Shown here piece after piece: positions 1 through 64,000 of a DNA stretch of 64,000 bases; the stretch's first letter is position 1, and every line of letters begins with the position of its first letter. Both the position numbers and the translations under genes were made by a program. The notes beneath the pieces are model-generated. The model was not told the origin of the DNA and did no database searches. It saw only the letters and a program-made list of their open reading frames with translations. This DNA comes from Olivibacter sitiensis DSM 17696 (GTDB taxonomy: Bacteria; Bacteroidota; Bacteroidia; Sphingobacteriales; Sphingobacteriaceae), in NCBI RefSeq assembly GCF_000427965.1, contig NZ_ATZA01000017.1:1-64000 (forward strand). Reading direction: 5' to 3'.

Positions 1-119
1 GGCTTTTTTATCTAATGAAAATATTTACTGATAATCAGTAAGTTAAGTGAGTTTATTGCCTGTTTTTAAGTTTATCCGTTTGGTAGTGATTCTCTATTTA
101 TATATTGGATATATAAGCT

Positions 120-152
120 AAAAATGGTTGCCCCTTAGGGACAACCATTTTT
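120..152. terminator. Bidirectional hairpin terminator
   Basis: Inverted repeat: AAAATGGTTG on the left, loop around TTA, CAACCATTTT on the right, with A-rich and T-rich flanks, so it can act on either strand. It lies about 70 bp past the stop of the minus-strand gene at 220 and probably ends that transcript. Confidence 0.75.
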
Positions 153-219
153 GGTTTACTAAGTATTTTCCATTCTGCTTTTTTTCTAGCACAAAATTTC
201 TCCTTGTGGGCTGATTGCA

Positions 220-1692
220 TCAATGGAGAAGTCCTGTCCATGCTTCCTGATCAAAATTATCCGTAAAGTTTTTAATCAATCGTAGAGGGGCAGGCTTTGA
301 TACATACCGGAAGGCAATGGTCATGAACTGAGGTTTTGCAGCATTCTCCACATTGTCTGAAAAATAGTCGGGGTTGTATTTGTACAAAGGGCTGGCTTCT
401 TTTTCGTTATCATAAAATTTATAGAAAGTAAGATCGGAGCTATACTCTGGCAGATTTTGTTTTTGGTTCAGATAAGTGTCTTCAACCGGATTAACCACTG
501 CCTGTTTGGAAAGCCATTCGGCGGAGTTTTCTTTCAGCACCTTGTTTACAAGCGCTTTTTTGTTGGTCAACACAGCCGATAAATCGCCGAAATACCTTTG
601 CCTTTGCTCTGCCGAACTAAATCCGTAATTGTTGCTTTTGGGTATATACAGTGCCTCCCTCTCGTAATATTCCAACAGACTTTCTAAATATTCTTTTCTG
701 CTGACTGGCACCAACAACGGCACATCGGCTTTTTTTACGAGCCAATAGCGACAAATAGGATCGTAGGTATCTTTGCTGATTTCGTTTTCCGGTACATCCT
801 GCCAGTAACCTGTGCCTGAGTTGACGGCGGCTATCAGGTCCGGGTTCTTACCGGCTAGATAATTCATGAGCGCTATTTTTGGTGCTTCCGCACCAGACTT
901 ATAATTTTTCCAGTCTTTGTAGGCATAGTTGCTCAGGTTATCAGAAAATGCGTTGGACAGGTGTTTCTGCAAGACATTAATAGCTAGGCTATTGACGAAT
1001 ACCCGGAGCACGGTGCTATATTCGTCGTTTCGGTCAACTTTGTTTTTGATACAGAGATACTCATAAAAGGCCGTCTGGAAACGATAATCAGCTAGTTTTC
1101 TATTTTCGAAGTAATGATAGCCCTCAGAAGAATAGTGGGCCTCCCAAGTGCCACCGGCAAGTGCAAAGTCGGCACGGCTTTGCTGTTCGAGCTTTTCTAT
1201 GGTGCCAAGCACCTGTTTGGCGCTTGTTTTTTCCTGTGCGGTCGTCAGCTTCTTGAAGTATTCTGCCCTTGCCGCCGGCCAGGGATATTCTTCAGCCGTA
1301 AAATATTTTCCCGGCATTCTTGCCAGTTCCTCCTTTGAGGTACAGGGGTCCCCTATTTTAGGCGGCGCTCCGCTGGTAAGCACAAAAGGTTCTTCAGTTG
1401 CTGCAAGTCCTTCCTTTTCGTCGGTTTGTGGCGGAATGGCGGAATCAGGATGTTGTTGCGGATTTGCACCGGATGCAGGTTTCTTTTTCACATCCGCGTC
1501 CAGTACTTTGTCTGCCGCTTTATCAATCGGTTTGCTCACCGTTTTATCCACCGCTTTATCGGCGGCTTTATCCGCCGATTTTTGCGCCGCCTGCGTTACC
1601 TTTTTCTCCAGTTTTTTGAGCAACTGTGCCTGGCTACTACTGCCGCATAGCATGAACAGCAATATTGCAAAAAGCGCTTTTATAGTTTTCAT
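220..1692 (-). CDS. Secreted protein of unknown function with Lys/Ala/Asp repeat
   Basis: A 490-residue protein that I do not recognise. It begins with a clear signal peptide ending near SSSQAQ, so it is exported. Residues about 35-70 are a low-complexity amphipathic stretch built from DKAADK/DKAVDK-like tetrads, followed by a Pro/Gln-rich linker and a largely alpha-helical C-terminal body rich in Tyr, Asn and Lys. The signal peptide closely resembles that of the next upstream gene (1757-2974), 64 bp away and on the same strand, so the two are probably co-transcribed and may act together. The start is ATG at 1692. No catalytic motif is visible. Confidence 0.8.
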   Translation of the reverse strand: MKTIKALFAILLFMLCGSSSQAQLLKKLEKKVTQAAQKSADKAADKAVDKTVSKPIDKAADKVLDADVKKKPASGANPQQHPDSAIPPQTDEKEGLAATEEPFVLTSGAPPKIGDPCTSKEELARMPGKYFTAEEYPWPAARAEYFKKLTTAQEKTSAKQVLGTIEKLEQQSRADFALAGGTWEAHYSSEGYHYFENRKLADYRFQTAFYEYLCIKNKVDRNDEYSTVLRVFVNSLAINVLQKHLSNAFSDNLSNYAYKDWKNYKSGAEAPKIALMNYLAGKNPDLIAAVNSGTGYWQDVPENEISKDTYDPICRYWLVKKADVPLLVPVSRKEYLESLLEYYEREALYIPKSNNYGFSSAEQRQRYFGDLSAVLTNKKALVNKVLKENSAEWLSKQAVVNPVEDTYLNQKQNLPEYSSDLTFYKFYDNEKEASPLYKYNPDYFSDNVENAAKPQFMTIAFRYVSKPAPLRLIKNFTDNFDQEAWTGLLH

Positions 1693-1756
1693 TTTATTCT
1701 CATTTTTTTATCAAACACTAAAACAGAACATATTTTTTTATCATAAGCTGTGTGGC

Positions 1757-2974
1757 TTAATCCAAAGGTTTATAAGATTCTGTTGGCCTCTTATCACCAA
1801 AAAAGTAGTTATAGACATATTCATAATTAAAGCGGTTGAGGATGGTATCCATATAATGAATGTCGCCCGCAAGATTTTTGCTCAGCGGAGGAGCCCACCG
1901 GACGACGAGCCATTGCGGGTCGCCGGAAACGCTCGCCTCTTTCACGCCTTTTTTAAGCTTCAGCAAGGGGAAAAAAGTGGGGTAGCCATCACTATTTTGA
2001 AAGGTACCGGATGACGTCTGAAACCATGGAAACGTGGAGTTTTCGTCCGCATTGGCGAAATCAAAAAGACCAAGCTGGTTGTTTTCCGACAAATACACGT
2101 TTTCGTTCGCCTTTGCAGCGAACCGCTTTTTGAAAATCTGAAACCCGCCGTTTGCCCTCGCTTTCAGGTTAATGTCTTTGCTGCCCCCATTGATGGCCAT
2201 CTGGTACATCAGCGGAAGCTGCTTTTCCACTTGCCTGATGAACTCCCCGACGGTAACCTGCTCAAAGGGCAGCGGTTGGCGGTTTTTCGTCATAATGACC
2301 ACATAAAAATCATCTTTACCATCGGTAACCTGACCGTTCGGGATGTAATAGTGTACGTAATTTTTCAGGTTTGGGTGGTTGGTGAAATTCCGGAATTTCG
2401 CTGCCTCGGCATACCAAGTTTTGTCGAGCGACCCTTTCAAGCCGACCTCATAGCGTGGCATTAAAAAATAATATTCCTCGGGTGTGGACAGCGAAACTAG
2501 TTGCTTCGAGATGGTCTCCACGCCGTTCGCCTCGATCAGCCACCTGATATGGTGGCCGGTTTCCGGCACAAATTTCCCGCTGGCATCTTTTTTCAGGAAG
2601 AGCGATAATTTGGCATAAGCTCCATAATAATTCGGCCAGGCATTCCGGTTGTTTTTCTCCGCTTCGTTGTAGTCATAATCCTTGCTCGTTACCGGTTCGG
2701 ATTTGTCAGGCACAAAGGTGTACCATTTCATATCACCGAGCATTCCTTTCGGCGAATAGGTCTGCTGTATCCAGGTGAGCATGGCCTGGGCATATCCTGC
2801 CTGTTTTGCCGTATAGTTCCGGTCTTGGTTGATTATCGCTTTGGGCGGTTCTTTGAACTCGATTTTCCTCAGCCAGCCGATATCGATATCGGCGTAAGCC
2901 TTCCGTGTCGATTGTGCCTGGCTGCTGCCCACCACGAACAGCAGTACCGCAAAAAGTGATTGCATCGTTTTCAT
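1757..2974 (-). CDS. Secreted protein of unknown function
   Basis: A 405-residue exported protein with a signal peptide ending near GSSQAQ. The mature part is rich in Tyr, Trp, Lys and Asn, with no cysteine pattern or recognisable enzyme motif. It lies 64 bp upstream of the other secreted protein at 220-1692 and shares the start of its signal peptide (MKT followed by LFAxLLF), which suggests an origin by duplication of the leader or a common cassette. A short GC palindrome (CCCCCTCGAGAGGGGG, 3010-3025) lies in its 5' region. Function unknown. Confidence 0.8.
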   Translation of the reverse strand: MKTMQSLFAVLLFVVGSSQAQSTRKAYADIDIGWLRKIEFKEPPKAIINQDRNYTAKQAGYAQAMLTWIQQTYSPKGMLGDMKWYTFVPDKSEPVTSKDYDYNEAEKNNRNAWPNYYGAYAKLSLFLKKDASGKFVPETGHHIRWLIEANGVETISKQLVSLSTPEEYYFLMPRYEVGLKGSLDKTWYAEAAKFRNFTNHPNLKNYVHYYIPNGQVTDGKDDFYVVIMTKNRQPLPFEQVTVGEFIRQVEKQLPLMYQMAINGGSKDINLKARANGGFQIFKKRFAAKANENVYLSENNQLGLFDFANADENSTFPWFQTSSGTFQNSDGYPTFFPLLKLKKGVKEASVSGDPQWLVVRWAPPLSKNLAGDIHYMDTILNRFNYEYVYNYFFGDKRPTESYKPLD

Positions 2975-3131
2975 TTCTGCTTTAATTTTTGTTTTATCAA
3001 TTTTTTCCTCCCCCTCGAGAGGGGGATATATCAGCCTACTACCTGCTTAACTCGACACATAGCCTAATACGGCTAAATCGGAACAAAATGAGATTTCATT
3101 TTTTGCTTTTTTTCTATCAAATGATCGATTA

Positions 3132-4565
3132 TTATTGTTTATTCACAGGCATGATAAACTCACCTGATATCTCTACCGATTCATTTTTGCAAGCCATTAC
3201 ATCACCCATATTCCAAATAATGCCGCTGAAACTTCCGGATACGATGGCTCCGTTTTCATTCTTATATTCCGTCAATGTGAGCGACCCGGCAGAGGGTTTC
3301 CCGCTTTTACAGCCATTGCCATCTTTCAGCAACTCATCGTTAACACTGGTGTACCCATCGGTGCTTTGTCCTTTCTGATAAATAATGGCTACAGTACCTG
3401 CGGGAGCAGCGCTTGTTAAAAAGGGTAAGTTGCCGATTTGCGGACGCTCGGCAGCTATTGTTACCGTTTTTTGGTCGGTATGTGTAAATGTAATGCCAAG
3501 CTCGCCGTTATCGCTCACATATAATACTGCCATATTGCCGGTGGGCTGAAAACCTCCGTCGAGCCTGACAATATCCCGTTCTGAAAAAACGGACTCAACA
3601 CCATTGACGGTAAATTTGGCGTAATACTTATCCACAATGGTTATATTGCTCAACAGGATGAGCTTAGTGGTCTTGTTGGCCTGTGTAGCTTCTATATCCA
3701 CAGATACGGATACCGTGTTTGGTGTAGGAACCTGGTCTGGTGCCGTATAGGTGGCTTTAGAGCCGGAAGACTGTAGTTTGCCCCTTGCCGGCGAGAGCCG
3801 CCATGCTTTAAAATCCAGCCTGTAAGCCTTCAATTGCTCCAAGCTGGTGCTCAGGTCGACTATTTTCGGCAGAGGCGCCAGATCCTCATCATCGGCATCT
3901 TTTGGATATATCGGGGTAAGCGGGACCAAATCCTCCAGTTCTTCCTTCGCTGTACCCTTGGTTTTGGCAAAACCGTTTACGTACAGTTGTACCTGTCCTT
4001 TTGTTTTTACGAGGGCATTCTGGGGCGCCAGCCGAAAGTCTATCAGCTTGCCCGTAACCCAATCGCTGAAATGGTCGGTTTGCACAGATAGTGTTTTGGC
4101 CGTTTCATCCGTTATGGTATTGCGGTAGCCCAGCCAGGTGCCGTCGCTTTTTTGTGTGGCTATCCAGCAAAGGCCAGGCTGTAGGTCTGCCCCATATTTC
4201 ATGGTAATGGTAATGGGCTTGGCAAAATTTACGTCTTCGGGCGTAAGGCGGTAACCATTGCCGGCACCCAGCGGCGCCTCGTTGGTAATGGCTTGTATGC
4301 CGATGGTGGTATTGGTACCGAGCGCACCTGCCGGAATATCAAGGATAATCTGCCCATCGGGCGACTGTACGCGCCCGCCACCTGCACCTACCTGCTGGGT
4401 ATAAACGCTGCCAGTGGATGTTCCTTTTGAGGTAACAGCAGGTGTCAGATTCGAGAAGTCGATTTCTTCGCCAGAGCTCTGATTGTCTTTTTTGCACGAT
4501 AGCAGCAAACATGCCAATGATATGGCCAACAATCCACCATATAGTATAGGTTTTGATGTGTTCAT
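3132..4565 (-). CDS. Lipoprotein with ZU5-like domain
   Basis: A 477-residue lipoprotein: hydrophobic leader followed by the lipobox LLSC at about residue 24. Residues about 58-120 contain the pattern GGGRVxSPDGxxxLDIPAGAL, then TI.I and P...GYRLTPEDVxFAKPITITxxY, which is typical of ZU5-like beta domains seen in many Bacteroidota surface lipoproteins. The rest looks like Ig-like beta segments with an interior TAPDQVPTPNTVSVSV strand pattern. It probably sits on the outer membrane; the ligand is unknown. It lies 35 bp from the neighbouring lipoprotein gene 4601-5338 and is probably co-transcribed with it. Confidence 0.8.
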   Translation of the reverse strand: MNTSKPILYGGLLAISLACLLLSCKKDNQSSGEEIDFSNLTPAVTSKGTSTGSVYTQQVGAGGGRVQSPDGQIILDIPAGALGTNTTIGIQAITNEAPLGAGNGYRLTPEDVNFAKPITITMKYGADLQPGLCWIATQKSDGTWLGYRNTITDETAKTLSVQTDHFSDWVTGKLIDFRLAPQNALVKTKGQVQLYVNGFAKTKGTAKEELEDLVPLTPIYPKDADDEDLAPLPKIVDLSTSLEQLKAYRLDFKAWRLSPARGKLQSSGSKATYTAPDQVPTPNTVSVSVDIEATQANKTTKLILLSNITIVDKYYAKFTVNGVESVFSERDIVRLDGGFQPTGNMAVLYVSDNGELGITFTHTDQKTVTIAAERPQIGNLPFLTSAAPAGTVAIIYQKGQSTDGYTSVNDELLKDGNGCKSGKPSAGSLTLTEYKNENGAIVSGSFSGIIWNMGDVMACKNESVEISGEFIMPVNKQ

Positions 4566-4600
4566 GATTTTTTGTTTTAGTCGTAAAATCTTTCCGTTCC

Positions 4601-5338
4601 TTACTTATTGTAAAAGGGGTTTCCGCCAATAAAGACAAGCTCGCTGGTAGCCGTAACCTTATTATTAAATACGCCGCTAAATGATTTGGTGATTTTTCTA
4701 CCGTCAGCATAATGGAGTATCAACGTGAAGTTTTTTATTTCGTAAGTGCCATTTCCGGGAGCCCTTTCCGGATATTGGTTGGGTATATTGAAATTGCTGA
4801 CGAATGCCCCCATGTCATTGAATGTTCCATTTGAAGTAAATTCAATCATAGGCTGCGGTTCAGTAGCATTATATGGGTAGTTGGGTATCGTTGACCAGTT
4901 GGGTATGGTATTGTATTTTCCAGAAAGTTTTACATCATCCACTGAGGTGAGCTTATATAAGCGGTTAGTGTAGCCAACTTTTTCCAATTCCGTTTCACTT
5001 ATCTTTTTTACCTGGATAGTTTCATAGGGATTGGTAAAGGTTCCTGTGCTGCCATTCATGGTGAAAGTGCCCCAAGTACCTCCAGTCTGATTCCTGGAGA
5101 AATCCAAAAATCCTTCTGTCGGAAGTTGGTTGAAATAATCACCGTTGGGCAGGACAATCTTCCAGTCTAGATTAGCCCAGTTACCAGTTGAGCCGGTCCT
5201 TAAGCCCATCCATATTTCAAAGGGAGGGTTACTGCCATTCTTATTGTCATCATCTGGTTTAATTTCATTTTTTGCACACGATGGTATCGCAGTAAACGAT
5301 ATAACTATTAAGTATAAAAAGTGCTTTTTCATAATCAT
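4601..5338 (-). CDS. Small lipoprotein of unknown function
   Basis: A 245-residue lipoprotein with lipobox IPSC near residue 20, followed by an acidic/Asn linker (KPDDDNKNG) as expected for an outer-membrane lipoprotein. The rest is predicted beta-rich with many Gly, Asn, Thr and Tyr. No family recognised. Two ATG codons are possible (5338 and 5332); the second gives the standard MKKHF leader. It is divergent from the histidine kinase at 5478, with a 139-bp spacer, so it may be a target or sensor partner of that two-component system; this is inference from position only. Confidence 0.75.
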   Translation of the reverse strand: MIMKKHFLYLIVISFTAIPSCAKNEIKPDDDNKNGSNPPFEIWMGLRTGSTGNWANLDWKIVLPNGDYFNQLPTEGFLDFSRNQTGGTWGTFTMNGSTGTFTNPYETIQVKKISETELEKVGYTNRLYKLTSVDDVKLSGKYNTIPNWSTIPNYPYNATEPQPMIEFTSNGTFNDMGAFVSNFNIPNQYPERAPGNGTYEIKNFTLILHYADGRKITKSFSGVFNNKVTATSELVFIGGNPFYNK

Positions 5339-5424
5339 AAAATTTAAATTGCTTTGCAGTGTAAAATTGAAACACTTTGTCGTTTGCTACAATCCCGAAA
5401 AAAGTTGAATTTTAAGGAGGAAAA

Positions 5425-5444
5425 AATCCCCTGAAAAGGGGATT
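5425..5444 (-). terminator. Hairpin followed by T-run on the minus strand
   Basis: The perfect 7-bp stem AATCCCC / GGGGATT with a 6-nt loop is followed, on the minus strand, by six T residues. It looks like an intrinsic terminator but lies between two divergent genes with no gene reading into it. It may shield the kinase promoter region from antisense reading, or be an RNA leader element. Confidence 0.4.
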
Positions 5445-5477
5445 GAGAAATGAGGTTAATTAATCTTAATTTGCAAT

Positions 5478-7436
5478 ATGGGAAAATGCTTGCTGATTTT
5501 TGTTTGTTGTTGTTTGCATACTGCCGTTGGTTTTGCCCAAACGGGATATGTGCGTCAATTGAAAGCCCTCATTCAACAGAATAAACAAGATAGTGCAAGC
5601 GCATTGGCTTATAACCGCTTGGTCTTGATGGGTGAAGATTATGGCGTTCCCAGCACTGACACAATGGTGGAAAAAGCATTGCAAGTGAGCCAGCGAAGCA
5701 ACAGTAAAGCACAAACAGCTTTTGCATTGCTGAATAAGGCGCTGGCAATGACGAAAAACGGAAAATATGACACCGCACTATATACTACGAATAGAGCAAA
5801 GGATATTTTAAATCAAACCGACACCTCAAAAAATACGGAGTCGCTATCTATTTACTATTTTACAAGGGGCATGATACTGCTGCCGCAGGGGTCTTTTAAA
5901 GAAGAAACCTTAGCCAGTTTTTTAAAGGCACTTGAGCTGTCAAAAAAAACAGATTTTAAATACCTGACTGCCATTTGCTACAGTGGAGTTGGCAAAGCTT
6001 ATGATTATCTACGTCAATTCGAACATGAGATTGATAACAACAAAGCGTTCCTGGCTTTTGCTGGCAGATCCCCGGTTGATACGCTAATTCTTGCAAAAGC
6101 CTACAATAATTTAGGTTCTGCTTACCTAAATGCGGGCGATAAAACGACCGCTACCAGGTATTTCAAAGACTTTGAGCAATTGCTGCCCCGCTTGCAAAGC
6201 CCCTACATGTCGTGGCTATTTTATAATAATACAGCACATCGGCTGATGGAGGACGAGCAATACAAAGAGGCTATACAAAACGCATTGCAGGCAATTGAAA
6301 TTGCAAAGGCAAACTTATCGCCTTTTGATCGACTGGCCACCTATTATCTTTTGGGGTACATTCATTTTGTAGATAACGATTTTTCAAAAAGCAAATCCTA
6401 CATGGATAGTACTTATACCATTGCAGAAGAAGCAGGTTCAAAAGAGTATGTCATGTATGCTGCAAGTGCCCTGGCGGAAATAGAGGGCAAACTTGGAAAT
6501 TATAAATCGGCAGCGGAATATTTAACACTACAGTTGAATTTATCTGATAGCATTTCTAACGATAAATCAAAAATCAATGCCAATTTCCTGACCATTCAAT
6601 ATCAGACGGCTCAGAAAGAAGCACAGATTGAATTGCAACAGGCAACTATCCAACAAAAAAACACGCTCAATTATATCCTTTTCGGAAGCGCAGCCGCGTT
6701 GGCGCTTATCCTGCTGCTGGGCTATCGCAATTATCAGCATAAGCAAAAGCTGCAAAAAGTAAAAATTGCAGAATTAGAAACCGAAAAACAATTATTAGCC
6801 ACCCAATCCCTGCTGAAAGGACAGGCGGATGAACGCAGTCGCTTGGCCAAAGATCTGCACGACGGGTTAGGCGGCATGCTGAGCGGCGTAAAACTACAAT
6901 TAGGGGCTATGAAAGGAAACCTTATATTAACTGAAGAAAATGGCATGTTGTTCAACAGTGCGCTGAACAAACTCGACGAGTCCATCTCCGAGATGCGCCG
7001 GGTAGCGCACAACATGATGCCCGAAGCCTTGATCCGTCTTGGCTTGGAGCAGGCGTTGCAGGATTATTGCAAAAACATTGGCGCTTCTGGTGCTTTTGTT
7101 ATCGACACCGAACTTCACGGCCTTGAACAAAGACTGGATGCCACAACGGAAGTAACCATTTACCGCATCGTTCAGGAATTGGTCAATAACGCCATAAAAC
7201 ATTCAGGTGCAGAGCAGGTACTCGTTCAGGTTGTGCGACACGACAAGTCACTCACGATTACGGTAGAAGATAACGGCAAAGGTTTCGATACCACATCATG
7301 GGAGCAAAAGGATACTACGGGCCTGCAGAATATCCGTTCAAGGGTCAACTATTTACGTGGTCATATGGACGTTAAATCGCAGCCAGGCAAAGGCACTTCG
7401 GTATATATAGAATGTACAATAGAAGATAATGGATAA
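5478..7436 (+). CDS. TPR-containing sensor histidine kinase, NarX/DesK-type
   Basis: A 652-residue membrane histidine kinase. A signal peptide (residues 1-21) is followed by a periplasmic array of TPR-like helices (about 40-380) with typical YNNLGSAYLNAGD, YYLLGYIHF and LAEIEGKLGNY repeats, one transmembrane helix (about 395-415), a coiled coil, then a HisKA_3 dimerisation box RLAKDLHDGLGGMLS with phospho-acceptor His461, and a HATPase_c domain with N box (ELVNNAIKHS) and G boxes (DNGKGFD, GLQNIRSRV). It overlaps the response regulator gene by 8 bp (shared ATGGATAA), so the two are translationally coupled. The TPR input domain suggests that it senses a protein or peptide in the periplasm; the stimulus is unknown. 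Confidence 0.93.
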   Translation: MGKCLLIFVCCCLHTAVGFAQTGYVRQLKALIQQNKQDSASALAYNRLVLMGEDYGVPSTDTMVEKALQVSQRSNSKAQTAFALLNKALAMTKNGKYDTALYTTNRAKDILNQTDTSKNTESLSIYYFTRGMILLPQGSFKEETLASFLKALELSKKTDFKYLTAICYSGVGKAYDYLRQFEHEIDNNKAFLAFAGRSPVDTLILAKAYNNLGSAYLNAGDKTTATRYFKDFEQLLPRLQSPYMSWLFYNNTAHRLMEDEQYKEAIQNALQAIEIAKANLSPFDRLATYYLLGYIHFVDNDFSKSKSYMDSTYTIAEEAGSKEYVMYAASALAEIEGKLGNYKSAAEYLTLQLNLSDSISNDKSKINANFLTIQYQTAQKEAQIELQQATIQQKNTLNYILFGSAAALALILLLGYRNYQHKQKLQKVKIAELETEKQLLATQSLLKGQADERSRLAKDLHDGLGGMLSGVKLQLGAMKGNLILTEENGMLFNSALNKLDESISEMRRVAHNMMPEALIRLGLEQALQDYCKNIGASGAFVIDTELHGLEQRLDATTEVTIYRIVQELVNNAIKHSGAEQVLVQVVRHDKSLTITVEDNGKGFDTTSWEQKDTTGLQNIRSRVNYLRGHMDVKSQPGKGTSVYIECTIEDNG

Positions 7437-8052
7437 AATAAAAGTGTTGGTGGTAGACGATCACCCCATGGTCTTGGAGGGGATGCAGGCCATGCTTTCC
7501 CAGATCGACTTTGTGCAGATTACAGGTCTTGCAAGAAATGCCTACCTGGCTATGGAAGACATAAAAACAGCTATACCGGATATTGTGATTACCGATATTA
7601 ACATGCCAGAGATCAGCGGCGTAGAGCTTACGGCAAAAATAAAAAAGGAATATCCCTCTGTCAAAGTGATTGCCATGAGCACCTTTAACGAACGGAGCCT
7701 CATTTCACAAATGGTACAGCAAGGCGCATCGGGTTACCTGCTCAAAAGCGCTTCCCGGGAGCAGATTGAAGAAGCGATATCCACCGTAAGCAGAAACAAA
7801 CTGTATATGAGCTTAGATCTCGAACTAAGCAACAAGGAACAGGATGAAATGAGCAAGTTACCAGTACTGACGAGCCGTGAAAAAGAAGTGCTATCCCTTA
7901 TAGCCGAAGGTTTCACCAATTCACAGATCGCTGAAAAATTATTTGTAAGTCCCTACACGGTTGACAGCCACCGCAAAAACCTGCTTACCAAATTTGATGT
8001 AAACAACACCGCAGGACTGATAAAATTGGCAGCAAAGTACGGATTGGTGTAA
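7429..8052 (+). CDS. Response regulator, NarL/FixJ family
   Basis: A 207-residue two-component regulator. The receiver domain (1-120) has acidic pocket residues D10/D11, phospho-acceptor Asp56 in the ITDINMP motif, a conserved Thr/Ser region (MSTF) and the Lys of GYLLKSAS. The C-terminal LuxR-type helix-turn-helix (about 145-200) reads LTSREKEVLSLIAEGFTNSQIAEKLFVSPYTV. The partner is the overlapping kinase at 5478. Targets are unknown; the divergent lipoprotein genes are candidates because of position. Confidence 0.95.
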   Translation: MDKIKVLVVDDHPMVLEGMQAMLSQIDFVQITGLARNAYLAMEDIKTAIPDIVITDINMPEISGVELTAKIKKEYPSVKVIAMSTFNERSLISQMVQQGASGYLLKSASREQIEEAISTVSRNKLYMSLDLELSNKEQDEMSKLPVLTSREKEVLSLIAEGFTNSQIAEKLFVSPYTVDSHRKNLLTKFDVNNTAGLIKLAAKYGLV

Positions 8053-8093
8053 AATGCTTACGAACCCTGCTTTACGGATACCGTTAGCCGTTG

Positions 8094-9116
8094 TCAACGC
8101 CACCCCAAACCAGGTGCCACATGCTCCAATATAGCGGACAGCACGTGTACATTGTAATCCACGCCCAACGTATTGGGAATAGTTAAAAGGAGTGTATCCG
8201 CTTCCTGGATGGCTTCATCTCGCGCCAGTTCCTTGATGAGCTGATCTGGCTCTGCCGCGTAGCTCCTTCCGAAGATAGCTCGTTTGTCCTGCTCGATCAT
8301 GCCGATTTTGTCGTTCCGATCGGCCTCGTGCCCAAAGTAATAATGGTCTTGGTCGTTTACCAACGCAAAAATGGAGCGGCTTACAGAAACACGTGGCTCA
8401 CGCTGATGTCCAGCTTCTTTCCAGGCTTCCTTGTACAACCTGATCTGCTCGGCCTGCTGCACATGGAATGGCTTGCCGCTTTCGTCATATTTTAGAGTAG
8501 AGCTCTGGAGGTACATGCCGTTCTCCGCAGCCCAAACCGCCGTTGCATTAGATGCAGCGCCCCACCAGATCCGCTCCCGCAATCCTTCCGAGTATGGTTC
8601 CAAACGCAACAAGCCAGGTGGATTCGGGAACATCGGATAGGGATTAGGTTGGGCAAAGCCCACACCTTTCAGCTTATCCAAGAATTCCAGGGCCTTGCGG
8701 CGCCCCATGTCTGCATCGGTCTCTCCTTCGGCCAATTCATAACCAAAATAACGCCAACCGTCAATCACCTGTTCTGGTGAACCCCTACTGATTCCCAGTT
8801 GCAACCGACCGCCCGAAATCAAATCGGCAGCGCCAGCATCTTCTACCATATATAAGGGGTTTTCATATCGCATGTCAATCACTCCCGTGCCAATTTCTAT
8901 TTTGCTCGTCTTGGCACCGATGGCCGATAGCAAGGGAAACGGAGATGCCAGCTGGGCCGCAAAATGATGTACCCGAAAATACGCCCCATCTAAACCGATT
9001 TCTTCGGCAGCAACAGCCAAATCAATAGACTGAAGTAAGGTGTCGCTAGCAGTACGGGTTTTATACGCTGGATGATCGGACCAATGTCCAAACGATAAAA
9101 ATCCTATTTTCTTCAT
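8094..9116 (-). CDS. Luciferase-like (LLM) flavin-dependent oxidoreductase
   Basis: A 340-residue cytoplasmic protein of the bacterial luciferase-like monooxygenase superfamily. It opens with the typical KKIGFLSFGHW strand, contains EEIGLDGAYFRVHHF, the IEIGTGVIDMRYENP strand and the GGRLQLGISRGSP motif of the FMN pocket. These enzymes use reduced FMN to oxidise small organic substrates; the substrate cannot be told from sequence. The gene is convergent with the response regulator (41-bp gap). A good -7 element TAAGTTTG lies at 9154-9161 on the minus strand, about 38 bp ahead of the ATG. Confidence 0.9.
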   Translation of the reverse strand: MKKIGFLSFGHWSDHPAYKTRTASDTLLQSIDLAVAAEEIGLDGAYFRVHHFAAQLASPFPLLSAIGAKTSKIEIGTGVIDMRYENPLYMVEDAGAADLISGGRLQLGISRGSPEQVIDGWRYFGYELAEGETDADMGRRKALEFLDKLKGVGFAQPNPYPMFPNPPGLLRLEPYSEGLRERIWWGAASNATAVWAAENGMYLQSSTLKYDESGKPFHVQQAEQIRLYKEAWKEAGHQREPRVSVSRSIFALVNDQDHYYFGHEADRNDKIGMIEQDKRAIFGRSYAAEPDQLIKELARDEAIQEADTLLLTIPNTLGVDYNVHVLSAILEHVAPGLGWR

Positions 9117-9153
9117 AATTCCATTATGGCTATGTGGGTTAATATAGCGCTCA

Positions 9154-9161
9154 CAAACTTA
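9154..9161 (-). promoter_or_regulatory. -7 promoter element of the LLM oxidoreductase gene
   Basis: TAAGTTTG on the minus strand is an exact match to the Bacteroidota -7 consensus TAnnTTTG, 37 nt upstream of the ATG at 9116. Confidence 0.6.
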
Positions 9162-9234
9162 CATAAATATCCCTAATTGTTTCCAATGCCACCCTGGACA
9201 GTCTGTACTTATTACCGTATGACAAAAAGAAAAA

Positions 9235-9256
9235 GCGCAACCCAATGGGTTTGCGC
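9235..9256. terminator. Terminator after the SDR gene
   Basis: Stem GCGCAACCCA / TGGGTTTGCGC with one bulge; T-rich tract on both sides. It lies directly downstream of the minus-strand SDR gene (stop at 9283). Confidence 0.8.
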
Positions 9257-9282
9257 CTTTCTTTTTTACGCTTTCTGTCAAA

Positions 9283-10062
9283 TTACATAGTCATGCCACC
9301 GTCTACGGCTATAGCCTGACCAGTGATGTGTTTTGCCTTCGCTATAAATACCACTGCCTCGGCAATATCCTCAGGGCTTTGATCCACGCCTTGAGGGATC
9401 AAGTCTTTCTTGTTACGTTCCCAGGATTGCTCTTCGGTTTCGCCTTCACGTTTCCAACGGTCGGCTATACCGCCCTCGCCGCGCCACATGCCGGTACCGA
9501 TGATGCCCGGGCAAATAGCGTTGACAGTGATCCCTTCCGCTGCTACTTCCTTTGCGATACTGTTGGTAAAACCGATGACGGCAAACTTGGAAGCCACATA
9601 GTGGGACAAATGGGCCATTCCCATCTTACCTGCGATAGAAGCCGTATTAATGATCGCACCAGATTTTTTTGGTTTCATCACTTCCAGCTCTGCCTTGGTG
9701 CATACAAAAACGCCTTTTGCATTGACGCCAAGTACACGATCCCATTCTTTCGTATCTATCTCCTCTATGCTACCGATGCCTACCACTCCAGCATTATTGA
9801 CCGCTACATCTAGCGAGCCGAATGTATCAACCACCTTGGAAACGAGGGCTTTTACCGAGTCGTAGTCTGTCACGTTTGCAGCTACGCCCAACGCCTTTAC
9901 GCCTTCAGCCTCTATAGCCTGTACAGTGCCAGCCAAAAACTCTTCCTTGATATCTGCTACTGCTACGTTTGCGCCTTCCTTTGCAAAAGCTATAGCAACC
10001 GCTTTACCGATACCGCCACCTGCGCCAGTGACCAATACAACTTTTCCTTTTAAATCTGTCAT
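9283..10062 (-). CDS. Short-chain dehydrogenase/reductase
   Basis: A 259-residue classical SDR. The N-terminal Rossmann motif TGAGGGIG (residues 13-20) binds NAD(P); ADIKEE at the end of beta-2 has an Asp, which usually favours NAD. NNAG (about 89-92), the catalytic Ser in NTASIAG, and YVASK (Tyr and Lys of the active site) are all present, and the C terminus ends in the common ITGQAIAVDGGMTM. Overall it resembles diacetyl/acetoin or sorbitol-type reductases, but the substrate is not decided. It is monocistronic, with its own terminator. Confidence 0.92.
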   Translation of the reverse strand: MTDLKGKVVLVTGAGGGIGKAVAIAFAKEGANVAVADIKEEFLAGTVQAIEAEGVKALGVAANVTDYDSVKALVSKVVDTFGSLDVAVNNAGVVGIGSIEEIDTKEWDRVLGVNAKGVFVCTKAELEVMKPKKSGAIINTASIAGKMGMAHLSHYVASKFAVIGFTNSIAKEVAAEGITVNAICPGIIGTGMWRGEGGIADRWKREGETEEQSWERNKKDLIPQGVDQSPEDIAEAVVFIAKAKHITGQAIAVDGGMTM

Positions 10063-10295
10063 GATATTTTATTTTTATTAATAACAATAAACGATAAAAA
10101 TTGATTGCAATTCGTGTATTAATTAAACAAGAAAAAACAACATTTTATCTAATTCAGCCAAATATAGAAAATATCAACTAGCCCGAAATGATATAGATCA
10201 TACTTTCAACAATATGAAATTGAAATGATGAATACTTCATCAAAAAGCAATGGATATCCTACATCAAGAAATAAGCTGTACTCATTATATCAAAT

Positions 10296-11318
10296 TCACC
10301 TGCCTACAAAGTGATGATCGCTCAAGGTCTTGATAAAGGCAATAATAGCGTCCTTTTCCTGTTCCGTCATCGGTATCCTATTGCCATTCTCTTTTAAAAT
10401 AGGGTCGAGATTATCGGCCTCCAAAACGCCATCGTCGAAATAATCCAAAACCGCCCTTAAAGTCGGAAACTGGCCAAAACTGCCATAAGGTGCGGTGTAT
10501 TCGGCATTTCGTAGAGAGGGAACCCGAAAACGCATAAAATCAGCAGGTATTCCTGTCACTCTGGCACGCCCAGCCTCTTCTGTACTTGGGTTCAAAGGAA
10601 AACCTACGTTTCTGAAACTCTGGTCGGTAAACAATTCTGTACTGTGGCAACCCGCACATTTCTGCTGGAAAATTTGGTATCCCCTTGCTTCGCTTTCCGT
10701 AAATGTTTCTCCCTCATTTCGTTTTACTTTATCATACTTACTGTTGACGGAGAAGAGCGTATATTCATACTGTGCAATACTTCGGTAAATCCTGTCAGCG
10801 CTAATGTTTTCGTCACCAAATGCTTTTCTGAACAAATCTTTATATTCGGGTTCAGCACTGATTTTTCCGATGACTTCCAAAATAGAAGAATTCATCTCTT
10901 CATGCGTAATAATGGGAACCAGTGGTTGGTTTTCTAACGTAAGCTTGTTACCATCCCAATTATAAAATTTCATAAACGCCAAATTTTGAATGGGTGGCGT
11001 ATTCCGAAGCCCTACCCTGCCATAAATCCCCACGGCTTGAACATTATTATCCGCAAAAGCACTCGATTGGTTGTGGCAACTGGCGCATGAAATCGTGTTA
11101 TTGCCACTGAATTTTTTCTCGTGGAATAACCTTTCGCCTAATTCTACCCCATATTTCGTGGGCTTATTTTTGTCTACCGAAGTGTTCAACGACGGAAAAC
11201 CCTGAGGGACATTCAAAGGTATTTCGGGATTGTCGTAAGCTATTTGCTCCATAATATCCGCTCTGTTACAAGATAGCAACAGCAATATGACGGATAAAAT
11301 TGTGAGTACCCTTTTCAT
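10296..11318 (-). CDS. Diheme cytochrome c peroxidase/MauG-like lipoprotein, probably MbnH-like
   Basis: A 340-residue lipoprotein (LLSC, Cys17) with two c-type haem sites, CASCH at 78-82 and CAGCH at 221-225, the arrangement of bacterial cytochrome c peroxidase/MauG enzymes. A Trp lies between the domains in the FYNWDGN motif (Trp121), as in the electron-relay region of this family. MauG-family MbnH enzymes oxidise a Trp of the partner MbnP to kynurenine, creating a copper ligand. Because the upstream co-oriented gene encodes an MbnP-type protein, MbnH-like activity is more likely than simple peroxide removal. The gap to the MbnP gene is 143 bp and contains a GC hairpin. Confidence 0.85.
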   Translation of the reverse strand: MKRVLTILSVILLLLSCNRADIMEQIAYDNPEIPLNVPQGFPSLNTSVDKNKPTKYGVELGERLFHEKKFSGNNTISCASCHNQSSAFADNNVQAVGIYGRVGLRNTPPIQNLAFMKFYNWDGNKLTLENQPLVPIITHEEMNSSILEVIGKISAEPEYKDLFRKAFGDENISADRIYRSIAQYEYTLFSVNSKYDKVKRNEGETFTESEARGYQIFQQKCAGCHSTELFTDQSFRNVGFPLNPSTEEAGRARVTGIPADFMRFRVPSLRNAEYTAPYGSFGQFPTLRAVLDYFDDGVLEADNLDPILKENGNRIPMTEQEKDAIIAFIKTLSDHHFVGR

Positions 11319-11358
11319 GGTTGCTTCTTAAAACTTATCTCGCAAAGCCGCAGCACCT

Positions 11359-11378
11359 GCCCCCGATTGCTCGGGGGC
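11359..11378. repeat. GC-rich hairpin between the MbnH- and MbnP-like genes
   Basis: Perfect 8-bp stem GCCCCCGA / TCGGGGGC with a TTGC loop, flanked by repeated GCAAAG sequences. There is no T-run directly after it on either strand, so it may be an RNA-processing or stability element inside the copper operon rather than a terminator. Confidence 0.5.
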
Positions 11379-11461
11379 GCAAAGAAATGCCTTTTGCGTC
11401 TTAGTCCACCGGCTGGCGGAAGAGAAAAAAAGGACATTTTATGCGTGACACGACACTAATT

Positions 11462-12316
11462 TTAATTCTCTACGCTGCCGGTGGAAAACATGCCCGAAAT
11501 GTCGCTTGAACCATCGCCGCCCAAGTTATCGACAAACAACACCATATTAACTGCCGCATGGGTACTAGGTGTCGCATTGCCTTCCCCCAAGGTAATCGTA
11601 TTGGTCTTTCCGCTCAACAGTTTGTCAAAATCTGCCTTGATAGTGATTTTGGGAGCATTGCTGCCGACAACAGCATTATCGGGAAGTGTCAAGGTTATAT
11701 CCCGGTATGCGTCCACTCCCTGCGTGTAGGTATCAGGCTCTCCATTAGTGCCCTCCACGGTGCTTCCGGTATGAATGGATAATTGCTTATTATCGGTATC
11801 ATAAAAACCTTCGATTTTAGTAAAGCGATAACCGGTTCCCCATTCCCAATGCATTTGGGTATCGTTGGCCCCTGCTTTGGCATAAAAATCGGGAAATCTT
11901 GCCTCGTCTAACGTGTTCAGCTCCGGCCTGACACCCAACCCGAATTTCAGCTGCCTGTATTCGCCCGCTGGAATATTGCTTAGGATGTAATCCAAGGTCT
12001 GCGGTTTTGAATGGTCTACGACCGTAGCCCCATTATCCAAATCATTGATATTATAGGGGATTTCACTACCGTCCGCTTTTATCAGGCGGATATTGCTTAT
12101 CACATATTTCAATTCTGAAAAGTGATGGAGCTGTCCGTCGGCAGAAGTGTTCACCGTTGCCGTGGAAGAGGTAGCGTCTCCAAGCACGATAGTCGTGCTG
12201 CTGAACGTGTTGTCGAAATGCAAGGTGATATTATTGGCAACAGGATTGTCTTTGCCACAGGACGCTATTACCAATAAAAAGAACGATAATGGAAGATAGT
12301 TTTTTGATGTTTTCAT
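11462..12316 (-). CDS. MbnP-like copper-binding lipoprotein
   Basis: A 284-residue lipoprotein (IASC, Cys20). The mature part has the features of the MbnP family: an LHFDNTF strand at the start, HHFSELKYVISNIRLI (64-79), a central PAGEYRQLKFGLGV segment and the signature MHWEWGTGYRFTKIEG (155-170), in which Met/His and the two Trp lie in the copper-binding region, followed by H182. In characterised MbnP, Cu(I) is held by His, Met and a Trp-derived kynurenine made by MbnH. Here an MbnH-type enzyme lies just downstream and an OprC-like receptor 21 bp upstream, so a role in periplasmic copper binding is well supported by context. Confidence 0.85.
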   Translation of the reverse strand: MKTSKNYLPLSFFLLVIASCGKDNPVANNITLHFDNTFSSTTIVLGDATSSTATVNTSADGQLHHFSELKYVISNIRLIKADGSEIPYNINDLDNGATVVDHSKPQTLDYILSNIPAGEYRQLKFGLGVRPELNTLDEARFPDFYAKAGANDTQMHWEWGTGYRFTKIEGFYDTDNKQLSIHTGSTVEGTNGEPDTYTQGVDAYRDITLTLPDNAVVGSNAPKITIKADFDKLLSGKTNTITLGEGNATPSTHAAVNMVLFVDNLGGDGSSDISGMFSTGSVEN

Positions 12317-12337
12317 GCTTTTAATTATTTATTATTT

Positions 12338-14326
12338 CTAAAAATTGATTTTTAAGGAAGTGAACATATTGCGTCCCATTCTTGGGATATTGCCCCAATC
12401 TGCATAGGTGCTATAATATTCGTTGAACAGGTTCTCCGCTCCCACCTGCAAGACGGCTTTAAAATTTGTGAAGTTGAACGTGTAGTCTGCCGAGATGTTC
12501 CAGACCATATAGGCCGGGGTCGGGTCTTCACCATATTCAGGACTATAATTTTCCTGTGCAAAATCACCGTTCAGCGAAGTCTGAATGCCAAATTTCCCAT
12601 ACATAAAATGAAGCGATGTCTGGTAGCTCAAAGGGCGAATGAACGGCAAATTCCCGTTTTTGTCGTCCGTTGCCCGGGCATACGTGAGCGTTCCTTTCCA
12701 ATGCAGGTGTTGCAGCATATCGTAATTGGCATTCAATGCCACGTTGAAAAGTCTGGCATGGTTCAATGAGGTATACCCTTTTACACCGACCGATTGATAA
12801 TTCATCGGGCTTCCCAAACTCAAAATCCTGCCGACGATATAGTTTTGAATATGGAAATAGTTTACTTTGGCTTCTATGCCCATCCTTTCGTTTCTAAAGC
12901 CTGCACTCGCATTGGCCTCATAGGAAATCTCGTTTTTGAGGTCGGGGTTTCCAATGTAATCGTAACGGTCAAAACTGTTGTAGATGTAATATCCGTACCC
13001 CTCCGAAACAGATGGCGCCCTATGTCCGTAGCCTGTTCCGACAGAAAAATCAAATTGATGGACGTTAAGTTGATAACTGGCGTGCAAGCCCGGCAATAGC
13101 CTGCTTTTTTCCCGTGGTGTGCCGGGGTGGAAAATCCGGTTGAACTCCACATATTTGGAATAATTGTAATTCCAACCCAAGGAACCTCCGAAATTCAACC
13201 GGCTTACTGCTGAAAAATCCCAGGAATTGTTCACCGAAAGGCCTGCAAAGCGGGTAGTAACCCAAGGCCAGCTGTACGCAAACATCGTTTTATTGCTCCG
13301 GTCTTGCGGATACATCGTCATTTCCGCAATGGATAGGTTATCGTATGCGTTCAACTGGATTTCGGCACTGTAATCACCACGCTTCAAATTGGCTCGGGAG
13401 ACCAATCCATAAGTGGTGCTCCAACCCGGCATATCCATGTGAACCAGGTTTTCGGGACGCTTGGTATCATCCATATAATGTTCTACTGCATTGAAATAAA
13501 GTTTGGTATCCCAAACCCTCCACATGCCGTCTTCAAATAATTGCTTGTAAGAAGCCGATGTGATAATCGCACGGGAAAGCCATAAATCCATAGGAAGCGC
13601 AGGGAAGCCGACATCTTTTGCCCTGTCATAGATGGCATCAACCCTTACCGAGGAAAGCGGACTTGTTTTATACGCCAGGCCCAATGAAGTATTGAATTTA
13701 TTGTATTGCGAATGGTTTACTTCATCGTTATTTCCATCGTAATAATTGCCCGCTTTCCGGAGCGCCATGCTTCCGTCCGCCACAAACCTATCGCTTGAAT
13801 AAGACAGGTTGCCCAGGTTGAAAAACTGATTGTTGTTGAACTCAAATCCTGTCTGGTAAGCCCCGCTCCAGTTTTTTTCAAGACCGAATGGCGTACTTTT
13901 CCTTTTCAGGTCGATGCTTCCCGCCACAGTTGCCCCATGCAGGCTACCGGCCTGGCCGGATGTGATATCGATGGCAGAAAGGTTGTTGCTTTCCACATAG
14001 GAGGTGACCGGGTCCATTTTATCCGTACACGCACCAAAGATGTGCATCCCGTCAATGGTGATGGTGGAGCGCTCCGTACTCATATTATTGAGCAAAGGTT
14101 CCCATGCGTAAGCACCCCGTTTGATGAAGCTGATATTGTCGGAAGAAGCTAAAAACTCATCCACCGAAACGGCCATTTTTAGTTCGGTCTCTATTTTCCG
14201 TTTGGCAATGGCCGTGATTTTCACCTCTTCAAGGCGTTTGGTACTGTCGCTTTGCTCGTGCGTATGTTGGGCATGGGCATTCATTCCAAGAACAAGAACA
14301 AAAAAAGTAATGCATAGCTTCTTCAT
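12338..14326 (-). CDS. TonB-dependent receptor, OprC/NosA-like, probably for copper
   Basis: A 662-residue outer-membrane receptor: signal peptide (1-20), a His-containing mature N terminus (HTHEQ), plug domain (about 35-145) and a 22-strand type barrel ending in the typical C-terminal Phe (TSLKINF). It lacks the carboxypeptidase-like extension of SusC proteins. In the plug, CTDKM places Cys100 and Met104 as CxxxM; in the barrel HYM places His283 and Met285 as HxM. Both the motifs and their spacing match the copper site of Pseudomonas OprC (CxxxM in the plug plus a distant HxM). Neighbouring genes encode MbnP-, MbnH- and YtkA-like proteins. I infer import of copper across the outer membrane. 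Confidence 0.88.
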   Translation of the reverse strand: MKKLCITFFVLVLGMNAHAQHTHEQSDSTKRLEEVKITAIAKRKIETELKMAVSVDEFLASSDNISFIKRGAYAWEPLLNNMSTERSTITIDGMHIFGACTDKMDPVTSYVESNNLSAIDITSGQAGSLHGATVAGSIDLKRKSTPFGLEKNWSGAYQTGFEFNNNQFFNLGNLSYSSDRFVADGSMALRKAGNYYDGNNDEVNHSQYNKFNTSLGLAYKTSPLSSVRVDAIYDRAKDVGFPALPMDLWLSRAIITSASYKQLFEDGMWRVWDTKLYFNAVEHYMDDTKRPENLVHMDMPGWSTTYGLVSRANLKRGDYSAEIQLNAYDNLSIAEMTMYPQDRSNKTMFAYSWPWVTTRFAGLSVNNSWDFSAVSRLNFGGSLGWNYNYSKYVEFNRIFHPGTPREKSRLLPGLHASYQLNVHQFDFSVGTGYGHRAPSVSEGYGYYIYNSFDRYDYIGNPDLKNEISYEANASAGFRNERMGIEAKVNYFHIQNYIVGRILSLGSPMNYQSVGVKGYTSLNHARLFNVALNANYDMLQHLHWKGTLTYARATDDKNGNLPFIRPLSYQTSLHFMYGKFGIQTSLNGDFAQENYSPEYGEDPTPAYMVWNISADYTFNFTNFKAVLQVGAENLFNEYYSTYADWGNIPRMGRNMFTSLKINF

Positions 14327-14331
14327 AAGTC

Positions 14332-15276
14332 TTAGAATAGAATATCGATATGCAGTTCACTTTTCACCCCCTCAACGCCCGGCGTAAAATCATCCGGCAC
14401 TACCGTACCTTTTAATATTTGCCCTTTTTGATTCAGCATGATGAAGTTCAATGTCCAATTTCCCGTCATGGTGTAATTGACAAGGCCATGGTACAGACCA
14501 TCGCCCTGCTGTGTCAGATCTTTATTATTGGGGGAAGAATGATTTCCCATAGACGGCTCGGGCATTCGTGGGTCTAACTGCAGGGTATAACCGCTTACTT
14601 CGGTGTATGAAAACTGCGAGAGATCGGGAAAATCTCCGGATGGGGGATTGATTGGTTTGTTGAACTTATAAATACCGGCAACCAATTCGTTTTCACCAAC
14701 TTTCGGCCTTTGCGGGGATACCAATGCGATGAAATACTGTTCATCATCTTTCCCCGTAAATGTTGTCATATTCAGGTTTTTGTTGGCCTGTTCCTGAACG
14801 GAGACATTTTGCTTTACAGCATAGGTTCTACCGGCAATGGTGAAACTGATGTAAAGCTCCCAGCTTCCATTTGTACTGCTTTCATCCGTGAATACCGAAT
14901 ATCCCGAAAAATAGCTATCGTCCGGCCTAGAAACCAAATCGTACAGATGAGGACAGGAAAACTTGCTCCCCTCCGCATCAGTCTTGATAGGCAGAAAGGT
15001 TACGGCAGAAGCATCTGCTTTTTCGTTGGTCTGGCTATTCGTAATCTTCAAACGGATTTCGTTGTAGCCTTTATAGAAAGCTCCATTCAGTGCTTCAATG
15101 CTGACGTCATAGCCTTCGCTACGGATGGCAACAGCTTCTTTAAACTCATCATATTCGGTAACTACGGTGTCTATTTCCGCTTCGTAATCCGTTTTGTCCT
15201 TCGTACAGGACGCTACTGCCAAAGACAGTACAATAGTATAAAACTTCAATGTTTTCATATTCATTCCTTTCACCAT
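14332..15276 (-). CDS. YtkA/FixH-like lipoprotein of the copper cluster
   Basis: A 314-residue lipoprotein with VASC lipobox; of three possible ATG codons (15276, 15264, 15258) the last gives the normal MKTLKF leader, so the protein is probably 308 residues. It holds two beta-sandwich segments resembling YtkA/FixH-type domains; the second contains MPEPSMGNHSS, DGLYHGLVNYTMTGNW and LNF, a Met/His pattern common in periplasmic copper proteins. It ends 5 bp before the TonB receptor gene, so the two are certainly co-transcribed. The proposed role is copper binding or transfer at the outer membrane; no direct family test was possible. Confidence 0.75.
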   Translation of the reverse strand: MVKGMNMKTLKFYTIVLSLAVASCTKDKTDYEAEIDTVVTEYDEFKEAVAIRSEGYDVSIEALNGAFYKGYNEIRLKITNSQTNEKADASAVTFLPIKTDAEGSKFSCPHLYDLVSRPDDSYFSGYSVFTDESSTNGSWELYISFTIAGRTYAVKQNVSVQEQANKNLNMTTFTGKDDEQYFIALVSPQRPKVGENELVAGIYKFNKPINPPSGDFPDLSQFSYTEVSGYTLQLDPRMPEPSMGNHSSPNNKDLTQQGDGLYHGLVNYTMTGNWTLNFIMLNQKGQILKGTVVPDDFTPGVEGVKSELHIDILF

Positions 15277-15366
15277 TTCGGGCGGGGTTTAAGCCCATAG
15301 AAATACCCATAGAGCGCTTTTGAGCACCCCGAAATTCATCCAATACATGAGATTTGACCGATAATC

Positions 15367-15756
15367 CTACCTTGGTGGTTGCAAAGGAAGGCCCACATAT
15401 CCATCGGGCAAAATTGCCCGATACCAAGTGAAGTAGCGGTTGGTGAGCTGGAGAGTTGACACAACTGGAAAGGCTATCGATGTGGGCAGTATGCCCAGCC
15501 ACTCGACTTTATTGACTCTCATTTTACTATTATCCGATTGTTGCTGTTGCTGTTCTTCGAACTTGCGCATTTTCTTCATGAGCACGCACTGCCCCCCGCA
15601 GTGCATCCAGGGACGTTCCTTGTTCTCGCACAGGTTTTGGGCAATGTAATCCCTATTGGTATCAAACCAGGCCAACACGCCCAAGCTCCCCAAACATTGA
15701 GACAGCAAGGATGCCAACAACAAAAAACTGATAAATTTACGCAAAGCCAATTTCAT
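15367..15756 (-). CDS. Small membrane-anchored protein with CxGxCxLxK motif (copy 2)
   Basis: A 129-residue protein with an N-terminal hydrophobic helix (residues 7-33), then NRDYIAQNLCENK, HCGGQCVLMKKM and a Glu/Gln-rich stretch (EEQQQQQ). Cys residues occur as Cx(n)CxxxC, the CxxxC spacing used by copper chaperones such as Sco. It is paralogous to the next gene (15881-16252): both share the hydrophobic helix, DYIAQ/EDIAQ, the LC/YC and the CxGxCxLxK core. It is the second gene of the copper cluster, 90 bp ahead of the YtkA-like lipoprotein. Function is not known; a redox or copper-relay role is inferred. Confidence 0.7.
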   Translation of the reverse strand: MKLALRKFISFLLLASLLSQCLGSLGVLAWFDTNRDYIAQNLCENKERPWMHCGGQCVLMKKMRKFEEQQQQQSDNSKMRVNKVEWLGILPTSIAFPVVSTLQLTNRYFTWYRAILPDGYVGLPLQPPR

Positions 15757-15880
15757 TTAAATGAACAGCCAAAAAATCAGGGGAAGATACGTTGTACGTT
15801 ATAAGTTTTAAATAGTCCAAAAGAGGATTATTACTTACTACTTACAAAGCAAAGAGATGCTTTGCAATAAGGAATCAAAT

Positions 15881-16252
15881 CTAGGAAATGGGGGGCCTCA
15901 ATAGCGACGTGTTTTGCCCATGGGTATAAAATGGGTGACGATAGAGGTTGTAATACTCTTTGATAGCACAGGCAACAACGGCTGGTGAGGGCAATAAATG
16001 CGATGCCTGCTCCACCACATAAACTTCCTGTGTTTTTTGGTTCATCTGGCTTTGTTCCTGTTCCCTGTTTTTGTCCAAACGCTTTTGCAGCACACAGCTC
16101 CCGGCACAGGAACTTACAGCATCAAAACGCCTTGCGCAGTATTGCTGGGCTATGTCCTCCTGGTGTGTATAAAAGGCCGCCATGACCAGCAAGCCCGAAA
16201 GGGCATGGGCCAGCAATAGGGGAACCATTAATATCCAAACCAAGCGTCTCAT
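15881..16252 (-). CDS. Small membrane-anchored protein with CxGxCxLxK motif (copy 1)
   Basis: The frame is open from an ATG at 16312, but the ATG at 16252 (MRRLVWILMVPLLL) starts directly at the hydrophobic helix and aligns with the paralogue at 15367, giving 123 residues. After the helix come YTHQEDIAQQYCARR and SCAGSCVLQKRL, then a charged Gln/Glu-rich stretch. The CAGSC and CGGQC motifs of the two copies are equivalent. It is the first gene of the copper cluster. The frame stays open upstream, so the longer form (143 residues) cannot be ruled out. Confidence 0.65.
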   Translation of the reverse strand: MRRLVWILMVPLLLAHALSGLLVMAAFYTHQEDIAQQYCARRFDAVSSCAGSCVLQKRLDKNREQEQSQMNQKTQEVYVVEQASHLLPSPAVVACAIKEYYNLYRHPFYTHGQNTSLLRPPIS

Positions 16253-16536
16253 ACGGCTACGAAGGTAATGATTATGGAAACAGCCGTCAAGCCGAAAAGC
16301 ACGATCTTTCATGCCCTATATCTCATTTCTGATATCTTATTTCATCTCTTGGCTCCGCAAACTGCTATTCAGTTTGTTATGCGATCCGCTTTTCCTTCCA
16401 TTGCTCGCCACCACCCAGCACCTTATTACGACAGTTTTTTCAGCCTAGGGAAAATTCTCAAGCACCGTACCTGTCAGTATTATACTAAGCACTAAAGCTC
16501 GATACATTCTCATATTTTACTATACCTCAATTGTTG

Positions 16537-16544
16537 TACCTTCG
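16537..16544 (+). promoter_or_regulatory. -7 promoter element of the DUF4256 gene
   Basis: TACCTTCG differs from TAnnTTTG at one position; it lies 45 nt ahead of the ATG at 16589. Confidence 0.45.
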
Positions 16545-16588
16545 TATTCTAGACACGGAGCATAGTTTTTTTTCAATAGACGAACAGC

Positions 16589-17155
16589 ATGAACAACAGC
16601 AAAAAAAAATTAACCGCAACACAAATAGAAGCTTTACTTGACACGCTAGAGACGCGTTTTGACGACAATATGAACCGACATAAAGGCATGGTATGGAAAG
16701 AAATACGGGTGAGGCTGGAAGCCAATACCGAAAAATTGTGGTCGCTCCATGCAATGGAAGAAAGCGGTGGCGAACCAGATGTAATTAGTCATGACAGCAA
16801 GACAGGTGAATACATCTTCTATGACTGCTCGGCAGAAAGTCCAAAGGGCCGTAGAAGCATTTGCTACGACCACGAAGCGTTGGAGTCAAGAAAGGCACAT
16901 AAGCCGGAAAACGCGGCAATCGACATGGCAATTTCCATGGGCATAGAGTTGCTGACAGAAACAGAATATCGCGCGCTGCAGCAACTTGGCAAATTTGACA
17001 CAAAAACTTCAAGCTGGGTCAAAACGCCTGCCGATATCAGGAAACTTGGCGGAGCGATCTTTTGTGATCGCCGTTATGATAAGGTCTTCATGTATCACAA
17101 TGGTGCCGATTCCTATTATGGCGTCAGGGGGTTCCGCGGCTCGCTGAGAGTGTAA
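16589..17155 (+). CDS. DUF4256 family protein
   Basis: A 188-residue soluble protein that fits the DUF4256 family over its full length: ALLDTLETRFDDNMNRHKGMVW at the start, then WSLHAMEESGGEPDVI, the EYIFYDCSAESPKGRRSICYD block, AIDMAISMGIELLTEEYR-like helices, and a C-terminal YDKVFMYHNGADSYYGVRGFRGSLRV. No function is established for the family. It stands alone between the copper cluster and the repeat-rich spacer. Confidence 0.85.
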   Translation: MNNSKKKLTATQIEALLDTLETRFDDNMNRHKGMVWKEIRVRLEANTEKLWSLHAMEESGGEPDVISHDSKTGEYIFYDCSAESPKGRRSICYDHEALESRKAHKPENAAIDMAISMGIELLTETEYRALQQLGKFDTKTSSWVKTPADIRKLGGAIFCDRRYDKVFMYHNGADSYYGVRGFRGSLRV

Positions 17156-17229
17156 ACACTTGTCAAACCGTTTCAGGCTGTGGAAAATTTGCCGGGCTTT
17201 AGTGGCCCGAGACGCAAATCTTCCAAGGC

Positions 17230-17341
17230 CGCTCTGCATAGCAATGTATTCCTATCCCTACTAATATGAATGCTGCTACCCTAAGTAGAGATTTTCTGGC
17301 GCAGCATGATGGTTTAATCGCACGTCTCATATCCAGTGTCT
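17230..17341 (+). repeat. Long imperfect direct repeat, copy A
   Basis: Starts near GCTCTGCATAGCAATG and ends near ATCCAGTGTCTCA. It aligns with copy B at 17617-17738; the best part runs from CTATCCCTACTA through GCAGCATGATGG with few mismatches. The conserved core contains a short in-frame peptide-like stretch beginning ATGAATGCTGCTACCCTAAG. Confidence 0.75.
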
Positions 17342-17404
17342 CATTTCCCTGCGCTCTTTCCTTTCCGTCGCTCATGCCGGGCCAGGGCTTTTACTTTTTT
17401 TTCC

Positions 17405-17431
17405 GTTACTTTGGCATTGCCCCAAAGTAAC
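17405..17431. repeat. GTTACTTTGG/CCAAAGTAAC hairpin
   Basis: A perfect 10-bp inverted repeat with a 7-nt loop, lying between the two copies of the long direct repeat. This hairpin type is frequent in intergenic regions of Bacteroidota; function unknown. Confidence 0.6.
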
Positions 17432-17616
17432 CAAAGCGCTAGCCCATTCCAAGGCAATCTCTCCCACGGCCCACCCGTGCAGGGCAAAGGAGAGTCGCTG
17501 TTTTTTTGCTCCGCACAGACCTTTCCCGCAACACCACCGCAAAAAGGAGGCTCGGCACTGCTTGCATGATCGGTAGAGCAGCCCTTTGCCCTGTTTCCAT
17601 TGCTGTGGAATGGGCA

Positions 17617-17738
17617 GGGCCTGCATCGCAACGTGTAACCCTATCCCTACTACTATGAATACTGCTACCCTAAGGAGAGATTTTCTAGCGCAGCATGATG
17701 GCCTAATCTCATATCTCACATCTCATATCCGATGTCTC
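17617..17738 (+). repeat. Long imperfect direct repeat, copy B
   Basis: Second copy of the repeat at 17230-17341, about 388 bp away; core ATGAATACTGCTACCCTAAG followed by AGAGATTTTCT and GCGCAGCATGATGG. It is followed by a slightly longer TCTCATATC-rich tail than copy A. Confidence 0.75.
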
Positions 17739-17749
17739 ACAACCAAATT

Positions 17750-17821
17750 TTCGTCTACCAAAACAGCCCTTATGTCTAGTGGGTGGGGCGTTCGTCGAGT
17801 ACTTCTGCCCGTTCGTCTAGA
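17750..17821 (+). promoter_or_regulatory. Four-fold 21-bp direct-repeat operator (TTCGTCTA)
   Basis: Near-identical octamers start at 17750 (TTCGTCTA), 17771 (TATGTCTA), 17791 (TTCGTCGA) and 17812 (TTCGTCTA), i.e. spacing 21, 20 and 21 bp, two helical turns each. Direct repeats at about 21 bp on one face of the helix are the usual target form of LytTR-type regulators. The array ends about 60 bp upstream of the -7 element for the gene at 17933, a position fit for an activator. Confidence 0.7.
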
Positions 17822-17880
17822 AGTGCCCAAACACCATGCAACTTTTTCGATTTCGCAACGTCTTATATACAAAAGAGCAA

Positions 17881-17888
17881 TAAATTTG
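17881..17888 (+). promoter_or_regulatory. -7 promoter element of the gene at 17933
   Basis: TAAATTTG, an exact TAnnTTTG match, 45 nt ahead of the ATG and downstream of the operator array. Confidence 0.6.
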
Positions 17889-17932
17889 ACGCTCTCTAAA
17901 AATAAGGTATAAAAATTTAAAATATAGAAATC

Positions 17933-18529
17933 ATGAAAACTATCGCATTAACCGCAATGATCTGTGCAGCCACCGTAGCAGGCGGCTTTGCAAACACGAA
18001 CTCGAACATCAACAGGGGCAACGAAAGGAACAGACACGCCCTCTCCTACGAGCAAGGCACCATCAACCACTTCAGGGACGGAATCGCCTTCCACCAGCGA
18101 AACGTGGAAGTCCTTTGGGAACAGTATGAACTGGCAACAGAGCGCGTACGCAACAGCAAGGGCAGCCACAAAGAGCTGGATGCCGACAAGGCCTACTTCG
18201 TGGGTGTCTACCAGGACGACATCGACAAGGGCCTCCGCGTGGAGGACAGCAGGAAGGCCATCGCCGAGATAGAGGCCATCTACGCCAAGAAACATGCCGA
18301 CAGGGATGCCTACGAGGCCAAGGCCATCGCCAAACTGCAGGCACAGCTCAAGGTAGAGCTGGCACAGGAAAAGGACAGCTTCAAGTCCCTGAAGAAAGAG
18401 TACAGCCACTTGATAAACACGCAGACACTGCCCCTGCTGCTGGAAGTGGAGAACAGCTTCGCCCGCTCAAACGACCTGGTGGCCAAGCTTGACCATACTG
18501 CGGACAACATCGCCATTGCCGCGCTGTAA
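17933..18529 (+). CDS. Secreted alpha-helical (coiled-coil) protein of unknown function
   Basis: A 198-residue exported protein: signal peptide MKTIALTAMICAATVAGGFA, then an Asn/Arg-rich short linker, then an almost wholly helical body full of Glu, Lys, Ala and Leu in heptad-like order (residues about 40-195). No Cys and no known motif. The coding sequence is strikingly GC-rich in third positions compared with its neighbours (many AAG, GAG, CTG, GCC codons), as in very highly expressed genes or recently acquired DNA. It has its own promoter, an elaborate operator array and a very strong terminator, so it is a tightly controlled single-gene unit, perhaps an abundant periplasmic protein. Confidence 0.85.
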   Translation: MKTIALTAMICAATVAGGFANTNSNINRGNERNRHALSYEQGTINHFRDGIAFHQRNVEVLWEQYELATERVRNSKGSHKELDADKAYFVGVYQDDIDKGLRVEDSRKAIAEIEAIYAKKHADRDAYEAKAIAKLQAQLKVELAQEKDSFKSLKKEYSHLINTQTLPLLLEVENSFARSNDLVAKLDHTADNIAIAAL

Positions 18530-18571
18530 ACAGCTAAGAACTCTCCCCTTTATCATATAATTACACTACCG

Positions 18572-18604
18572 GCCGGCCGCTTAACAGCGGCCGGCTTTTT
18601 TTTT
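18572..18604 (+). terminator. Strong intrinsic terminator
   Basis: Perfect 9-bp GC stem GCCGGCCGC / GCGGCCGGC, loop TTAACA, followed by nine T residues. Ends the transcript of the gene at 17933. Confidence 0.92.
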
Positions 18605-18995
18605 GAGCCGACAAACCGTCTTCCCATCTTTCTGATTCGCCAAGAGCAGACAAGGCTGTTGGGCGTAAACAAAAGGTCTAGGTACTGCTTTCATAACTCT
18701 TGCCCATCCATCGCTGGTCGCGACCAACAAAAATGACAGACAATATCGCTCCATATTAATTGGATATTTTTTAATTTTAAAGCCATACACGAAAAGTAAA
18801 ATAGAGATAGAAAATCCAGCTTTATAACGAACACATAGCCAAAAGAAATTGAGGAAAGACTATTAAAAGCATGGCAATACCTTTGCTGATCATGCAGTGA
18901 CCATTCTGCTGTTATTTATGACGCCTTACCAGATTTTGTTAAATGGCAGAACAAATCCAGCGAATTTTTGATAACCTTATGCAATTCAATAAATA
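18605..18995. other. Spacer with nothing recognised
   Basis: About 390 bp of AT-rich sequence between the strong terminator and the gene at 18996. I see no coding region, RNA gene or repeat of note here. Confidence 0.5.
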
Positions 18996-19550
18996 ATGCG
19001 CGTAAAAAAACTAATAAAAGTATTCATTTGGCTTGCAGTTTTGGCGATTCCCATATTTGTTCTCGTGCTTTACGCTACAATAAAGACAAAATCCACCCCC
19101 ATTGACAAATACCAACCCTACAAAGCATGGGTAGGTAAAACGGTGAGGCTAAACCGCGAGACGACTTTGTTCAAAGAAAATCTGACATTAAATAGTTGCT
19201 ATCCGTTCCTACTATTGGACAGCTTGCACCCAAGATGGCGGTATGCAGAAAGCCAGTTATCCCATCCGGAACCAGATTTGGTGCGAATAAAAACCTTTCC
19301 CAAGGGCACCGAGTTAACATTCGAAAAAGCTGTTCAGTATACCAATGGTGTTTCGGGCTTTTCATCACCCATGTTGTTTGGCGTTATAAAGGATGGTGGC
19401 AAAGTCTACAAATTGGGCTATCAATGGGGAAGTCAATCCATAAGCAGGGATTTCGATGGGATAAAGGAAAGCTGGCAGTTTCACCAAGCCCCGTGGCAGG
19501 AAGTGAAGGACACCGCTTATTATGCCTTGCCAGTTGCTAAATGGTGGTAA
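18996..19550 (+). CDS. Membrane-anchored protein of unknown function
   Basis: A 184-residue protein with one N-terminal transmembrane helix (residues about 7-30, VFIWLAVLAIPIFVLVLYATI) preceded by a positively charged start (MRVKKLIK), so the rest is outside the cytoplasm. The outer domain begins with a WVGKTVRLNRETTLF segment resembling an SH3-like beta strand pattern and ends in PVAKWW. No family recognised. It is monocistronic and unlike its neighbours in composition. Confidence 0.65.
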   Translation: MRVKKLIKVFIWLAVLAIPIFVLVLYATIKTKSTPIDKYQPYKAWVGKTVRLNRETTLFKENLTLNSCYPFLLLDSLHPRWRYAESQLSHPEPDLVRIKTFPKGTELTFEKAVQYTNGVSGFSSPMLFGVIKDGGKVYKLGYQWGSQSISRDFDGIKESWQFHQAPWQEVKDTAYYALPVAKWW

Positions 19551-19744
19551 GACTTATATCAGAAAAGGCAAGTTTATTGGCCTCTGCAGGCTGTCCTCTG
19601 CGTTGCTTCTCCTTCCAAGCTTCTAGAATATAAAGTAAAATCAACAAACAAAGCGTATTTTTCTCATTACATAAGGAAGTATTCGACCCAAATTCAGTTT
19701 GATTCCCTATTTTTAGAAGCTATTTGCTATAAAAACCCTAAAAC

Positions 19745-21757
19745 ATGAAAAAACTCTTTTACTTTTCCCTGGTTTTGTTGTCTGCAGCGGCCTGTAAGCA
19801 GGCTTCCGAAACCAAACATGTGGCCATAACAGGAATAGACACCACTAAAAAGCCAGGTGACGATTTCTTTATGTATGCCAATGGCATTTGGTGCGATACC
19901 GTTCAGATACCGGCTTCCCAAACGGGTGTGGGCTCGTACTCGTTTTTGAACTTCCCGCAGCGCATACGCCTGCAAGGGATTTTGGATAGCATTTCGAGCA
20001 CCGACAATCCTGCTGGCAGCATGGAACAAAAGGTGGGCGATTTCTATGCATCTGGAATGGACACCCTCACCATAGACAAGCGGGGCTATGAGCCTGTCAA
20101 ACCTATACTGGCGCGTATCGACGCCATTTCCGACGTGCCGTCGCTAATGAAATTCGTGGCCGAGGAGCTACAGGTAAGTAACGGATCCATTATCGGCCTT
20201 CGCGTGGGCCCCGATATCAAGAACAGCTCGGTAAATATCGTACTGTTATCACAAACAGGGATAGGCTTACCCGAAAGGGATTATTATTTCAGGACAGACT
20301 CGTCGACACGGGCCATCCAGCAGGCCTATAAAGCATATGTTGCCACCCTTCTTGAGCTGACGGGCAGCGATGCAGCCACAGCAGCAAAAAACGCCTCGGC
20401 TGCTTATGAGATTGAGAAACAGCTGGCCACCTCGCACAAGACCAATATCGAACGGCGGGATGTGCAAGCCAACTACCACAAATTGGCCCTTTCCGACATT
20501 GCCAAAAAACAGCCCAACATTGGCTGGCCCACCTTATTCGGTGATCTAGGCGTGCAGGCAGACTCCGTAAACATGCAGCAACCAGCTTACTACGACAAGC
20601 TGAATACACTACTGAAATCTGTTTCCGTCGACGATTGGAAAGCTTACCTGAAAGCAAAATCCATCAACGCCTTTGCCAATTACCTGAGCAAACCCTTTGC
20701 GGACGCCTCTTTTGAATATTCCAAAATATTGACCGGGCAGGCCGTACGAAAACCCCGTGGAGAGGAAATTACCGAAGCCGTTGACCGATCCCTGGGCCAT
20801 GCCTTAGCACAGATTTATGTAAAAAAATACTTTCCGGAGGAAGCCAAGAAGCGTATGCGGATATTGGTCGACAACCTGAAAATAGCCCTTGAAGGCAGGA
20901 TGGATAAGCTCGACTGGATGAGCGACTCTACCAAAACAAAAGCCAAGGAAAAGTTGCAGGCCTTTACGGAAAAAATCGGTTACCCCGATAAATGGCGGGA
21001 TTACTCCAAGGTGGAGGTAAACCGAGGCACCTATTTTGAGAATCGCTTGTCTGCAAACAAGAACGATTACCTCTACAACATAGAGAAAGTGGGCCAACCA
21101 GTCGACCGAACGGAATGGCACACCACACCGCCCACGGTGACGGCCTACAACAATCCGCCACTGAACGAAATTGTCTTTCCCGCTGGCATTTTGCAATCGC
21201 CTTATTTTGATTTAAGTGCCGACGACGCACTGAACTATGGTGGTATTGGAATGGTAATCGGTCATGAGATAACCCACTCCTTCGATGACCAAGGCGCACA
21301 GTATGATAAGGACGGTAACGTGAAAAACTGGTGGACAGCGGATGACTTTAAGAAGTTCAAGGCAAAGACCCAACAGGTGATTGATCAGTACGACTTGTTT
21401 ACCGTGCTCGACTCGGTACACGTAAAGGGTGCTCTAACGGTAGGTGAAAACACGGCCGACTTAGCTGGGATAGCCATTGCCTATGACGCATTTAAACTCA
21501 CCAAGCAGGGACAGGACACGACGAAGATCGATGGTTTTACGCCAGATCAGCGTTTCTTTATCTCCATGGCAAGGATATGGCGCGTAAAAACAACGGACGA
21601 GTTCTTGCGGATGTACGTCAACACCAACCCCCACTCACCGGCCAAGTGGCGCGTGAACGGGCCATTGATGAACTTTACGCCATTCTACGAAGCGTTCAAT
21701 GTACAGCCTGGTGATAAGATGTATAAGCCCGAAGATGAACGGATCACCGTGTGGTAG
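19745..21757 (+). CDS. M13 family zinc metallopeptidase (PepO/neprilysin-like) lipoprotein
   Basis: A 670-residue M13 peptidase with a lipoprotein leader (AAC). The N-terminal M13 domain starts with PGDDFFMYANGIW, typical of the family. The catalytic part has the NAYY-equivalent region AYNNPPLNEIVFPAGILQ, the zinc site HEITHSFDDQG (HExxH near residue 506) and the third ligand in GENTADLAG (about 566); the C terminus ends near VW, as usual. These enzymes cut oligopeptides in the periplasm or at the cell surface. Length matches the family. It stands alone; a hairpin terminator follows. Confidence 0.95.
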   Translation: MKKLFYFSLVLLSAAACKQASETKHVAITGIDTTKKPGDDFFMYANGIWCDTVQIPASQTGVGSYSFLNFPQRIRLQGILDSISSTDNPAGSMEQKVGDFYASGMDTLTIDKRGYEPVKPILARIDAISDVPSLMKFVAEELQVSNGSIIGLRVGPDIKNSSVNIVLLSQTGIGLPERDYYFRTDSSTRAIQQAYKAYVATLLELTGSDAATAAKNASAAYEIEKQLATSHKTNIERRDVQANYHKLALSDIAKKQPNIGWPTLFGDLGVQADSVNMQQPAYYDKLNTLLKSVSVDDWKAYLKAKSINAFANYLSKPFADASFEYSKILTGQAVRKPRGEEITEAVDRSLGHALAQIYVKKYFPEEAKKRMRILVDNLKIALEGRMDKLDWMSDSTKTKAKEKLQAFTEKIGYPDKWRDYSKVEVNRGTYFENRLSANKNDYLYNIEKVGQPVDRTEWHTTPPTVTAYNNPPLNEIVFPAGILQSPYFDLSADDALNYGGIGMVIGHEITHSFDDQGAQYDKDGNVKNWWTADDFKKFKAKTQQVIDQYDLFTVLDSVHVKGALTVGENTADLAGIAIAYDAFKLTKQGQDTTKIDGFTPDQRFFISMARIWRVKTTDEFLRMYVNTNPHSPAKWRVNGPLMNFTPFYEAFNVQPGDKMYKPEDERITVW

Positions 21758-21778
21758 CCTACAATGGAATGAAACGAG

Positions 21779-21812
21779 AAAGCCCCATGGAGTTTTAGTC
21801 CATGAGGCTTTT
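21779..21812. terminator. Terminator between convergent genes
   Basis: Stem AAAGCCCCATGGA / TCCATGAGGCTTTT with small mismatches, A-rich before and T-rich after. Serves the M13 peptidase and, on the other strand, the exonuclease-phosphatase operon. Confidence 0.7.
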
Positions 21813-21906
21813 CGCTTTCCTTCACACATACATAGCTAGGTATATTCCTCAGAGATCGATCAGCCATGACCTGTGAAGATATCCATATTGTGATGACGGT
21901 ACACGA

Positions 21907-22767
21907 TCAATATATCAGATCGGCCATGACCGGAAAGTGGTCTGAAGGGAACTTGCCGTGATAAGTATCGGTGAGCACTCCCCATTTTGTTACTTGAAAG
22001 TCCTTGGTTACAAAGACATGGTCTATGATATCATCGCTGGCCAGGGAACGCGCATTGCCAAAGCCGTTGAAGGAGGCATTTGGCTTGTACGGGTGTTTTG
22101 CCAATTTTTGCGTATCGAACAGCAAACCGGACTGTGCGATGGCTTGGTACCATGCCGTTTCTTCCGAGCCATTGAAATCGCCGGTAAGAAGGGTCGGATT
22201 GCCCTTGGCAATTTCCTTCACCTTCTGAAGTATGAGCTTGCTGCTCTCCTGCCTGGCTATTACACCTTGATGGTCATAGTGTACATTGAAAAAGTAAAAT
22301 TGCTTTTTAGTCAGCTTATCTTCCAGTTTTACCCAGGAGCAGATACGGTTGCAGCAAGTAGCGTCCCAACCCAAGCCAGGTTTTTCGGGTGTTTCGGAAA
22401 GCCAGAAATCTCCCTTATCAAGCAAAGAAAAGCGTTCTTTCTTGAAAAAGATGGCAGAATGTTCACCTGCTGATTTCCCGTCATCCCTACCTAGTCCATA
22501 ACGGTCATAAGTAGGTAGATAAGCGGATATATCATCCAATTGGTTTTTCAATGCCTCTTGGGTACCAAACACATCAAAATCATGAAAACGGATCAATTCG
22601 CTCACCGGCAATGCCCTGTCTTTCCAAAGGTTGCCCGTATCGGTCGTATTGGCGTATCGCAAATTAAAAGATGCCACACGTAGGCCTTGGGCATATCCTA
22701 CTAAATTCATAATGGAAAGCAAAAGCAGGATCAGACCTGCTTTTGCTTGGATTTCTATTTTTCTCAT
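21907..22767 (-). CDS. Exonuclease/endonuclease/phosphatase (EEP) family protein, exported
   Basis: A 286-residue protein with a signal peptide (ends near VGYAQG) and a complete EEP fold: RVASFNLRYAN, FGTQEAL (metal-binding Glu), HYDHQG, GDFNGSE and SDHFPV. The family cleaves phosphoester or phosphodiester bonds in nucleic acids, phosphoinositides or lipids. It starts 28 bp after the SusD gene and is the last gene of the SusC-SusD operon, so the imported ligand probably carries a phosphodiester. Its likely role is release of phosphate-bearing units outside the cytoplasm. Confidence 0.88.
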   Translation of the reverse strand: MRKIEIQAKAGLILLLLSIMNLVGYAQGLRVASFNLRYANTTDTGNLWKDRALPVSELIRFHDFDVFGTQEALKNQLDDISAYLPTYDRYGLGRDDGKSAGEHSAIFFKKERFSLLDKGDFWLSETPEKPGLGWDATCCNRICSWVKLEDKLTKKQFYFFNVHYDHQGVIARQESSKLILQKVKEIAKGNPTLLTGDFNGSEETAWYQAIAQSGLLFDTQKLAKHPYKPNASFNGFGNARSLASDDIIDHVFVTKDFQVTKWGVLTDTYHGKFPSDHFPVMADLIY

Positions 22768-22795
22768 TCTTCTACTTTATTATTAAAGCAATTTA

Positions 22796-24562
22796 CTACC
22801 ATCCAGGGTTTTGCTCTAAGTTATTATTTTTAGTGATAGCGGTGGCCGGTATAGGATAGTAATACTGACGGCCATCGGTATACCATGTCCTAGGCTGCGC
22901 CTTGAACCATTCCAAGTGCTTGTCGGCCGTAAGCGTTTGGAAATTGGTGCTGGGGCCGCCAATAGGCACGCGGGCTGTGCCAGATGGAACGGTAATGGTA
23001 GGTCCGCTGGTGCTTCCGTCATAGAAAACCACGTCGGTCGTGCCATTGTTGTCCAAGTCCACCAATTGGTTCAACGCTGGCACGTAGATACCCGTCCAAG
23101 GCAACTCGGCCATCAATTCGCCCAATTTCCAACGCTTCAAATCGTTGAAGCGAAAACCTTCCAAGGCCAGCTCCACTTGTCTTTCTCTTCTGATCTCCAA
23201 TAGTACGGGGTCTGATACATTAGGGAAGAATGTTTGTTGCAAATAGGTATCTGCTGTTGTAGGCAGATTATTAAGACCACCCGTTATACCCGATCTAGCC
23301 CTTAGAGCACCTATGGAAGCACTCCAATCGGCATCCGTCAAAGTTCCCAGTTCGGCCTTGGCTTCGGCAAAATTGAGCAATACCTCGGCATAGCGCATCA
23401 AAGGCAGGGCATTGGTATTGAGGCCAGAATTGTCATACTGGGGATCATCCAAAGCATATTTAATGGGCTGATAGCCCGTATAGGTATGGCTGGCGAAGTT
23501 GGGCACCGTAGTCACGCCATTTCGCTGGTATCCAGGTGTACGTATCAACTGGGCCAAGCGATGATCGCGTGCCTGGCATTCTTCGTAAAATGTTTCCGTG
23601 TTATAGCTCGACCTATCGGTATAAGGCGTGCCATCGATATTGAGGATGGTATTGATAAAAGGCCTTACCAAGCTGTAGCGGGGGCCATAAGTGGCCGATG
23701 TCCACCACCAATTGGCGTCGCCCAAAACCGCCAGGTCCTTGCTGGCCGCCACGGCCAGCATCACTTCCGTGGTGACGGGAGCATCGCTCACAAAGAGCTG
23801 CCTTTGTGACAATTCAACCCCTTGACCGGTATACAGGGAATACGGGCCATTCGCCATCAGCTCGGTAGCAGCGTCCACTACGTGCTGGTAAAAGGTATTG
23901 GCCGTGCCCTGTAGTCCCAGTTCATCGTGGTACTTCCTAAACGATGCCTCAAAAAGTGCCACACGCGTTTTCAGACCGAGGGCAGTCCACTTGTTAATGA
24001 GTGTACCATCCGTGCCGTTGTCGGTAATATTGGCGTAGGCAAAGTCTAGGTCCTCCATGACGCGGTCCATAATCACTGTGCGCGAGTCGCGACCGGCAAA
24101 CAAAACATCCGTATCCTCTATGCCCAAGGCCTGATCCACCCAGGGCACATCGCCAAAGCGTACAATCTTTTCGTAATAAAAATAGGCCCTGAAAAAACGA
24201 GCTATGCCCAAGAAGTTGTTTCTTGTTGTTTCACTTACCTGTGAGTTAGCGCAATTTTCTATAAAATGGTTGATATTACGCAACTGGGACCAGTCCCATC
24301 CGCTACTGGTCTCTGCGGTAAAAGCGCCATCGCGTATAAAGGTGTTTAAACTGTTGACAGCACCATAATCAGCCATGGCATCCAGTTGGTAGGCGTTGCT
24401 CACGGAAGGCAACGCATTGTAAAAGGAATAGCTATATGTGCGTAATCCACTCTCCGTACCGAAAATATCCTCTGGCGTAGCAGTGGCCTTTGGCAGCTCA
24501 TTGAGTTCGCATGAAGATAACGAAAACACAAGTAACGCCATAAAATACCCTATCTTTTTCAT
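22796..24562 (-). CDS. SusD/RagB family outer-membrane lipoprotein
   Basis: A 588-residue SusD homologue: lipobox LSSC, TPEDIFGTESGLRTYSYSFYNALP at the N terminus, the TPR-like central helices (FRAYFYYEKIVRFGDVPWVDQAL) and the typical C-terminal segment ERQVELALEGFRFNDLKRWKLG, then YYPIPATAITKNNNLEQNPGW. It forms the lid of the SusC transporter and binds the ligand. It lies 12 bp downstream of SusC, hence one operon with it and the EEP gene. Confidence 0.95.
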   Translation of the reverse strand: MKKIGYFMALLVFSLSSCELNELPKATATPEDIFGTESGLRTYSYSFYNALPSVSNAYQLDAMADYGAVNSLNTFIRDGAFTAETSSGWDWSQLRNINHFIENCANSQVSETTRNNFLGIARFFRAYFYYEKIVRFGDVPWVDQALGIEDTDVLFAGRDSRTVIMDRVMEDLDFAYANITDNGTDGTLINKWTALGLKTRVALFEASFRKYHDELGLQGTANTFYQHVVDAATELMANGPYSLYTGQGVELSQRQLFVSDAPVTTEVMLAVAASKDLAVLGDANWWWTSATYGPRYSLVRPFINTILNIDGTPYTDRSSYNTETFYEECQARDHRLAQLIRTPGYQRNGVTTVPNFASHTYTGYQPIKYALDDPQYDNSGLNTNALPLMRYAEVLLNFAEAKAELGTLTDADWSASIGALRARSGITGGLNNLPTTADTYLQQTFFPNVSDPVLLEIRRERQVELALEGFRFNDLKRWKLGELMAELPWTGIYVPALNQLVDLDNNGTTDVVFYDGSTSGPTITVPSGTARVPIGGPSTNFQTLTADKHLEWFKAQPRTWYTDGRQYYYPIPATAITKNNNLEQNPGW

Positions 24563-24574
24563 TTATTGTTGCAT

Positions 24575-27500
24575 TTAAAAGTTTAACATAAGATTGAAAC
24601 TGACACTTCGCATGGTAGGATAATTGAAACCTTGCCCCGAACCAGTACCTATATCAGGATCCGAAGAACCGATATTGGCTACATCGATGTCTCGCGTATG
24701 CTTGTACAAGGGCGACCAGGTCCAGAGATTTTCGCCCGTAAGCCCCACCCTGATGTTCTGCATACCGAACTTGGAGACAAATCGCTGCGGCAGGTTATAA
24801 CCAACTTGAAGGTTCCTCAACCGGATATAGGCCACGTTTTGCAAATAACGTGTCTGTACGGTTTCCTTAAAGGAGGTGTTGTACCCCGCGTATCTTGGAA
24901 GATAGGCATCCCGATTGTCTTCTGTCCAGTAATTATCCAAATGCCAAGTAGGCAAATTATTATATGGACGGTTATATTGTCCCCAGAAAATAGCTTCATT
25001 GCCAGGGTACCAGTCCTGCTTGCCTACACCTTGAAAAAACGCGCTTAGGAAAAATCCACTGTAGCTGGCATTCAAATTGAAGTTATAGATGTAGCGAGGG
25101 TCTGAATTGCCAATGATGGTTTTATCGCCATGATCGGACAGGGTATTAGCCCCATAATCTATCACGCCGTTGCCATCCAGATCGGCAAACCGAATATCTC
25201 CCGGATATACTTGCCCGGAGTTGGATGATTTGATCAATGTTTGTGACGGTGCACCATCGATTTCTTCCTGAGACTGGAACAGCCCTTGCGTCACATAGCC
25301 CCATATCTCGCCCACGCGTTGGCCAGCGTAGTAGTCTGTCAGAACGCCCGTACTGTTATTATATTTGTCTATGGTAGAACGGTAATCGGCCAAGCCTACC
25401 TTCACGCCAAAACCAAAGGGCTTGCCGTTCAAATCAAAACGATCATTGTACGAAAGCGAAATTTCAAAGCCTTTGGTAGTCATATCGGCGTAGTTTCCTT
25501 TGGGAGAAGCTGCGCCGAAGACATCCGGAAGCGTTTGCCCCACGGTGTACATATCCAACGTCTTACGCGTGTACAAATCACCAGTGAAGGTCAGCTTGTT
25601 ATTCAAAGCCGAGATATCCAAACCGATGTTGGCCGTACGTGCTGTTTCCCAGGTAAGATTGTCCGGAATAACGGCCGGGGCGCTGGTCAAGGGATTTCGC
25701 TGTCCATTTAGAACCCGCCCGGAAGTGGAAATGGAATAGGTATCCAGGAAGGTGTAAGGATCTATATTTCCGTTACCGAGTGATCCGTAAGATGCCCTTA
25801 TTTTCAAATCGGAAATGGCATTCGGACTGACGTTCCAGAAAGACTCCTGCGAGATACGCCACCCCAAAGAGGCCGAAGGAAAAAATGCCCACTGCTCGTT
25901 GGTAGGAAACTTGGAAGAGCCATCGTAACGTCCGTTCAGCTCAAACAAATAACGATCTTTATAGATGTAATTTGCGCGGAAAAACACACCCGCAATTCGG
26001 TACTTGTTGTATCCCGCTGTAGCGGTGACAGATTCACCCAATGCCAAGTTGATATTTTCGGTATTTTCCGTAAGCAATCCGTTCTTTGTAATATAGGTGG
26101 AGTTATAAGTCCTTTGCTCGTAATTGTACCCTATCAAACCTTTAAAATAATGATCCTCCTTAAAGGTCTTTTCGTAGTCGGCATACAGATTGGCAAAGAG
26201 ATACCTATATTTTTGAGACACTTCGTAGATGTTGTCGTTCAAGGATGTCTCCAACATAAGGATTTCACCTTCGTTGATGCTATACGGTACGGGGACCCTT
26301 ATCCTTGTAGAGGAGAAATCGCGATTCCTAAAGGTCAAATCGCCACGCACATGAAAGGCATTGTCGAAAAACCTGGTTTCAAATGAAGAGGTATTCCTCA
26401 AGTTGGCATTTTCGGAGTCAACCCCATTCTTGCCATAGATGAAATCGCCTACGGTATAAGCTGCTGAATAAGAGAAAGAGCCATCTGGATTAAATATCGG
26501 TGAGGAAGGGTGTCCTTCATCGGCTATATTCCGCCAGATATTTCCTCCTTCGCCAGCTGTCTGCGGATCGTGGTATTTGATGGACGAATAATCCATGTTA
26601 TTGTTTAGGGTAAGCCAATCCGTGACCTGCAAGCCACCCTTGGCGCGCATATTATAGCTCTTGTATTGATCTGTATTGTAGCGGTAAATACCTCCATAGT
26701 CGTAAAGGCGGCCCGAAAGATAAAAATCCGCCTTATCCGTGGTACCACTTACGGAAAGGTTGTGATCCTGTGCCCATGCCTGGTCTTTCAGCAATACCTT
26801 ATAGTAGTCTTCGTTGCCATAGTACACATATTCCCCATTTTCATTTACCGTAATTTCCTCGGTTATACCCTGTTCTTTGCGCCTTCTGAATTCTTCCAGC
26901 CAATCCAGGGTAAACATTTGGGTCTTGTTTAACCTAGCAGGAACGGAAGAATAGTTATTCCAAGCATTATAGGCTTCATAAAAACGTTCAGCATACGTGT
27001 AACCATCCGTTACAAAATCGGGTCTTGTACTCTGTTTCTGCAAGGAAGTATTACCAGAGTAGGTAAAAGAGGTTTTCCCCTGTGCCGCTTTCTTGGTGGT
27101 AATCAATATCACACCGAAAGTTCCCCTGGAACCATATACGGCAGCCGAAGATGCATCTTTCAGCACGGAGACCGATTCAATATCACTTGGATTGAGCGCT
27201 CCCGGATCGCCCTCCACCCCATCTATCAAAACCAGGGCACTGCCTCCCTGACCGATGGAAGTAGTTCCGCGAACATTATAGCTCGGGTTGCGCGTAGGCT
27301 TGCCATCGGCAAGGTCGATATTCAGGTTGGGTACTACGCCAGCGAGCATCTGCGTGGCATTAGCAGCCACACGCCCTTCAAACACCTCGGGCCCCACTTG
27401 GTCTACCGCTCCAGTCAAGTTGACCTTCTTCTGTGTGCCGTATCCCACGACGACCACCTCACTCAATGTGCCCAAAGCTTCTTTCAGCGCAATATGAACC

Positions 27501-28090
27501 GTAGTGCTTTGCGCCTCCTCGACCGAAACGTTTGATTTGCGTTGCATCTCGAAAGAAACATAGCTTACTTCTATGGTATATATCCCTTTGGGAAGCGACA
27601 AGCTATATGCTCCATCCTGATCCGTACTTGTCGTGCGATTGAGCTCCACCACCTTTACGCTGGCACCTATCAAAGGGGCTCCCTTTTCGTCGGTAACAGT
27701 TCCTTCCAGACGCCCCGATTGCTGCGGTGGGTGATAGGTCACAATAATGTTTTTTCCCTCCTGCTCGTAAGTTGTAAATGTGTTTTGAGCTATTTTCTTC
27801 AATATGTCGTATAAACTTCCCTCCATTCGGACTGATATCCGTTGGTTTTCGGGTATGGTATTGTCACTGTATACAAAACGGTAATCGCATTTTCCTTCGA
27901 TATCCTTAAACACCTGTTTCAGTGTCTTATCTTGGATGTTTACCTTGATAGTCGTTGCATGAAGTGACTGTGCTTCCAAGGAATGGGCTTGAATAATGGT
28001 GAAGCCGAGCATTATACACCCTAGGATGAGCGAACTGTATTTCATGGTCATAAAAATGTAGTTGTAAAGAAACGGTACATTCTTTTTCAT
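24575..28090 (-). CDS. SusC/RagA TonB-linked transporter with STN domain
   Basis: A 1171-residue transporter when started at the ATG at 28090 (MKKNVPFLYNY); an open frame reaches 28174 but the extra residues are not leader-like. After the signal segment comes an STN domain (about 40-90, NIQDKTLKQVFKDIEGKCDYRF), a carboxypeptidase-like repeat (RLEGTVTDEKGAPLIGASV), the VVVVGYGTQKK TonB-box region, plug and barrel ending in MLNF. STN domains pass a ligand signal to a FecR anti-sigma factor, and a FecR and ECF sigma gene lie directly upstream, so the transporter most likely controls its own synthesis. The ligand is unknown but likely phosphorylated (see neighbours). Confidence 0.95.
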   Translation of the reverse strand: MKKNVPFLYNYIFMTMKYSSLILGCIMLGFTIIQAHSLEAQSLHATTIKVNIQDKTLKQVFKDIEGKCDYRFVYSDNTIPENQRISVRMEGSLYDILKKIAQNTFTTYEQEGKNIIVTYHPPQQSGRLEGTVTDEKGAPLIGASVKVVELNRTTSTDQDGAYSLSLPKGIYTIEVSYVSFEMQRKSNVSVEEAQSTTVHIALKEALGTLSEVVVVGYGTQKKVNLTGAVDQVGPEVFEGRVAANATQMLAGVVPNLNIDLADGKPTRNPSYNVRGTTSIGQGGSALVLIDGVEGDPGALNPSDIESVSVLKDASSAAVYGSRGTFGVILITTKKAAQGKTSFTYSGNTSLQKQSTRPDFVTDGYTYAERFYEAYNAWNNYSSVPARLNKTQMFTLDWLEEFRRRKEQGITEEITVNENGEYVYYGNEDYYKVLLKDQAWAQDHNLSVSGTTDKADFYLSGRLYDYGGIYRYNTDQYKSYNMRAKGGLQVTDWLTLNNNMDYSSIKYHDPQTAGEGGNIWRNIADEGHPSSPIFNPDGSFSYSAAYTVGDFIYGKNGVDSENANLRNTSSFETRFFDNAFHVRGDLTFRNRDFSSTRIRVPVPYSINEGEILMLETSLNDNIYEVSQKYRYLFANLYADYEKTFKEDHYFKGLIGYNYEQRTYNSTYITKNGLLTENTENINLALGESVTATAGYNKYRIAGVFFRANYIYKDRYLFELNGRYDGSSKFPTNEQWAFFPSASLGWRISQESFWNVSPNAISDLKIRASYGSLGNGNIDPYTFLDTYSISTSGRVLNGQRNPLTSAPAVIPDNLTWETARTANIGLDISALNNKLTFTGDLYTRKTLDMYTVGQTLPDVFGAASPKGNYADMTTKGFEISLSYNDRFDLNGKPFGFGVKVGLADYRSTIDKYNNSTGVLTDYYAGQRVGEIWGYVTQGLFQSQEEIDGAPSQTLIKSSNSGQVYPGDIRFADLDGNGVIDYGANTLSDHGDKTIIGNSDPRYIYNFNLNASYSGFFLSAFFQGVGKQDWYPGNEAIFWGQYNRPYNNLPTWHLDNYWTEDNRDAYLPRYAGYNTSFKETVQTRYLQNVAYIRLRNLQVGYNLPQRFVSKFGMQNIRVGLTGENLWTWSPLYKHTRDIDVANIGSSDPDIGTGSGQGFNYPTMRSVSFNLMLNF

Positions 28091-28283
28091 TATTTTTGAA
28101 CGTTTTTGATGAGTTGAACAATCACTTGTTAAAACCATGATGCCTACTAAGTTGTCCAGACCGCGTGGCATCAAAACTTTTGGGGGCTTTTGGCACTATG
28201 CCGAAGGCCCTTTTCGCTGATTATTGACGCTATGTTTTCTTCATTTTGATATGCTTTATTTTTTTACCCCTATTTTGAATAAA

Positions 28284-29291
28284 CTATTCTATATAAATAT
28301 TCTTTCCTTCTATGCGATATGAAAAATGATGGCCTTTTTTGAGCAAATCCAGCACCCTATTGACGGATAGATTATCAAAAGAGCCAGTAAACCGAAAGCT
28401 TTTTGTCTTGCTGTCAGAAAAATGCACCTTCACATCGTACCACCGCTCCAAGATAAGGGCCACTTGACCAAACGACTTGGAGTCAAAGGCCAATACTTCA
28501 TTGCGCCAAATACCCCAAGCATCCAACTTTCCAATGGTGCGGACAGCTATTTTGCCTGCTGCTTTGTGGTATATCATTTTCTGCCCTGGCTTCAAAGTAG
28601 CAAATAGCGACTCATCACTTACCGATTCATCGAGCTTTCCCACCCTTAAAGCTCCCGACTCCAATGCCACTGCCACCTCACTGTCCTCTTCAAATGCCCT
28701 GAAATTAAACGAGGTACCCAATACGTGTGCGTATATCCCCTGCCCTTCTACTATAAAAGGCAGGTTCTTATCGGTTGACACCTCAAAATAGGCCTCGCCT
28801 GTCAGCTTTACTTTCCGATTCTTGCGACTGAAATCATCGGTATATTCCAGTGTGCTCCCCGCATTGAGGAATATGATAGTACCATCGGCCATGCGGAGTG
28901 TTTTCTTCTGTCCATAGGCCGTATGAACCTCATGGCGCGCAGGCACGTTTGCAACTTCCGGTACTTCCTTTGATCCTTGTTGCCAAAAAAAAGGGATGAG
29001 GAGACATAGCAGCAGGAAGCAGGCAACAGATAGCCAAGGCCATGTATAGGTATTGCGCTTCGGTTTGGGGTGCACCTTTTCCAGTACCCTTTCGATACGA
29101 AGCCTGCTTTGCTCGTCACTGGATTTACCTTTATCATATTCGGTATTTTCCCATTCTTGCAAAAACCGTTTCTCCAGTTCCGTACGGTTATCTGGACTAT
29201 CCATAAGCAAATGGAGCTCTTTCTTTTCGGCATCGCTCAGATTTCCTTCCAGGTACTTTCCAACGAGTTCGCTCAGTCTTGATGTTTTCAT
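28284..29291 (-). CDS. FecR-like anti-sigma factor
   Basis: A 335-residue FecR family protein from ATG 29291 (a GTG lies one codon before). A cytoplasmic N-terminal sigma-binding part (1-83, with ELVGKYLEGNLSDAEKKEL) is followed by one transmembrane helix (about 86-104), a periplasmic FecR domain (VHTAYGQKKTLRMADGTIIFLNAGSTLEY, then LTGEAYFEV, FIVEGQGIYAHVLGTSFN) and a C-terminal STN-like domain (VALILERWYDVKVHF, FRFTGSFDNLSVNRVLDLL). It receives the signal of the downstream SusC and releases the ECF sigma factor encoded 112 bp upstream. The spacer between these genes holds three in-phase GGTTAA repeats. Confidence 0.93.
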   Translation of the reverse strand: MKTSRLSELVGKYLEGNLSDAEKKELHLLMDSPDNRTELEKRFLQEWENTEYDKGKSSDEQSRLRIERVLEKVHPKPKRNTYTWPWLSVACFLLLCLLIPFFWQQGSKEVPEVANVPARHEVHTAYGQKKTLRMADGTIIFLNAGSTLEYTDDFSRKNRKVKLTGEAYFEVSTDKNLPFIVEGQGIYAHVLGTSFNFRAFEEDSEVAVALESGALRVGKLDESVSDESLFATLKPGQKMIYHKAAGKIAVRTIGKLDAWGIWRNEVLAFDSKSFGQVALILERWYDVKVHFSDSKTKSFRFTGSFDNLSVNRVLDLLKKGHHFSYRIEGKNIYIE

Positions 29292-29346
29292 CACCTATAT
29301 GACCGAGCAGGTCTCGCCCACGGGCTATCCGATCGAATGAACATTA

Positions 29347-29391
29347 GGTTAATATTGGGTTAAGAAAAGGTTAAGCGCCAAATAGGGTTAA
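29347..29391. promoter_or_regulatory. Triple 11-bp-spaced GGTTAA repeat upstream of fecR-like gene
   Basis: GGTTAA (plus strand) starts at 29347, 29358 and 29369, exactly 11 bp apart, and again out of phase at 29386. On the minus strand these read TTAACC. The 11-bp period is that of PhoB/OmpR-type direct repeats. No clear -7 element follows on either strand. Confidence 0.55.
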
Positions 29392-29403
29392 TGGAGCTGT
29401 GTA

Positions 29404-29988
29404 TTACAAAAATAGCATGATAATGAAGGCGTAGGCATGTTCGGAAAGCATTTTCCTCAGCATGGCGTAAGATTTCTTTAGCTGGTTCTTCACGGTATGG
29501 GTCGAAATGTTCAGCGAAGCCCCTATTTCATCATTGGTGAGCCCCTGTTCTTTCTTTAGTAGAAAAACCTCCTTGCAACGTGGGGGCAAGTGTTCCACGT
29601 AAACGCCCACCAGTCGCTGCAAGTCCTTCTGCATAATCACCTCATCGCCATCTTCATGCCACTCATGTTCTTGCGCGTAGTGCGCCTCCCGGATTTGACG
29701 AGCCAAGGATTCCTGCAAACTGTTCAACGCTCTGTTCTTGCTGGTGGTGTATAACCATGCCGACATAGACTCAACGTCTTGCATCTTTTCCTTTTGCTCC
29801 CATATCTTGACGAATATGTCTTGCGTTATCTCCTCCGCCAGCTGTTCATTTTTCACCCACCGAAGAATGAAGTGATATACCTTCGCTTCGTATTTCTCCA
29901 TCAACTCCTCAAGCGCTCGGACATCGCCAGCGGCTAATTTCGTCAACAATAATTTATCCGAATGACTTCTCCCCGTTACGACATACAT
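29404..29988 (-). CDS. ECF RNA polymerase sigma factor (FecI-like)
   Basis: A 194-residue ECF sigma factor. Region 2 (about 20-95) includes YHFILRWVKNEQLAEEITQDIFVKIWEQK and SAWLYTTSKNRALNSL; region 4 (about 130-180) includes LPPRCKEVFLLKKEQGLTNDEIGASLNISTHTVKNQLKKS. It forms a sigma/anti-sigma pair with the FecR-like protein downstream and probably drives the SusC-SusD-EEP operon. Its own promoter carries the double 11-bp half site found at three other promoters in this region (30011-30045), so synthesis of the sigma factor itself may answer to a PhoB-like regulator. Confidence 0.95.
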   Translation of the reverse strand: MYVVTGRSHSDKLLLTKLAAGDVRALEELMEKYEAKVYHFILRWVKNEQLAEEITQDIFVKIWEQKEKMQDVESMSAWLYTTSKNRALNSLQESLARQIREAHYAQEHEWHEDGDEVIMQKDLQRLVGVYVEHLPPRCKEVFLLKKEQGLTNDEIGASLNISTHTVKNQLKKSYAMLRKMLSEHAYAFIIMLFL

Positions 29989-30010
29989 AAGGCCTTGCTA
30001 TTGCTCCGCA

Positions 30011-30045
30011 CAAATCTACGAAGTCAATATTACCTCAATGTTACG
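30011..30045 (-). promoter_or_regulatory. Pho-box-like promoter of the ECF sigma gene
   Basis: Read on the minus strand: half site CGTAAC (30045-30040), 5 nt, half site GGTAAT (30034-30029), exactly 10 nt, then -7 element TAGATTTG (30018-30011). The 11-nt units GTAACATTGAG and GTAATATTGAC agree at 9 of 11 positions. Confidence 0.7.
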
Positions 30046-30098
30046 AATGAAAAATGGCTGCGTCCATATTCATATCAATCTGGTTACATAAAGTCAGA

Positions 30099-30133
30099 TT
30101 TAACATAGGGTTAACAGCGCAAAGCTAACTTTG
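30099..30133 (+). promoter_or_regulatory. Pho-box-like promoter of the nucleotide pyrophosphatase gene
   Basis: Half site TTTAAC (30099-30104), 5 nt, half site GTTAAC (30110-30115), exactly 10 nt, then -7 element TAACTTTG (30126-30133), 30 nt ahead of the ATG. Confidence 0.72.
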
Positions 30134-30163
30134 CAGAGATTAGTAGTATAAACTAAATTCAAC

Positions 30164-31465
30164 ATGAAAAAAATTGCGTCCTTACTCTTATTGTGCCTGT
30201 GGATATTTAATGTAAACGCGCAGGAACAGAAACATGTCATCCTAGTGACCATTGATGGTTTTCGCCCGGATTTTTACCTGGAAGACAAATGGAATACGCC
30301 CCACCTAAAAGAAATACTCAAAGAAGGCGTCCATGCATATGGGGTCAACAGCGTATTTCCTTCGGTAACCTATCCATCACACACCACGATAGTCACCGGC
30401 GTGCAGCCTGCCGAGCATGGTATCACCTCCAATGCCGTCTTTGAACCCGATAGTAGTACGGGAAAGATATACTGGAATTTCAACGAGATCACCTCACCCA
30501 CCATTTGGGGAGCGGCAAAGGAAAAGGGCATGACGGTAGCCTCCATGTTATGGCCAGTGTCGGCTGAAGCGCCAGCAATAGATATCAACATTTCGGATAT
30601 CGGAAGCATGGGCGAGGCAGTGCGTGACAAATATGCCACACCTCAGGGAATTACCGATAGCATCAAAGGATTGCTTTTTCCAAATGATAAGGTCAAATGG
30701 GGAGAAGACGAGTATAATGCCCCCGCCTCTGCCTGGGTAATACGTCAGTACAAACCCCAGCTCATGACCATACACCTCATTTCGGTAGACCATGCAGAAC
30801 ATACCGTGGGGCGTGAAGGTCAGATGGTAGCCGACGCGATACATGAAGCCGACAAGGGTATAGGATTGATTCGCGAGGCAATCAGGGAGGCAGGCATGGC
30901 AGACAACACCCTGCTCATCGTCACGGGCGATCACGGTTTCTACGACGTTACCCATCAGGTGAATCCCAATGTATGGCTGGCAAAGGCTGGATTGCTCAAC
31001 CCAGAGAAACAGGACGACTGGAAAGCACGCTTTTTTCCAGTAGGCGGCTCGGCCTTCCTCTTTCTACGCGACGAGCAGGACAAAAAGACCAAACAACAAG
31101 TATTAAACCTCTTGAAATCCCTTCCTAATGAAGAGAAAGGCTATTTCAGGATCATAGACGAAAAGCAAATGAAGAAAATCGGAGCCAATCCCCATGCGGC
31201 CTTTGGTCTTTCGGGACTGGAAGGTGCGGCCTTTGGCAATGCCTCCACGGGCGATGCCATTCGCGAAGGCAAGGGGGGCACCCACGGCTATTTCCCCGAT
31301 ACACGCAACATACAGACTGGTTTTCTGGCCGTCGCTCCCAATATAAAGAAAGGTGTGGAGATTAGGGATATGGACTTGAGAGATGTGACCGTGTTTGTAA
31401 AAGAATACCTGGACCTCCATCTACCATCAGCCAAAGGCAGGTCGTCCAAGAAATATTTTGAATAG
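30164..31465 (+). CDS. Nucleotide pyrophosphatase/phosphodiesterase (NPP), exported
   Basis: A 433-residue member of the alkaline phosphatase superfamily, NPP branch. After the signal peptide (1-20) come VILVTIDGFRPDFY with the metal ligand Asp31, the nucleophile region FPSVTYPSHTTIVTG with Thr69, LISVDHAEH (metal ligands), and TGDHGFYDVTH with the remaining Asp/His ligands. These enzymes split phosphodiester or pyrophosphate bonds in nucleotides or lipid head groups outside the cytoplasm. It is divergent from the ECF sigma gene, and both promoters carry the same half-site pair, so they are probably induced together, plausibly on phosphate shortage. Confidence 0.93.
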   Translation: MKKIASLLLLCLWIFNVNAQEQKHVILVTIDGFRPDFYLEDKWNTPHLKEILKEGVHAYGVNSVFPSVTYPSHTTIVTGVQPAEHGITSNAVFEPDSSTGKIYWNFNEITSPTIWGAAKEKGMTVASMLWPVSAEAPAIDINISDIGSMGEAVRDKYATPQGITDSIKGLLFPNDKVKWGEDEYNAPASAWVIRQYKPQLMTIHLISVDHAEHTVGREGQMVADAIHEADKGIGLIREAIREAGMADNTLLIVTGDHGFYDVTHQVNPNVWLAKAGLLNPEKQDDWKARFFPVGGSAFLFLRDEQDKKTKQQVLNLLKSLPNEEKGYFRIIDEKQMKKIGANPHAAFGLSGLEGAAFGNASTGDAIREGKGGTHGYFPDTRNIQTGFLAVAPNIKKGVEIRDMDLRDVTVFVKEYLDLHLPSAKGRSSKKYFE

Positions 31466-31491
31466 CTTCCATCACCTTCTTTTTGATTAAG

Positions 31492-31537
31492 AACTTCACC
31501 AAAGTCGCACGCCAGGCAGCGGCGCAGTGGTGAAGTT
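31492..31537. terminator. Bidirectional terminator between convergent phosphoesterase genes
   Basis: Stem AACTTCACC / GGTGAAGTT enclosing a GC-rich inner sequence, with T-rich ends on both strands. It separates the NPP gene and the metallophosphoesterase gene. Confidence 0.75.
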
Positions 31538-31544
31538 TTCTTAC

Positions 31545-32687
31545 TTAATAGAACTTCAACATGCGTGGTTGGCCCATTCGCAAAGGCATCACAAACCGTT
31601 CGAACAGAGTGGCCGATACCGTATCGTCCTCTGCAGCTTCTGGCGCTATGGTATAATAGGCACCAGTCAGGAACAAGCCATTCTTACCTTTTTCTAGTGT
31701 CAGGTTCATAAAGCCATAGCGATCGTCACAGTAATTCTCGAGATGCACCGTCTCGAGAACAGGCCAATGGCTCGACACGGCAGGATCGTCCTGCATAGCT
31801 ACCGAATGCAAGCCATCATAGCCCCCGGCACCAGCTACGATATAGGGCACCACTGTTCCATCCTCATATCTTTTGGAAAATCGTTGGTAATTGTGTACAT
31901 GGCCGCTAAGCACCAAGTCAGGCTTCACCCCGGTACGCTCAAAGGCCCGCTCCAGCATCACGATCATCTCTGCACTTGATCCGTGATTGGTATCGGCCGA
32001 ATACGGTGCATGGTGCAGGCACACGATCAGTGCCTTGCTCTCCCGCTCGGCCTGGCACCACAGCAGTTCCTGCTCGAACCACTCCTCCTGTTCTTTAGAT
32101 ATCCAACCATATTTGGTAACATTGGGGTAAAGCCCAATGAAATTCGCCAATGGTGTCTCCAATGTCCAATAGACATTCGGCTGGATCATGCTCTTGCGCC
32201 TGCTTCCGCCCGAAAAGGAGATATCACGCCTTTCGGAATCGCAAAAAACATCCATAAAAGCATCCAAACTCTGGTACATAACATCGCTATCGGGGTTGAT
32301 ATCTGCATCGTGATTACCCGCAAGGGCGAAAATAGCGCCCGGATAATGCTCATAGGGCCGAAAAAACTGCCTAGCATATTCGCTCGCTTCTCCATGGTCG
32401 TACACGATGTCGCCCAAGTGGTATAGAAATGCGCTCTGGTCAGCCTGAACCTGTTTGGATATCTCGCGCGACACAATAGACTGAAAACGGGACGGCCTAA
32501 GACTTCCCGTATCGCCAATAACGTGAAAAACCATCCGCTCGGCCATATCAATCCCAGCACGTGGCAATATACGTTCGATGGGCAGGTGGTATGGCCAGTT
32601 ACCAACAGGCTGTGGCTCAAATTGCAAACGATGCGAATCGTCTATCTTTTGGTTCAAGAAAATAGGCTTTCTATATTTATTTCCCAT
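31545..32687 (-). CDS. Calcineurin-type metallophosphoesterase, purple acid phosphatase-like
   Basis: Five blocks of the metallophosphoesterase fold are visible: HVIGDTGSLR, YHLGDIVYDHGE, ALAGNHDADI, CLHHAPYS and LSGHVHNYQRF; the last resembles purple acid phosphatases. The open frame begins at 32741, but there the codon lies inside the promoter half-site; the ATG at 32687 (MGNKYRKPIFL), 35 nt after the -7 element, is the likely start, giving 380 residues. No classical signal peptide is visible from that start, so the location is uncertain. Probable role: hydrolysis of phosphomonoesters or diesters. Confidence 0.88.
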   Translation of the reverse strand: MGNKYRKPIFLNQKIDDSHRLQFEPQPVGNWPYHLPIERILPRAGIDMAERMVFHVIGDTGSLRPSRFQSIVSREISKQVQADQSAFLYHLGDIVYDHGEASEYARQFFRPYEHYPGAIFALAGNHDADINPDSDVMYQSLDAFMDVFCDSERRDISFSGGSRRKSMIQPNVYWTLETPLANFIGLYPNVTKYGWISKEQEEWFEQELLWCQAERESKALIVCLHHAPYSADTNHGSSAEMIVMLERAFERTGVKPDLVLSGHVHNYQRFSKRYEDGTVVPYIVAGAGGYDGLHSVAMQDDPAVSSHWPVLETVHLENYCDDRYGFMNLTLEKGKNGLFLTGAYYTIAPEAAEDDTVSATLFERFVMPLRMGQPRMLKFY

Positions 32688-32721
32688 AACGAAGCAGGAA
32701 TGCTTTTGTGCATTCTTGGCA

Positions 32722-32756
32722 TAAAGGTAAGGTACCATCATTAACTTGATGTTAAA
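32722..32756 (-). promoter_or_regulatory. Pho-box-like promoter of the metallophosphoesterase gene
   Basis: Read on the minus strand: TTTAAC (32756-32751), 5 nt, GTTAAT (32745-32740), exactly 10 nt, then TACCTTTA (32729-32722; one mismatch to TAnnTTTG). This geometry places the transcription start near 32715 and decides for the ATG at 32687. Confidence 0.7.
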
Positions 32757-32843
32757 TTGTCCTTATGTTATAGTTCATGACGATAAGGTGATATTCGGGT
32801 CCAAATAGTAGCAACAAATAGCATAACGATTGCCACACAATAA

Positions 32844-32878
32844 CTTAACTTTCTGGTAATAAACAAACTATATTTTTG
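32844..32878 (+). promoter_or_regulatory. Pho-box-like promoter of the olsF-like gene
   Basis: CTTAAC (32844-32849), 5 nt, GGTAAT (32855-32860), exactly 10 nt, then -7 element TATTTTTG (32871-32878), 35 nt ahead of the ATG at 32914. Confidence 0.68.
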
Positions 32879-32913
32879 TATAGGGAGTACTTCATCACCC
32901 CTGCACCAAAGCG

Positions 32914-34650
32914 ATGGATCAAGAAATCATCAATCAGAGGAAATTCTCACAAGCCATAGGAACCCGTGGCCGACACATGGCCGGCATCAATAACCTGTTG
33001 ATGCATATTATGAAACTGCACAAGCTAAACCGGGAATTTAAAAAGGTGCAGCACATGCAGGGCACGGCATTCATGGACGGAGTGCTGCGCTTGTTGAAAG
33101 TTGATGTTGATGTTGATGAAACCATGCTACACAACATACCGAAAGAAGGTGCGTTTATCGTCCTTGCCAATCATCCATATGGCGGCATAGACGGTCTTAT
33201 CTTGCTTAGACTGATCAGCGCGATCAGACCAGATGTAAAGCTTATGGCCAATTTCCTGCTGAAAAACATCAGCCAATTGGACGATTGCCTCATAGCAGTA
33301 GATCCTTTTGAAACCAAAGGAAGCAGTAAGAACATCTTGGGTATAAAACAGGTAGTAAACAGCCTCCAATGTGGGCACCCTGTCATCATCTTTCCCGCGG
33401 GAGAAGTTTCCGCGTTTCACCTATCCAAGAAACGCATCACTGACGGGCCGTGGCACCCCGTAGTCGGCAAGCTCATTGCCAAAGTAAAAGTACCTATCCT
33501 GCCCGTGTACTTTCAAGGAAATAACAGCCTATTGTTCAACTTGATGGGCATGGTCCACCCCATGCTACGGACAGCAAGACTCCCCGCAGAACTGTTCAAC
33601 AAGTCGGGTCATCGCGTACCTATCCATATCGGCCATCTTCAACCCTATGAAGATATCCCATTCCACGGCAATCCTGAGAAAATGCTAATTTACCTGAGGG
33701 CCTATACCTACTCTCTGGCCATGGGACTTGGATACGACAAGAAGAAATTAATCCCAATCCCTTACTTCAGAAAAGAACAGCAAGCCATCGCGCCTCCCGT
33801 GCCACAGATGGCGTTGGAAGAAAACATATCCAAAATAAGCGAATTTCAACTACTGAAAAGCGGTAAATACGAGCTATACCTGGCGCCTGCGCAAGTACTT
33901 CCACAAATCATGCAAGAAATAGGCCGACTGCGGGAAATAACCTACAGAGATGTGGGCGAGGGCACAAACAAAGCGACCGATACGGACCTATTTGATGTGT
34001 ACTACCTCCACCTTTTTCTCTGGGACAAGGAGGCACGATGCATCGTAGGGGCGTACCGCATGGGAAAAGGTAAGGAACTGTTCCATATATTGGGCAAACG
34101 TGGCTTCTATATCTCACAGCTTTTCAAGTTAGGCAAGGGGTTCATGCCCATACTGCAGCACGGCCTAGAGCTTGGACGGAGCTGGGTACGAAAAGAATAC
34201 CAACGGCAGGCCCTTCCCCTATACCTGTTATGGAAAGGCATATTACAACATCTTAAACAGCACCCAGAGTACGAATTTTTGATCGGTCCGGTCAGTATCA
34301 GTAAGCAATATTCGGAATTTTCGAGATGTCTCATCGTCGACTATATCCGCTTACATCATTTTGATGAAGAATTGGCAAAAAGTGTCAAGGCAAAGAAAAA
34401 ATTCAAGCCCAAGCTTACCGAAATCGGGGGACATGCCCTATTGGACAAAACGGCCTCTATCCGATTTTTGGATAAGCTGATCGCGCTCAATGAAAGTGGG
34501 GGCCTGCGGTTTCCGGTTTTGCTAAAGCGATACCTGGAACTGAATGCAACCATCGTTGGCTTCAACATAGACCCCAAGTTTGAGGACTGCTTGGACGGAC
34601 TGATGGTGCTCCAGTTGAAGAACCTTCCCTTGCATGCTTTCAACAGATAA
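32914..34650 (+). CDS. olsF: Bifunctional aminolipid (ornithine/glycine lipid) synthase, OlsF-like
   Basis: A 578-residue protein with two domains. N-terminal part (about 40-290): lysophospholipid acyltransferase-like, with ANHPYGGIDG (His87) and IIFPAGEVSAF near 160. C-terminal part (about 330-530): GNAT-like OlsB/hemolysin-type N-acyltransferase, with LREITYRDVGEGTNKATDTD and CIVGAYRMGKGKE. The order O-acyltransferase then N-acyltransferase is that of OlsF, the fused ornithine-lipid synthase known in Flavobacterium and Serratia. The product would be a phosphorus-free membrane lipid with an amino-acid head group. The promoter has the same half-site pair as the phosphatase genes, which suits induction under phosphate shortage. 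The head group (ornithine, glycine or other) cannot be told from sequence. Confidence 0.85.
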   Translation: MDQEIINQRKFSQAIGTRGRHMAGINNLLMHIMKLHKLNREFKKVQHMQGTAFMDGVLRLLKVDVDVDETMLHNIPKEGAFIVLANHPYGGIDGLILLRLISAIRPDVKLMANFLLKNISQLDDCLIAVDPFETKGSSKNILGIKQVVNSLQCGHPVIIFPAGEVSAFHLSKKRITDGPWHPVVGKLIAKVKVPILPVYFQGNNSLLFNLMGMVHPMLRTARLPAELFNKSGHRVPIHIGHLQPYEDIPFHGNPEKMLIYLRAYTYSLAMGLGYDKKKLIPIPYFRKEQQAIAPPVPQMALEENISKISEFQLLKSGKYELYLAPAQVLPQIMQEIGRLREITYRDVGEGTNKATDTDLFDVYYLHLFLWDKEARCIVGAYRMGKGKELFHILGKRGFYISQLFKLGKGFMPILQHGLELGRSWVRKEYQRQALPLYLLWKGILQHLKQHPEYEFLIGPVSISKQYSEFSRCLIVDYIRLHHFDEELAKSVKAKKKFKPKLTEIGGHALLDKTASIRFLDKLIALNESGGLRFPVLLKRYLELNATIVGFNIDPKFEDCLDGLMVLQLKNLPLHAFNR

Positions 34651-34679
34651 AAAGGCAATCAGATCTCCTTGCAATAGAC

Positions 34680-34711
34680 AAAAAAATAGGACTCGCTTCA
34701 CAGCGGGCCCT
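34680..34711 (-). terminator. Terminator of the glycosyltransferase operon
   Basis: On the minus strand, AGGGCCCGCT, loop, AGCGAGTCCT form an imperfect stem, followed by seven T residues. It lies 110 bp after the stop of the gene at 34820. Confidence 0.7.
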
Positions 34712-34819
34712 ATCCCTCAATTTAATCAATCCAAACCTAACATGAAATCTCGTATGATTTCTTGATGCAAAGATGCATCATTCATATTATGCACTAGTTA
34801 AAGGACTGTTTTATTTCTG

Positions 34820-36028
34820 TTAAGATTTTTCGCCGTATGCAGTACGGCAATTGTTTTCCACCAATGCCCGAAATACCTTATGATAGGCCTTAACCATGAG
34901 ATCCCAACCGCAGTGGTTTAACGTATATCGCTGAAAACTCTTTCTATAAGGGTCATATAATGACGTATCCGCTATGATATGATTGACCTGTTCGACCCAA
35001 GCCGCTGCATCGCCCGATGGCAATAGGAAACCATTCCTGCCATGCCGAATAGCATCGGGTATACCATCTATATCGGCTGCGAGCACAACCGTCCCCATGA
35101 CGGATGCTTCCAAGCAAACCAATCCAAAACCTTCCATATCCCCTTCTATAGCAATATTGGGCATCAGAAACGCATCGGAAACTGCCAGCAACTGTTGTAT
35201 TCTGTCCTGCGGCAATTTCCCCACATGCCTTACCTGAGCACCCAATGAACTGTCTGCCAATATCTCCCTGATATGCTGACTATCGGACGGAAAGCCCAAG
35301 AACAGCACCAGTTTATGCCTCCATTTTTTTGGAATAGCATACAAAACCTTTTCGAGCAAGGTTTTCCGTTTGCTGAACGGTCCGACAATGAGCAGTATGG
35401 CATCTTCCCCCAAATGCGGACCTACATGACGGATAAGCCATGAAAAACCTTTGCGAAGCACTGGGCGACCCATCAGCACAAAAATACGTCTGTTGCCTAC
35501 CCGAATACCGTCCTCTTTCTGAGCTAACCACTGCTCTACCTCCTTTCTGGAGGCGCGCGTATGGAAGGCCATATTCCGGTCAACGCCATTGGCTATCACC
35601 GACACTCTTGATCGATCCAGACCAAAAGCGACCGCCTTTTCTGCTGTTGCGGCACTCACGGCAAAAAGATGGTCGTAGCAATTGAAGCGTGGCAGTATAT
35701 ACCTGTGATATAGTTTACTGGGGAAGACCACGTCCAATCCGTGTAAGGTGGCCGTTCGTCTAAGATGCTTATAGCCACGGTGAAAGGAGCAGACGGAAGC
35801 CATCAGGCCATCGCCGAAATGGACAAGGCCTATCGCGGGATTCTCCGCAATACATTTCAGTATTCTTTTCCTTAGTTTGAGGAAAAAGACGGGCAGGCTT
35901 TCCTTACCCTCATATACAATGGCATGCACCTTGGCATATTTGCGCATACCGTTTATCAGCTCAAAACTATACTTTTCTATGCCGCCGATAGCTGGCGGAT
36001 ACTTGTGACTAACAAATAGAATTTCCAT
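34820..36028 (-). CDS. Glycosyltransferase family 4 protein (last gene of operon)
   Basis: A 402-residue GT-B enzyme. The N-terminal domain has FVSHKYPPAIGGIEKYSFEL, normal for GT4; the C-terminal nucleotide-sugar domain has VIANGVDR, FVLMGRPVLRKGFSW, a KLPQDRIQQLL helix and the EGDMEGFGLVCLEA acidic motif (Ex7E), then DGIPDAIRHGRNGFL. It overlaps the flippase-like gene by 20 bp. The donor and acceptor are unknown; with the lipid genes around it, transfer of sugar to a membrane lipid is a reasonable inference. Confidence 0.9.
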   Translation of the reverse strand: MEILFVSHKYPPAIGGIEKYSFELINGMRKYAKVHAIVYEGKESLPVFFLKLRKRILKCIAENPAIGLVHFGDGLMASVCSFHRGYKHLRRTATLHGLDVVFPSKLYHRYILPRFNCYDHLFAVSAATAEKAVAFGLDRSRVSVIANGVDRNMAFHTRASRKEVEQWLAQKEDGIRVGNRRIFVLMGRPVLRKGFSWLIRHVGPHLGEDAILLIVGPFSKRKTLLEKVLYAIPKKWRHKLVLFLGFPSDSQHIREILADSSLGAQVRHVGKLPQDRIQQLLAVSDAFLMPNIAIEGDMEGFGLVCLEASVMGTVVLAADIDGIPDAIRHGRNGFLLPSGDAAAWVEQVNHIIADTSLYDPYRKSFQRYTLNHCGWDLMVKAYHKVFRALVENNCRTAYGEKS

Positions 36029-37013
36029 TTTTTATAGACGGGTAAGTATTTTTTGACATATGCAAAACAGCATAGAAAAGGGCAACGATGCCCATCCAAC
36101 ACAATTGCCTAGCTCTTCTGAGGATGGAAACGGCCAGCCAAATAGCGGCAGAATTTATCCCCACGAGATCCAATGCCATTTTATTGCCTAGCTCTTCGAT
36201 ACCCAGCTGTCCAGGAATGAAAGAAGCTGTTGATTTGACAAAAACAATGCCCATATCCATTAAGAGTCCTTGTATTAACAAGATCGGTTGGTCTAGGAAA
36301 TATAGGAGGAGTACCAGTTCCAACGAACCGACCAGCCAGTGCAGGGAAAAAAAGCATGTGGAACAAAGAAACGATCGTAGGTGTCGCGTCCTGTAATGAT
36401 ATATAGCCTCCCTTACCTTTCGTAACTCCGCCAGCAGTTTTCCCAAAAGACCCTCGGTTTTGACAGGTGGCTTATTGAATGGTGTATTTTTACTATCACA
36501 AAAAACTAATGAAATGATAATCAACAAAATAAACAAAGGAATCAGCAATAAGGTTAGCCTAGCAATGAGGGTCAATTGCATAGCCGAGAAAAAGACGAGC
36601 CATACCATGGCCAGCAACAAGAGGCTAAGCTGGCTAAAGATCATGATAATGCGCGAAAGGTAGACGGAGTTATGGAGTTCTTGCTGGTCAATACCCCGAG
36701 CTTTGAGTAGTTGTACCTTCGACCATTCACCAGCCAGTACACCTGTAGGGTTCAATTGGCCTACCGTCTCGCCAATTTGCCTAACCATAAATAGCCTGAA
36801 AAGGTTCAGGGAAGATCTCCCCTTTTCCGTAAAGCAATAATACCAACCTAAAGTACCCAAGAAATAGGCCACAGCAGTACTCACCATGACCCATATAAAC
36901 CTCGCCCCCACGTTTCTAAGCACCTCCCATGTCTGGCGGAAGTCTGTTGCTCTGATGAAAAAGAACAGGCAACATGCCACTGCAAGAACAAGCAAAACCT
37001 TGATGTATTTCAC
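36009..37013 (-). CDS. LPG-synthase-TM/UPF0104 flippase-like membrane protein
   Basis: A 334-residue integral membrane protein with about eight hydrophobic helices. It matches the lysylphosphatidylglycerol synthase transmembrane (flippase) family in pattern: GWYYCFTEKG, the QIGETVGQLNPTGVLAGEWSKVQLLKARG loop and FIPGQLGIEELGNKMAL near the C terminus. It lacks the aminoacyl transfer domain, so it is a stand-alone transporter-like module. The start codon is GTG at 37013, whose G is shared with the TAG stop of the upstream glycosyltransferase; the downstream gene overlaps by 20 bp. The three genes are tightly coupled, pointing to assembly and transbilayer movement of a glycolipid. Confidence 0.85.
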   Translation of the reverse strand: MKYIKVLLVLAVACCLFFFIRATDFRQTWEVLRNVGARFIWVMVSTAVAYFLGTLGWYYCFTEKGRSSLNLFRLFMVRQIGETVGQLNPTGVLAGEWSKVQLLKARGIDQQELHNSVYLSRIIMIFSQLSLLLLAMVWLVFFSAMQLTLIARLTLLLIPLFILLIIISLVFCDSKNTPFNKPPVKTEGLLGKLLAELRKVREAIYHYRTRHLRSFLCSTCFFSLHWLVGSLELVLLLYFLDQPILLIQGLLMDMGIVFVKSTASFIPGQLGIEELGNKMALDLVGINSAAIWLAVSILRRARQLCWMGIVALFYAVLHMSKNTYPSIKNGNSIC

Positions 37014-38200
37014 TAAGAGGCCAATTTCTTTAACGCTACAGGATTGGTTTCTTTTTTGGCAAGTTTGTTAAGATCATTGAAATAAGTATCGGCCAACATT
37101 GGCCAATCATAATTTTGACAAACTGACAGGGCACTTGCCGCTAGTTGACGAGCCAATTTATGATCGGTGGCAATCTGTTCAATCCGATCTAAAAAACTGC
37201 TTACATCGCTTGCATCGCATTTATAACCGTTCTCTCCATCTGTTATAAAATCCTTGCTGCCGCCCCCATCGGCAATGACACAAGGCAAGCCCGAGGCCAT
37301 CGCTTCAAGCACCACATTTCCAAACGTCTCCGTGATTGACGGAAAAAGAAATACCGTTGCAGAAGCATACAATGGTGCCAGCTGTTCGTGGCTCAACTGC
37401 CCCATAAAAAAAGCATGCGGCATACGTAGTCTACATTGCTTCATAGCTGCCCCATCTCCTACTATGATAAAATTGTACGAAAGTTCTCGCTGCTGTGCCA
37501 GTTCATAAACGGCAATAAGCGTTTTCAGATTCTTTTCCCATACCAAACGGCTAGCAAAGAGAATACAGGGCCTTTTATTACCGGTTATGCGTTCCGTCAA
37601 TCGCTTATCTTTCTTCATCGGATTGAAAAGGTTGAGATCAATCCCCCTTTTCCAGAGGCGAATACGGTTATTCTCCATTCCTTTGGACTGCAATTCCAAG
37701 GCAATGCTTTCCGAAGGAACGTAGATCAAATCGCAATTATTATAGAAATCATTCTGTTGGTGGATCATCTTTTTGGTAGCAAGACCGATCAAAAACGGCA
37801 ACTTGCTGAAATAATAGGCCAGATAACTGATAAAATGCGTATGATAAATACTGATGACGGGGATATGCTTACTCTTTGCGTAATGCAATCCGAAATGACC
37901 TAACAGAGAGGGCGTAGCAATATGTATAACATCTGGCGTATAGCTATCCAAACGACATTTCAACTGTTTCTGTGCTAGGTAAGGTATGGCCAAGGGATAC
38001 CTTTTGTTCAGGGGAATATTGAACGAAGGCACCTTAACGCATTCAAATCCCAGCAAGCGTTCTGGCCCATTGGCACAAATAAACAGAAATTCAAAATGGG
38101 TGGAATCAATGCGTTCGATCAATTGAAACATGGTGCGGGCAGCACCATCAAAATCGGCTATCAATACTTCGGCAAAAAAAGCGATCTTCACTTTATCCAT
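37013..38200 (-). CDS. Glycosyltransferase family 4 protein
   Basis: A GT-B glycosyltransferase, 395 residues from ATG 38200 (MDKVKIAFFAEVLIADFDGAAR); a TTG at 38236 would extend it but adds no leader. Motifs: DVIHIATPSLLGHFGL, the central WKRGIDLNLFNP, FASRLVWEKNLKTLI, and SITETFGNVVLEAMASGLPCV (Ex7E). It resembles alpha-mannosyl/glucosyltransferases acting on lipids, such as those making glycolipids in plants and bacteria under phosphate shortage, but the specific activity is not proven. Its TAG stop overlaps the GTG start of the flippase-like gene. The exonuclease-phosphatase gene lies 93 bp upstream and may belong to the same operon. Confidence 0.88.
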   Translation of the reverse strand: MDKVKIAFFAEVLIADFDGAARTMFQLIERIDSTHFEFLFICANGPERLLGFECVKVPSFNIPLNKRYPLAIPYLAQKQLKCRLDSYTPDVIHIATPSLLGHFGLHYAKSKHIPVISIYHTHFISYLAYYFSKLPFLIGLATKKMIHQQNDFYNNCDLIYVPSESIALELQSKGMENNRIRLWKRGIDLNLFNPMKKDKRLTERITGNKRPCILFASRLVWEKNLKTLIAVYELAQQRELSYNFIIVGDGAAMKQCRLRMPHAFFMGQLSHEQLAPLYASATVFLFPSITETFGNVVLEAMASGLPCVIADGGGSKDFITDGENGYKCDASDVSSFLDRIEQIATDHKLARQLAASALSVCQNYDWPMLADTYFNDLNKLAKKETNPVALKKLAS

Positions 38201-38293
38201 AGTCTCATCATGTAATAATTCAAAAATGGCAATCAAGTATGATTTTATCGCTAACAGAACATTATTTAACTGTTAATACCTAAGCACTGTATA

Positions 38294-39283
38294 TTAAGGT
38301 TTTGTAAGCTGCCAGCGAAAGCGTAGGCTGACCGCACAATGATCGGAAAGGGGATTGCCCCGATCGTCTACGAACAATTTATTTTCTACCCAGTAATCGT
38401 CAGGCTCGAGCAGCAAATCCTTGCTGTTGCGAAAAAGCACCTTATCAATGGATTCGCAGCTATCCGTCACCAGCAAATTATCCATTACTTTAAAACTTGA
38501 GCTCGGAACGGGATGTACATCGTCCTGCCTGAGCGTTGTCCATCCATCTTTCAGCCCATTTTCCATAATGAATTGATGCATATTGTCCCATTGTGCACCG
38601 TAATAGGCATTGAAATCGCCCATCACGATGACTGCTTTTCCTTTGGAATGTTCCTTGATATAATTGGACAGCTGCTCCATATTGTTTCTCCTAGCAGCAG
38701 CGGCCTTCAAGTGGTTCTCGGCATTGGCATGCACATTATAACAGTCTATCCATACGTCTTGGGCAAGTTGAATGCGGCTATAACTGAATCCTTTCGGGGT
38801 GAGACAATCTGGACCCGTACAGTCTTTCCATGCAACCCTTCGAACATCGTGAATGGGGAATTTAGATAGGGTATTCAGTCCATCTCCGAACAAAACGCTT
38901 CCTTTGGTCGTGGTTCGATAGGGATGGCCGTTGCCTCCATGGTACAGCTCGTCGTTGTAATTGAAATCCTCCTGTACATTCGCTATATCGTATCCGTTCA
39001 ACAGGTTGCCTATACGGGCAATGCTGCTTGCACGGCTTGTCTTTGCACTGGATATAGGTTCCGGTAGTCCTGCGATATTGTAGGTAATGACCGAAAATTC
39101 TCCCGCGCTTGCAAGGGGCAAAGGCGCTGGCTCCTCTGGCAAAGTGACCACTTTGCTCCTCCTCAACAAAGGGCGATGTTCCCAGGGACGGAAAGACAAT
39201 AAGCCAAAAAGTAGAATCAATATCGGAAAGACGAAAAACCGCTTTCTTCTATTGGGCAATTTAGGGAGCATGGTATACGTCAT
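38294..39283 (-). CDS. Membrane-anchored exonuclease/endonuclease/phosphatase family protein
   Basis: A 329-residue protein: basic N terminus, one transmembrane or signal-anchor helix (about 14-32), then an EEP domain with FSVITYNIAGLPEP, IANVQEDFNYN (metal-binding Glu), YNVHANAEN, VMGDFNAYY and LSDHCAVSLRF. The early part with a VQEDF motif resembles sphingomyelinase/phospholipase C-type members. It is oriented with the glycosyltransferase operon and divergent from the PlcP-like gene; with these it may take apart phospholipid head groups. ATG at 39283 is used; an internal ATG at 39271 is possible. Confidence 0.85.
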   Translation of the reverse strand: MTYTMLPKLPNRRKRFFVFPILILLFGLLSFRPWEHRPLLRRSKVVTLPEEPAPLPLASAGEFSVITYNIAGLPEPISSAKTSRASSIARIGNLLNGYDIANVQEDFNYNDELYHGGNGHPYRTTTKGSVLFGDGLNTLSKFPIHDVRRVAWKDCTGPDCLTPKGFSYSRIQLAQDVWIDCYNVHANAENHLKAAAARRNNMEQLSNYIKEHSKGKAVIVMGDFNAYYGAQWDNMHQFIMENGLKDGWTTLRQDDVHPVPSSSFKVMDNLLVTDSCESIDKVLFRNSKDLLLEPDDYWVENKLFVDDRGNPLSDHCAVSLRFRWQLTKP

Positions 39284-39411
39284 GATCGTGTCATCTTGGT
39301 TTCACAGCCCAAAATTATTTTACGTAAATAAGCAGAACGCTTACTTCATATTAAATTTTCTTTAAACATTTCCCGTTCAAAAAAAACAAACAAAACATTA
39401 TAAAACAGACA

Positions 39412-39428
39412 ATTAATACTTTGTTAAT
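39412..39428. promoter_or_regulatory. Partial 11-bp-spaced half-site pair between divergent phosphoesterase genes
   Basis: ATTAAT (39412-39417) and GTTAAT (39423-39428) are 11 bp apart, as in the four full Pho-box-like promoters, but no good -7 element lies 10 nt from it on either strand. The -7 element used by the plus-strand gene is further on (39471). Confidence 0.35.
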
Positions 39429-39470
39429 ACACACTTCATAATGGACACTTACCTTCGGGCAATAATGATT

Positions 39471-39478
39471 TAAATTTG
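39471..39478 (+). promoter_or_regulatory. -7 promoter element of the PlcP/LpxH-like gene
   Basis: TAAATTTG, exact match to TAnnTTTG, only 8 nt ahead of the ATG at 39486, so the mRNA leader would be nearly absent. Confidence 0.5.
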
Positions 39479-39485
39479 ATTTCGA

Positions 39486-40343
39486 ATGAAAAGGGAAGTC
39501 GATTTGGTAGTAATTTCGGATATTCACCTGGGAACTTATGGTTGCCGCGCCAACGAATTGCTACAATATCTCAAGAGCATTCGCCCCAAGCGAATCATCC
39601 TTAATGGAGATATCATAGACATCTGGCAGTTCAGCAAATCCTACTGGCCGGAGTCGCATACCAAGGTCTTGCGTAGGATTATGAAATTTGTCACCGAAGG
39701 TGTCTCCGTCCATTACCTGACCGGCAATCACGATGAAACGCTACGAAAGTTTAGTGATCTCCAACTAGGCAACTTCCAATTGTCCGACAAGCTGGTGCTG
39801 ACTTTGGGAAATGCCAAGGCTTGGTTCTTTCATGGCGACATATTCGACGTGACCATGCAGCATAGCAAGTGGTTGACCAAATTGGGTGCCATAGGGTACG
39901 ATTCCTTGATCCTGCTCAACAGTTTTGTAAACCGCTGTCTTACTTTTATGGGCAGGGAAAAAATGAGTTTTTCCAAAAAAGTGAAGTCCAAATTCAAAAA
40001 CGCCGTCAAATTCATCAATGACTTTGAATATACGGCTGCCGAATTGGCTGTCGAGAAGGGGTATGATTATGTAGTATGCGGGCACATTCACCAACCCGAA
40101 AAGCGGAACATCAGCACAGGAAAAGGAGAAGTATTATACCTCAACTCCGGCGATTGGGTGGAGAACATGACCGCACTGGAATACAACAAAGGGCAATGGG
40201 ATGTCTATACCTATTCTGCCTCACATTACGATGACCTGACATCAAAAGAAATCGACTTGCTTGATGCGGAAGATTTGAGCCTCAGACTGGACGTCAAAAT
40301 CCTACTGGCGCAAATGAAAGCTGAGGTAATAGTAGGTCAATAA
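39486..40343 (+). CDS. PlcP/LpxH-like metallophosphoesterase
   Basis: A 285-residue calcineurin-like enzyme: LVVISDIHLGTYGCRANELLQYL, ILNGDIIDIW, YLTGNHDE, WFFHGDIFD, and VVCGHIHQPEK. The first block (SDIHLGTxGC) and the KSYWPESHTKVLRRIMK helix are closer to the alphaproteobacterial PlcP phospholipase C, which removes phosphate head groups during phosphate shortage, than to enterobacterial LpxH. Both families are annotated as UDP-diacylglucosamine hydrolases, so LpxH function in lipid A synthesis is the alternative. Position next to OlsF-like, glycosyltransferase and exonuclease-phosphatase genes favours lipid remodelling. Confidence 0.88.
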   Translation: MKREVDLVVISDIHLGTYGCRANELLQYLKSIRPKRIILNGDIIDIWQFSKSYWPESHTKVLRRIMKFVTEGVSVHYLTGNHDETLRKFSDLQLGNFQLSDKLVLTLGNAKAWFFHGDIFDVTMQHSKWLTKLGAIGYDSLILLNSFVNRCLTFMGREKMSFSKKVKSKFKNAVKFINDFEYTAAELAVEKGYDYVVCGHIHQPEKRNISTGKGEVLYLNSGDWVENMTALEYNKGQWDVYTYSASHYDDLTSKEIDLLDAEDLSLRLDVKILLAQMKAEVIVGQ

Positions 40344-40441
40344 TTGCGTTAAAACCCCATTTATTAGCGCGTTAACGAGGTATAAAAAATATCTCGTAAA
40401 AACTATTGTCCAAAATCTTTCCATTGTTGTAATTATTTCCA

Positions 40442-40449
40442 TAAATTTG
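40442..40449 (+). promoter_or_regulatory. -7 promoter element of the yceD-rpmF operon
   Basis: TAAATTTG, exact consensus match, 29 nt ahead of the ATG at 40478; a TTG about 18-20 nt upstream fits the -33 element. Confidence 0.65.
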
Positions 40450-40477
40450 CAGGCTTAATTGCCGTGCCTTGAAAACT

Positions 40478-41005
40478 ATGCAACAATATCGCATCCCATT
40501 TGTGGGGCTGAAGACGGGAAAACATGAGTTTGAGTTCGACATCGACAAGGACTTTTTCGATGCGTTTGAATACTCTATTGTGAAGGACGGGAGTCTAAAA
40601 GCACATGTTTTGCTAGATAAGCAAGAGAGCATATTGCAGCTATCATTCCATATATATGGCAGCATTGCACTCACTTGCGACGTTTGCTTGGCAGATTTCA
40701 TGGGCAAGATAGAGATTAGGGAGCAGCTAATTGTCCGTTTTGGCGATGAGGAGATGGGTGAAAGCACGGAGGAAATCATGGTATTGCCACGAAATGAACA
40801 CGAGCTGAAACTGGCAGATACGATTTACGAATACATCAATCTTTCGGTACCCCATTATGCAAAATGCGACATACAAGGCGAAGGCATCAGCTGCGACAGC
40901 AACATGATTGAAAAGCTAAGGAGCCTTTCGAGCGAAAAAGAAGAATCGGAACAAACAAAAACAGATCCCCGTTGGGATATATTAAAGAACATAAAAAACA
41001 ATTAA
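40478..41005 (+). CDS. DUF177/YceD family protein
   Basis: A 175-residue protein of the YceD (DUF177) family, whose gene is almost always next to rpmF. ATG at 40478 fits the promoter better than the TTG at 40469. Four Cys are visible: CDVC (a CxxC pair) in the centre and KCDIQGEGISC near the C terminus, a possible zinc site. The family is linked to 23S rRNA maturation in plants and bacteria. It is 17 bp ahead of rpmF and is the first gene of the fatty-acid block. Confidence 0.9.
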   Translation: MQQYRIPFVGLKTGKHEFEFDIDKDFFDAFEYSIVKDGSLKAHVLLDKQESILQLSFHIYGSIALTCDVCLADFMGKIEIREQLIVRFGDEEMGESTEEIMVLPRNEHELKLADTIYEYINLSVPHYAKCDIQGEGISCDSNMIEKLRSLSSEKEESEQTKTDPRWDILKNIKNN

Positions 41006-41022
41006 ATTAATTAAATAAAGAG

Positions 41023-41214
41023 ATGGCACATCCAAAACGTAAAACCTCTAAATCTAGAAGGGATAAAAGAAGAACACATTACAAGGCTGAGTTGCCTACT
41101 TTGACTACTTGCGCAACTACTGGCGCCATCCATTTGCCACATAGAGCCTACAATGTTGACGGCAATCTATATTACAATGGCAAATTGCTTATTGAAAACA
41201 CTACGATTGCTTAA
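41023..41214 (+). CDS. rpmF: 50S ribosomal protein L32
   Basis: A 63-residue L32: [21 protein letters not shown], then one Cys ([16 protein letters not shown]). It lacks the two CxxC pairs of zinc-binding L32, the usual zinc-free form. In an operon with yceD; a terminator follows. Confidence 0.97.
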
Positions 41215-41235
41215 CACCTTGAGTGTTTATTAAAA

Positions 41236-41289
41236 ACATCCCAATGTTCGCATTTATTCAATTAAATGCGGTACTTTGGGATGTTTTTT
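41236..41289 (+). terminator. Intra-operon terminator after rpmF
   Basis: Long two-part stem: ACATCCCAA / TTGGGATGT outside and CGCATTTA / TAAATGCG inside, followed by six T. It would separate ribosomal from fatty-acid gene expression. Confidence 0.85.
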
Positions 41290-41322
41290 AGTTAACGGTA
41301 GAAACAAAAGGCTTTAACAAGA

Positions 41323-42279
41323 ATGAAGATAGGCTTAGATATTATGGGTGGCGACTATGCTCCTAAGGCAGCTGTTTTAGGAGCCATCGAAGCTCATAGT
41401 GAATTGGATTCGGAAGACAAACTGGTATTAATAGGCGACGAAACGGAAGCAAAAACGCTACTTGCCGAAGCCAATTTTGACAATTCCCTATTCGAATACG
41501 TGCACACAACGGAAGTAATAAGCATGGGAGAACATCCCACTAAAGCTATTACTCAAAAACCAAATTCTAGTATCAGCGTCGGATTTCAGCTCCTAAAAGA
41601 AGGGCAAATCGACGCATTCTCGTCTGCTGGCAATACTGGAGCCATGCTGGTGGGAGCCATGTTCAGCGTGAAGCCAATACAAGGAGTGAGTAGACCTGCT
41701 ATTGCTACCTACGTGCCTCACCTGAAGGCAGGTTATGGTATCATGCTCGATGTGGGCGCCAACGCTGATTGCAAACCAGACCATTTATTGCAGTTCGGTA
41801 TCTTGGGAAGTCTGTATCTAGAGCATATTTTTGGCACCGAGTCTCCAAATGTTTGCTTACTCAACATAGGTGAAGAGAAAGAAAAAGGCAATATGCTCAC
41901 CATTGCTGCTCACCAACTATTAAGAGATAACAAACTTATCCATTTCAAGGGGAACATAGAGGGCAGGGATATCTTCAATGACGACGTGGATGTAGTGGTA
42001 TGCGATGGATTCACGGGCAATGTGGTACTGAAACTGGCCGAATCGTTCTATACGATAACGCATAAAAAGAAAATGACGGACGATTTCTTCGAGCGGTTTA
42101 ACTATGAGAACTACGGTGGCAGCCCCATATTGGGCATCAACGCACCTGTTGTCATAGGCCACGGCATATCCAACCCGAAAGCAATCAAGAACATGGTATT
42201 GCTATCGCGTACCATGAAAGAATCCAAATTCATAGATAAAGTTAAGGCTGCTTTTAATCAAGAAAAAACAAATGTCTAA
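41323..42279 (+). CDS. plsX: Phosphate acyltransferase PlsX
   Basis: A 318-residue Pls[25 protein letters not shown] at the N terminus, the [28 protein letters not shown] block, VMLDVGAN-like ([19 protein letters not shown]) and [15 protein letters not shown]. It makes acyl-phosphate from acyl-ACP for phospholipid synthesis. It overlaps fabH by 8 bp (ATGTCTAA). Confidence 0.97.
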
Positions 42280-43261
42280 AATTCACGCTGCCATTACGGC
42301 TGTTAATGGATATGTCCCTGAATACGTGCTCACCAACAAAGAGCTGGAGCAAATGGTGGACACAAATGACGAATGGATCGTTTCTCGTACCGGAATCAAA
42401 GAGAGGCATATCCTAAAGGGCGAAGGGCTAGCTACCTCGGACATGGCCGTTCCAGCGGTAAAAGGCTTGTTGGAAAAAAGAGGAATAGGCGCCGAGGAAA
42501 TTGAACTTGTCATTTTTTGTACTACCACGCCCGACATGCCTTTTCCTGCTACGGCAAATATACTGAGCGACAAAATTGGAGCGGTAAACGCTTGGGGCTT
42601 CGATCTACAGGCTGCCTGCTCTGGATTCCTTTACGGACTGACCACTGGTGCCCAGTTTATTGAAAGCGGCAGGCACAAAAAAGTATTGGTGGTAGGAGGA
42701 GACAAGATGTCTTCCATCATCGACTACCAAGACCGCGCCACTTGCATCATTTTTGGCGATGGCTGCGGCGCAGTATTGCTCGAGCCCAACACCGAGGGTT
42801 TTGGAATAATAGACAGCGTATTACATAGCGATGGTTCCGGTCGCGAACACTTGCACATGAAAGCTGGAGGCTCCTTAATGCCGGCCAGCCACCAAACTGT
42901 CGACAATCGCTTGCATTACGCCTATCAGGAGGGCAAAACGGTATTCAAGTTTGCCGTATCCAATATGGCAGATGTTGCTGCCGAAATTATGCAGCGCAAT
43001 GAGCTTACGGCCGATGATATAGCCTGGCTGGTACCGCATCAAGCAAATAAACGCATCATAGATGCTACGGCACATCGCATGGGATTGGCAGACGAGAAGG
43101 TGATGGTCAATATACAAAGATACGGCAACACCACTAGTGGCACCATTCCGCTATGCCTTTGGGAGTGGGAAAGTCAACTAAAAAAGGGGGACAAGCTGAT
43201 CCTAGCTGCTTTTGGAGGCGGTTTCACTTGGGGAGCCACCTACCTTAAATGGGCATACTGA
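42272..43261 (+). CDS. fabH: Beta-ketoacyl-ACP synthase III
   Basis: A 329-residue FabH. Catalytic Cys116 in [13 protein letters not shown], His in [13 protein letters not shown] and Asn in the NTTSGTIPL region complete the triad; [10 protein letters not shown] closes the C terminus. It starts fatty-acid synthesis by condensing acetyl- or branched acyl-CoA with malonyl-ACP. Translationally coupled to plsX. Confidence 0.97.
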
Positions 43262-43306
43262 TAAATAAATTTATAAACAATAATTGCTAATTAAGGCCTA
43301 AGATTA

Positions 43307-43314
43307 TACTTTTG
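43307..43314 (+). promoter_or_regulatory. -7 promoter element of accB
   Basis: TACTTTTG, exact TAnnTTTG match, with TTG at 43284-43286 as -33 element. It overlaps the TTG codon at 43312, which therefore cannot be the start of accB. Confidence 0.7.
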
Positions 43315-43341
43315 GAAGCAAAACAACAAAAAACGAGCAAA

Positions 43342-43809
43342 ATGAGCATGGATATTAAACAGATCCAAGACCTGATAAAATTCGTTGCGAAATCAGGTGT
43401 CAATGAAGTTTCTATCGAAGAGAAAGATTTCAAAATCACTATAAAAACCAACCAAGAACCAACCTATGTTACGGCTACTCTTCCGGCACCAGTACAAGCA
43501 GCTGCGGCGGCGCCTATACAGGCTGCTGAAGTGGCAACACCGGCCAAGGAAGCGAGTGATAATTCAAAATATATCACCATAAAATCGCCAATGATAGGTA
43601 CGTTCTACCGTTCGGCAAGTCCGGAAAAACCATCTTACGTAAATGTAGGTGACGAGATACAGGCTGGCCAAATAGTGTGCATTTTGGAAGCGATGAAACT
43701 ATTTAACGAAATAGAATCGGAAGTATCCGGTAAAATCGTAAAGATATTGGTTGAAAATGCCCAACCGGTGGAATATGATCAACCGTTGTTTTTGATTGAT
43801 CCAAGTTAG
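43342..43809 (+). CDS. accB: Biotin carboxyl carrier protein of acetyl-CoA carboxylase
   Basis: BCCP of about 155 residues from ATG 43342 (or 43348, MDIKQIQDL). An N-terminal helical region, an Ala/Pro linker (about 45-80, [16 protein letters not shown]) and the biotinyl domain with the modified Lys in [14 protein letters not shown]. It has its own promoter just upstream. Carries CO2 on biotin between AccC and the carboxyltransferase. Confidence 0.95.
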
Positions 43810-43991
43810 TAACAGCTTTTTGCAAAATTAGCTACGTATAGCCTGGACCAAAATCCGGGCTATTTTTTGAGATACAATTATTTTCACCTAACATATTTCA
43901 ATTTAATTGAGATATGGTGGCAAGACAACGATTTCTGAGCTTATATATATTGGCTCAGCAACATAATAAAGTCGCGAATCAAACAAGCATT

Positions 43992-45341
43992 ATGTTTAAA
44001 AAAATCCTTATTGCAAATCGAGGGGAGATAGCGCTCCGCATTATCCGTACCTGTAAGGAAATGGGTATAAAAAGTGTAGCCGTATACTCGACCGCAGACC
44101 GTGAAAGCCTGCATGTACGTTTTGCCGATGAAGCTGTATGCATCGGTCCTCCTCCCAGTAAAGACTCATACCTGAATATACCGAACATTATATCCGCAGC
44201 GGAGCTCACCAATGCCGATGCCATACATCCAGGGTACGGTTTTCTGTCGGAAAACGAGAAGTTTTCTGCTATCTGTCGCGACTATGGCATCAAGTTTATC
44301 GGTGCCACCCCTGAACAGATCCGCGACATGGGAGACAAGTCTTCGGCAAAGGCTACAATGAAAAAGGCGGGTGTACCCACCATTCCAGGCTCAGAGGGAC
44401 TGTTGTCCAGCGTCAAACAAGGCATTGCCTTGGCAAATGAAATAGGCTATCCCGTTATACTGAAAGCTACTGCAGGTGGCGGTGGCCGCGGCATGCGCGT
44501 GGTATGGAATGACGGGGAGTTTGAACCTGCCTGGGACTCGGCTCGTCAAGAAGCTGGGGCCGCTTTTGGCAATGATGGCATCTATCTGGAGAAGTTCGTG
44601 GAAGACCCACGCCATATCGAGATTCAAGTAATAGGCGATCAATACGGCACCGTATGCCACCTGTCAGAGCGCGATTGCTCAATTCAAAGACGGCATCAAA
44701 AACTGCTGGAAGAGTGCCCTTCTCCTTTCATGACGCCCGAACTGCGGCAGAAAATGGGAGCTGCAGCTATTGAAGGAGCGAAAGCGGTAAATTATGAAGG
44801 TGCTGGAACCATTGAGTTTCTAGTGGACAAGTATCGCAATTTTTATTTCATGGAAATGAACACCCGTATACAGGTGGAGCACCCTGTAACGGAAGAGGTC
44901 ATCAACTTTGATCTCATTAAAGAGCAAATCAAGGTGGCTTCGGGTGTTCCTCTTTCGGGGAAAAATTACGAGCCCATCCGCCACGCAATTGAATGCCGCA
45001 TAAATGCAGAAGATCCCTTCAACAATTTCCGCCCATCACCAGGTAGGATCACTACTTTCCATTCTCCGGGAGGACATGGCGTAAGGGTAGATACTCACGT
45101 ATATGCCGGCTATCAAATTCCGCCAAATTACGACTCCATGATAGCCAAGCTGATTTGCTATGCACAGACTCGCGAAGAGGCGATCAACACAATGGAACGT
45201 GCACTGAGTGAATTTGTCATCGAAGGAATAAAAACAACCATCCCACTACATATCCAGTTGATGCGGGATCCAAACTTCAGAGCAGGTAACTTTACCACGA
45301 AATTTATGGAAACCTTTGAGATCAAGGAGACCGTACTTTAA
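43992..45341 (+). CDS. accC: Biotin carboxylase subunit of acetyl-CoA carboxylase
   Basis: From ATG 43992 ([18 protein letters not shown]) 449 residues, the normal AccC length; an upstream ATG at 43914 adds 26 residues not typical of the family. Visible: ATP-grasp glycine loop [39 protein letters not shown] and [10 protein letters not shown]. Forms the acetyl-CoA carboxylase first half reaction with AccB. A terminator follows at 45366. Confidence 0.96.
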
Positions 45342-45365
45342 ACAAAGATGATGGCATATTACGCC

Positions 45366-45403
45366 AAAAATACCATTCCTTTCAACAAGAATGGTATTTT
45401 TGT
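45366..45403 (+). terminator. Terminator after accC
   Basis: Perfect stem AAAAATACCATTC / GAATGGTATTTTT with a 10-nt loop, then T-rich sequence. Confidence 0.9.
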
Positions 45404-45443
45404 TTTAGCATGATGAGAAACACACATTTGGACCATAAGCGCT

Positions 45444-46307
45444 ATGAGTGATACGAACAGCAAGAAGTTAATAGACGCAATCAAGGATAAAGGGAAAAGC
45501 ATTGAGGCAGAAATGTCTTTCTTTGATCATTTGGAGGTGCTGAGGTGGCATTTGATCCGCTCGGCAATTGCTATCATCGTCTTTATGGGACTAGCCTTTG
45601 CCTATTATGATTTCATCTTCGATAAAATTATAATGGGGCCCAAGAAGGTTGATTTTTGGACCTATAGAATGATGTGCCTCTTAAGCGAAAAATTCCATTT
45701 AGGTGAGGACTTTTGTGTCAAAAAGATCAACATGAATATCATCAATACCGATATGGCGGGACAGTTTACCCTTCAGATAAATTCCTCGCTTCTAATCGGT
45801 ATTATATTGGGTTTTCCTTACCTTCTGTTTGAGATATGGAAATTTATCAAACCAGCGCTAACCGACAATGAGAGAAAGTCTGCCAATGGTTTTGTATTCT
45901 ATGCTTCCTTTCTGTTTGTCCTAGGCGTGCTTTTCGGTTATTATATCGTCACGGCCCTTTCAGTTAACTTCTTGGCAAACTATACTGTAAGTGAAGACAT
46001 ATCCAACCAGATCACCATAGACAGCTACCTAGCGTCCGTAGCTACGCTCACCATGGGAACGGGGATTGTTTTCGAGCTGCCTATTGTTATTTATATCCTT
46101 TCCAGAATGGGTATCATGACCCCTACTTTTATGCGCAGTACGCGTAGGTATGCCATCGTCATCATTTTGATCATTGCCGCTGTCATTACGCCCTCGGCTG
46201 ACGTTATTACCATGCTTACGGTTAGTTTTCCTTTGTTCATTTTGTATGAACTAAGTATTGTCATTGCCGCAAGAGTAGAAAAGAATAGGGAAAAGGAAAT
46301 GAAGTAA
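45444..46307 (+). CDS. tatC: Twin-arginine translocase subunit TatC
   Basis: A 287-residue six-helix membrane protein: cytoplasmic N terminus with SFFDHLEVLRWHLIRS (Tat signal contact region), then helices with LLIGIILGFPYLLFEIWKFIKPAL, GTGIVFELPIVIYILSRMGI and AAVITPSADVITMLTVSFPLFILYELSI, all typical. The first periplasmic loop is longer than in E. coli, as in other Bacteroidota. It moves folded proteins across the inner membrane together with TatA, which is not in this window. Confidence 0.96.
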   Translation: MSDTNSKKLIDAIKDKGKSIEAEMSFFDHLEVLRWHLIRSAIAIIVFMGLAFAYYDFIFDKIIMGPKKVDFWTYRMMCLLSEKFHLGEDFCVKKINMNIINTDMAGQFTLQINSSLLIGIILGFPYLLFEIWKFIKPALTDNERKSANGFVFYASFLFVLGVLFGYYIVTALSVNFLANYTVSEDISNQITIDSYLASVATLTMGTGIVFELPIVIYILSRMGIMTPTFMRSTRRYAIVIILIIAAVITPSADVITMLTVSFPLFILYELSIVIAARVEKNREKEMK

Positions 46308-46386
46308 AAGACTAGAGACTAAAGCGTGTTGACAAACAAGCTAATTGCCAATGGCCGATAGTCCACAGCAATAAAAAACAAAGCAT

Positions 46387-46830
46387 ATGAAAGAGATAAA
46401 GAAAATAGCCATAGGTGGCGATCATGCAGGATTTCAGTACAAGAAAGAACTCATATCTTTCTTGAAAGATGCTGGATATGAAGTACACAATTTTGGAACG
46501 GACAGTGCCGATTCGGTAGATTATCCCGATTTTGCACATCCAACGGCAACTGCTGTTGAAGATGGGAAATGCGATTTGGGTGTTCTAATCTGTGGCAGTG
46601 CGAACGGTGTGGCCATCACTGCCAATAAGCACCAGGGGATACGTGCTGCCATCTGTTGGGAAAAAGAGATAGCCAGCCTGGCCAGGCAGCACAATGACGC
46701 CAATATCATCTGCATACCAGCGCGTTTCGTAAGTCTAGATTTGGCGAAGGAAATGGTGAAAACTTTTCTCGAAACGCCATTCGAAGGGGGCAGACATAGT
46801 AATAGAGTCAATAAGATAGCCTGCAAATAA
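46387..46830 (+). CDS. rpiB: Ribose-5-phosphate isomerase B
   Basis: A 147-residue RpiB/LacAB family enzyme: IAIGGDHAGFQYKKEL, DYPDFAHPTA, the catalytic Cys region LGVLICGSANGVAITANKHQGIRAAICW and HNDANIICIPARF. Interconverts ribose-5-phosphate and ribulose-5-phosphate. It follows tatC by 79 bp. Confidence 0.96.
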   Translation: MKEIKKIAIGGDHAGFQYKKELISFLKDAGYEVHNFGTDSADSVDYPDFAHPTATAVEDGKCDLGVLICGSANGVAITANKHQGIRAAICWEKEIASLARQHNDANIICIPARFVSLDLAKEMVKTFLETPFEGGRHSNRVNKIACK

Positions 46831-46891
46831 TTAATTAATTTAATGTTAGGTTCGCAACGCCTTGCAACTGTAGCATTGTAAATCATTAAAT

Positions 46892-48475
46892 ATGAACAAA
46901 AATTTCTCTTTACTTTTTCTAGCGCTAAGCTGCAGCCTAGCTCCTAGCCTAGCCCAAGAAAGCATAGCCACGCGATATGCCAATGAAATAACCGCAGCAG
47001 ATGCCAGCAAACACCTGCACATCATTGCTTCTGACGAGATGGAAGGTAGAGAAACTGGCAAACCCGGTAACGACAAAGCAGCGGCGTACATTGCCGAACA
47101 GTTTAAAAAGATGGGTTTAAAGGCTCCCGTTAATGGTTCCTATTTTCAGCCTGTGGAATTGGCTGAGTCTCGCTTTGATGTGAAGTATTTCAAGGCGAAT
47201 GGCCAAGAGCTTATCAGCGGAAACGATTTTTTCATGCCCAATAGTGGCGCCCAAAACACCATTTCCACCAACGAGATTTGGTTCATAGGCTACGGTATAG
47301 ATGATGAAAAATATTCCGACCTTGCTGGTCTGGATCTACAGGGAAAGGTAGTTCTACTTATCAATAGCGGCGAGCCTACAAAAGCCGACGGCACAAGCTA
47401 TATCACTGGAAGCAAAACCCTATCTGACTGGGCTACAAGCCGTAATAAAAGGATACAAACTGTCATGAGCAAAAGCCCCGCGCTAGTACTCGCTACCTCT
47501 CCCGAGGTAGCAAACATGCTAGAACGTGTACGCATGATGGGTAGCGGCGGCAGGATGCAAATCAAAGAAGACGTAAAAGAACCAACGGGACCGAACGCTA
47601 ATCGGCCTACTGTAGCTTATGTGACCACCGAAGCGGCCAATAAGATACTCCAAAATTCTGGACATACCTATGAAAGTCTGAAGAAGGCGATTGATGACTC
47701 GGGTAAAGCTCAAAGCCAAGCCTTAAAGAGCAGTGTAGAAACCAGCTTTGCCGTAGAGACCATCGACGTAAAAAGCCAGAACGTATTGGCCTACCTAGAA
47801 GGTACCGACCTAAAAGATGAGCTGTTAGTCATCAGCGGACATTACGACCATATCGGTGTAAATCCAGATGGACAAATAAACAATGGAGCAGATGACGATG
47901 GTTCCGGAACAACAGGAGTCATCGAAATGGCACAAGCTTTTGCAAAAGCAAAAGCGGATGGCAAGGGACCGCGTAGAAGTATTCTGTTTCTGACTGTCAC
48001 TGGCGAGGAAAAAGGACTACTAGGTTCGGATTACTATACGAGACACCCTGTATTCCCATTGGCCAATACCGTGACCAATCTTAATATCGACATGATAGGC
48101 CGCATAGATCCGCCACATGAGGCAGATACCAATTACGTGTACCTGGTAGGTTCAGACAAATTGAGCTCACAGTTGCATGCTATAAGTGAAGAAGCAAATA
48201 ACCGCTATACCAAGTTCAAACTGGATTATAAGTACAATGATCCCGAAGATCCCGAGCGCATTTACTACCGTTCAGATCATTATAATTTTGCCAAGAACGG
48301 TATTCCAGTTATCTTCTATTTCAATGGTGTACATGCGGACTACCACAATGTGGGCGATACCGTGGATAAGATAGATTTCAATCTGCTTGCCAGAAGAACT
48401 CAACTCGTGTTTTATACAGCTTGGGACGTGGCCAATAGAGATCAAAGACCCCTTGTTGACTCCAATAAGAAGTAA
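46892..48475 (+). CDS. M28 family aminopeptidase with PA domain
   Basis: A 527-residue exported peptidase: signal peptide (ends near SLAQE), LHIIASDEMEGRETGKPGNDKAAAYIAEQFKKMGL, a protease-associated insert (about 110-270) and the zinc domain with SGHYDHIGV, NNGADDDGSGTTGVIEMAQAF, LTVTGEEKGLLGS, NIDMIGRID and a late HADYHNVGDTVDKI, giving the two-zinc ligand set His-Asp-Glu-Asp-His. It removes N-terminal residues from peptides in the periplasm. Terminator at 48500. Confidence 0.95.
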   Translation: MNKNFSLLFLALSCSLAPSLAQESIATRYANEITAADASKHLHIIASDEMEGRETGKPGNDKAAAYIAEQFKKMGLKAPVNGSYFQPVELAESRFDVKYFKANGQELISGNDFFMPNSGAQNTISTNEIWFIGYGIDDEKYSDLAGLDLQGKVVLLINSGEPTKADGTSYITGSKTLSDWATSRNKRIQTVMSKSPALVLATSPEVANMLERVRMMGSGGRMQIKEDVKEPTGPNANRPTVAYVTTEAANKILQNSGHTYESLKKAIDDSGKAQSQALKSSVETSFAVETIDVKSQNVLAYLEGTDLKDELLVISGHYDHIGVNPDGQINNGADDDGSGTTGVIEMAQAFAKAKADGKGPRRSILFLTVTGEEKGLLGSDYYTRHPVFPLANTVTNLNIDMIGRIDPPHEADTNYVYLVGSDKLSSQLHAISEEANNRYTKFKLDYKYNDPEDPERIYYRSDHYNFAKNGIPVIFYFNGVHADYHNVGDTVDKIDFNLLARRTQLVFYTAWDVANRDQRPLVDSNKK

Positions 48476-48499
48476 GAAAAAGTAACGGAGGAATCCGCT

Positions 48500-48539
48500 A
48501 GCCGCCGTAATATGCTCTCATATACGGCGGCTTTTTTTT
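48500..48539. terminator. Strong terminator after the M28 peptidase gene
   Basis: Stem AGCCGCCGTA / TACGGCGGCT with AT-rich top, then eight T. Confidence 0.92.
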
Positions 48540-48589
48540 CTTTCCGTTTTTCATCCCTATACCCTTCCTTTCCCATACTAACGCAAAGA

Positions 48590-50176
48590 TTACCCTTCGT
48601 TGCCTACCACGTAAATGAGCCATTCGTCAAACCGGTACCATTCTTCCAAGACTGTCACTACATCTCTATAGGTGTGTACGGAAGTATCTGCAGGGAAGAA
48701 GGCAAAATTGAAATCGTCCTTTTTGGACAGGTCAAAACCCAGCCAGTGTCCCCATCGCTCGTGGCATCCTACTGGCAGGAACTCTCCACGTGATGTCCTG
48801 CTTTCCTGTTCGGCATTCCTATCAACTTGCTCTTGTGCTGCCAGCCATTCGGCCTTGTTGAAGAAGCGAATTGCTTCACTTCCGTTCTCTGCTGCAAATA
48901 AGCGGCACGGCCCTACCACTTCGATAAATTGCAGAAAAGCCGCTGGTACGGCACGAACAAAATGCTGCTTGATCAAGTAGGCTGGACTATCTCCCTTGCT
49001 GTCTTTTTCAAACAAATATGCTCCCTCATTCATCTGGATAGGCTTCTCACCTCTGCTTTCCTCACACCAATGCAACAACTGCTGCAAGGCATGCTCAAAG
49101 GCCTTCCCTGTCTTCATGCTAAGGTCGGTATGCGTGGAGCTAATATTCAACACTTGTTCTCTCCCAATTTCTATTTGATGAGTCTCTAAGGGCCTATAGC
49201 AGATGCTGACCGCCTTTGTCCCTTTCAAACGATCATATTGGTTTCTGTCGAGCTCGATTTCCTGTAGCGAGCCGTACTCGTCCATTACCTGCATGGTGGC
49301 CCCTAGGCCATTGGGGTGTAAGCGAAATGTCTTCACGGCAGCCTCAAATGTCACCTTACTATCCTGCATAGGCAAGGAGTTTACCGATCCGCCCTTCAGC
49401 AGCAACTGTTCGAGGTAATATAGAAGCAGCATCAGCAGCGAAACTACAATAAGGTACCGTGTCCATAGATCGAAATACAGGGATATCCCTCCCCACAACA
49501 AGGCAGGAAGCAAGACATAGCGGTTATAGGCCTTATTCAAAAGACCTGTATTGTCCATTTCATTTTGGTGAAAATGTTCCAATCGCATACGCTCATCGCC
49601 AGTTAAAGGGGAGCGAACACCACGTATGGGTTGCAGGCTGATATACTGCTTATTGCTGTCCAAATAGGTGAGCTCAATGGGCTGCCCCCTGGAAAGGCCC
49701 CTCTTCACCGCCGCGGTGACCAGGAACTGCTTTTCATGCGCGCATTCCGTATCTACATCCATCGACAGGGAATACATATTTGTCGTTGGCCCTACTCGCA
49801 TGTTAGGTCCGCTGTTCTCTATGCGGGCAAGTCTTTTCACCTTGCCCCTCAACGTAATGAGATGTGCTCCTTTCACCGTCTGGCGAAGCTTACTTTGTTC
49901 ATAATAGCCAATAGCAGCAAAAAAAGCGACAAAGCAAAGGGAGAAAATGCCCAAAAAACACCATAGCTCCAAGCTCACCCGATCTGTCGCAGCAAGTTCA
50001 ACACTGACGTATACGATGACAAAGACAAATGCAAAGAACACGGCAAAGTGCAGCAGACAGCCCATATCATTTCGTTGCTCACGCAACATACGTTTCGCCG
50101 CGTCGGGCGTCAACGGTTCTTTACGAAAATTATCCATTTCGTCGCCAGACATAGGGTCATCGGAATATTTATGCAT
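48590..50176 (-). CDS. Large membrane protein of unknown function
   Basis: A 528-residue protein that I do not recognise. Residues 38-65 and 72-90 form two membrane helices, then a cytoplasmic or outer beta-rich part (GKVKRLARI, LSMDVDTECA, GQPIELTYL) and another pair of helices near 205-240 (VLLPALLWGGISLYFDLW, YLIVVSLLMLLLYYL), followed by a long soluble C-terminal part (about 250-528) with an immunity/SMI1-like feel (WCEESRGEKPIQMNEGAYLFEKD, FLQFIEVVGPCRLFAAENGSEAIRFF, FLPVGCHERWGHWLGFDLSKKDDFNFAFF). The latter could be a SUKH/SMI1-KNR4-type domain. First gene of a set of three membrane proteins in the same direction. Confidence 0.7.
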   Translation of the reverse strand: MHKYSDDPMSGDEMDNFRKEPLTPDAAKRMLREQRNDMGCLLHFAVFFAFVFVIVYVSVELAATDRVSLELWCFLGIFSLCFVAFFAAIGYYEQSKLRQTVKGAHLITLRGKVKRLARIENSGPNMRVGPTTNMYSLSMDVDTECAHEKQFLVTAAVKRGLSRGQPIELTYLDSNKQYISLQPIRGVRSPLTGDERMRLEHFHQNEMDNTGLLNKAYNRYVLLPALLWGGISLYFDLWTRYLIVVSLLMLLLYYLEQLLLKGGSVNSLPMQDSKVTFEAAVKTFRLHPNGLGATMQVMDEYGSLQEIELDRNQYDRLKGTKAVSICYRPLETHQIEIGREQVLNISSTHTDLSMKTGKAFEHALQQLLHWCEESRGEKPIQMNEGAYLFEKDSKGDSPAYLIKQHFVRAVPAAFLQFIEVVGPCRLFAAENGSEAIRFFNKAEWLAAQEQVDRNAEQESRTSRGEFLPVGCHERWGHWLGFDLSKKDDFNFAFFPADTSVHTYRDVVTVLEEWYRFDEWLIYVVGNEG

Positions 50177-50224
50177 ACATCGTCAACTTCTTATACAGCT
50201 AGTGGGATGAATATTCTTCATTCA

Positions 50225-50521
50225 TCAGCAAATAACGCACATATCCTTGAGTGCATAAATGGCCAAGAGGTAAAACAGCAGCATTAGCCCCGATAGGATG
50301 AGCGACAAGATGCCTCTCGTGCTGGGCCGTTCCCATATACTGGCCAAGGAGAGTACCAAAGCAACCAAGGCGGAAATGAAACTGACCACAATGAGCCAAT
50401 CGATATTGACATAAGTACTAGCACTATATAACACCACAACTATCGCCAAGACGGATACTGCTATGCCTACCATGGCCCATTTGGCAAGGGATAGCGCCTT
50501 TATTGTTCTTTTATCTTCCAT
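50225..50521 (-). CDS. Small membrane protein, three helices
   Basis: A 98-residue membrane protein from ATG 50521 (MEDKRTIKALSLAKWAMVG); a TTG at 50569 would only add residues that overlap the upstream gene. Three hydrophobic helices (about 12-35, 40-60, 70-90). No family recognised. Lies 22 bp after the PH-like membrane protein gene and so is probably co-transcribed with it. Confidence 0.65.
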   Translation of the reverse strand: MEDKRTIKALSLAKWAMVGIAVSVLAIVVVLYSASTYVNIDWLIVVSFISALVALVLSLASIWERPSTRGILSLILSGLMLLFYLLAIYALKDMCVIC

Positions 50522-50543
50522 GCTAAAGCGTACATAAAAATAT

Positions 50544-51281
50544 TCAATCAAAGATGAGCGAGGCCCCAAAGCGATAGCTCATGTAACAATCAATCAGAAA
50601 CAATACCAGTATCAAGATCAGTATAACAGCCACCCAGGTCCTCACCCATTCCCGCCCGTCGAAGGCAAAAGTATCGGGATGGATGTAAAACTCCGAGAAC
50701 ACGTTCTTACCTACATGCAGATCGGGTCGAAATCTTCGGATGCCCCGCACGAAATGCCCTATCAGTTCCCTTTGATTGCCAGTATAGTAGCTACGACCAA
50801 TATCGGTCATGAAGGTTACCGTCCTGGGCCCACCATTTACAAAAATACGGAACAAAGTGGGACCACGCCTTTGGGTCTGGGCATAGACATCGGGCGTATG
50901 ATGTTCGTTGGAGCATTGCAGGTCTTTATACAATATGGCATCCGAATGACCGTCTGCATAGCGGTAGTGTATCCCCTCTCGGTCCACATAAAGTGCTACC
51001 ACTGATTTTCTCCGCAAGGAGCGGATATGGCGGATGAGCAGGTACAGCAAACCGAGAAGCAGGGAATGGGAAAATACAATGACCACCACGTTTGTTATGC
51101 GACTGGCGCCATAATAATCGTCCAAAGCAAACCCCACAGGAATCATGAAGAGACATAGTAGCAACAATCCCATAAGGCCGAATAGCAAAAGTCGAAGCAG
51201 CCAGGTCAAAACCCAATTGGGTCTTGCGTGTACTGCTTCAAAACTGTCTTTATCTGCTATTGCGTGCTTCACATCCATCAT
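50544..51281 (-). CDS. Membrane protein with PH-like domain
   Basis: A 245-residue protein with three to four helices (about 22-50, 65-85, and the C-terminal pair 215-240) around a soluble domain (about 95-200: VALYVDREGIHYRYADGHSDAILYKDLQ) whose strand pattern is like bacterial PH/YcxB-like domains. Function unknown. A perfect -7 element lies 3 nt upstream of the first ATG (51284-51291), which suggests a very short or absent mRNA leader (the second ATG at 51278 is at the predicted transcription start). Confidence 0.65.
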   Translation of the reverse strand: MMDVKHAIADKDSFEAVHARPNWVLTWLLRLLLFGLMGLLLLCLFMIPVGFALDDYYGASRITNVVVIVFSHSLLLGLLYLLIRHIRSLRRKSVVALYVDREGIHYRYADGHSDAILYKDLQCSNEHHTPDVYAQTQRRGPTLFRIFVNGGPRTVTFMTDIGRSYYTGNQRELIGHFVRGIRRFRPDLHVGKNVFSEFYIHPDTFAFDGREWVRTWVAVILILILVLFLIDCYMSYRFGASLIFD

Positions 51282-51283
51282 AA

Positions 51284-51291
51284 CAAAGATA
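51284..51291 (-). promoter_or_regulatory. -7 element directly before the PH-like gene
   Basis: TATCTTTG on the minus strand, exact TAnnTTTG match, ending 2 nt before the start codon at 51281; would give a leaderless mRNA. Confidence 0.5.
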
Positions 51292-51379
51292 CGCCAGCAC
51301 GACCTCAGTTGGAATAATGGTTTTCAGGGATTTGACAGAACGCTAGTGCAAGCATCTGGCAGCATGGTGTTGGCCGAAC

Positions 51380-52180
51380 CTATTGAAAGCGGAAAGAATA
51401 AGAGCTTTGATAGAAATTGTAATTCACGCCTTCTTCTTCACTGGGATTGGCATATACTGCCTGCACAAGCCACAAGCCAGAGCGATTCAACTTAAAGAAA
51501 AACTGTCCGTCATCGTTCGATCTATACCTGGCAGCAAAAATTTGCCCGTTCATGGCTTTTGTGTAGATCACAATGCTGACCCCCTTTTGTGGCTTTCCGT
51601 TCAGGTAGGCTACCGCAATGATATCATCGCCATACAGAAGTTTATATGGATTTTGTTGCAATATGATCTCCAATTGCTTTCCCTCTACTTTGCTGTGCAA
51701 TCCACCACTATTTTTATCGGTCATAGTCAAAGCTTTGGCAGTAAAGAACGTATTGGCGGTATATTCCGTAGTAAATCCAGATGAATCTATAACAGAAGCC
51801 AAATCGGTGAGATTTTCGGCGTTGGCAAATTCTTCCACGGTAAGGTGATCGTGCTCCGCTTTCCCTCCGCTAAATTCGACGGTCAATAAGCTTTGTCCGG
51901 TATTTTGCTGCTGTGCCGAAAAACGGACAAAAGCTGTTGAGTCTATTTTTAAATCGGGGATCTTTTTCCCTCCTTGCAAATAACTAAAAACAGACAGATT
52001 ACCAACCGTTTCAGGAGCAATGGCTGTGCTGTCCAATCCCCGTCCCTGGTAAAGCACATACATGACCGAATCACCCTTATTGTTTGAATATTTATCGGCA
52101 ATTAAGGAGTAGTCTTGGGCATAGAGGCCAAAAGAAAAAAACAATTGAAATAGCAAACAACTAATATAGGATCTAAGCAT
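51380..52180 (-). CDS. DUF4198-like exported protein
   Basis: From ATG 52180 (MLRSYISCLLFQLFFSFGLYAQ, signal peptide) 266 residues; the frame is open to a TTG at 52204 but this lies in the -7 element (52202-52209). The C-terminal part, PYKLLYGDDIIAVAYLNGKPQKGVSIVIYTK, then YRSNDDGQFFFKLNRSGLWLVQAVYA, has the pattern of DUF4198 proteins, which are often coupled to nickel/cobalt uptake or TonB receptors. The mature N-terminal part is predicted beta-rich. The ligand is unknown here; no transporter gene is next to it. Confidence 0.7.
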   Translation of the reverse strand: MLRSYISCLLFQLFFSFGLYAQDYSLIADKYSNNKGDSVMYVLYQGRGLDSTAIAPETVGNLSVFSYLQGGKKIPDLKIDSTAFVRFSAQQQNTGQSLLTVEFSGGKAEHDHLTVEEFANAENLTDLASVIDSSGFTTEYTANTFFTAKALTMTDKNSGGLHSKVEGKQLEIILQQNPYKLLYGDDIIAVAYLNGKPQKGVSIVIYTKAMNGQIFAARYRSNDDGQFFFKLNRSGLWLVQAVYANPSEEEGVNYNFYQSSYSFRFQ

Positions 52181-52201
52181 GCAAACGTTCTTTTTTTCGT
52201 C

Positions 52202-52209
52202 CAAACCTA
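52202..52209 (-). promoter_or_regulatory. -7 promoter element of the DUF4198 gene
   Basis: TAGGTTTG on the minus strand, exact TAnnTTTG match, 21 nt ahead of the ATG at 52180. Confidence 0.6.
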
Positions 52210-52295
52210 ATCAAAAATTTTCTCTCTACCTAAACTGCTATGGATTTTAACACTTATGTGTTGCTCTTTGCTTATCGAGCCATCGCTTCATGGCG

Positions 52296-53414
52296 CTAAT
52301 CGCCTTTTAGGTAACCTACCACTAGCTCGGCCACCCTATCTGATGCTCCAGGCTTGCCCATCAATTCGTCCAGGCGATCGTATTCGGCTAGCACATAGCT
52401 GCGCCGTTCCTTATTGTTCAACAATAGATCCAGTTCATCGGCAATGGTATCATGATTGGCTTCTTTCTGAATCAATTCCTTCACCACTTCATCGTCCAGT
52501 ATGAGATTGACCAGGGAGATAAAGGCTACCTTGATAACTTTGCGTGCTATGGCAATACTGATGGGATTGGCCTTATAGACCACCACCTGTGGTACGTGCA
52601 GGAGTGCCGTTTCCAAAGTGGCCGTACCGCTTGCCACTACTGCAGCCTCGGCATGTTTCAACAGGTCGTAAGTTTGACCGAACACAATAGGCACTTCCAT
52701 TTCGTCCATGTAGCGTTTGTAATAGGCTGTATCAAAATTGGGTGCCCCTGCTATCACAAACTGGTGCATGGGAAAAAGCCCCACAAGCTTCATCATCTCG
52801 GGCAATAGTCTGGAGATTTCCATTTTTCGGCTTCCTGGCAATAGGGCGATGATTGGCCTGTCTGCTCGCAAATGGTTTTCCATCAGGAAATCAGCACGAT
52901 AAGGGTAGCTAGCAATAGCATCCAACAAGGGATTACCCACATAATCGACCTTCATGCCCCACTGCTCGTAGAACTCCACTTCAAAAGGCAAGATGCAAAA
53001 TAGGTGATCCACTATCTTCTTTATCTTTTTTACACGTCCCGTATTCCAAGCCCACACCTTAGGTGAGATATAATAAAAGACCTTGATATCGTGCTTTTTG
53101 GCGAACTCCGCCAGTTTGAGATTGAAACCTGGGAAGTCAATGAGCACGAGCGCATCGGGTTTCTTCTGCAAAATATCGGCTTTTACTTTTTTGAGGTTGG
53201 ATAGCACGGTGCCCAGATTGGCCACCACCTCCACAAAGCCCATAAAAGACATTTCAGACGTATGCAACAGGGGCTTCTTGCCACTCGCCGCTGCCATTAG
53301 ATCGCCACCTACAATCTCAAAATCGGCTCCCTTGTCGCGCTCGCGCAATGCCTTAATCAGATTGGAACCATGCAGATCTCCCGAGCTCTCGCCAGCAACC
53401 AGGTAGTATTTCAT
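52296..53414 (-). CDS. lpxB: Lipid-A-disaccharide synthase
   Basis: A 372-residue LpxB from ATG 53414 (MKYYLVAGESSGDLHGSNLIKAL); the frame upstream codes an unrelated Phe-rich stretch. Typical parts: FMGFVEVVANLGTVLSNL, DFPGFNLKLAEFAKKHDIKVFYYISPKVWAWN, ALLPGSRKMEI and VASGTATLETAL. It condenses UDP-diacylglucosamine with lipid X. Gene order surE, small membrane protein, lpxB on the minus strand. Confidence 0.95.
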   Translation of the reverse strand: MKYYLVAGESSGDLHGSNLIKALRERDKGADFEIVGGDLMAAASGKKPLLHTSEMSFMGFVEVVANLGTVLSNLKKVKADILQKKPDALVLIDFPGFNLKLAEFAKKHDIKVFYYISPKVWAWNTGRVKKIKKIVDHLFCILPFEVEFYEQWGMKVDYVGNPLLDAIASYPYRADFLMENHLRADRPIIALLPGSRKMEISRLLPEMMKLVGLFPMHQFVIAGAPNFDTAYYKRYMDEMEVPIVFGQTYDLLKHAEAAVVASGTATLETALLHVPQVVVYKANPISIAIARKVIKVAFISLVNLILDDEVVKELIQKEANHDTIADELDLLLNNKERRSYVLAEYDRLDELMGKPGASDRVAELVVGYLKGD

Positions 53415-53497
53415 GCTGAAAAAGTAAAAATAAAAAAGTAAAAATAAAAAAGATATGAGATATGAGAATTGAGACATCACTTTGCCTTCCCCATACC

Positions 53498-53782
53498 TCA
53501 AACCTTAAATCCTTTCAAATACAACAATAGCAACATGCAGGCAAAAGTGACCAATATTACTCCCCTCGCAGTCCCGTCCTTCTCGTTTTTATATAAATAG
53601 CGAAGCAAGATTAAATTGACCGCAGCAGACAACACATACGCTAGGAGCGGCTTTCTTTGCGTCAAAGTTTCCACGAGATGGTATTCCGTAAAGAAAAAAG
53701 CGATCAAGGGAGCCACGCTGCCTAGCAGGCAGCCAAACAAGATGTGATTGTAACGCAAAAATACCATGTTATTTCCTGACAT
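53498..53782 (-). CDS. Small membrane protein between surE and lpxB
   Basis: A 94-residue protein (or 89 from ATG 53767) with three hydrophobic segments (about 14-30, 45-62, 72-90). It overlaps the end of surE by 14 bp, so it is translated with it. No family recognised; conservation of this place between surE and lpxB would suggest an envelope role. Confidence 0.7.
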   Translation of the reverse strand: MSGNNMVFLRYNHILFGCLLGSVAPLIAFFFTEYHLVETLTQRKPLLAYVLSAAVNLILLRYLYKNEKDGTARGVILVTFACMLLLLYLKGFKV

Positions 53783-54548
53783 CGAATGACCAACTGTTCA
53801 ATTGCGGAATGGCATGATGAGCCGTCATATCAAACTGGGTGGGCACGATGGTCGCATAGCCCCGTTCGATGGCCCACACGTCGGTATCCTCTCCCCTATC
53901 ATTGAGCACAAACTTGCCTGTCATCCAATAATAGGGACGATTATAGGGATCCATCCTTTCGTCAAAGCCTTCGGCCCAGCGCGCATCTGCCTGCCGGCAG
54001 ATTTTCACTCCCTTAATCTCTCCTCGGGGAAAGTTCACATTGAGCAATGTGCCCATCTGTATGCCATTGCGAATGACCTGACTGGCAATGGACGAGGCCC
54101 ATTTTCTGCAGGTAGAGAAATCGGCGTCATAGGAAAAGTCGTCATAGGAAAACCCGATACTGGGTATACCCTCAATGGCACCTTCTACCGCAGCAGACAT
54201 GGTACCACTATAAAGCACGTTGATGGAATTGTTGATGCCATGATTGATTCCCGAAACGCATAAGTCGGGCTTCTTGTCACCAAAGATCTTATGAACGGCC
54301 AGTTTCACGCAATCTACGGGCGTGCCGGTACATTTATACATTTCCACTCCCTCATAGAGATCCATGGCGTCTATGCGCAAGGGTTCTCCAAAGGTAATGG
54401 CATGCCCCATGCCAGACTGCGGCTTATCTGGCGCTACCACCGTCACCTTGCCCAGATGCTGCATTTCCTCTATCAGCACGCGAATGCCGGGGGCATCCAC
54501 GCCATCGTCGTTGACAACCAGTATATGTGGCATTTTGCTTTTTGTCAT
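53769..54548 (-). CDS. surE: 5'/3'-nucleotidase SurE
   Basis: SurE of 259 residues from ATG 54548 (MTKSKMPHILVVNDDG); a start at 54533 (MPHIL) is equally possible. Metal-binding NDDG with VVNDDGVDAPGI, VVAPDKPQSGMGHAITF, CVKLAVHKIF and SGINHGINNSINVLYSGTMSAAVEG are all intact. It dephosphorylates nucleoside monophosphates. First gene of the surE-lpxB set. Confidence 0.95.
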   Translation of the reverse strand: MTKSKMPHILVVNDDGVDAPGIRVLIEEMQHLGKVTVVAPDKPQSGMGHAITFGEPLRIDAMDLYEGVEMYKCTGTPVDCVKLAVHKIFGDKKPDLCVSGINHGINNSINVLYSGTMSAAVEGAIEGIPSIGFSYDDFSYDADFSTCRKWASSIASQVIRNGIQMGTLLNVNFPRGEIKGVKICRQADARWAEGFDERMDPYNRPYYWMTGKFVLNDRGEDTDVWAIERGYATIVPTQFDMTAHHAIPQLNSWSFDVRK

Positions 54549-54560
54549 GGGACGAAAATA

Positions 54561-54603
54561 ACAAAAAGAAAGCGTTTCGACCATAGTAGATCGAAACGCT
54601 TTC
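54561..54603 (-). terminator. Terminator of the CsbD-like gene
   Basis: Perfect 13-bp inverted repeat GAAAGCGTTTCGA / TCGAAACGCTTTC, followed on the minus strand by a T-rich tract; lies 30 bp after the CsbD-like gene. Confidence 0.85.
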
Positions 54604-54632
54604 ACCCTCATCAGTTCAAAATTGGTTAGCTA

Positions 54633-54818
54633 TTACAAACTATTTAACCAATCTACTACTTGATCGCGTGTTTTACCAGTTTTTTGTTGCAATTTGCCTA
54701 TCAACTGATCCTCCTTGCCTTCTTCATACAACAAGTCGTCATCTGTCAATTCAGCATATTTCTCTTTCACTTTTCCTTTCACGGTGTTCCAAGCACCTTT
54801 TAACTTCAAATCTGCCAT
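54633..54818 (-). CDS. CsbD family stress protein
   Basis: A 61-residue CsbD-like protein: [56 protein letters not shown], that is, the whole family core. Small helical proteins induced by general stress; the molecular role is unknown. Single gene with its own terminator. Confidence 0.92.
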
Positions 54819-55310
54819 AATAATTTATTTTGCTTTAAAATAGGTAAACAATGTTTTTTGTTTATTTACTTATGCAACAGCTACCCCAAAAAATTGTTTG
54901 GCGATCGGAAAATTAACGGTTATTTCGACCAGAAAAAGTATGCCATTTTAATGTTGCATTGAACCAAGTTAAAACACTTGGGCAATTTTTTTGTCTTTTA
55001 AGAGTTATATTAAACAAGCAACAAGCATTGATTGCTAACCGATTATTAGACATAAAATAAACTATATGATTTCAAATCTTACATTTTACATTTTACCGGA
55101 TCCATAAAAAAGCCAGATAACTCGTAAGATTACTTCCATTTAAAGCTTCGCTTTTTTTATGTGCTCTTCCCGTAGCACATGTTATTTTAATTTAACTATC
55201 TATTATGAGACGTCTATTATTTCAGCTCCTATTCCCCCCTTGAATCTAATTTGCTAAAGCGATTTAGCCAATATCAAACAATATGATAACAAACACATTT
55301 TATCTAACCA
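54819..55310. other. 492-bp AT-rich spacer ahead of the second SusC gene
   Basis: No credible coding region. It holds the promoter of the CsbD-like gene and probably that of the SusC operon. A weak hairpin (AAAGC/GCTTT, then T-run) lies near 55142-55160 and another (GTGCT/AGCAC) near 55160-55178; no exact TAnnTTTG element was found near 55311. Confidence 0.5.
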
Positions 55311-58300
55311 ATGAATGACGATAGTATGCTTAACCAAGAAAACAAATCTTTTGGAATAAGCGCAATTAGATTTTTGCTCTTATTTTTTTTATGGCTTAGC
55401 GCCATGTGGCCCTATCAGCAGGTAATGGCTTTGCAAGAGAACACTGCTGGCAACCAACAGCCCAAAAAAGTTTCAGGAACAGTTACCAGTTCTCCCGACA
55501 ACTTACCCTTGCCCGGGGTATCCGTTATGATAAAAGGTTCCGATCATGGCACCACCACGGACGAAAATGGCAGGTATACCATTGAAGCATCAAACAATCA
55601 GACTATAATTTTCAGATTTATAGGCTATACTGCCAAGGAAGAGCTAGTAGGTGATCGCACTTCTATCAACGTCGCCCTTCAGGGAGAAGACAATAAACTG
55701 GAGGAAGTGGTTGTCGTAGGATACGGAACACAAAAGCGTAGCGAGATCAATTCCGCAGTGGCCAATGTGACCGAAGAAGATTTCAATGCCGGTGGCGCTC
55801 GCTCTCCAGTAGACCTTATACAAGGAAAGGTAGCCGGTTTAAATATTACCCGTACGCAAGGGAATAACCCAAACTCCGGCGCGTCCATTCAATTACGTGG
55901 CATCAATTCATTGACAGGCGGAACCGCGCCTCTGATCGTGGTAGATGGTATACCTGGCGGCAACTTGGATCTAATCCAACAGGACGACATCGAATCATTT
56001 TCGGTATTGAAGGATGGCTCCGCTGCGGCCATTTACGGAACGCGCGGTAATGCGGGGGTCATTCTGATCACCACAAAAAAAGGCAAGGCCGGAGACCCTC
56101 GTTACGACTACTCCACCTATTTCCAACATGAAGCGGTAGACCGGAAACCAAAGTTCCTATCTGCTTCGCAATTCAGGGACTACATCAGTCAAGGCGTGAT
56201 AAATCCGAACTTGGATCTGGGCGGCTCCACCGATCTTTATGATGAACTTGTAAACAAGAACAACTTGAGCCAGTACCACAACTTCGCTGCCTCTGGGGGA
56301 AGCGAGAAAACAAATTACCGTGCTTCCCTCTATTACAACGATGCCTATGGCATTGCCAAGCGGAATGACCGTGAACAATTTGGCGGACGTATCAATGTCA
56401 ATCAAACGGGATTGCAAGACCGCCTAAGCATGCAATTCAACCTAGCCGCCAATATGAGCAAGGCCGACCTACTGGGTGGAGGGGTAAATGACGATGGGAC
56501 GACCAATGGTGCCGACTTTGAACAGGCTGTACAGCGGAATCCCACGGCTCCACTGTACAATCCGGACGGAAGCTTTCTGGAAACCCAAGGTTTCAACAAC
56601 TATAACCCCGTCGCTCGATTGGCCAATCGCATTTTTGAACGCGACCAGTCCACCCTCAGCGGCGATGCAACATTTACGCTGGACATCATGGACGGTCTGA
56701 AGGCCACTGCCTTTGGCTCCTATATAAGAAACCAATATAACGACCGCCGGTATCGCTCGTCGCAAGATTGGGATCAAAGGGAAAATTCGGATTACCAAGG
56801 AATGGGATGGGCATCAAAGGCCAACTACCTCACCTGGACAAAAACTTTTGAATCGACCATAGACTATACCACCATCTTTGCGGAAGATCACTCCTTCAAC
56901 GCAACGGCAGGTTACAGTTATCAATATTCTACTTTTGAACGGTTTGACGTAAACAACAATGGTTTCACCAGCGATGTGACAGAAGATTGGGACCTAGGCG
57001 GAGGTAGCGCCATCAACAATCCCCTATTGCCAAGACCGGGCATGGGCAGCTTCAAGGACGACAATACCCTGATCGCTTTTTTTGGTCGTATCAACTATGC
57101 TTATCTAGGCAAATATTCTGCACAAGTTATCTTGCGCCGCGAAGGTTCCTCACGGTTTGGTGCCAACCATAAATGGGGCAATTTCCCAGCAGCATCCATT
57201 GGATGGACGCTGAGCGAGGAATCCTTTATCCAGGATCTCAACTTTTTCGACAACCTGAAATTCAGGGCCGGCTACGGTATTACCGGCAACCAGGACATAG
57301 ACAACTATCAATCCTTGCTCACGCTCAGCTATGGCGGTGTATACCCGCAGCAGGGCGTGTACTACCAGACATATGGCCCCTCCCGGAATGCCAATCCCGA
57401 CCTAAAATGGGAGCGTAAAGCCGAATGGAACTTCGGGCTCGACTTTGCCATATTTGAAAATAGGCTGTCCGGAGCCATAGATGTGTACAACAGAAAGACA
57501 AACGATCTACTCTATGAATACAATGCCCAACAACCGGGTTTTGTACGTGATCTCATCTATACCAATGTGGGCAGCATTGCCAACAATGGTGTGGAAGTTT
57601 TTCTGACCGGTGAACCGATCAAAAAAGAAAATTTCACTTGGACTGTTGACCTTACCGGAAGTTTGCAGAACAACCGCTTGGATCAGCTGTCCAGTGACGT
57701 ATTCCAAGCCAACTTTTTGGAATTCGGCGGTCTACCATCTCCCGGTAACCTCGGGAATGCGATCCGTCTAGAAGAGGGAGGACGAGTAGGCAACTTCTAT
57801 GGCAAGCGCTTTGCTGGGCTTACCGATGATGGCAGGTGGCTGTTCTACAAAGCCGATGGCAGCACGGGCACCGCAAGTGAGATGAGCGACAATGACCTCA
57901 CGGTGATAGGCAATGGCGTACCAAAATACAATTTGGCAATCAGCAACCGCTTCACGTATAAAAATCTGGATCTAACGGTTTTCCTAAGAGGGAAATTCGG
58001 CTTCGATATACTGAATACGCAGGACATGTATTTCGGCAACAAGAAATGGTTGCCAAATAACGTTCTAGAAAGCGCCCTCACCACGCATGGCAACTTGGAT
58101 GACGACCCTCAGTACTCTGACTATTACCTGGAAAAAGGGGATTTTGTGAAATTGGACAACGTGACATTGGGATACAGCTTTCAGCTAAACACCAATTATA
58201 TCCGCAACCTACGGATCTATGCAACAGGAAGAAATCTGCTCACATTTACCGGTTATAGTGGCATCGATCCAGAATTGCAGGATACAGGGTTCACCACGGG

Positions 58301-58367
58301 GATAGATAGCCGTGGGTTTTATCCACGTACACGTTCTTGGACCATAGGTTTGAATGTTGGATTTTAA
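55311..58367 (+). CDS. SusC/RagA TonB-linked transporter (no STN domain)
   Basis: A 1018-residue SusC: N-terminal leader with a hydrophobic segment (about 20-42), carboxypeptidase-like domain (VSGTVTSSPDNLPLPGVSVMIKG), VVVVGYGTQKRSEINSAVANV, plug, and barrel ending in TIGLNVGF. Unlike the SusC at 24575 it has no STN domain and no adjacent FecR/ECF pair, so it is regulated differently. It pairs with the SusD gene 14 bp downstream. With a GH76 enzyme nearby, alpha-mannan oligosaccharides are the likely ligands. Confidence 0.95.
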   Translation: MNDDSMLNQENKSFGISAIRFLLLFFLWLSAMWPYQQVMALQENTAGNQQPKKVSGTVTSSPDNLPLPGVSVMIKGSDHGTTTDENGRYTIEASNNQTIIFRFIGYTAKEELVGDRTSINVALQGEDNKLEEVVVVGYGTQKRSEINSAVANVTEEDFNAGGARSPVDLIQGKVAGLNITRTQGNNPNSGASIQLRGINSLTGGTAPLIVVDGIPGGNLDLIQQDDIESFSVLKDGSAAAIYGTRGNAGVILITTKKGKAGDPRYDYSTYFQHEAVDRKPKFLSASQFRDYISQGVINPNLDLGGSTDLYDELVNKNNLSQYHNFAASGGSEKTNYRASLYYNDAYGIAKRNDREQFGGRINVNQTGLQDRLSMQFNLAANMSKADLLGGGVNDDGTTNGADFEQAVQRNPTAPLYNPDGSFLETQGFNNYNPVARLANRIFERDQSTLSGDATFTLDIMDGLKATAFGSYIRNQYNDRRYRSSQDWDQRENSDYQGMGWASKANYLTWTKTFESTIDYTTIFAEDHSFNATAGYSYQYSTFERFDVNNNGFTSDVTEDWDLGGGSAINNPLLPRPGMGSFKDDNTLIAFFGRINYAYLGKYSAQVILRREGSSRFGANHKWGNFPAASIGWTLSEESFIQDLNFFDNLKFRAGYGITGNQDIDNYQSLLTLSYGGVYPQQGVYYQTYGPSRNANPDLKWERKAEWNFGLDFAIFENRLSGAIDVYNRKTNDLLYEYNAQQPGFVRDLIYTNVGSIANNGVEVFLTGEPIKKENFTWTVDLTGSLQNNRLDQLSSDVFQANFLEFGGLPSPGNLGNAIRLEEGGRVGNFYGKRFAGLTDDGRWLFYKADGSTGTASEMSDNDLTVIGNGVPKYNLAISNRFTYKNLDLTVFLRGKFGFDILNTQDMYFGNKKWLPNNVLESALTTHGNLDDDPQYSDYYLEKGDFVKLDNVTLGYSFQLNTNYIRNLRIYATGRNLLTFTGYSGIDPELQDTGFTTGIDSRGFYPRTRSWTIGLNVGF

Positions 58368-58381
58368 AGGAAGAAAGAATT

Positions 58382-60010
58382 ATGAAAATCATATCAAATA
58401 AGCAATTGTACATTTGTTTCTGCCTTCTATCCCTATGGATGATGCAGGCGTGTACCAAGCTAGACGAAAATCCGTATAGTGAAATCAGGGAAGATCAATT
58501 TTTCAACAATCGGCGAGAGGTATTGCAAGCGGCGTTGAGACCTTTCACCCATTTGCAGGCCTGGTATACGTTCAATGGCGACCAAGGTTATTATTATCAC
58601 AGTGAGCTGTCCGCCGATCAGTTGGCCTGGCCACAAAAAGGAAGGCATGGCTATGATGCGGGAGACCACTTCAGACAACACTACCATACCTGGACAGACA
58701 ATGAAAGCCGCATGCGTGGGTGCTGGATTCTGATGTGGACAGGCTTGGGATATGTCAACAATGCCCTGGAAAACATTGAACAACTAGACCCAGAAACCGT
58801 GGGCATGGAGGAAGAGGAGCTGACGGCCATTGTTGCTGAGTTACGTGTTCTGCGTGCTTTTCATTATATGAAAATCATGGATCTATGGGGCAATGTACCC
58901 ATTACCACCGAGGTATCTACAGGCATAGACAATCCGGAAACAAAATCCAGGGCCGAAGTGTTCGATTTCGTACAAACCGAATTGGAAACCTATGTACCCC
59001 AGATGTTCCCATTATCCAGCGAGTTGATTGGTCGTGTATCCATGGCCGCTGGCTATGCCATGCTGGCCGAACTCTACCTGAACGCAGAGAAATGGAGAGG
59101 AACGCCCATGTGGGAAGAATGTATCGCTGCCTGTGACAAGATTATCAGCGGCGAGGCCGGAGGATTGGGCGGAACGCCCAGTTTGGCAACTGATCTCAAC
59201 AGTACGTTTAGCAATACCAATAAAAATGCTACGGAAAACCTCTTTCAATTTGCCTACAGCAGGCAAGGTGGTTTTGCCATTGGCTGGGGCATGTTGATGG
59301 GATATGATTACATGCGCGACGTGCTGAACGTCGGTTATGGCGGATCCAATGGGTTTGTGGTCATTCCCACGGCTTTTGACAGCTATGCGGAAAATGACCT
59401 CCGGAAGAAGGAATGGTTTCTCTTTGGTCCACAATACCGATATGGTACTACTACCCCCGTACTAGGCACCGAAGAATACGATGGGCAACCTTTTATTTTG
59501 GTCAACAGCATTCGCCGCGAAAGCCAAGGAGATACCACCAGCGAAGGTGGCATGGCCGAAGGGGAAGAGAATAGTGGCGCACGTTTCAACAAATACAAGT
59601 CTGGCACCTTGAGTGATCAAAACTATTTGGAAAACCACTATGTCATGTACCGCCTCACGGAAATCTATTTCAACAAAGCAGAAGCTTTGATGCGCCAAAA
59701 TGGCGGAAACGCCACGCAGGAAGCGGTAGATTTAATCAACGCCTCCAGAAGGCGTGCCTTTTCTGAAGCCGACTGGCCAGAAGCACAATATACCCCAGCC
59801 TCTCTGACTATGGACGAACTACTTGCAGAAAGAGGCAGGGAATTCATCTTCGAAGGCAAACGCAGAACCGATTTGATCCGTTTTGGCAAGTTTACAACAG
59901 CTACTTGGTGGGACCACCAACCATCTGGGGATCCGAACAAGGAATTGTACGCCATACCAAACACACAAATCGCCATCAATCCAAACTTGGTGCAAAATCC
60001 CGGTTACTAA
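58382..60010 (+). CDS. SusD/RagB family lipoprotein
   Basis: A 542-residue SusD from ATG 58382 (MKIISNKQLYIC); an earlier ATG at 58337 lies inside SusC. Lipobox MQAC, then TKLDENPYSEIREDQFF, LRVLRAFHYMKIMDLWGNVPITTE, the C-terminal ERGREFIFEGKRRTDLIRFGKF and NPNLVQNPGY. It covers the SusC pore and binds glycan. Confidence 0.95.
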   Translation: MKIISNKQLYICFCLLSLWMMQACTKLDENPYSEIREDQFFNNRREVLQAALRPFTHLQAWYTFNGDQGYYYHSELSADQLAWPQKGRHGYDAGDHFRQHYHTWTDNESRMRGCWILMWTGLGYVNNALENIEQLDPETVGMEEEELTAIVAELRVLRAFHYMKIMDLWGNVPITTEVSTGIDNPETKSRAEVFDFVQTELETYVPQMFPLSSELIGRVSMAAGYAMLAELYLNAEKWRGTPMWEECIAACDKIISGEAGGLGGTPSLATDLNSTFSNTNKNATENLFQFAYSRQGGFAIGWGMLMGYDYMRDVLNVGYGGSNGFVVIPTAFDSYAENDLRKKEWFLFGPQYRYGTTTPVLGTEEYDGQPFILVNSIRRESQGDTTSEGGMAEGEENSGARFNKYKSGTLSDQNYLENHYVMYRLTEIYFNKAEALMRQNGGNATQEAVDLINASRRRAFSEADWPEAQYTPASLTMDELLAERGREFIFEGKRRTDLIRFGKFTTATWWDHQPSGDPNKELYAIPNTQIAINPNLVQNPGY

Positions 60011-60017
60011 GCATAAT

Positions 60018-60051
60018 AAACGAGGAGGCTGTCCGAAAAGTCGGGCAGCCT
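60018..60051 (+). repeat. Left inverted repeat of the IS1182-type element / hairpin
   Basis: AAACGAGGAGGCTGTCCGAA then AAGTCGGGCAGCCT; the GAGGCTGtCCGA / TCGGgCAGCCTC part is itself a hairpin followed by T-rich sequence, so it also ends the SusC-SusD transcript. Confidence 0.75.
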
Positions 60052-60081
60052 CTTTATTGAACAGAATTTTATAAATTTACG

Positions 60082-60269
60082 CAGTCTTAATTTCGGGAAG
60101 TCGAAAAAATTCCCGTTGAAGCCTGTCATCATTTTGAAAAAAGTCATTGAAATACTCAAAGGGTATCCGCTTATGAACGAAGAAGCTGAACAGGATTTTG
60201 ATAGAAAAAATCATAAAGGCTAAAAACCTAACCCCCGAAATTATCATCACTGAAAGTTTTAGCGAATGA
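60082..60269 (+). pseudogene. 3' remnant of an unknown gene ahead of the AlbA_2 gene
   Basis: One frame reads NLRSLNFGKSKKFPLKPVII and on to EEAEQDFDRKN before a stop at about 60221-60223. If one base is removed from the run of A near 60205-60210 the frame continues as IKAKNLTPEIIITESFSE and ends in TGA that overlaps the ATG of the next gene (ATGA), a normal operon coupling. So this looks like the tail of a former partner gene, cut on the left by the IS end and frameshifted. Family not recognised. Confidence 0.4.
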
Positions 60270-61600
60270 GTCAGCGCACAAAAGAACATCAAAACATAGA
60301 ATGGAAAGAGTCGTGGCATAGTGACTATTTCAAGTGGATTTGTGGTTTTGCAAATGCCCAAGGAGGAATTTTGTTTATCGGTAAGGATGATAGAGGGAAC
60401 CTAAAGCACGTAGCAAATGCGAAGAAACTTTTGGAAGACATTCCTAACCAGGTGAGAGACCTTTTAGGATTGATGGTAGATGTAAACTTGCATACAGAAA
60501 ATGAATCCGATTATTTGGAAGTAATAGTTGAGCCATATCCTTTTCCCATAAGTCTGAGAGGCAAGTATTATTATAGGTCAGGAAGCACAATACAGGAATT
60601 AAAAGGCACAGCCTTAACCAAATTTTTGCTTCAGCGACAAGGCAAGAAATGGGATGGGGTACCTGTTCCCAACATTACAGTCGATGGCCTTAAAAACGAT
60701 ACGTTCGATTTCTTTAGAAAGAAAGCTGCCAAAAGCAAACGATTAGAACCTGAAGATATCGAAGGAACGAATCAAGAGTTACTAGAAAGCCTACAACTCT
60801 ATTTGGAAGATGAAAAAATGATTAAGCGTGCCGGAATATTACTTTTTCATCCCAAACCTGAAAAGTTTGTCACCGGAGCGTTTGTTAAAATTGGCTTTTT
60901 TGAGAATGAAGTTGATTTAGTTTTTCAGGATGAAATACACGGGAATCTTTTTGAACAGATTGAAACCTCAATAAATTTGCTGTTCACTAAATACATCAAA
61001 GCTCTTATCAGTTACGAGGGAATTTCTCGTGTAGAAACTTATGAATACCCAAGAGAAGCCATTCGGGAAGCTTTACTCAATGCTGTTGCCCACAAGGATT
61101 ATTCGGGTGGGATTCCCATTCAAATCAAAGTGTTCAAAGACCGGTTAATGATTTGGAATGATGGACAATTACCCGAAAACTGGACTATTAATAATCTTTT
61201 GATTAATCATGCGTCAAGACCATATAATCCTGATATTGCCAATACATTATTCAGAAGTGGTTATATCGAATCGTGGGGGCGTGGCATTGCTAAAATGACT
61301 GAAAAATGCGTAGCGGCAGGACTCCCCAAACCTAATTATTTTTTTGATGGCTCTGACTTTTGGGTAGAGTTCAAAAAAGATGTTTATAATGAGGAATATC
61401 TGATTGATCTTGGTTTGAATGAAAGACAGGTAAGGGCGATTCTTTATGTCAAAGAAAATAGTTTTATCACAAATTCTATTTACCAAAAAATGAATAACAC
61501 AAAACAGACGCTTTCATCAGAAGAACTTAACGAATTGGTAGATAAAGGAATTTTGAAATCGTCAGGTTTAAAAGGTAGAGGAGCAAAATATGTGATATAA
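60266..61600 (+). CDS. AlbA_2 (Schlafen-like) domain and ATPase-fold protein
   Basis: A 444-residue protein. Residues about 8-115 form an AlbA_2/Schlafen-type domain: IEWKESWHSDYFKWICGFANAQGGILFIGKDDRG, with LRGKYYYRSGSTIQEL near 95-110. The middle (about 240-345) is a HATPase_c_4-like region (REALLNAVAHKDYSGGIPIQIKVFKDRLMIWNDG, SWGRGIAKM) and the end is a winged-helix segment (LNERQVRAILYVKENSFITNSIYQKM). Such proteins are often called RecG-like transcriptional regulators, and are frequent in defence or mobile contexts. It is complete and lies as cargo inside the IS1182-type remnant; its AT-rich codon use differs from the flanking Sus genes. Confidence 0.88.
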   Translation: MSQRTKEHQNIEWKESWHSDYFKWICGFANAQGGILFIGKDDRGNLKHVANAKKLLEDIPNQVRDLLGLMVDVNLHTENESDYLEVIVEPYPFPISLRGKYYYRSGSTIQELKGTALTKFLLQRQGKKWDGVPVPNITVDGLKNDTFDFFRKKAAKSKRLEPEDIEGTNQELLESLQLYLEDEKMIKRAGILLFHPKPEKFVTGAFVKIGFFENEVDLVFQDEIHGNLFEQIETSINLLFTKYIKALISYEGISRVETYEYPREAIREALLNAVAHKDYSGGIPIQIKVFKDRLMIWNDGQLPENWTINNLLINHASRPYNPDIANTLFRSGYIESWGRGIAKMTEKCVAAGLPKPNYFFDGSDFWVEFKKDVYNEEYLIDLGLNERQVRAILYVKENSFITNSIYQKMNNTKQTLSSEELNELVDKGILKSSGLKGRGAKYVI

Positions 61601-61601
61601 C

Positions 61602-61643
61602 CTAATTGTTCGCTAATTGTTCGTTTTGTTCGCTAATTGTTCA
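61602..61643 (+). repeat. Short tandem repeat CTAATTGTTCG
   Basis: Four units directly after the AlbA_2 gene: CTAATTGTTCG at 61602 and 61613, a shortened TTTTGTTCG at 61624, and CTAATTGTTCA at 61633. Confidence 0.8.
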
Positions 61644-61949
61644 GAATGCAGCAATAGTGGGGTTTCAGGCATTCGTAGATTGAGAAATAAAGAATAAATA
61701 ATGGACTCACAAAGGGCTCAAATAATTTGAAACAATGAAAGAAAAAGACTTAAAACATAGCTTACAGCAAATCTTCGACTTTTCCATTTGGAAAGAGATA
61801 TTACCTTTATTCTGATGCAGATACCAAGAGCGGACAGGTGGAAGTCCACGCTTTATGTATCAGTTGTTTGAAGATTTTAGCAAACCATCAAATTTTCACA
61901 GCCAATGTTTGACCAAGTTGTTTTTTAAAACATTAAACACCCAAAGAAC

Positions 61950-62459
61950 CAATGATGTGTTTTAGATCGATGGTTTGAAAGGAAAGCTGAACGGTTCTCG
62001 TGTACCTTACCTGAACGGTATATGTGCAAGGAAAGCCCGCTTCGGGGTTCCTGCCACCAGGCTGCTGGCAATCGCAGGATAGAGGAAAACCACCGGTTAA
62101 ACGAACTCAAGTCCCAGGCAAAGGAACTTCTGATGAGCGAAAAAGGCCTGAGACACCGAAGTAAACGGGCCACAGAACCCAAAGCCGTGTTCGGACAGCT
62201 CAAAAGCAACAATAAGTTTAACCGGTTTACGTTCATGGGATTGGAAAAAGTAGAAATGGAGTTCCTATTGATGACAATTGGACACAACTTTAGAAAAATG
62301 GCAGCCAAGGGCCTTTCCACGCTGAAACTTATCTTCCAAATGCCTAAAATGCCCCTTATATTCACCTGTAATATTAACAATGGAGGGCTTGAGGACATCA
62401 TATTCGCATCAACTCAAAATAGCAACCAAAAATTTGACCAGCATAAAATAGCCGCATAA
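61950..62459 (+). pseudogene. IS1182-family transposase, C-terminal fragment
   Basis: An open frame reads ERYMCKESPLRGSCHQAAGNRRIEENHRLNELKSQAKELLMSEKGLRHRSKRATEPKAVFGQLKSNNKF and on to RFTFMGLEKVEMEFLLMTIGHNFRKMA, the C-terminal end of IS1182-type DDE transposases (SxxGxxxRxxR...xEaxFGxxK...NF; GxxkvxxeFxLxxigHNxxK). About 300 N-terminal residues carrying the first catalytic Asp residues are missing; stop codons interrupt the frame before about 61950. The element cannot move by itself. Confidence 0.75.
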
Positions 62460-62463
62460 AAAA

Positions 62464-62494
62464 AGGCTGCCCTTTTCGGACAGCCCTCTCGTTT
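62464..62494 (-). repeat. Right inverted repeat of the IS1182-type element / terminator
   Basis: Reverse complement reads AAACGAGAGGGCTGTCCGAA then AAGGGCAGCCT, matching the left end at 60018 with three bases missing. The GGCTGtCC / GGgCAGCC stem plus T-runs also makes it a terminator for the GH76 gene transcript. Confidence 0.75.
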
Positions 62495-62526
62495 AATAAA
62501 TAGGATTTTCTAAAATAGAAGCTTGT

Positions 62527-63690
62527 TTATTCTATCAATCCACCATCTTGCAGTTTACTGATAGCTTCCATCATCATCACACCGCTCAATTGGGTGGACA
62601 GATCTGTACTTTCTCCAGGGAGATTGTTCCAGTCTGGCCCCACCATCATAGACGGACGGGCGATGCTCTTTGAAAATACCGTTTGCCCATTGAACAATAA
62701 AAAGCGCAGGAAATCCTCCCTGTCCACACTACTTATACCCTCCTCCATGGCCAAAAGGGTAAGATACCTTACCATAATGCCTTTGAATAGTCCACCATCG
62801 CCCTGGTTCTCATTGTTCAAAATACCACCAGGAGCTATGGACATGCTGTTCAGCGCAGCCTTAGCCGTCCTAACGGCATCTTGGAGATAAGTCGTATTTT
62901 GGGTATTCCTGTACAGCTCCAACCCTGCGCCAATGACCACTCCCTGGTTATAGGTAAACAACCACGATTTATCGATTTCCCCGTCTCCATTGCGATTGAT
63001 TCCGTCCCATGCTATTCCCGTGCTAGGGTCTATCAACGTGTTTTTCAACCATTCGTATAAAGAGACTGCCTGTTCAATATCCTCTTCGCTACCGAACCGT
63101 TCGTATAGACGACAGGCCAATATAATGGCTGGTGCATTGGCAGGCGTATTCTTGTAGTCCAGCTGACCTTTTCTCCATGCAACACCACCGCCTTGATGAT
63201 CGTTGATCCCGGTTTGTATATCTGCCCATAGGATCTCTACCGCGTCCAAATAATCGGCATCTTGCGTTAGGTCATAAGCGCGAAGCGCCGACAATGCCAA
63301 CCATTCCATATCATCATAGAACTCGTTGGGATAATGTCCGTTGTTGGTTTCCCGGATACCGAGCAACAAGTTTTTCATTTTGGGTACATAGGCCGCGTCT
63401 TCTGTACGCTCATACCCATCTACCAGCACATCAAGCATGTGCGCGTTCCACCAATAATGAAAATTGTTGCTGCTGGTATTATTCTCCTTAAAGTACCTGC
63501 CATTGGCGGATAGAAACACTTCATAAGTGGTAGCCTGCAAGGAATCTGCTGTAGCATGCCAGGTGTAGTTTACCTGTTCCGTCTCCCTATCTGGATACAG
63601 AGGAACCGCTTCATCGCTGCAAGCGCCACACGACAAGCCTAAGAGCATTGCCGCAGTCCATTTCCACATCTTACTTCTAGTACATCTCAT
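62527..63690 (-). CDS. Glycoside hydrolase family 76 lipoprotein (alpha-1,6-mannanase)
   Basis: A 387-residue lipoprotein (GAC, Cys24). The (alpha/alpha)6 toroid of GH76 is recognised from WWNAHMLDVLVDGYERT, the catalytic pair Asp126-Asp127 in FYDDMEWLALSALRAYDLT, GGGVAWRKGQLDYKNTPANAPAIILACRLYERF, and KSWLFTYNQGVVIGAGLELYR. GH76 enzymes are endo-alpha-1,6-mannanases that cut the backbone of fungal mannan. A strong Shine-Dalgarno AAGGAGG lies 6 nt ahead of the ATG at 63690, overlapping the stop of the SusE/F-like gene, so the two are translated together. Confidence 0.92.
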   Translation of the reverse strand: MRCTRSKMWKWTAAMLLGLSCGACSDEAVPLYPDRETEQVNYTWHATADSLQATTYEVFLSANGRYFKENNTSSNNFHYWWNAHMLDVLVDGYERTEDAAYVPKMKNLLLGIRETNNGHYPNEFYDDMEWLALSALRAYDLTQDADYLDAVEILWADIQTGINDHQGGGVAWRKGQLDYKNTPANAPAIILACRLYERFGSEEDIEQAVSLYEWLKNTLIDPSTGIAWDGINRNGDGEIDKSWLFTYNQGVVIGAGLELYRNTQNTTYLQDAVRTAKAALNSMSIAPGGILNNENQGDGGLFKGIMVRYLTLLAMEEGISSVDREDFLRFLLFNGQTVFSKSIARPSMMVGPDWNNLPGESTDLSTQLSGVMMMEAISKLQDGGLIE

Positions 63691-63696
63691 AATTTA

Positions 63697-63703
63697 CCTC
63701 CTT
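63697..63703 (-). promoter_or_regulatory. Strong Shine-Dalgarno of the GH76 gene
   Basis: AAGGAGG on the minus strand, 6 nt before the ATG at 63690. Such a good match is rare in Bacteroidota and supports the first ATG rather than the one at 63669. Confidence 0.7.
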
Positions 63704-64000
63704 AGTTTGCGACCGTGACCGAATGCGTATAGGCCTCCACCTCACGATTAAAGATGACCTTCACATGGGCCTTTTTATTATCGACATCCCCATCAAACTT
63801 AAACGAATTGTTCCATCTATCATTGGTCACGGGAACCATGAACCAATAAGATGCCTGTGTGGTGGAAGTAGGTCGGTTATTGTCCGTATTTCTGCTGCCG
63901 TACCATTCCTCTTTCTCTTCGCCTCCATCGATCACCTTAAACCTGAATTTATATCGCTCGTCACGTCCCCAGCTTTCCTGCTTGAACACGACATCTACAT
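63702..64000 (-). CDS. SusE/SusF-like outer-membrane protein, C-terminal part (cut by window edge)
   Basis: The frame is open to the end of the window (VDVVFKQESWGRDERYKFRFKVIDGG). The visible 99 residues are a beta-sandwich with Trp and Tyr, ending SFKFDGDVDNKKAHVKVIFNREVEAYTHSVTVAN, a pattern of SusE/SusF-type starch- or mannan-binding proteins. The gene lies 11 bp upstream of the GH76 gene and probably belongs to its operon. The N terminus and any lipobox are outside the window. Confidence 0.6.
   Translation of the reverse strand, partial: VDVVFKQESWGRDERYKFRFKVIDGGEEKEEWYGSRNTDNNRPTSTTQASYWFMVPVTNDRWNNSFKFDGDVDNKKAHVKVIFNREVEAYTHSVTVAN

Follow-up and report, generated by a model that had tools for sequence, protein, structure and literature searches.

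Four promoters in the window, the whole 64,000-nucleotide stretch of Olivibacter sitiensis DNA analysed here, carry the same arrangement of direct repeats, and we are confident, from comparison of sequences, that these sites represent a Bacteroidota variant of the Pho box and mark a phosphate-utilisation and lipid-remodelling locus in which PhoB would stand above an ECF sigma/FecR switch. The repeated signal is very probably the predicted PhoB binding site in this Bacteroidota group. Transcriptomes and proteomes have already described how Bacteroidota respond to phosphate hunger. A Pho operator sequence for the phylum was not found spelled out in the open-access literature (PubMed Central), as far as the available text of these articles extends. 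The spelling and phase of the box would make Pho regulons readable from Bacteroidota genomes, whether from soil, sea or gut, and would allow phosphate-scavenging SusCD loci to be separated from glycan loci; an ECF cascade under PhoB and a hunger-only lipid synthase are hypotheses that can be tested directly.

Four promoter sites and the genes they precede

The layout nKTAAC-N5-GKTAAY-N10-TAnnTTTR was read directly from the sequence at all four sites (Table 1), just as the earlier note had described when it pointed to two half sites and a -7 element recurring before four genes. As in a Pho box, the units are direct repeats with an 11-bp period; the box consensus, taken from motifs at Pit and pst promoters, is TTAACATTAACTTAACATTG. 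At up to two mismatches the window contains five matches, compared with a mean of 0.11 and a maximum of one in 100 dinucleotide shuffles, a comparison in which the pattern had been fitted to these same four sites.

The sites were also ranked in the window with three motif models. The first, built from the DUF47-Pit promoters of other genomes and registered by the best match to the pattern of the earlier note, places the four sites at ranks 1–4 (22.3, 17.4, 16.9 and 11.3 bits), and 30 mononucleotide-shuffled windows gave a best score of 14.5 and a highest fourth-best of 9.5. The second was derived de novo from the promoters of DUF47-Pit, the phosphate permease, in 29 other genomes, blind to that pattern, and places them at ranks 1, 2, 3 and 6 (23.0, 20.5, 17.0 and 9.4); shuffled windows gave a best score of 18.3, a median best of 10.3 and a highest fourth-best of 8.7. 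The third combined 38 Pit and pst sites (15 pst sites passed a 3-mismatch filter, nine were included by eye, and L227, L230, L232, L234, L235 and L240 were excluded) and yields ranks 1, 3, 4 and 5. The sites underlying the first and third models were found with the earlier note's pattern. Taking the models in this order, the ECF sigma site ranks first under all three, the NPP site 2, 2 and 3, the metallophosphoesterase site 3, 3 and 5, and the olsF site 4, 6 and, in a shifted register, 4; by itself the olsF site scores inside the shuffled-window range of the de novo motif. These rankings indicate that three sites stand out and that the olsF site is weak when taken singly.

Two further arrays were seen. 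Upstream of the plcP-like gene, where the earlier note had recorded no pair at 39471, a relaxed three-unit array is present (TTAAT-N6-TTAAT-N6-TTCAT, 39413–39439, ending 10 nt 5′ of TACCTTCG); it holds rank 5 with the pattern-registered motif and falls outside the top ten with the de novo motif, so it is a tentative correction of the earlier statement. Three in-phase TTAAC units also lie in the gap between the ECF sigma and fecR genes, where a good -7 element was looked for and none was seen.

The SusCD pair lies beside Exo_endo_phos, Phosphodiest and Metallophos genes, as in a PUS cluster. The called start of the metallophosphoesterase gene, 32741, overlaps its own box and promoter, and the true start is therefore probably the ATG at 32687. 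For the putative fused O- and N-acyltransferase the best NCBIfam model is OlsF, a bifunctional ornithine-lipid synthase, at 419.8 bits over residues 16–572 against a cut-off of 620. The Pfam family of the plcP-like product is the one listed for the Pi-induced PlcP of Flavobacterium johnsoniae in the available sections of PMC8115612.

Table 1 Promoter sites and genes of the locus, with positions in the window.
Feature	Position	Strand	Details
Pho-type box and promoter, ECF sigma gene (predicted)	30011..30045	minus	CGTAAC-N5-GGTAAT-N10-TAGATTTG; -7 = TAGATTTG
Pho-type box and promoter, NPP gene (predicted)	30099..30133	plus	TTTAAC-N5-GTTAAC-N10-TAACTTTG; -7 = TAACTTTG
Pho-type box and promoter, metallophosphoesterase gene (predicted)	32722..32756	minus	TTTAAC-N5-GTTAAT-N10-TACCTTTA; -7 = TACCTTTA
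Pho-type box and promoter, olsF gene (predicted)	32844..32878	plus	CTTAAC-N5-GGTAAT-N10-TATTTTTG; -7 = TATTTTTG; weakest of the four
Relaxed three-unit array, plcP-like gene promoter (tentative)	39413..39457	plus	TTAAT-N6-TTAAT-N6-TTCAT-N10-TACCTTCG
Three in-phase TTAAC units, 11-bp period, ECF-FecR gap	29348..29374	minus (fecR direction)	function uncertain
Endonuclease/exonuclease/phosphatase-family enzyme (Exo_endo_phos)	21907..22767	minus	adjoins SusD gene, same strand
SusD-like lipoprotein	22796..24562	minus	
SusC-like TonB-dependent transporter	24575..28174	minus	weak N-terminal FecR_C match, below cut-off
FecR-type anti-sigma factor	28284..29294	minus	
ECF sigma factor (Sigma70_r2, Sigma70_r4_2)	29404..29988	minus	Pfam
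Type I phosphodiesterase/nucleotide pyrophosphatase (NPP; Phosphodiest)	30164..31465	plus	
Calcineurin-like metallophosphoesterase (Metallophos)	31545..32741	minus	
OlsF-like bifunctional fused acyltransferase (putative synthase of a phosphorus-free aminolipid)	32914..34650	plus	Pfam, NCBIfam
plcP-like/LpxH-like metallophosphoesterase (PF12850)	39486..40343	plus	Pfam

The box in the host genome and at phosphate genes of other genomes

The host genome (5,053,571 bases in 110 contigs) contains five exact matches to the pattern, of which four are the window sites, and none to the backward pattern. The genome-wide scan suggested by the earlier note came out in favour of its reading, with pst, phoB, Pit and phosphoesterase genes among the matches, but in raw number the matches at up to two mismatches show no enrichment (23 matches versus 28 for the reversed control), and these counts were dropped as evidence because the control was not exceeded. 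Context was read for 17 of the 23 (L014, L016, L018, L019, L021 and L023 were left out). The box or a relaxed form of it precedes pstSCAB (two mismatches from the pattern at the pst promoter), DUF47-Pit, ppk1, phoB and a metallophosphoesterase-GDPD unit; it also precedes a TonB receptor and a second SusCD, for both of which we infer a link to phosphorus. When a trained model was applied to the whole genome, 22 matches were listed at E up to 10, with the ECF sigma site second, the NPP site sixth and the metallophosphoesterase site absent (150 of 2293 candidates were scored). Nine of these 22 lie at a Pit, ECF, ppk1, NPP, phoB, olsF, pst, TonB receptor or pafA-like gene and one in the ECF-FecR gap, and most of the others are without evident phosphorus link. 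Two boxed stretches that lack a clear downstream gene gave no match in Rfam or tRNA searches.

Promoters of other genomes point to a PhoB-like regulator, as the earlier note had proposed. Within the host family, DUF47 gave 63 matches in 61 genomes, and the 30 that came with loci were examined: every one of these promoters carries the box, at the same spacing and with 0–2 mismatches, and each locus has a Pit gene, while 1200 shuffles of these promoters never came below three mismatches. Across 60 relatives the exact pattern occurs 30 times, compared with 8 for the control, and eight of the matches are at DUF47/Pit and four at ECF sigma genes. Among type-1 pst promoters the exact 11-bp pair is present in 18 of 27 and absent in nine (shuffles, 29/1350). 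The type-2 pst operon was considered as a Pho target and rejected, with the pair in 0/12 promoters; the two types were separated by eye, and L216 and L253 were left out as lacking a pstS ORF. At phoB itself the pair is found in 26 of the 52 records titled as Bacteroidota groups and in one of the 24 others, which include one Ignavibacteriaceae and one Kapabacteria, while shuffles gave 67/2600 and 12/1200, respectively; four of 80 records (L341, L359, L363 and L407) had no upstream DNA and were left out. The repeats thus lie before pst, phoB, phosphate-transport or phosphatase genes, where Pho boxes are located.

The N10 spacing, which 23 of the 30 Pit promoters from the host family show, is a trait of that family: a class-wide search for the exact N10 layout outside it gave no excess (16 matches versus 21 for the control). 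There the box lies farther from the -7 element by one turn or two, at N20–22 or N31–33, with N20–21 in eight of 16 paired DUF47 promoters and N21–22 or N31–33 in 13 of 26 paired phoB promoters; the exact pair is absent in 27 of 43 DUF47 promoters outside the host family. The distance to the core promoter element is thus some 10 bp, with full turns of the helix added in other cases, the placement of a Pho box.

Candidate regulators and competing explanations

The alternative that retains most weight, and which we still regard as unlikely, accepts Pho control of the promoters and holds that the ECF-FecR-SusCD system imports an ordinary glycan or other ligand, in which case this would not be a phosphate-utilisation locus. 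SusCD systems serve mostly glycans according to the available sections of PMC8115612, sequence alone does not reveal the substrate of this system, and the sole enzyme gene beside SusD belongs to the endonuclease/exonuclease/phosphatase family. The NPP and metallophosphoesterase genes, however, adjoin the SusCD cluster under the same box; the box-led ECF-SusCD clusters of three other genomes contain a metallophosphoesterase, a GDPD and a DUF218 gene; and the PusCD clusters of F. johnsoniae are phosphate-induced (PMC8115612, available sections).

Slightly less probable still is that another OmpR-family regulator, such as RprY or the PhoP of Riemerella anatipestifer (TTTAACA repeats), recognises these sites, with an indirect link to phosphate. 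The available sections of PMC9603813 report a DAP-seq motif TTTAACA for Riemerella PhoP and binding of the protein to a moxR promoter, and the host genome has ten Trans_reg_C matches. Moreover, paired TTAAC units spaced at N22, the second often preceded by A, lie before other sorts of genes in the class (in L295 and L296 these include MoxR-like genes, identified by eye), and at least one further OmpR-type regulon there also uses direct TTAAC repeats. This N22 class nevertheless differs from the window sites in flank, spacing and target genes: the window sites have N10 and precede phosphorus-related rather than moxR-like or envelope genes, and the N10 class is the one found at all 30 DUF47-Pit promoters examined in the host family, with the pair at pst and half of the phoB promoters and a PhoR-like gene beside a box.

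That kinase gene precedes the Pit box in 29 of 30 loci and is, judged by its sequence, a PhoR relative; the PhoR candidate scores under the NCBIfam cut-off. The host's own PhoB candidate has 58% identity to PhoBs whose genes carry the box, against 36% for the second best of the nine host regulators in the comparison. It falls below the NCBIfam equivalog cut-offs (TIGR02154, 221.6 versus 296.2; NF053854, 213.2 versus 270), so its orthology rests on this identity comparison instead. Autoregulation of the other OmpR-type regulators was considered and rejected, with the pair at none of the eight examined out of ten. The pair does occur, however, at the kinase gene next to the L055 regulator.

That there is no regulator site, the signal reflecting AT-rich promoter composition with a degenerate -33 element or a promoter copied to neighbours, is very improbable: the sites do form two divergent neighbour pairs, relaxed matches are as frequent as controls and the olsF site does not stand out singly, but the five exact genomic matches against none for the control, the box at 30 of 30 DUF47-Pit promoters examined and the stepping of positions by ~11 nt oppose it, and the spacers and flanks differ among the four sites, which makes recent copying unlikely.

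Proposed mechanism and relation to known systems

Under the Pho-box reading, the operator would consist of two (elsewhere up to four) TTAACA-n5 units repeated directly every 11 bp, with 10 nt between the end of the last unit and the -7 element TAnnTTTG. Phosphate scarcity would lead the kinase PhoR, whose gene adjoins DUF47-Pit, to phosphorylate PhoB, which would bind the repeats head-to-tail and recruit RNA polymerase; we infer this binding, phosphorylation and induction, and likewise the ECF cascade. PhoB would directly activate the NPP and metallophosphoesterase genes and, with less certainty, that of the OlsF lipid synthase; it would also activate the ECF sigma gene, after which the FecR partner and the TonB transporter would gate the SusCD uptake operon. 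The locus may thus combine a PUS-like phosphate-utilisation cluster with membrane-lipid remodelling. The single regulon envisaged in the earlier note is retained for the box on the ECF sigma, NPP, metallophosphoesterase and olsF genes, the last weakly; the position of the box on the ECF sigma gene would place control of SusCD at one remove.

A close likeness is to the cyanobacterial SphR Pho box, CTTAACCT, with 8-bp units and 3-bp linkers: as described in the available sections of PMC1906773, it shares the TTAAC core, the 11-bp period, the tandem units and the position before pst, phosphatase and nuclease genes. It differs in belonging to another phylum and in its sigma-70 -10 element, whereas here the -7 is TAnnTTTG, two units are often enough and the phase to the -7 is strict. 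In Escherichia coli the Pho box bound by PhoB consists of two direct repeats of 11 nt with a CTGTCAT core (PMC4415409 and PMC1906773, available sections) and likewise has an 11-bp direct repeat 10 nt before the promoter's downstream element; the core here is TTAACA, and the sites are therefore not classed as E. coli type. Riemerella PhoP, a regulator from the same phylum, is of the OmpR type and has the half site TTTAAC, but its target set is very broad and includes moxR (PMC9603813, available sections); 'pst' and 'phosphatase' are absent from the main text of that paper.

Experiments in other Bacteroidota bear on the locus through gene type, not through those species' own promoters. The PusCD clusters of F. 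johnsoniae similarly group ECF sigma or FecR, SusCD and phosphoesterase genes, with other gene content and order, and its ECF sigma, FecR, PusCD and PlcP genes go up under Pi depletion (PMC8115612, available sections); 'promoter', 'motif' and 'Pho box' are absent from the main text. PhoB of Bacteroides fragilis shifts a fragment of the pstC promoter, and mutation of phoB lowers the expression of pst genes 103- to 542-fold and that of a phosphate/sulphate permease gene 52-fold, a regulon that likewise joins pst and a phosphate permease-type gene; the available part of this paper (PMC3547664) gives no box sequence, and 'consensus' and 'binding site' are absent from its main text. Pho boxes have been predicted at plcP clusters of marine bacteria, with no box sequence given in the available sections (PMC4796936).

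A wider reading is a serious but by no means favoured possibility: a Bacteroidota-wide PhoB box of TTAACA-n5 units may work only at set helical positions, ~10, 21 or 32 nt from TAnnTTTG, with one family having shifted the box a full turn inward at Pit promoters, and PhoB may also command ECF sigma/FecR switches (making organophosphate uptake a two-key lock that needs both phosphate hunger and a ligand at the transporter), an extra aminolipid synthase reserved for hunger, OlsF, and a small RNA. Among the 30 best-matching olsF orthologues, three from genus g4 have the box at the same place with 1–2 mismatches. As a general trait of olsF the box was rejected, with only four of 30 loci boxed and 26 without it; among these 30, the genomes with a boxed olsF are precisely those in which a separate GlsA/GlsB-like pair is seen as well.

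Four promoter sites in the window and the motif of permease promoters

The earlier note had described one layout, nKTAAC-N5-GKTAAY-N10-TAnnTTTR, ahead of four genes in the window, and the sequence reads exactly as claimed at each of them. In the complete-genome scan that it proposed (5,053,571 bases, 110 contigs, the window opening contig C19), the exact pattern gave five matches and the pattern read backwards none; four of the five are the sites in the window, and the fifth precedes another SusC-SusD pair (identified by eye), behind which lies a DUF218 gene. With up to two mismatches, the window held five matches against a mean of 0.11 in 100 dinucleotide shuffles; the genome-wide count at this tolerance showed no excess over the control (23 vs. 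28), and the relaxed pattern alone is therefore no proof. The note's gene calls were backed by Pfam (ECF sigma, FecR, SusC, SusD, NPP-type phosphodiesterase, calcineurin-like metallophosphoesterase, and fused acyltransferase), which also supported an endonuclease/exonuclease/phosphatase-family enzyme in the locus. The best NCBIfam model for the fused acyltransferase was OlsF, at full length and with a score under the cut-off. As the box overlaps the first codons of the metallophosphoesterase ORF, this ORF must begin later than called.

The closest named PhoB and AlaS matches (72-76% identity) suggest that the family of our genome also includes Parapedobacter and Olivibacter, both of which NCBI assigns to Sphingobacteriaceae. 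A motif was learned from the phosphate permease (DUF47-Pit) loci of the family, of which 30 were examined, our own included (30 of 63 matches in 61 genomes). All 30 had a Pit gene and a box at zero, one, or two mismatches, mostly 15-24 nt ahead of the called start, and 1200 shuffles of DUF47 promoters never gave fewer than three mismatches. The consensus was TTAACATTAACTTAACATTG, then six free bases, then TAnnTTTG. A matrix from the 29 Pit sites of other genomes, located with the note's own pattern, ranked the four sites first to fourth in the window. A de novo motif, derived from Pit promoters of the same set without the pattern, had an identical consensus and put the sites of the ECF, NPP, and metallophosphoesterase genes first, second, and third; the olsF site was only sixth, within the range of shuffled windows. 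A model built on 38 sites (Pit and pst) from other genomes gave the four ranks 1, 3, 4, and 5, rank 2 going to an array in the ECF-FecR gap. Applied to our whole genome, where it scored 150 of 2293 candidates, this model listed 22 matches with E of 10 or less, including Pit (1), the ECF gene (2), ppk1 (4), NPP (6), phoB (9), olsF (16), pst (17), a TonB receptor (19), and, with a partial match, a pafA-like phosphatase gene (22). The site of the metallophosphoesterase gene was absent from the list, and about half of the 22 have no evident phosphorus link.

A -7 element at 39471, which the note had set aside as lacking the pair, would leave the plcP-like gene at 39486 (PF12850) almost no leader; a relaxed three-unit array lies 10 nt ahead of TACCTTCG. 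This is tentatively a fifth site, ranked fifth by the pattern-located matrix and outside the top ten with the de novo motif.

Features with coordinates (G000, own genome; C, contig; L, single locus; N32, 32 nt from second half site to -7 element)
Feature	Location	Remarks
Site at ECF sigma gene	window 30045-30011, minus	
Site at NPP gene	window 30099-30133, plus	
Site at metallophosphoesterase gene	window 32756-32722, minus	
Site at olsF-like gene	window 32844-32878, plus	
Array in ECF-FecR gap	window 29348-29374	three TTAAC units, 11-bp period, fecR direction; no clear -7 element
Fused OlsF	window 32914-34650	boxed
Split GlsA/GlsB-like pair	G000:C41:37463-38972	no box
Candidate boxed transcript	L413:1501-1690 = G000:C34 about 118097-118290	strong box, N32 to TATCTTTG
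Outer-membrane beta-barrel gene (Oar-like, by eye)	L416 (G000:C30:28968)	TTAAC pair about N32 from TACCTTTG
phoB, then 233-aa protein	L050:4619-6052	GAF + HisKA look, no ATPase domain (by eye)
DUF218 genes beside box-led SusCD clusters, two genomes	L037:1605-7674; L196:12123-13265	
Near-boxed metallophosphoesterase-GDPD unit	L045:2781-9259	after glpD-, glpK-, glpF-like genes (by eye)

The probable operator in relatives, its spacing, and a second regulon

In 60 relatives the exact pattern matched 30 times, against 8 for the control. Eight matches stood at DUF47/Pit genes and five at genes for TonB receptors or SusC-like proteins (three of them with Pfam support). Four lay at ECF sigma genes, with a Pfam-confirmed FecR in three cases. 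Three stood at exported proteins outside these families or without any family (two adjoining TonB receptors), one at an S1/P1 nuclease, and nine at other genes, no genes, or sites whose surroundings were not read. Box-led ECF-SusCD clusters elsewhere contain a metallophosphoesterase (L197), a GDPD (L198), or a DUF218 gene (L196); in L202 SusC is boxed and a purple-acid-phosphatase-like gene lies behind a one-mismatch box. The DUF218 protein is a possible new phosphorus-related enzyme, and the L045 unit may couple glycerophosphodiester use to the Pho response. Among type-1 pstSCAB promoters, 18 of 27 analysed had the exact 11-bp pair no more than 230 bp from pstS (shuffles, 29/1350), and in several of them three or even four units lay in phase. 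The second type of pst operon, with the pair in 0/12 promoters, serves as a negative control; several of its promoters (L242-L252, L049) have another common element, roughly TGTCTACCAATTTTGTATATATTTG.

The fixed 10-nt distance to the -7 element claimed in the note holds within the family, where 23 of 30 Pit promoters have it, but not across the class. The distance is measured from the second half site in promoters with the pair. In other families, where 43 Pit promoters were examined and 16 had the pair, it was 20-21 nt in 8 of the 16; among 26 paired phoB promoters it was 21-22 nt in nine and 31-33 nt in four. These spacings (about 10, 21, and 32 nt) are steps of one helical turn, and the N10 layout is thus the form that a wider operator takes in this family, which accounts for the lack of excess exact matches in the rest of the class (16 vs. 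21 in the control). There, TTAAC-N6-TTAAC-N20-22-TAnnTTTG gave 148 matches (summed from the table) vs. 16 in the control, in 108 of 296 genomes.

The wider pattern mixes at least two regulons, and the main rival explanation is that the sites belong to another OmpR-type regulator sharing the TTAAC half site, rather than to PhoB. Matches with N20-22 include the Pho targets phoB, Pit, and a porin O/P; many N22 matches, frequently with an A ahead of the second TTAAC, precede MoxR-like, peptidase, and surface-protein genes (30 loci read, named by eye). The N22 class spans L283-L308, with MoxR-like examples in L295 and L296 and periplasmic protein genes also among its targets. In Riemerella, the OmpR-type regulator PhoP has a TTTAACA motif and binds a moxR promoter in vitro (PMC9603813). 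The half site is thus common to the N22 and Pho classes, and it is flank, spacing, and targets that tell them apart. The N22 class is a second OmpR-type regulon, possibly governed by the counterpart of Riemerella PhoP.

PhoB and the known Pho systems

Ten Trans_reg_C matches were found in our genome. The regulator of locus L050 is the best PhoB candidate (TIGR02154, 221.6 bits; NF053854, 213.2; each under cut-off), with 58% identity to the PhoBs of L297 and L302, whose own promoters carry the repeat; the next best of nine own regulators compared reached at most 36%. Our own phoB promoter has a relaxed array. In public records of phoB loci, the 11-bp pair precedes phoB in 26/52 with Bacteroidota-type titles vs. 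1/24 others. Locus L331 has, on one strand, a box, phoB, phoR, a SixA-like gene (by eye), a small ORF, and ppk1. The kinase gene directly upstream of our DUF47-Pit box encodes a relative of this PhoR (39% over 231 residues), and a PhoR-like kinase gene is so placed in 29/30 family loci; our own lies beside DUF47-Pit and not beside the phoB of L050.

The architecture, with 11-bp direct repeats ending 10 nt from the core promoter, is that of the E. coli Pho box, and cyanobacterial SphR shares the TTAAC core (PMC1906773, PMC4415409). The sites in the window are probably a Bacteroidota variant of this known Pho box. In B. fragilis, pst and a phosphate/sulphate permease gene are PhoB-dependent (PMC3547664), and in F. 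johnsoniae ECF sigma, FecR, PusCD, and PlcP genes are induced by Pi depletion (PMC8115612). As far as searches of open-access literature show, the sequence and phase of this operator in Bacteroidota had not been described before, nor had its occurrence at ECF sigma and olsF genes.

OlsF and a candidate small RNA

The olsF site reads as claimed in the note and is the weakest of the four with the de novo motif; only 4 of 30 orthologues examined have a box at up to two mismatches. The four genomes concerned (G000, G028, G045, and G057) are also the four of 30 for which this search turned up a GlsA/GlsB-like pair in addition. In two others, G036 and G054, a second half-copy is present in broken form, and three searched genus mates of our genome had no OlsF match. 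Were the genomes independent, the association (4/4 vs. 0/26) would have a chance of 1 in 27,405, but they come from two genera and are not. The association suggests a fused enzyme that became a hunger-only aminolipid synthase in genomes already possessing another.

In L413, the box is followed by about 120 nt in which no ORF on the same strand reaches 30 codons, then by a strong intrinsic terminator. The stretch contains a 14-codon ORF, has no Rfam match, and folds better than its shuffles (z -2.9), mostly through the terminator; it is a candidate PhoB-driven small RNA.
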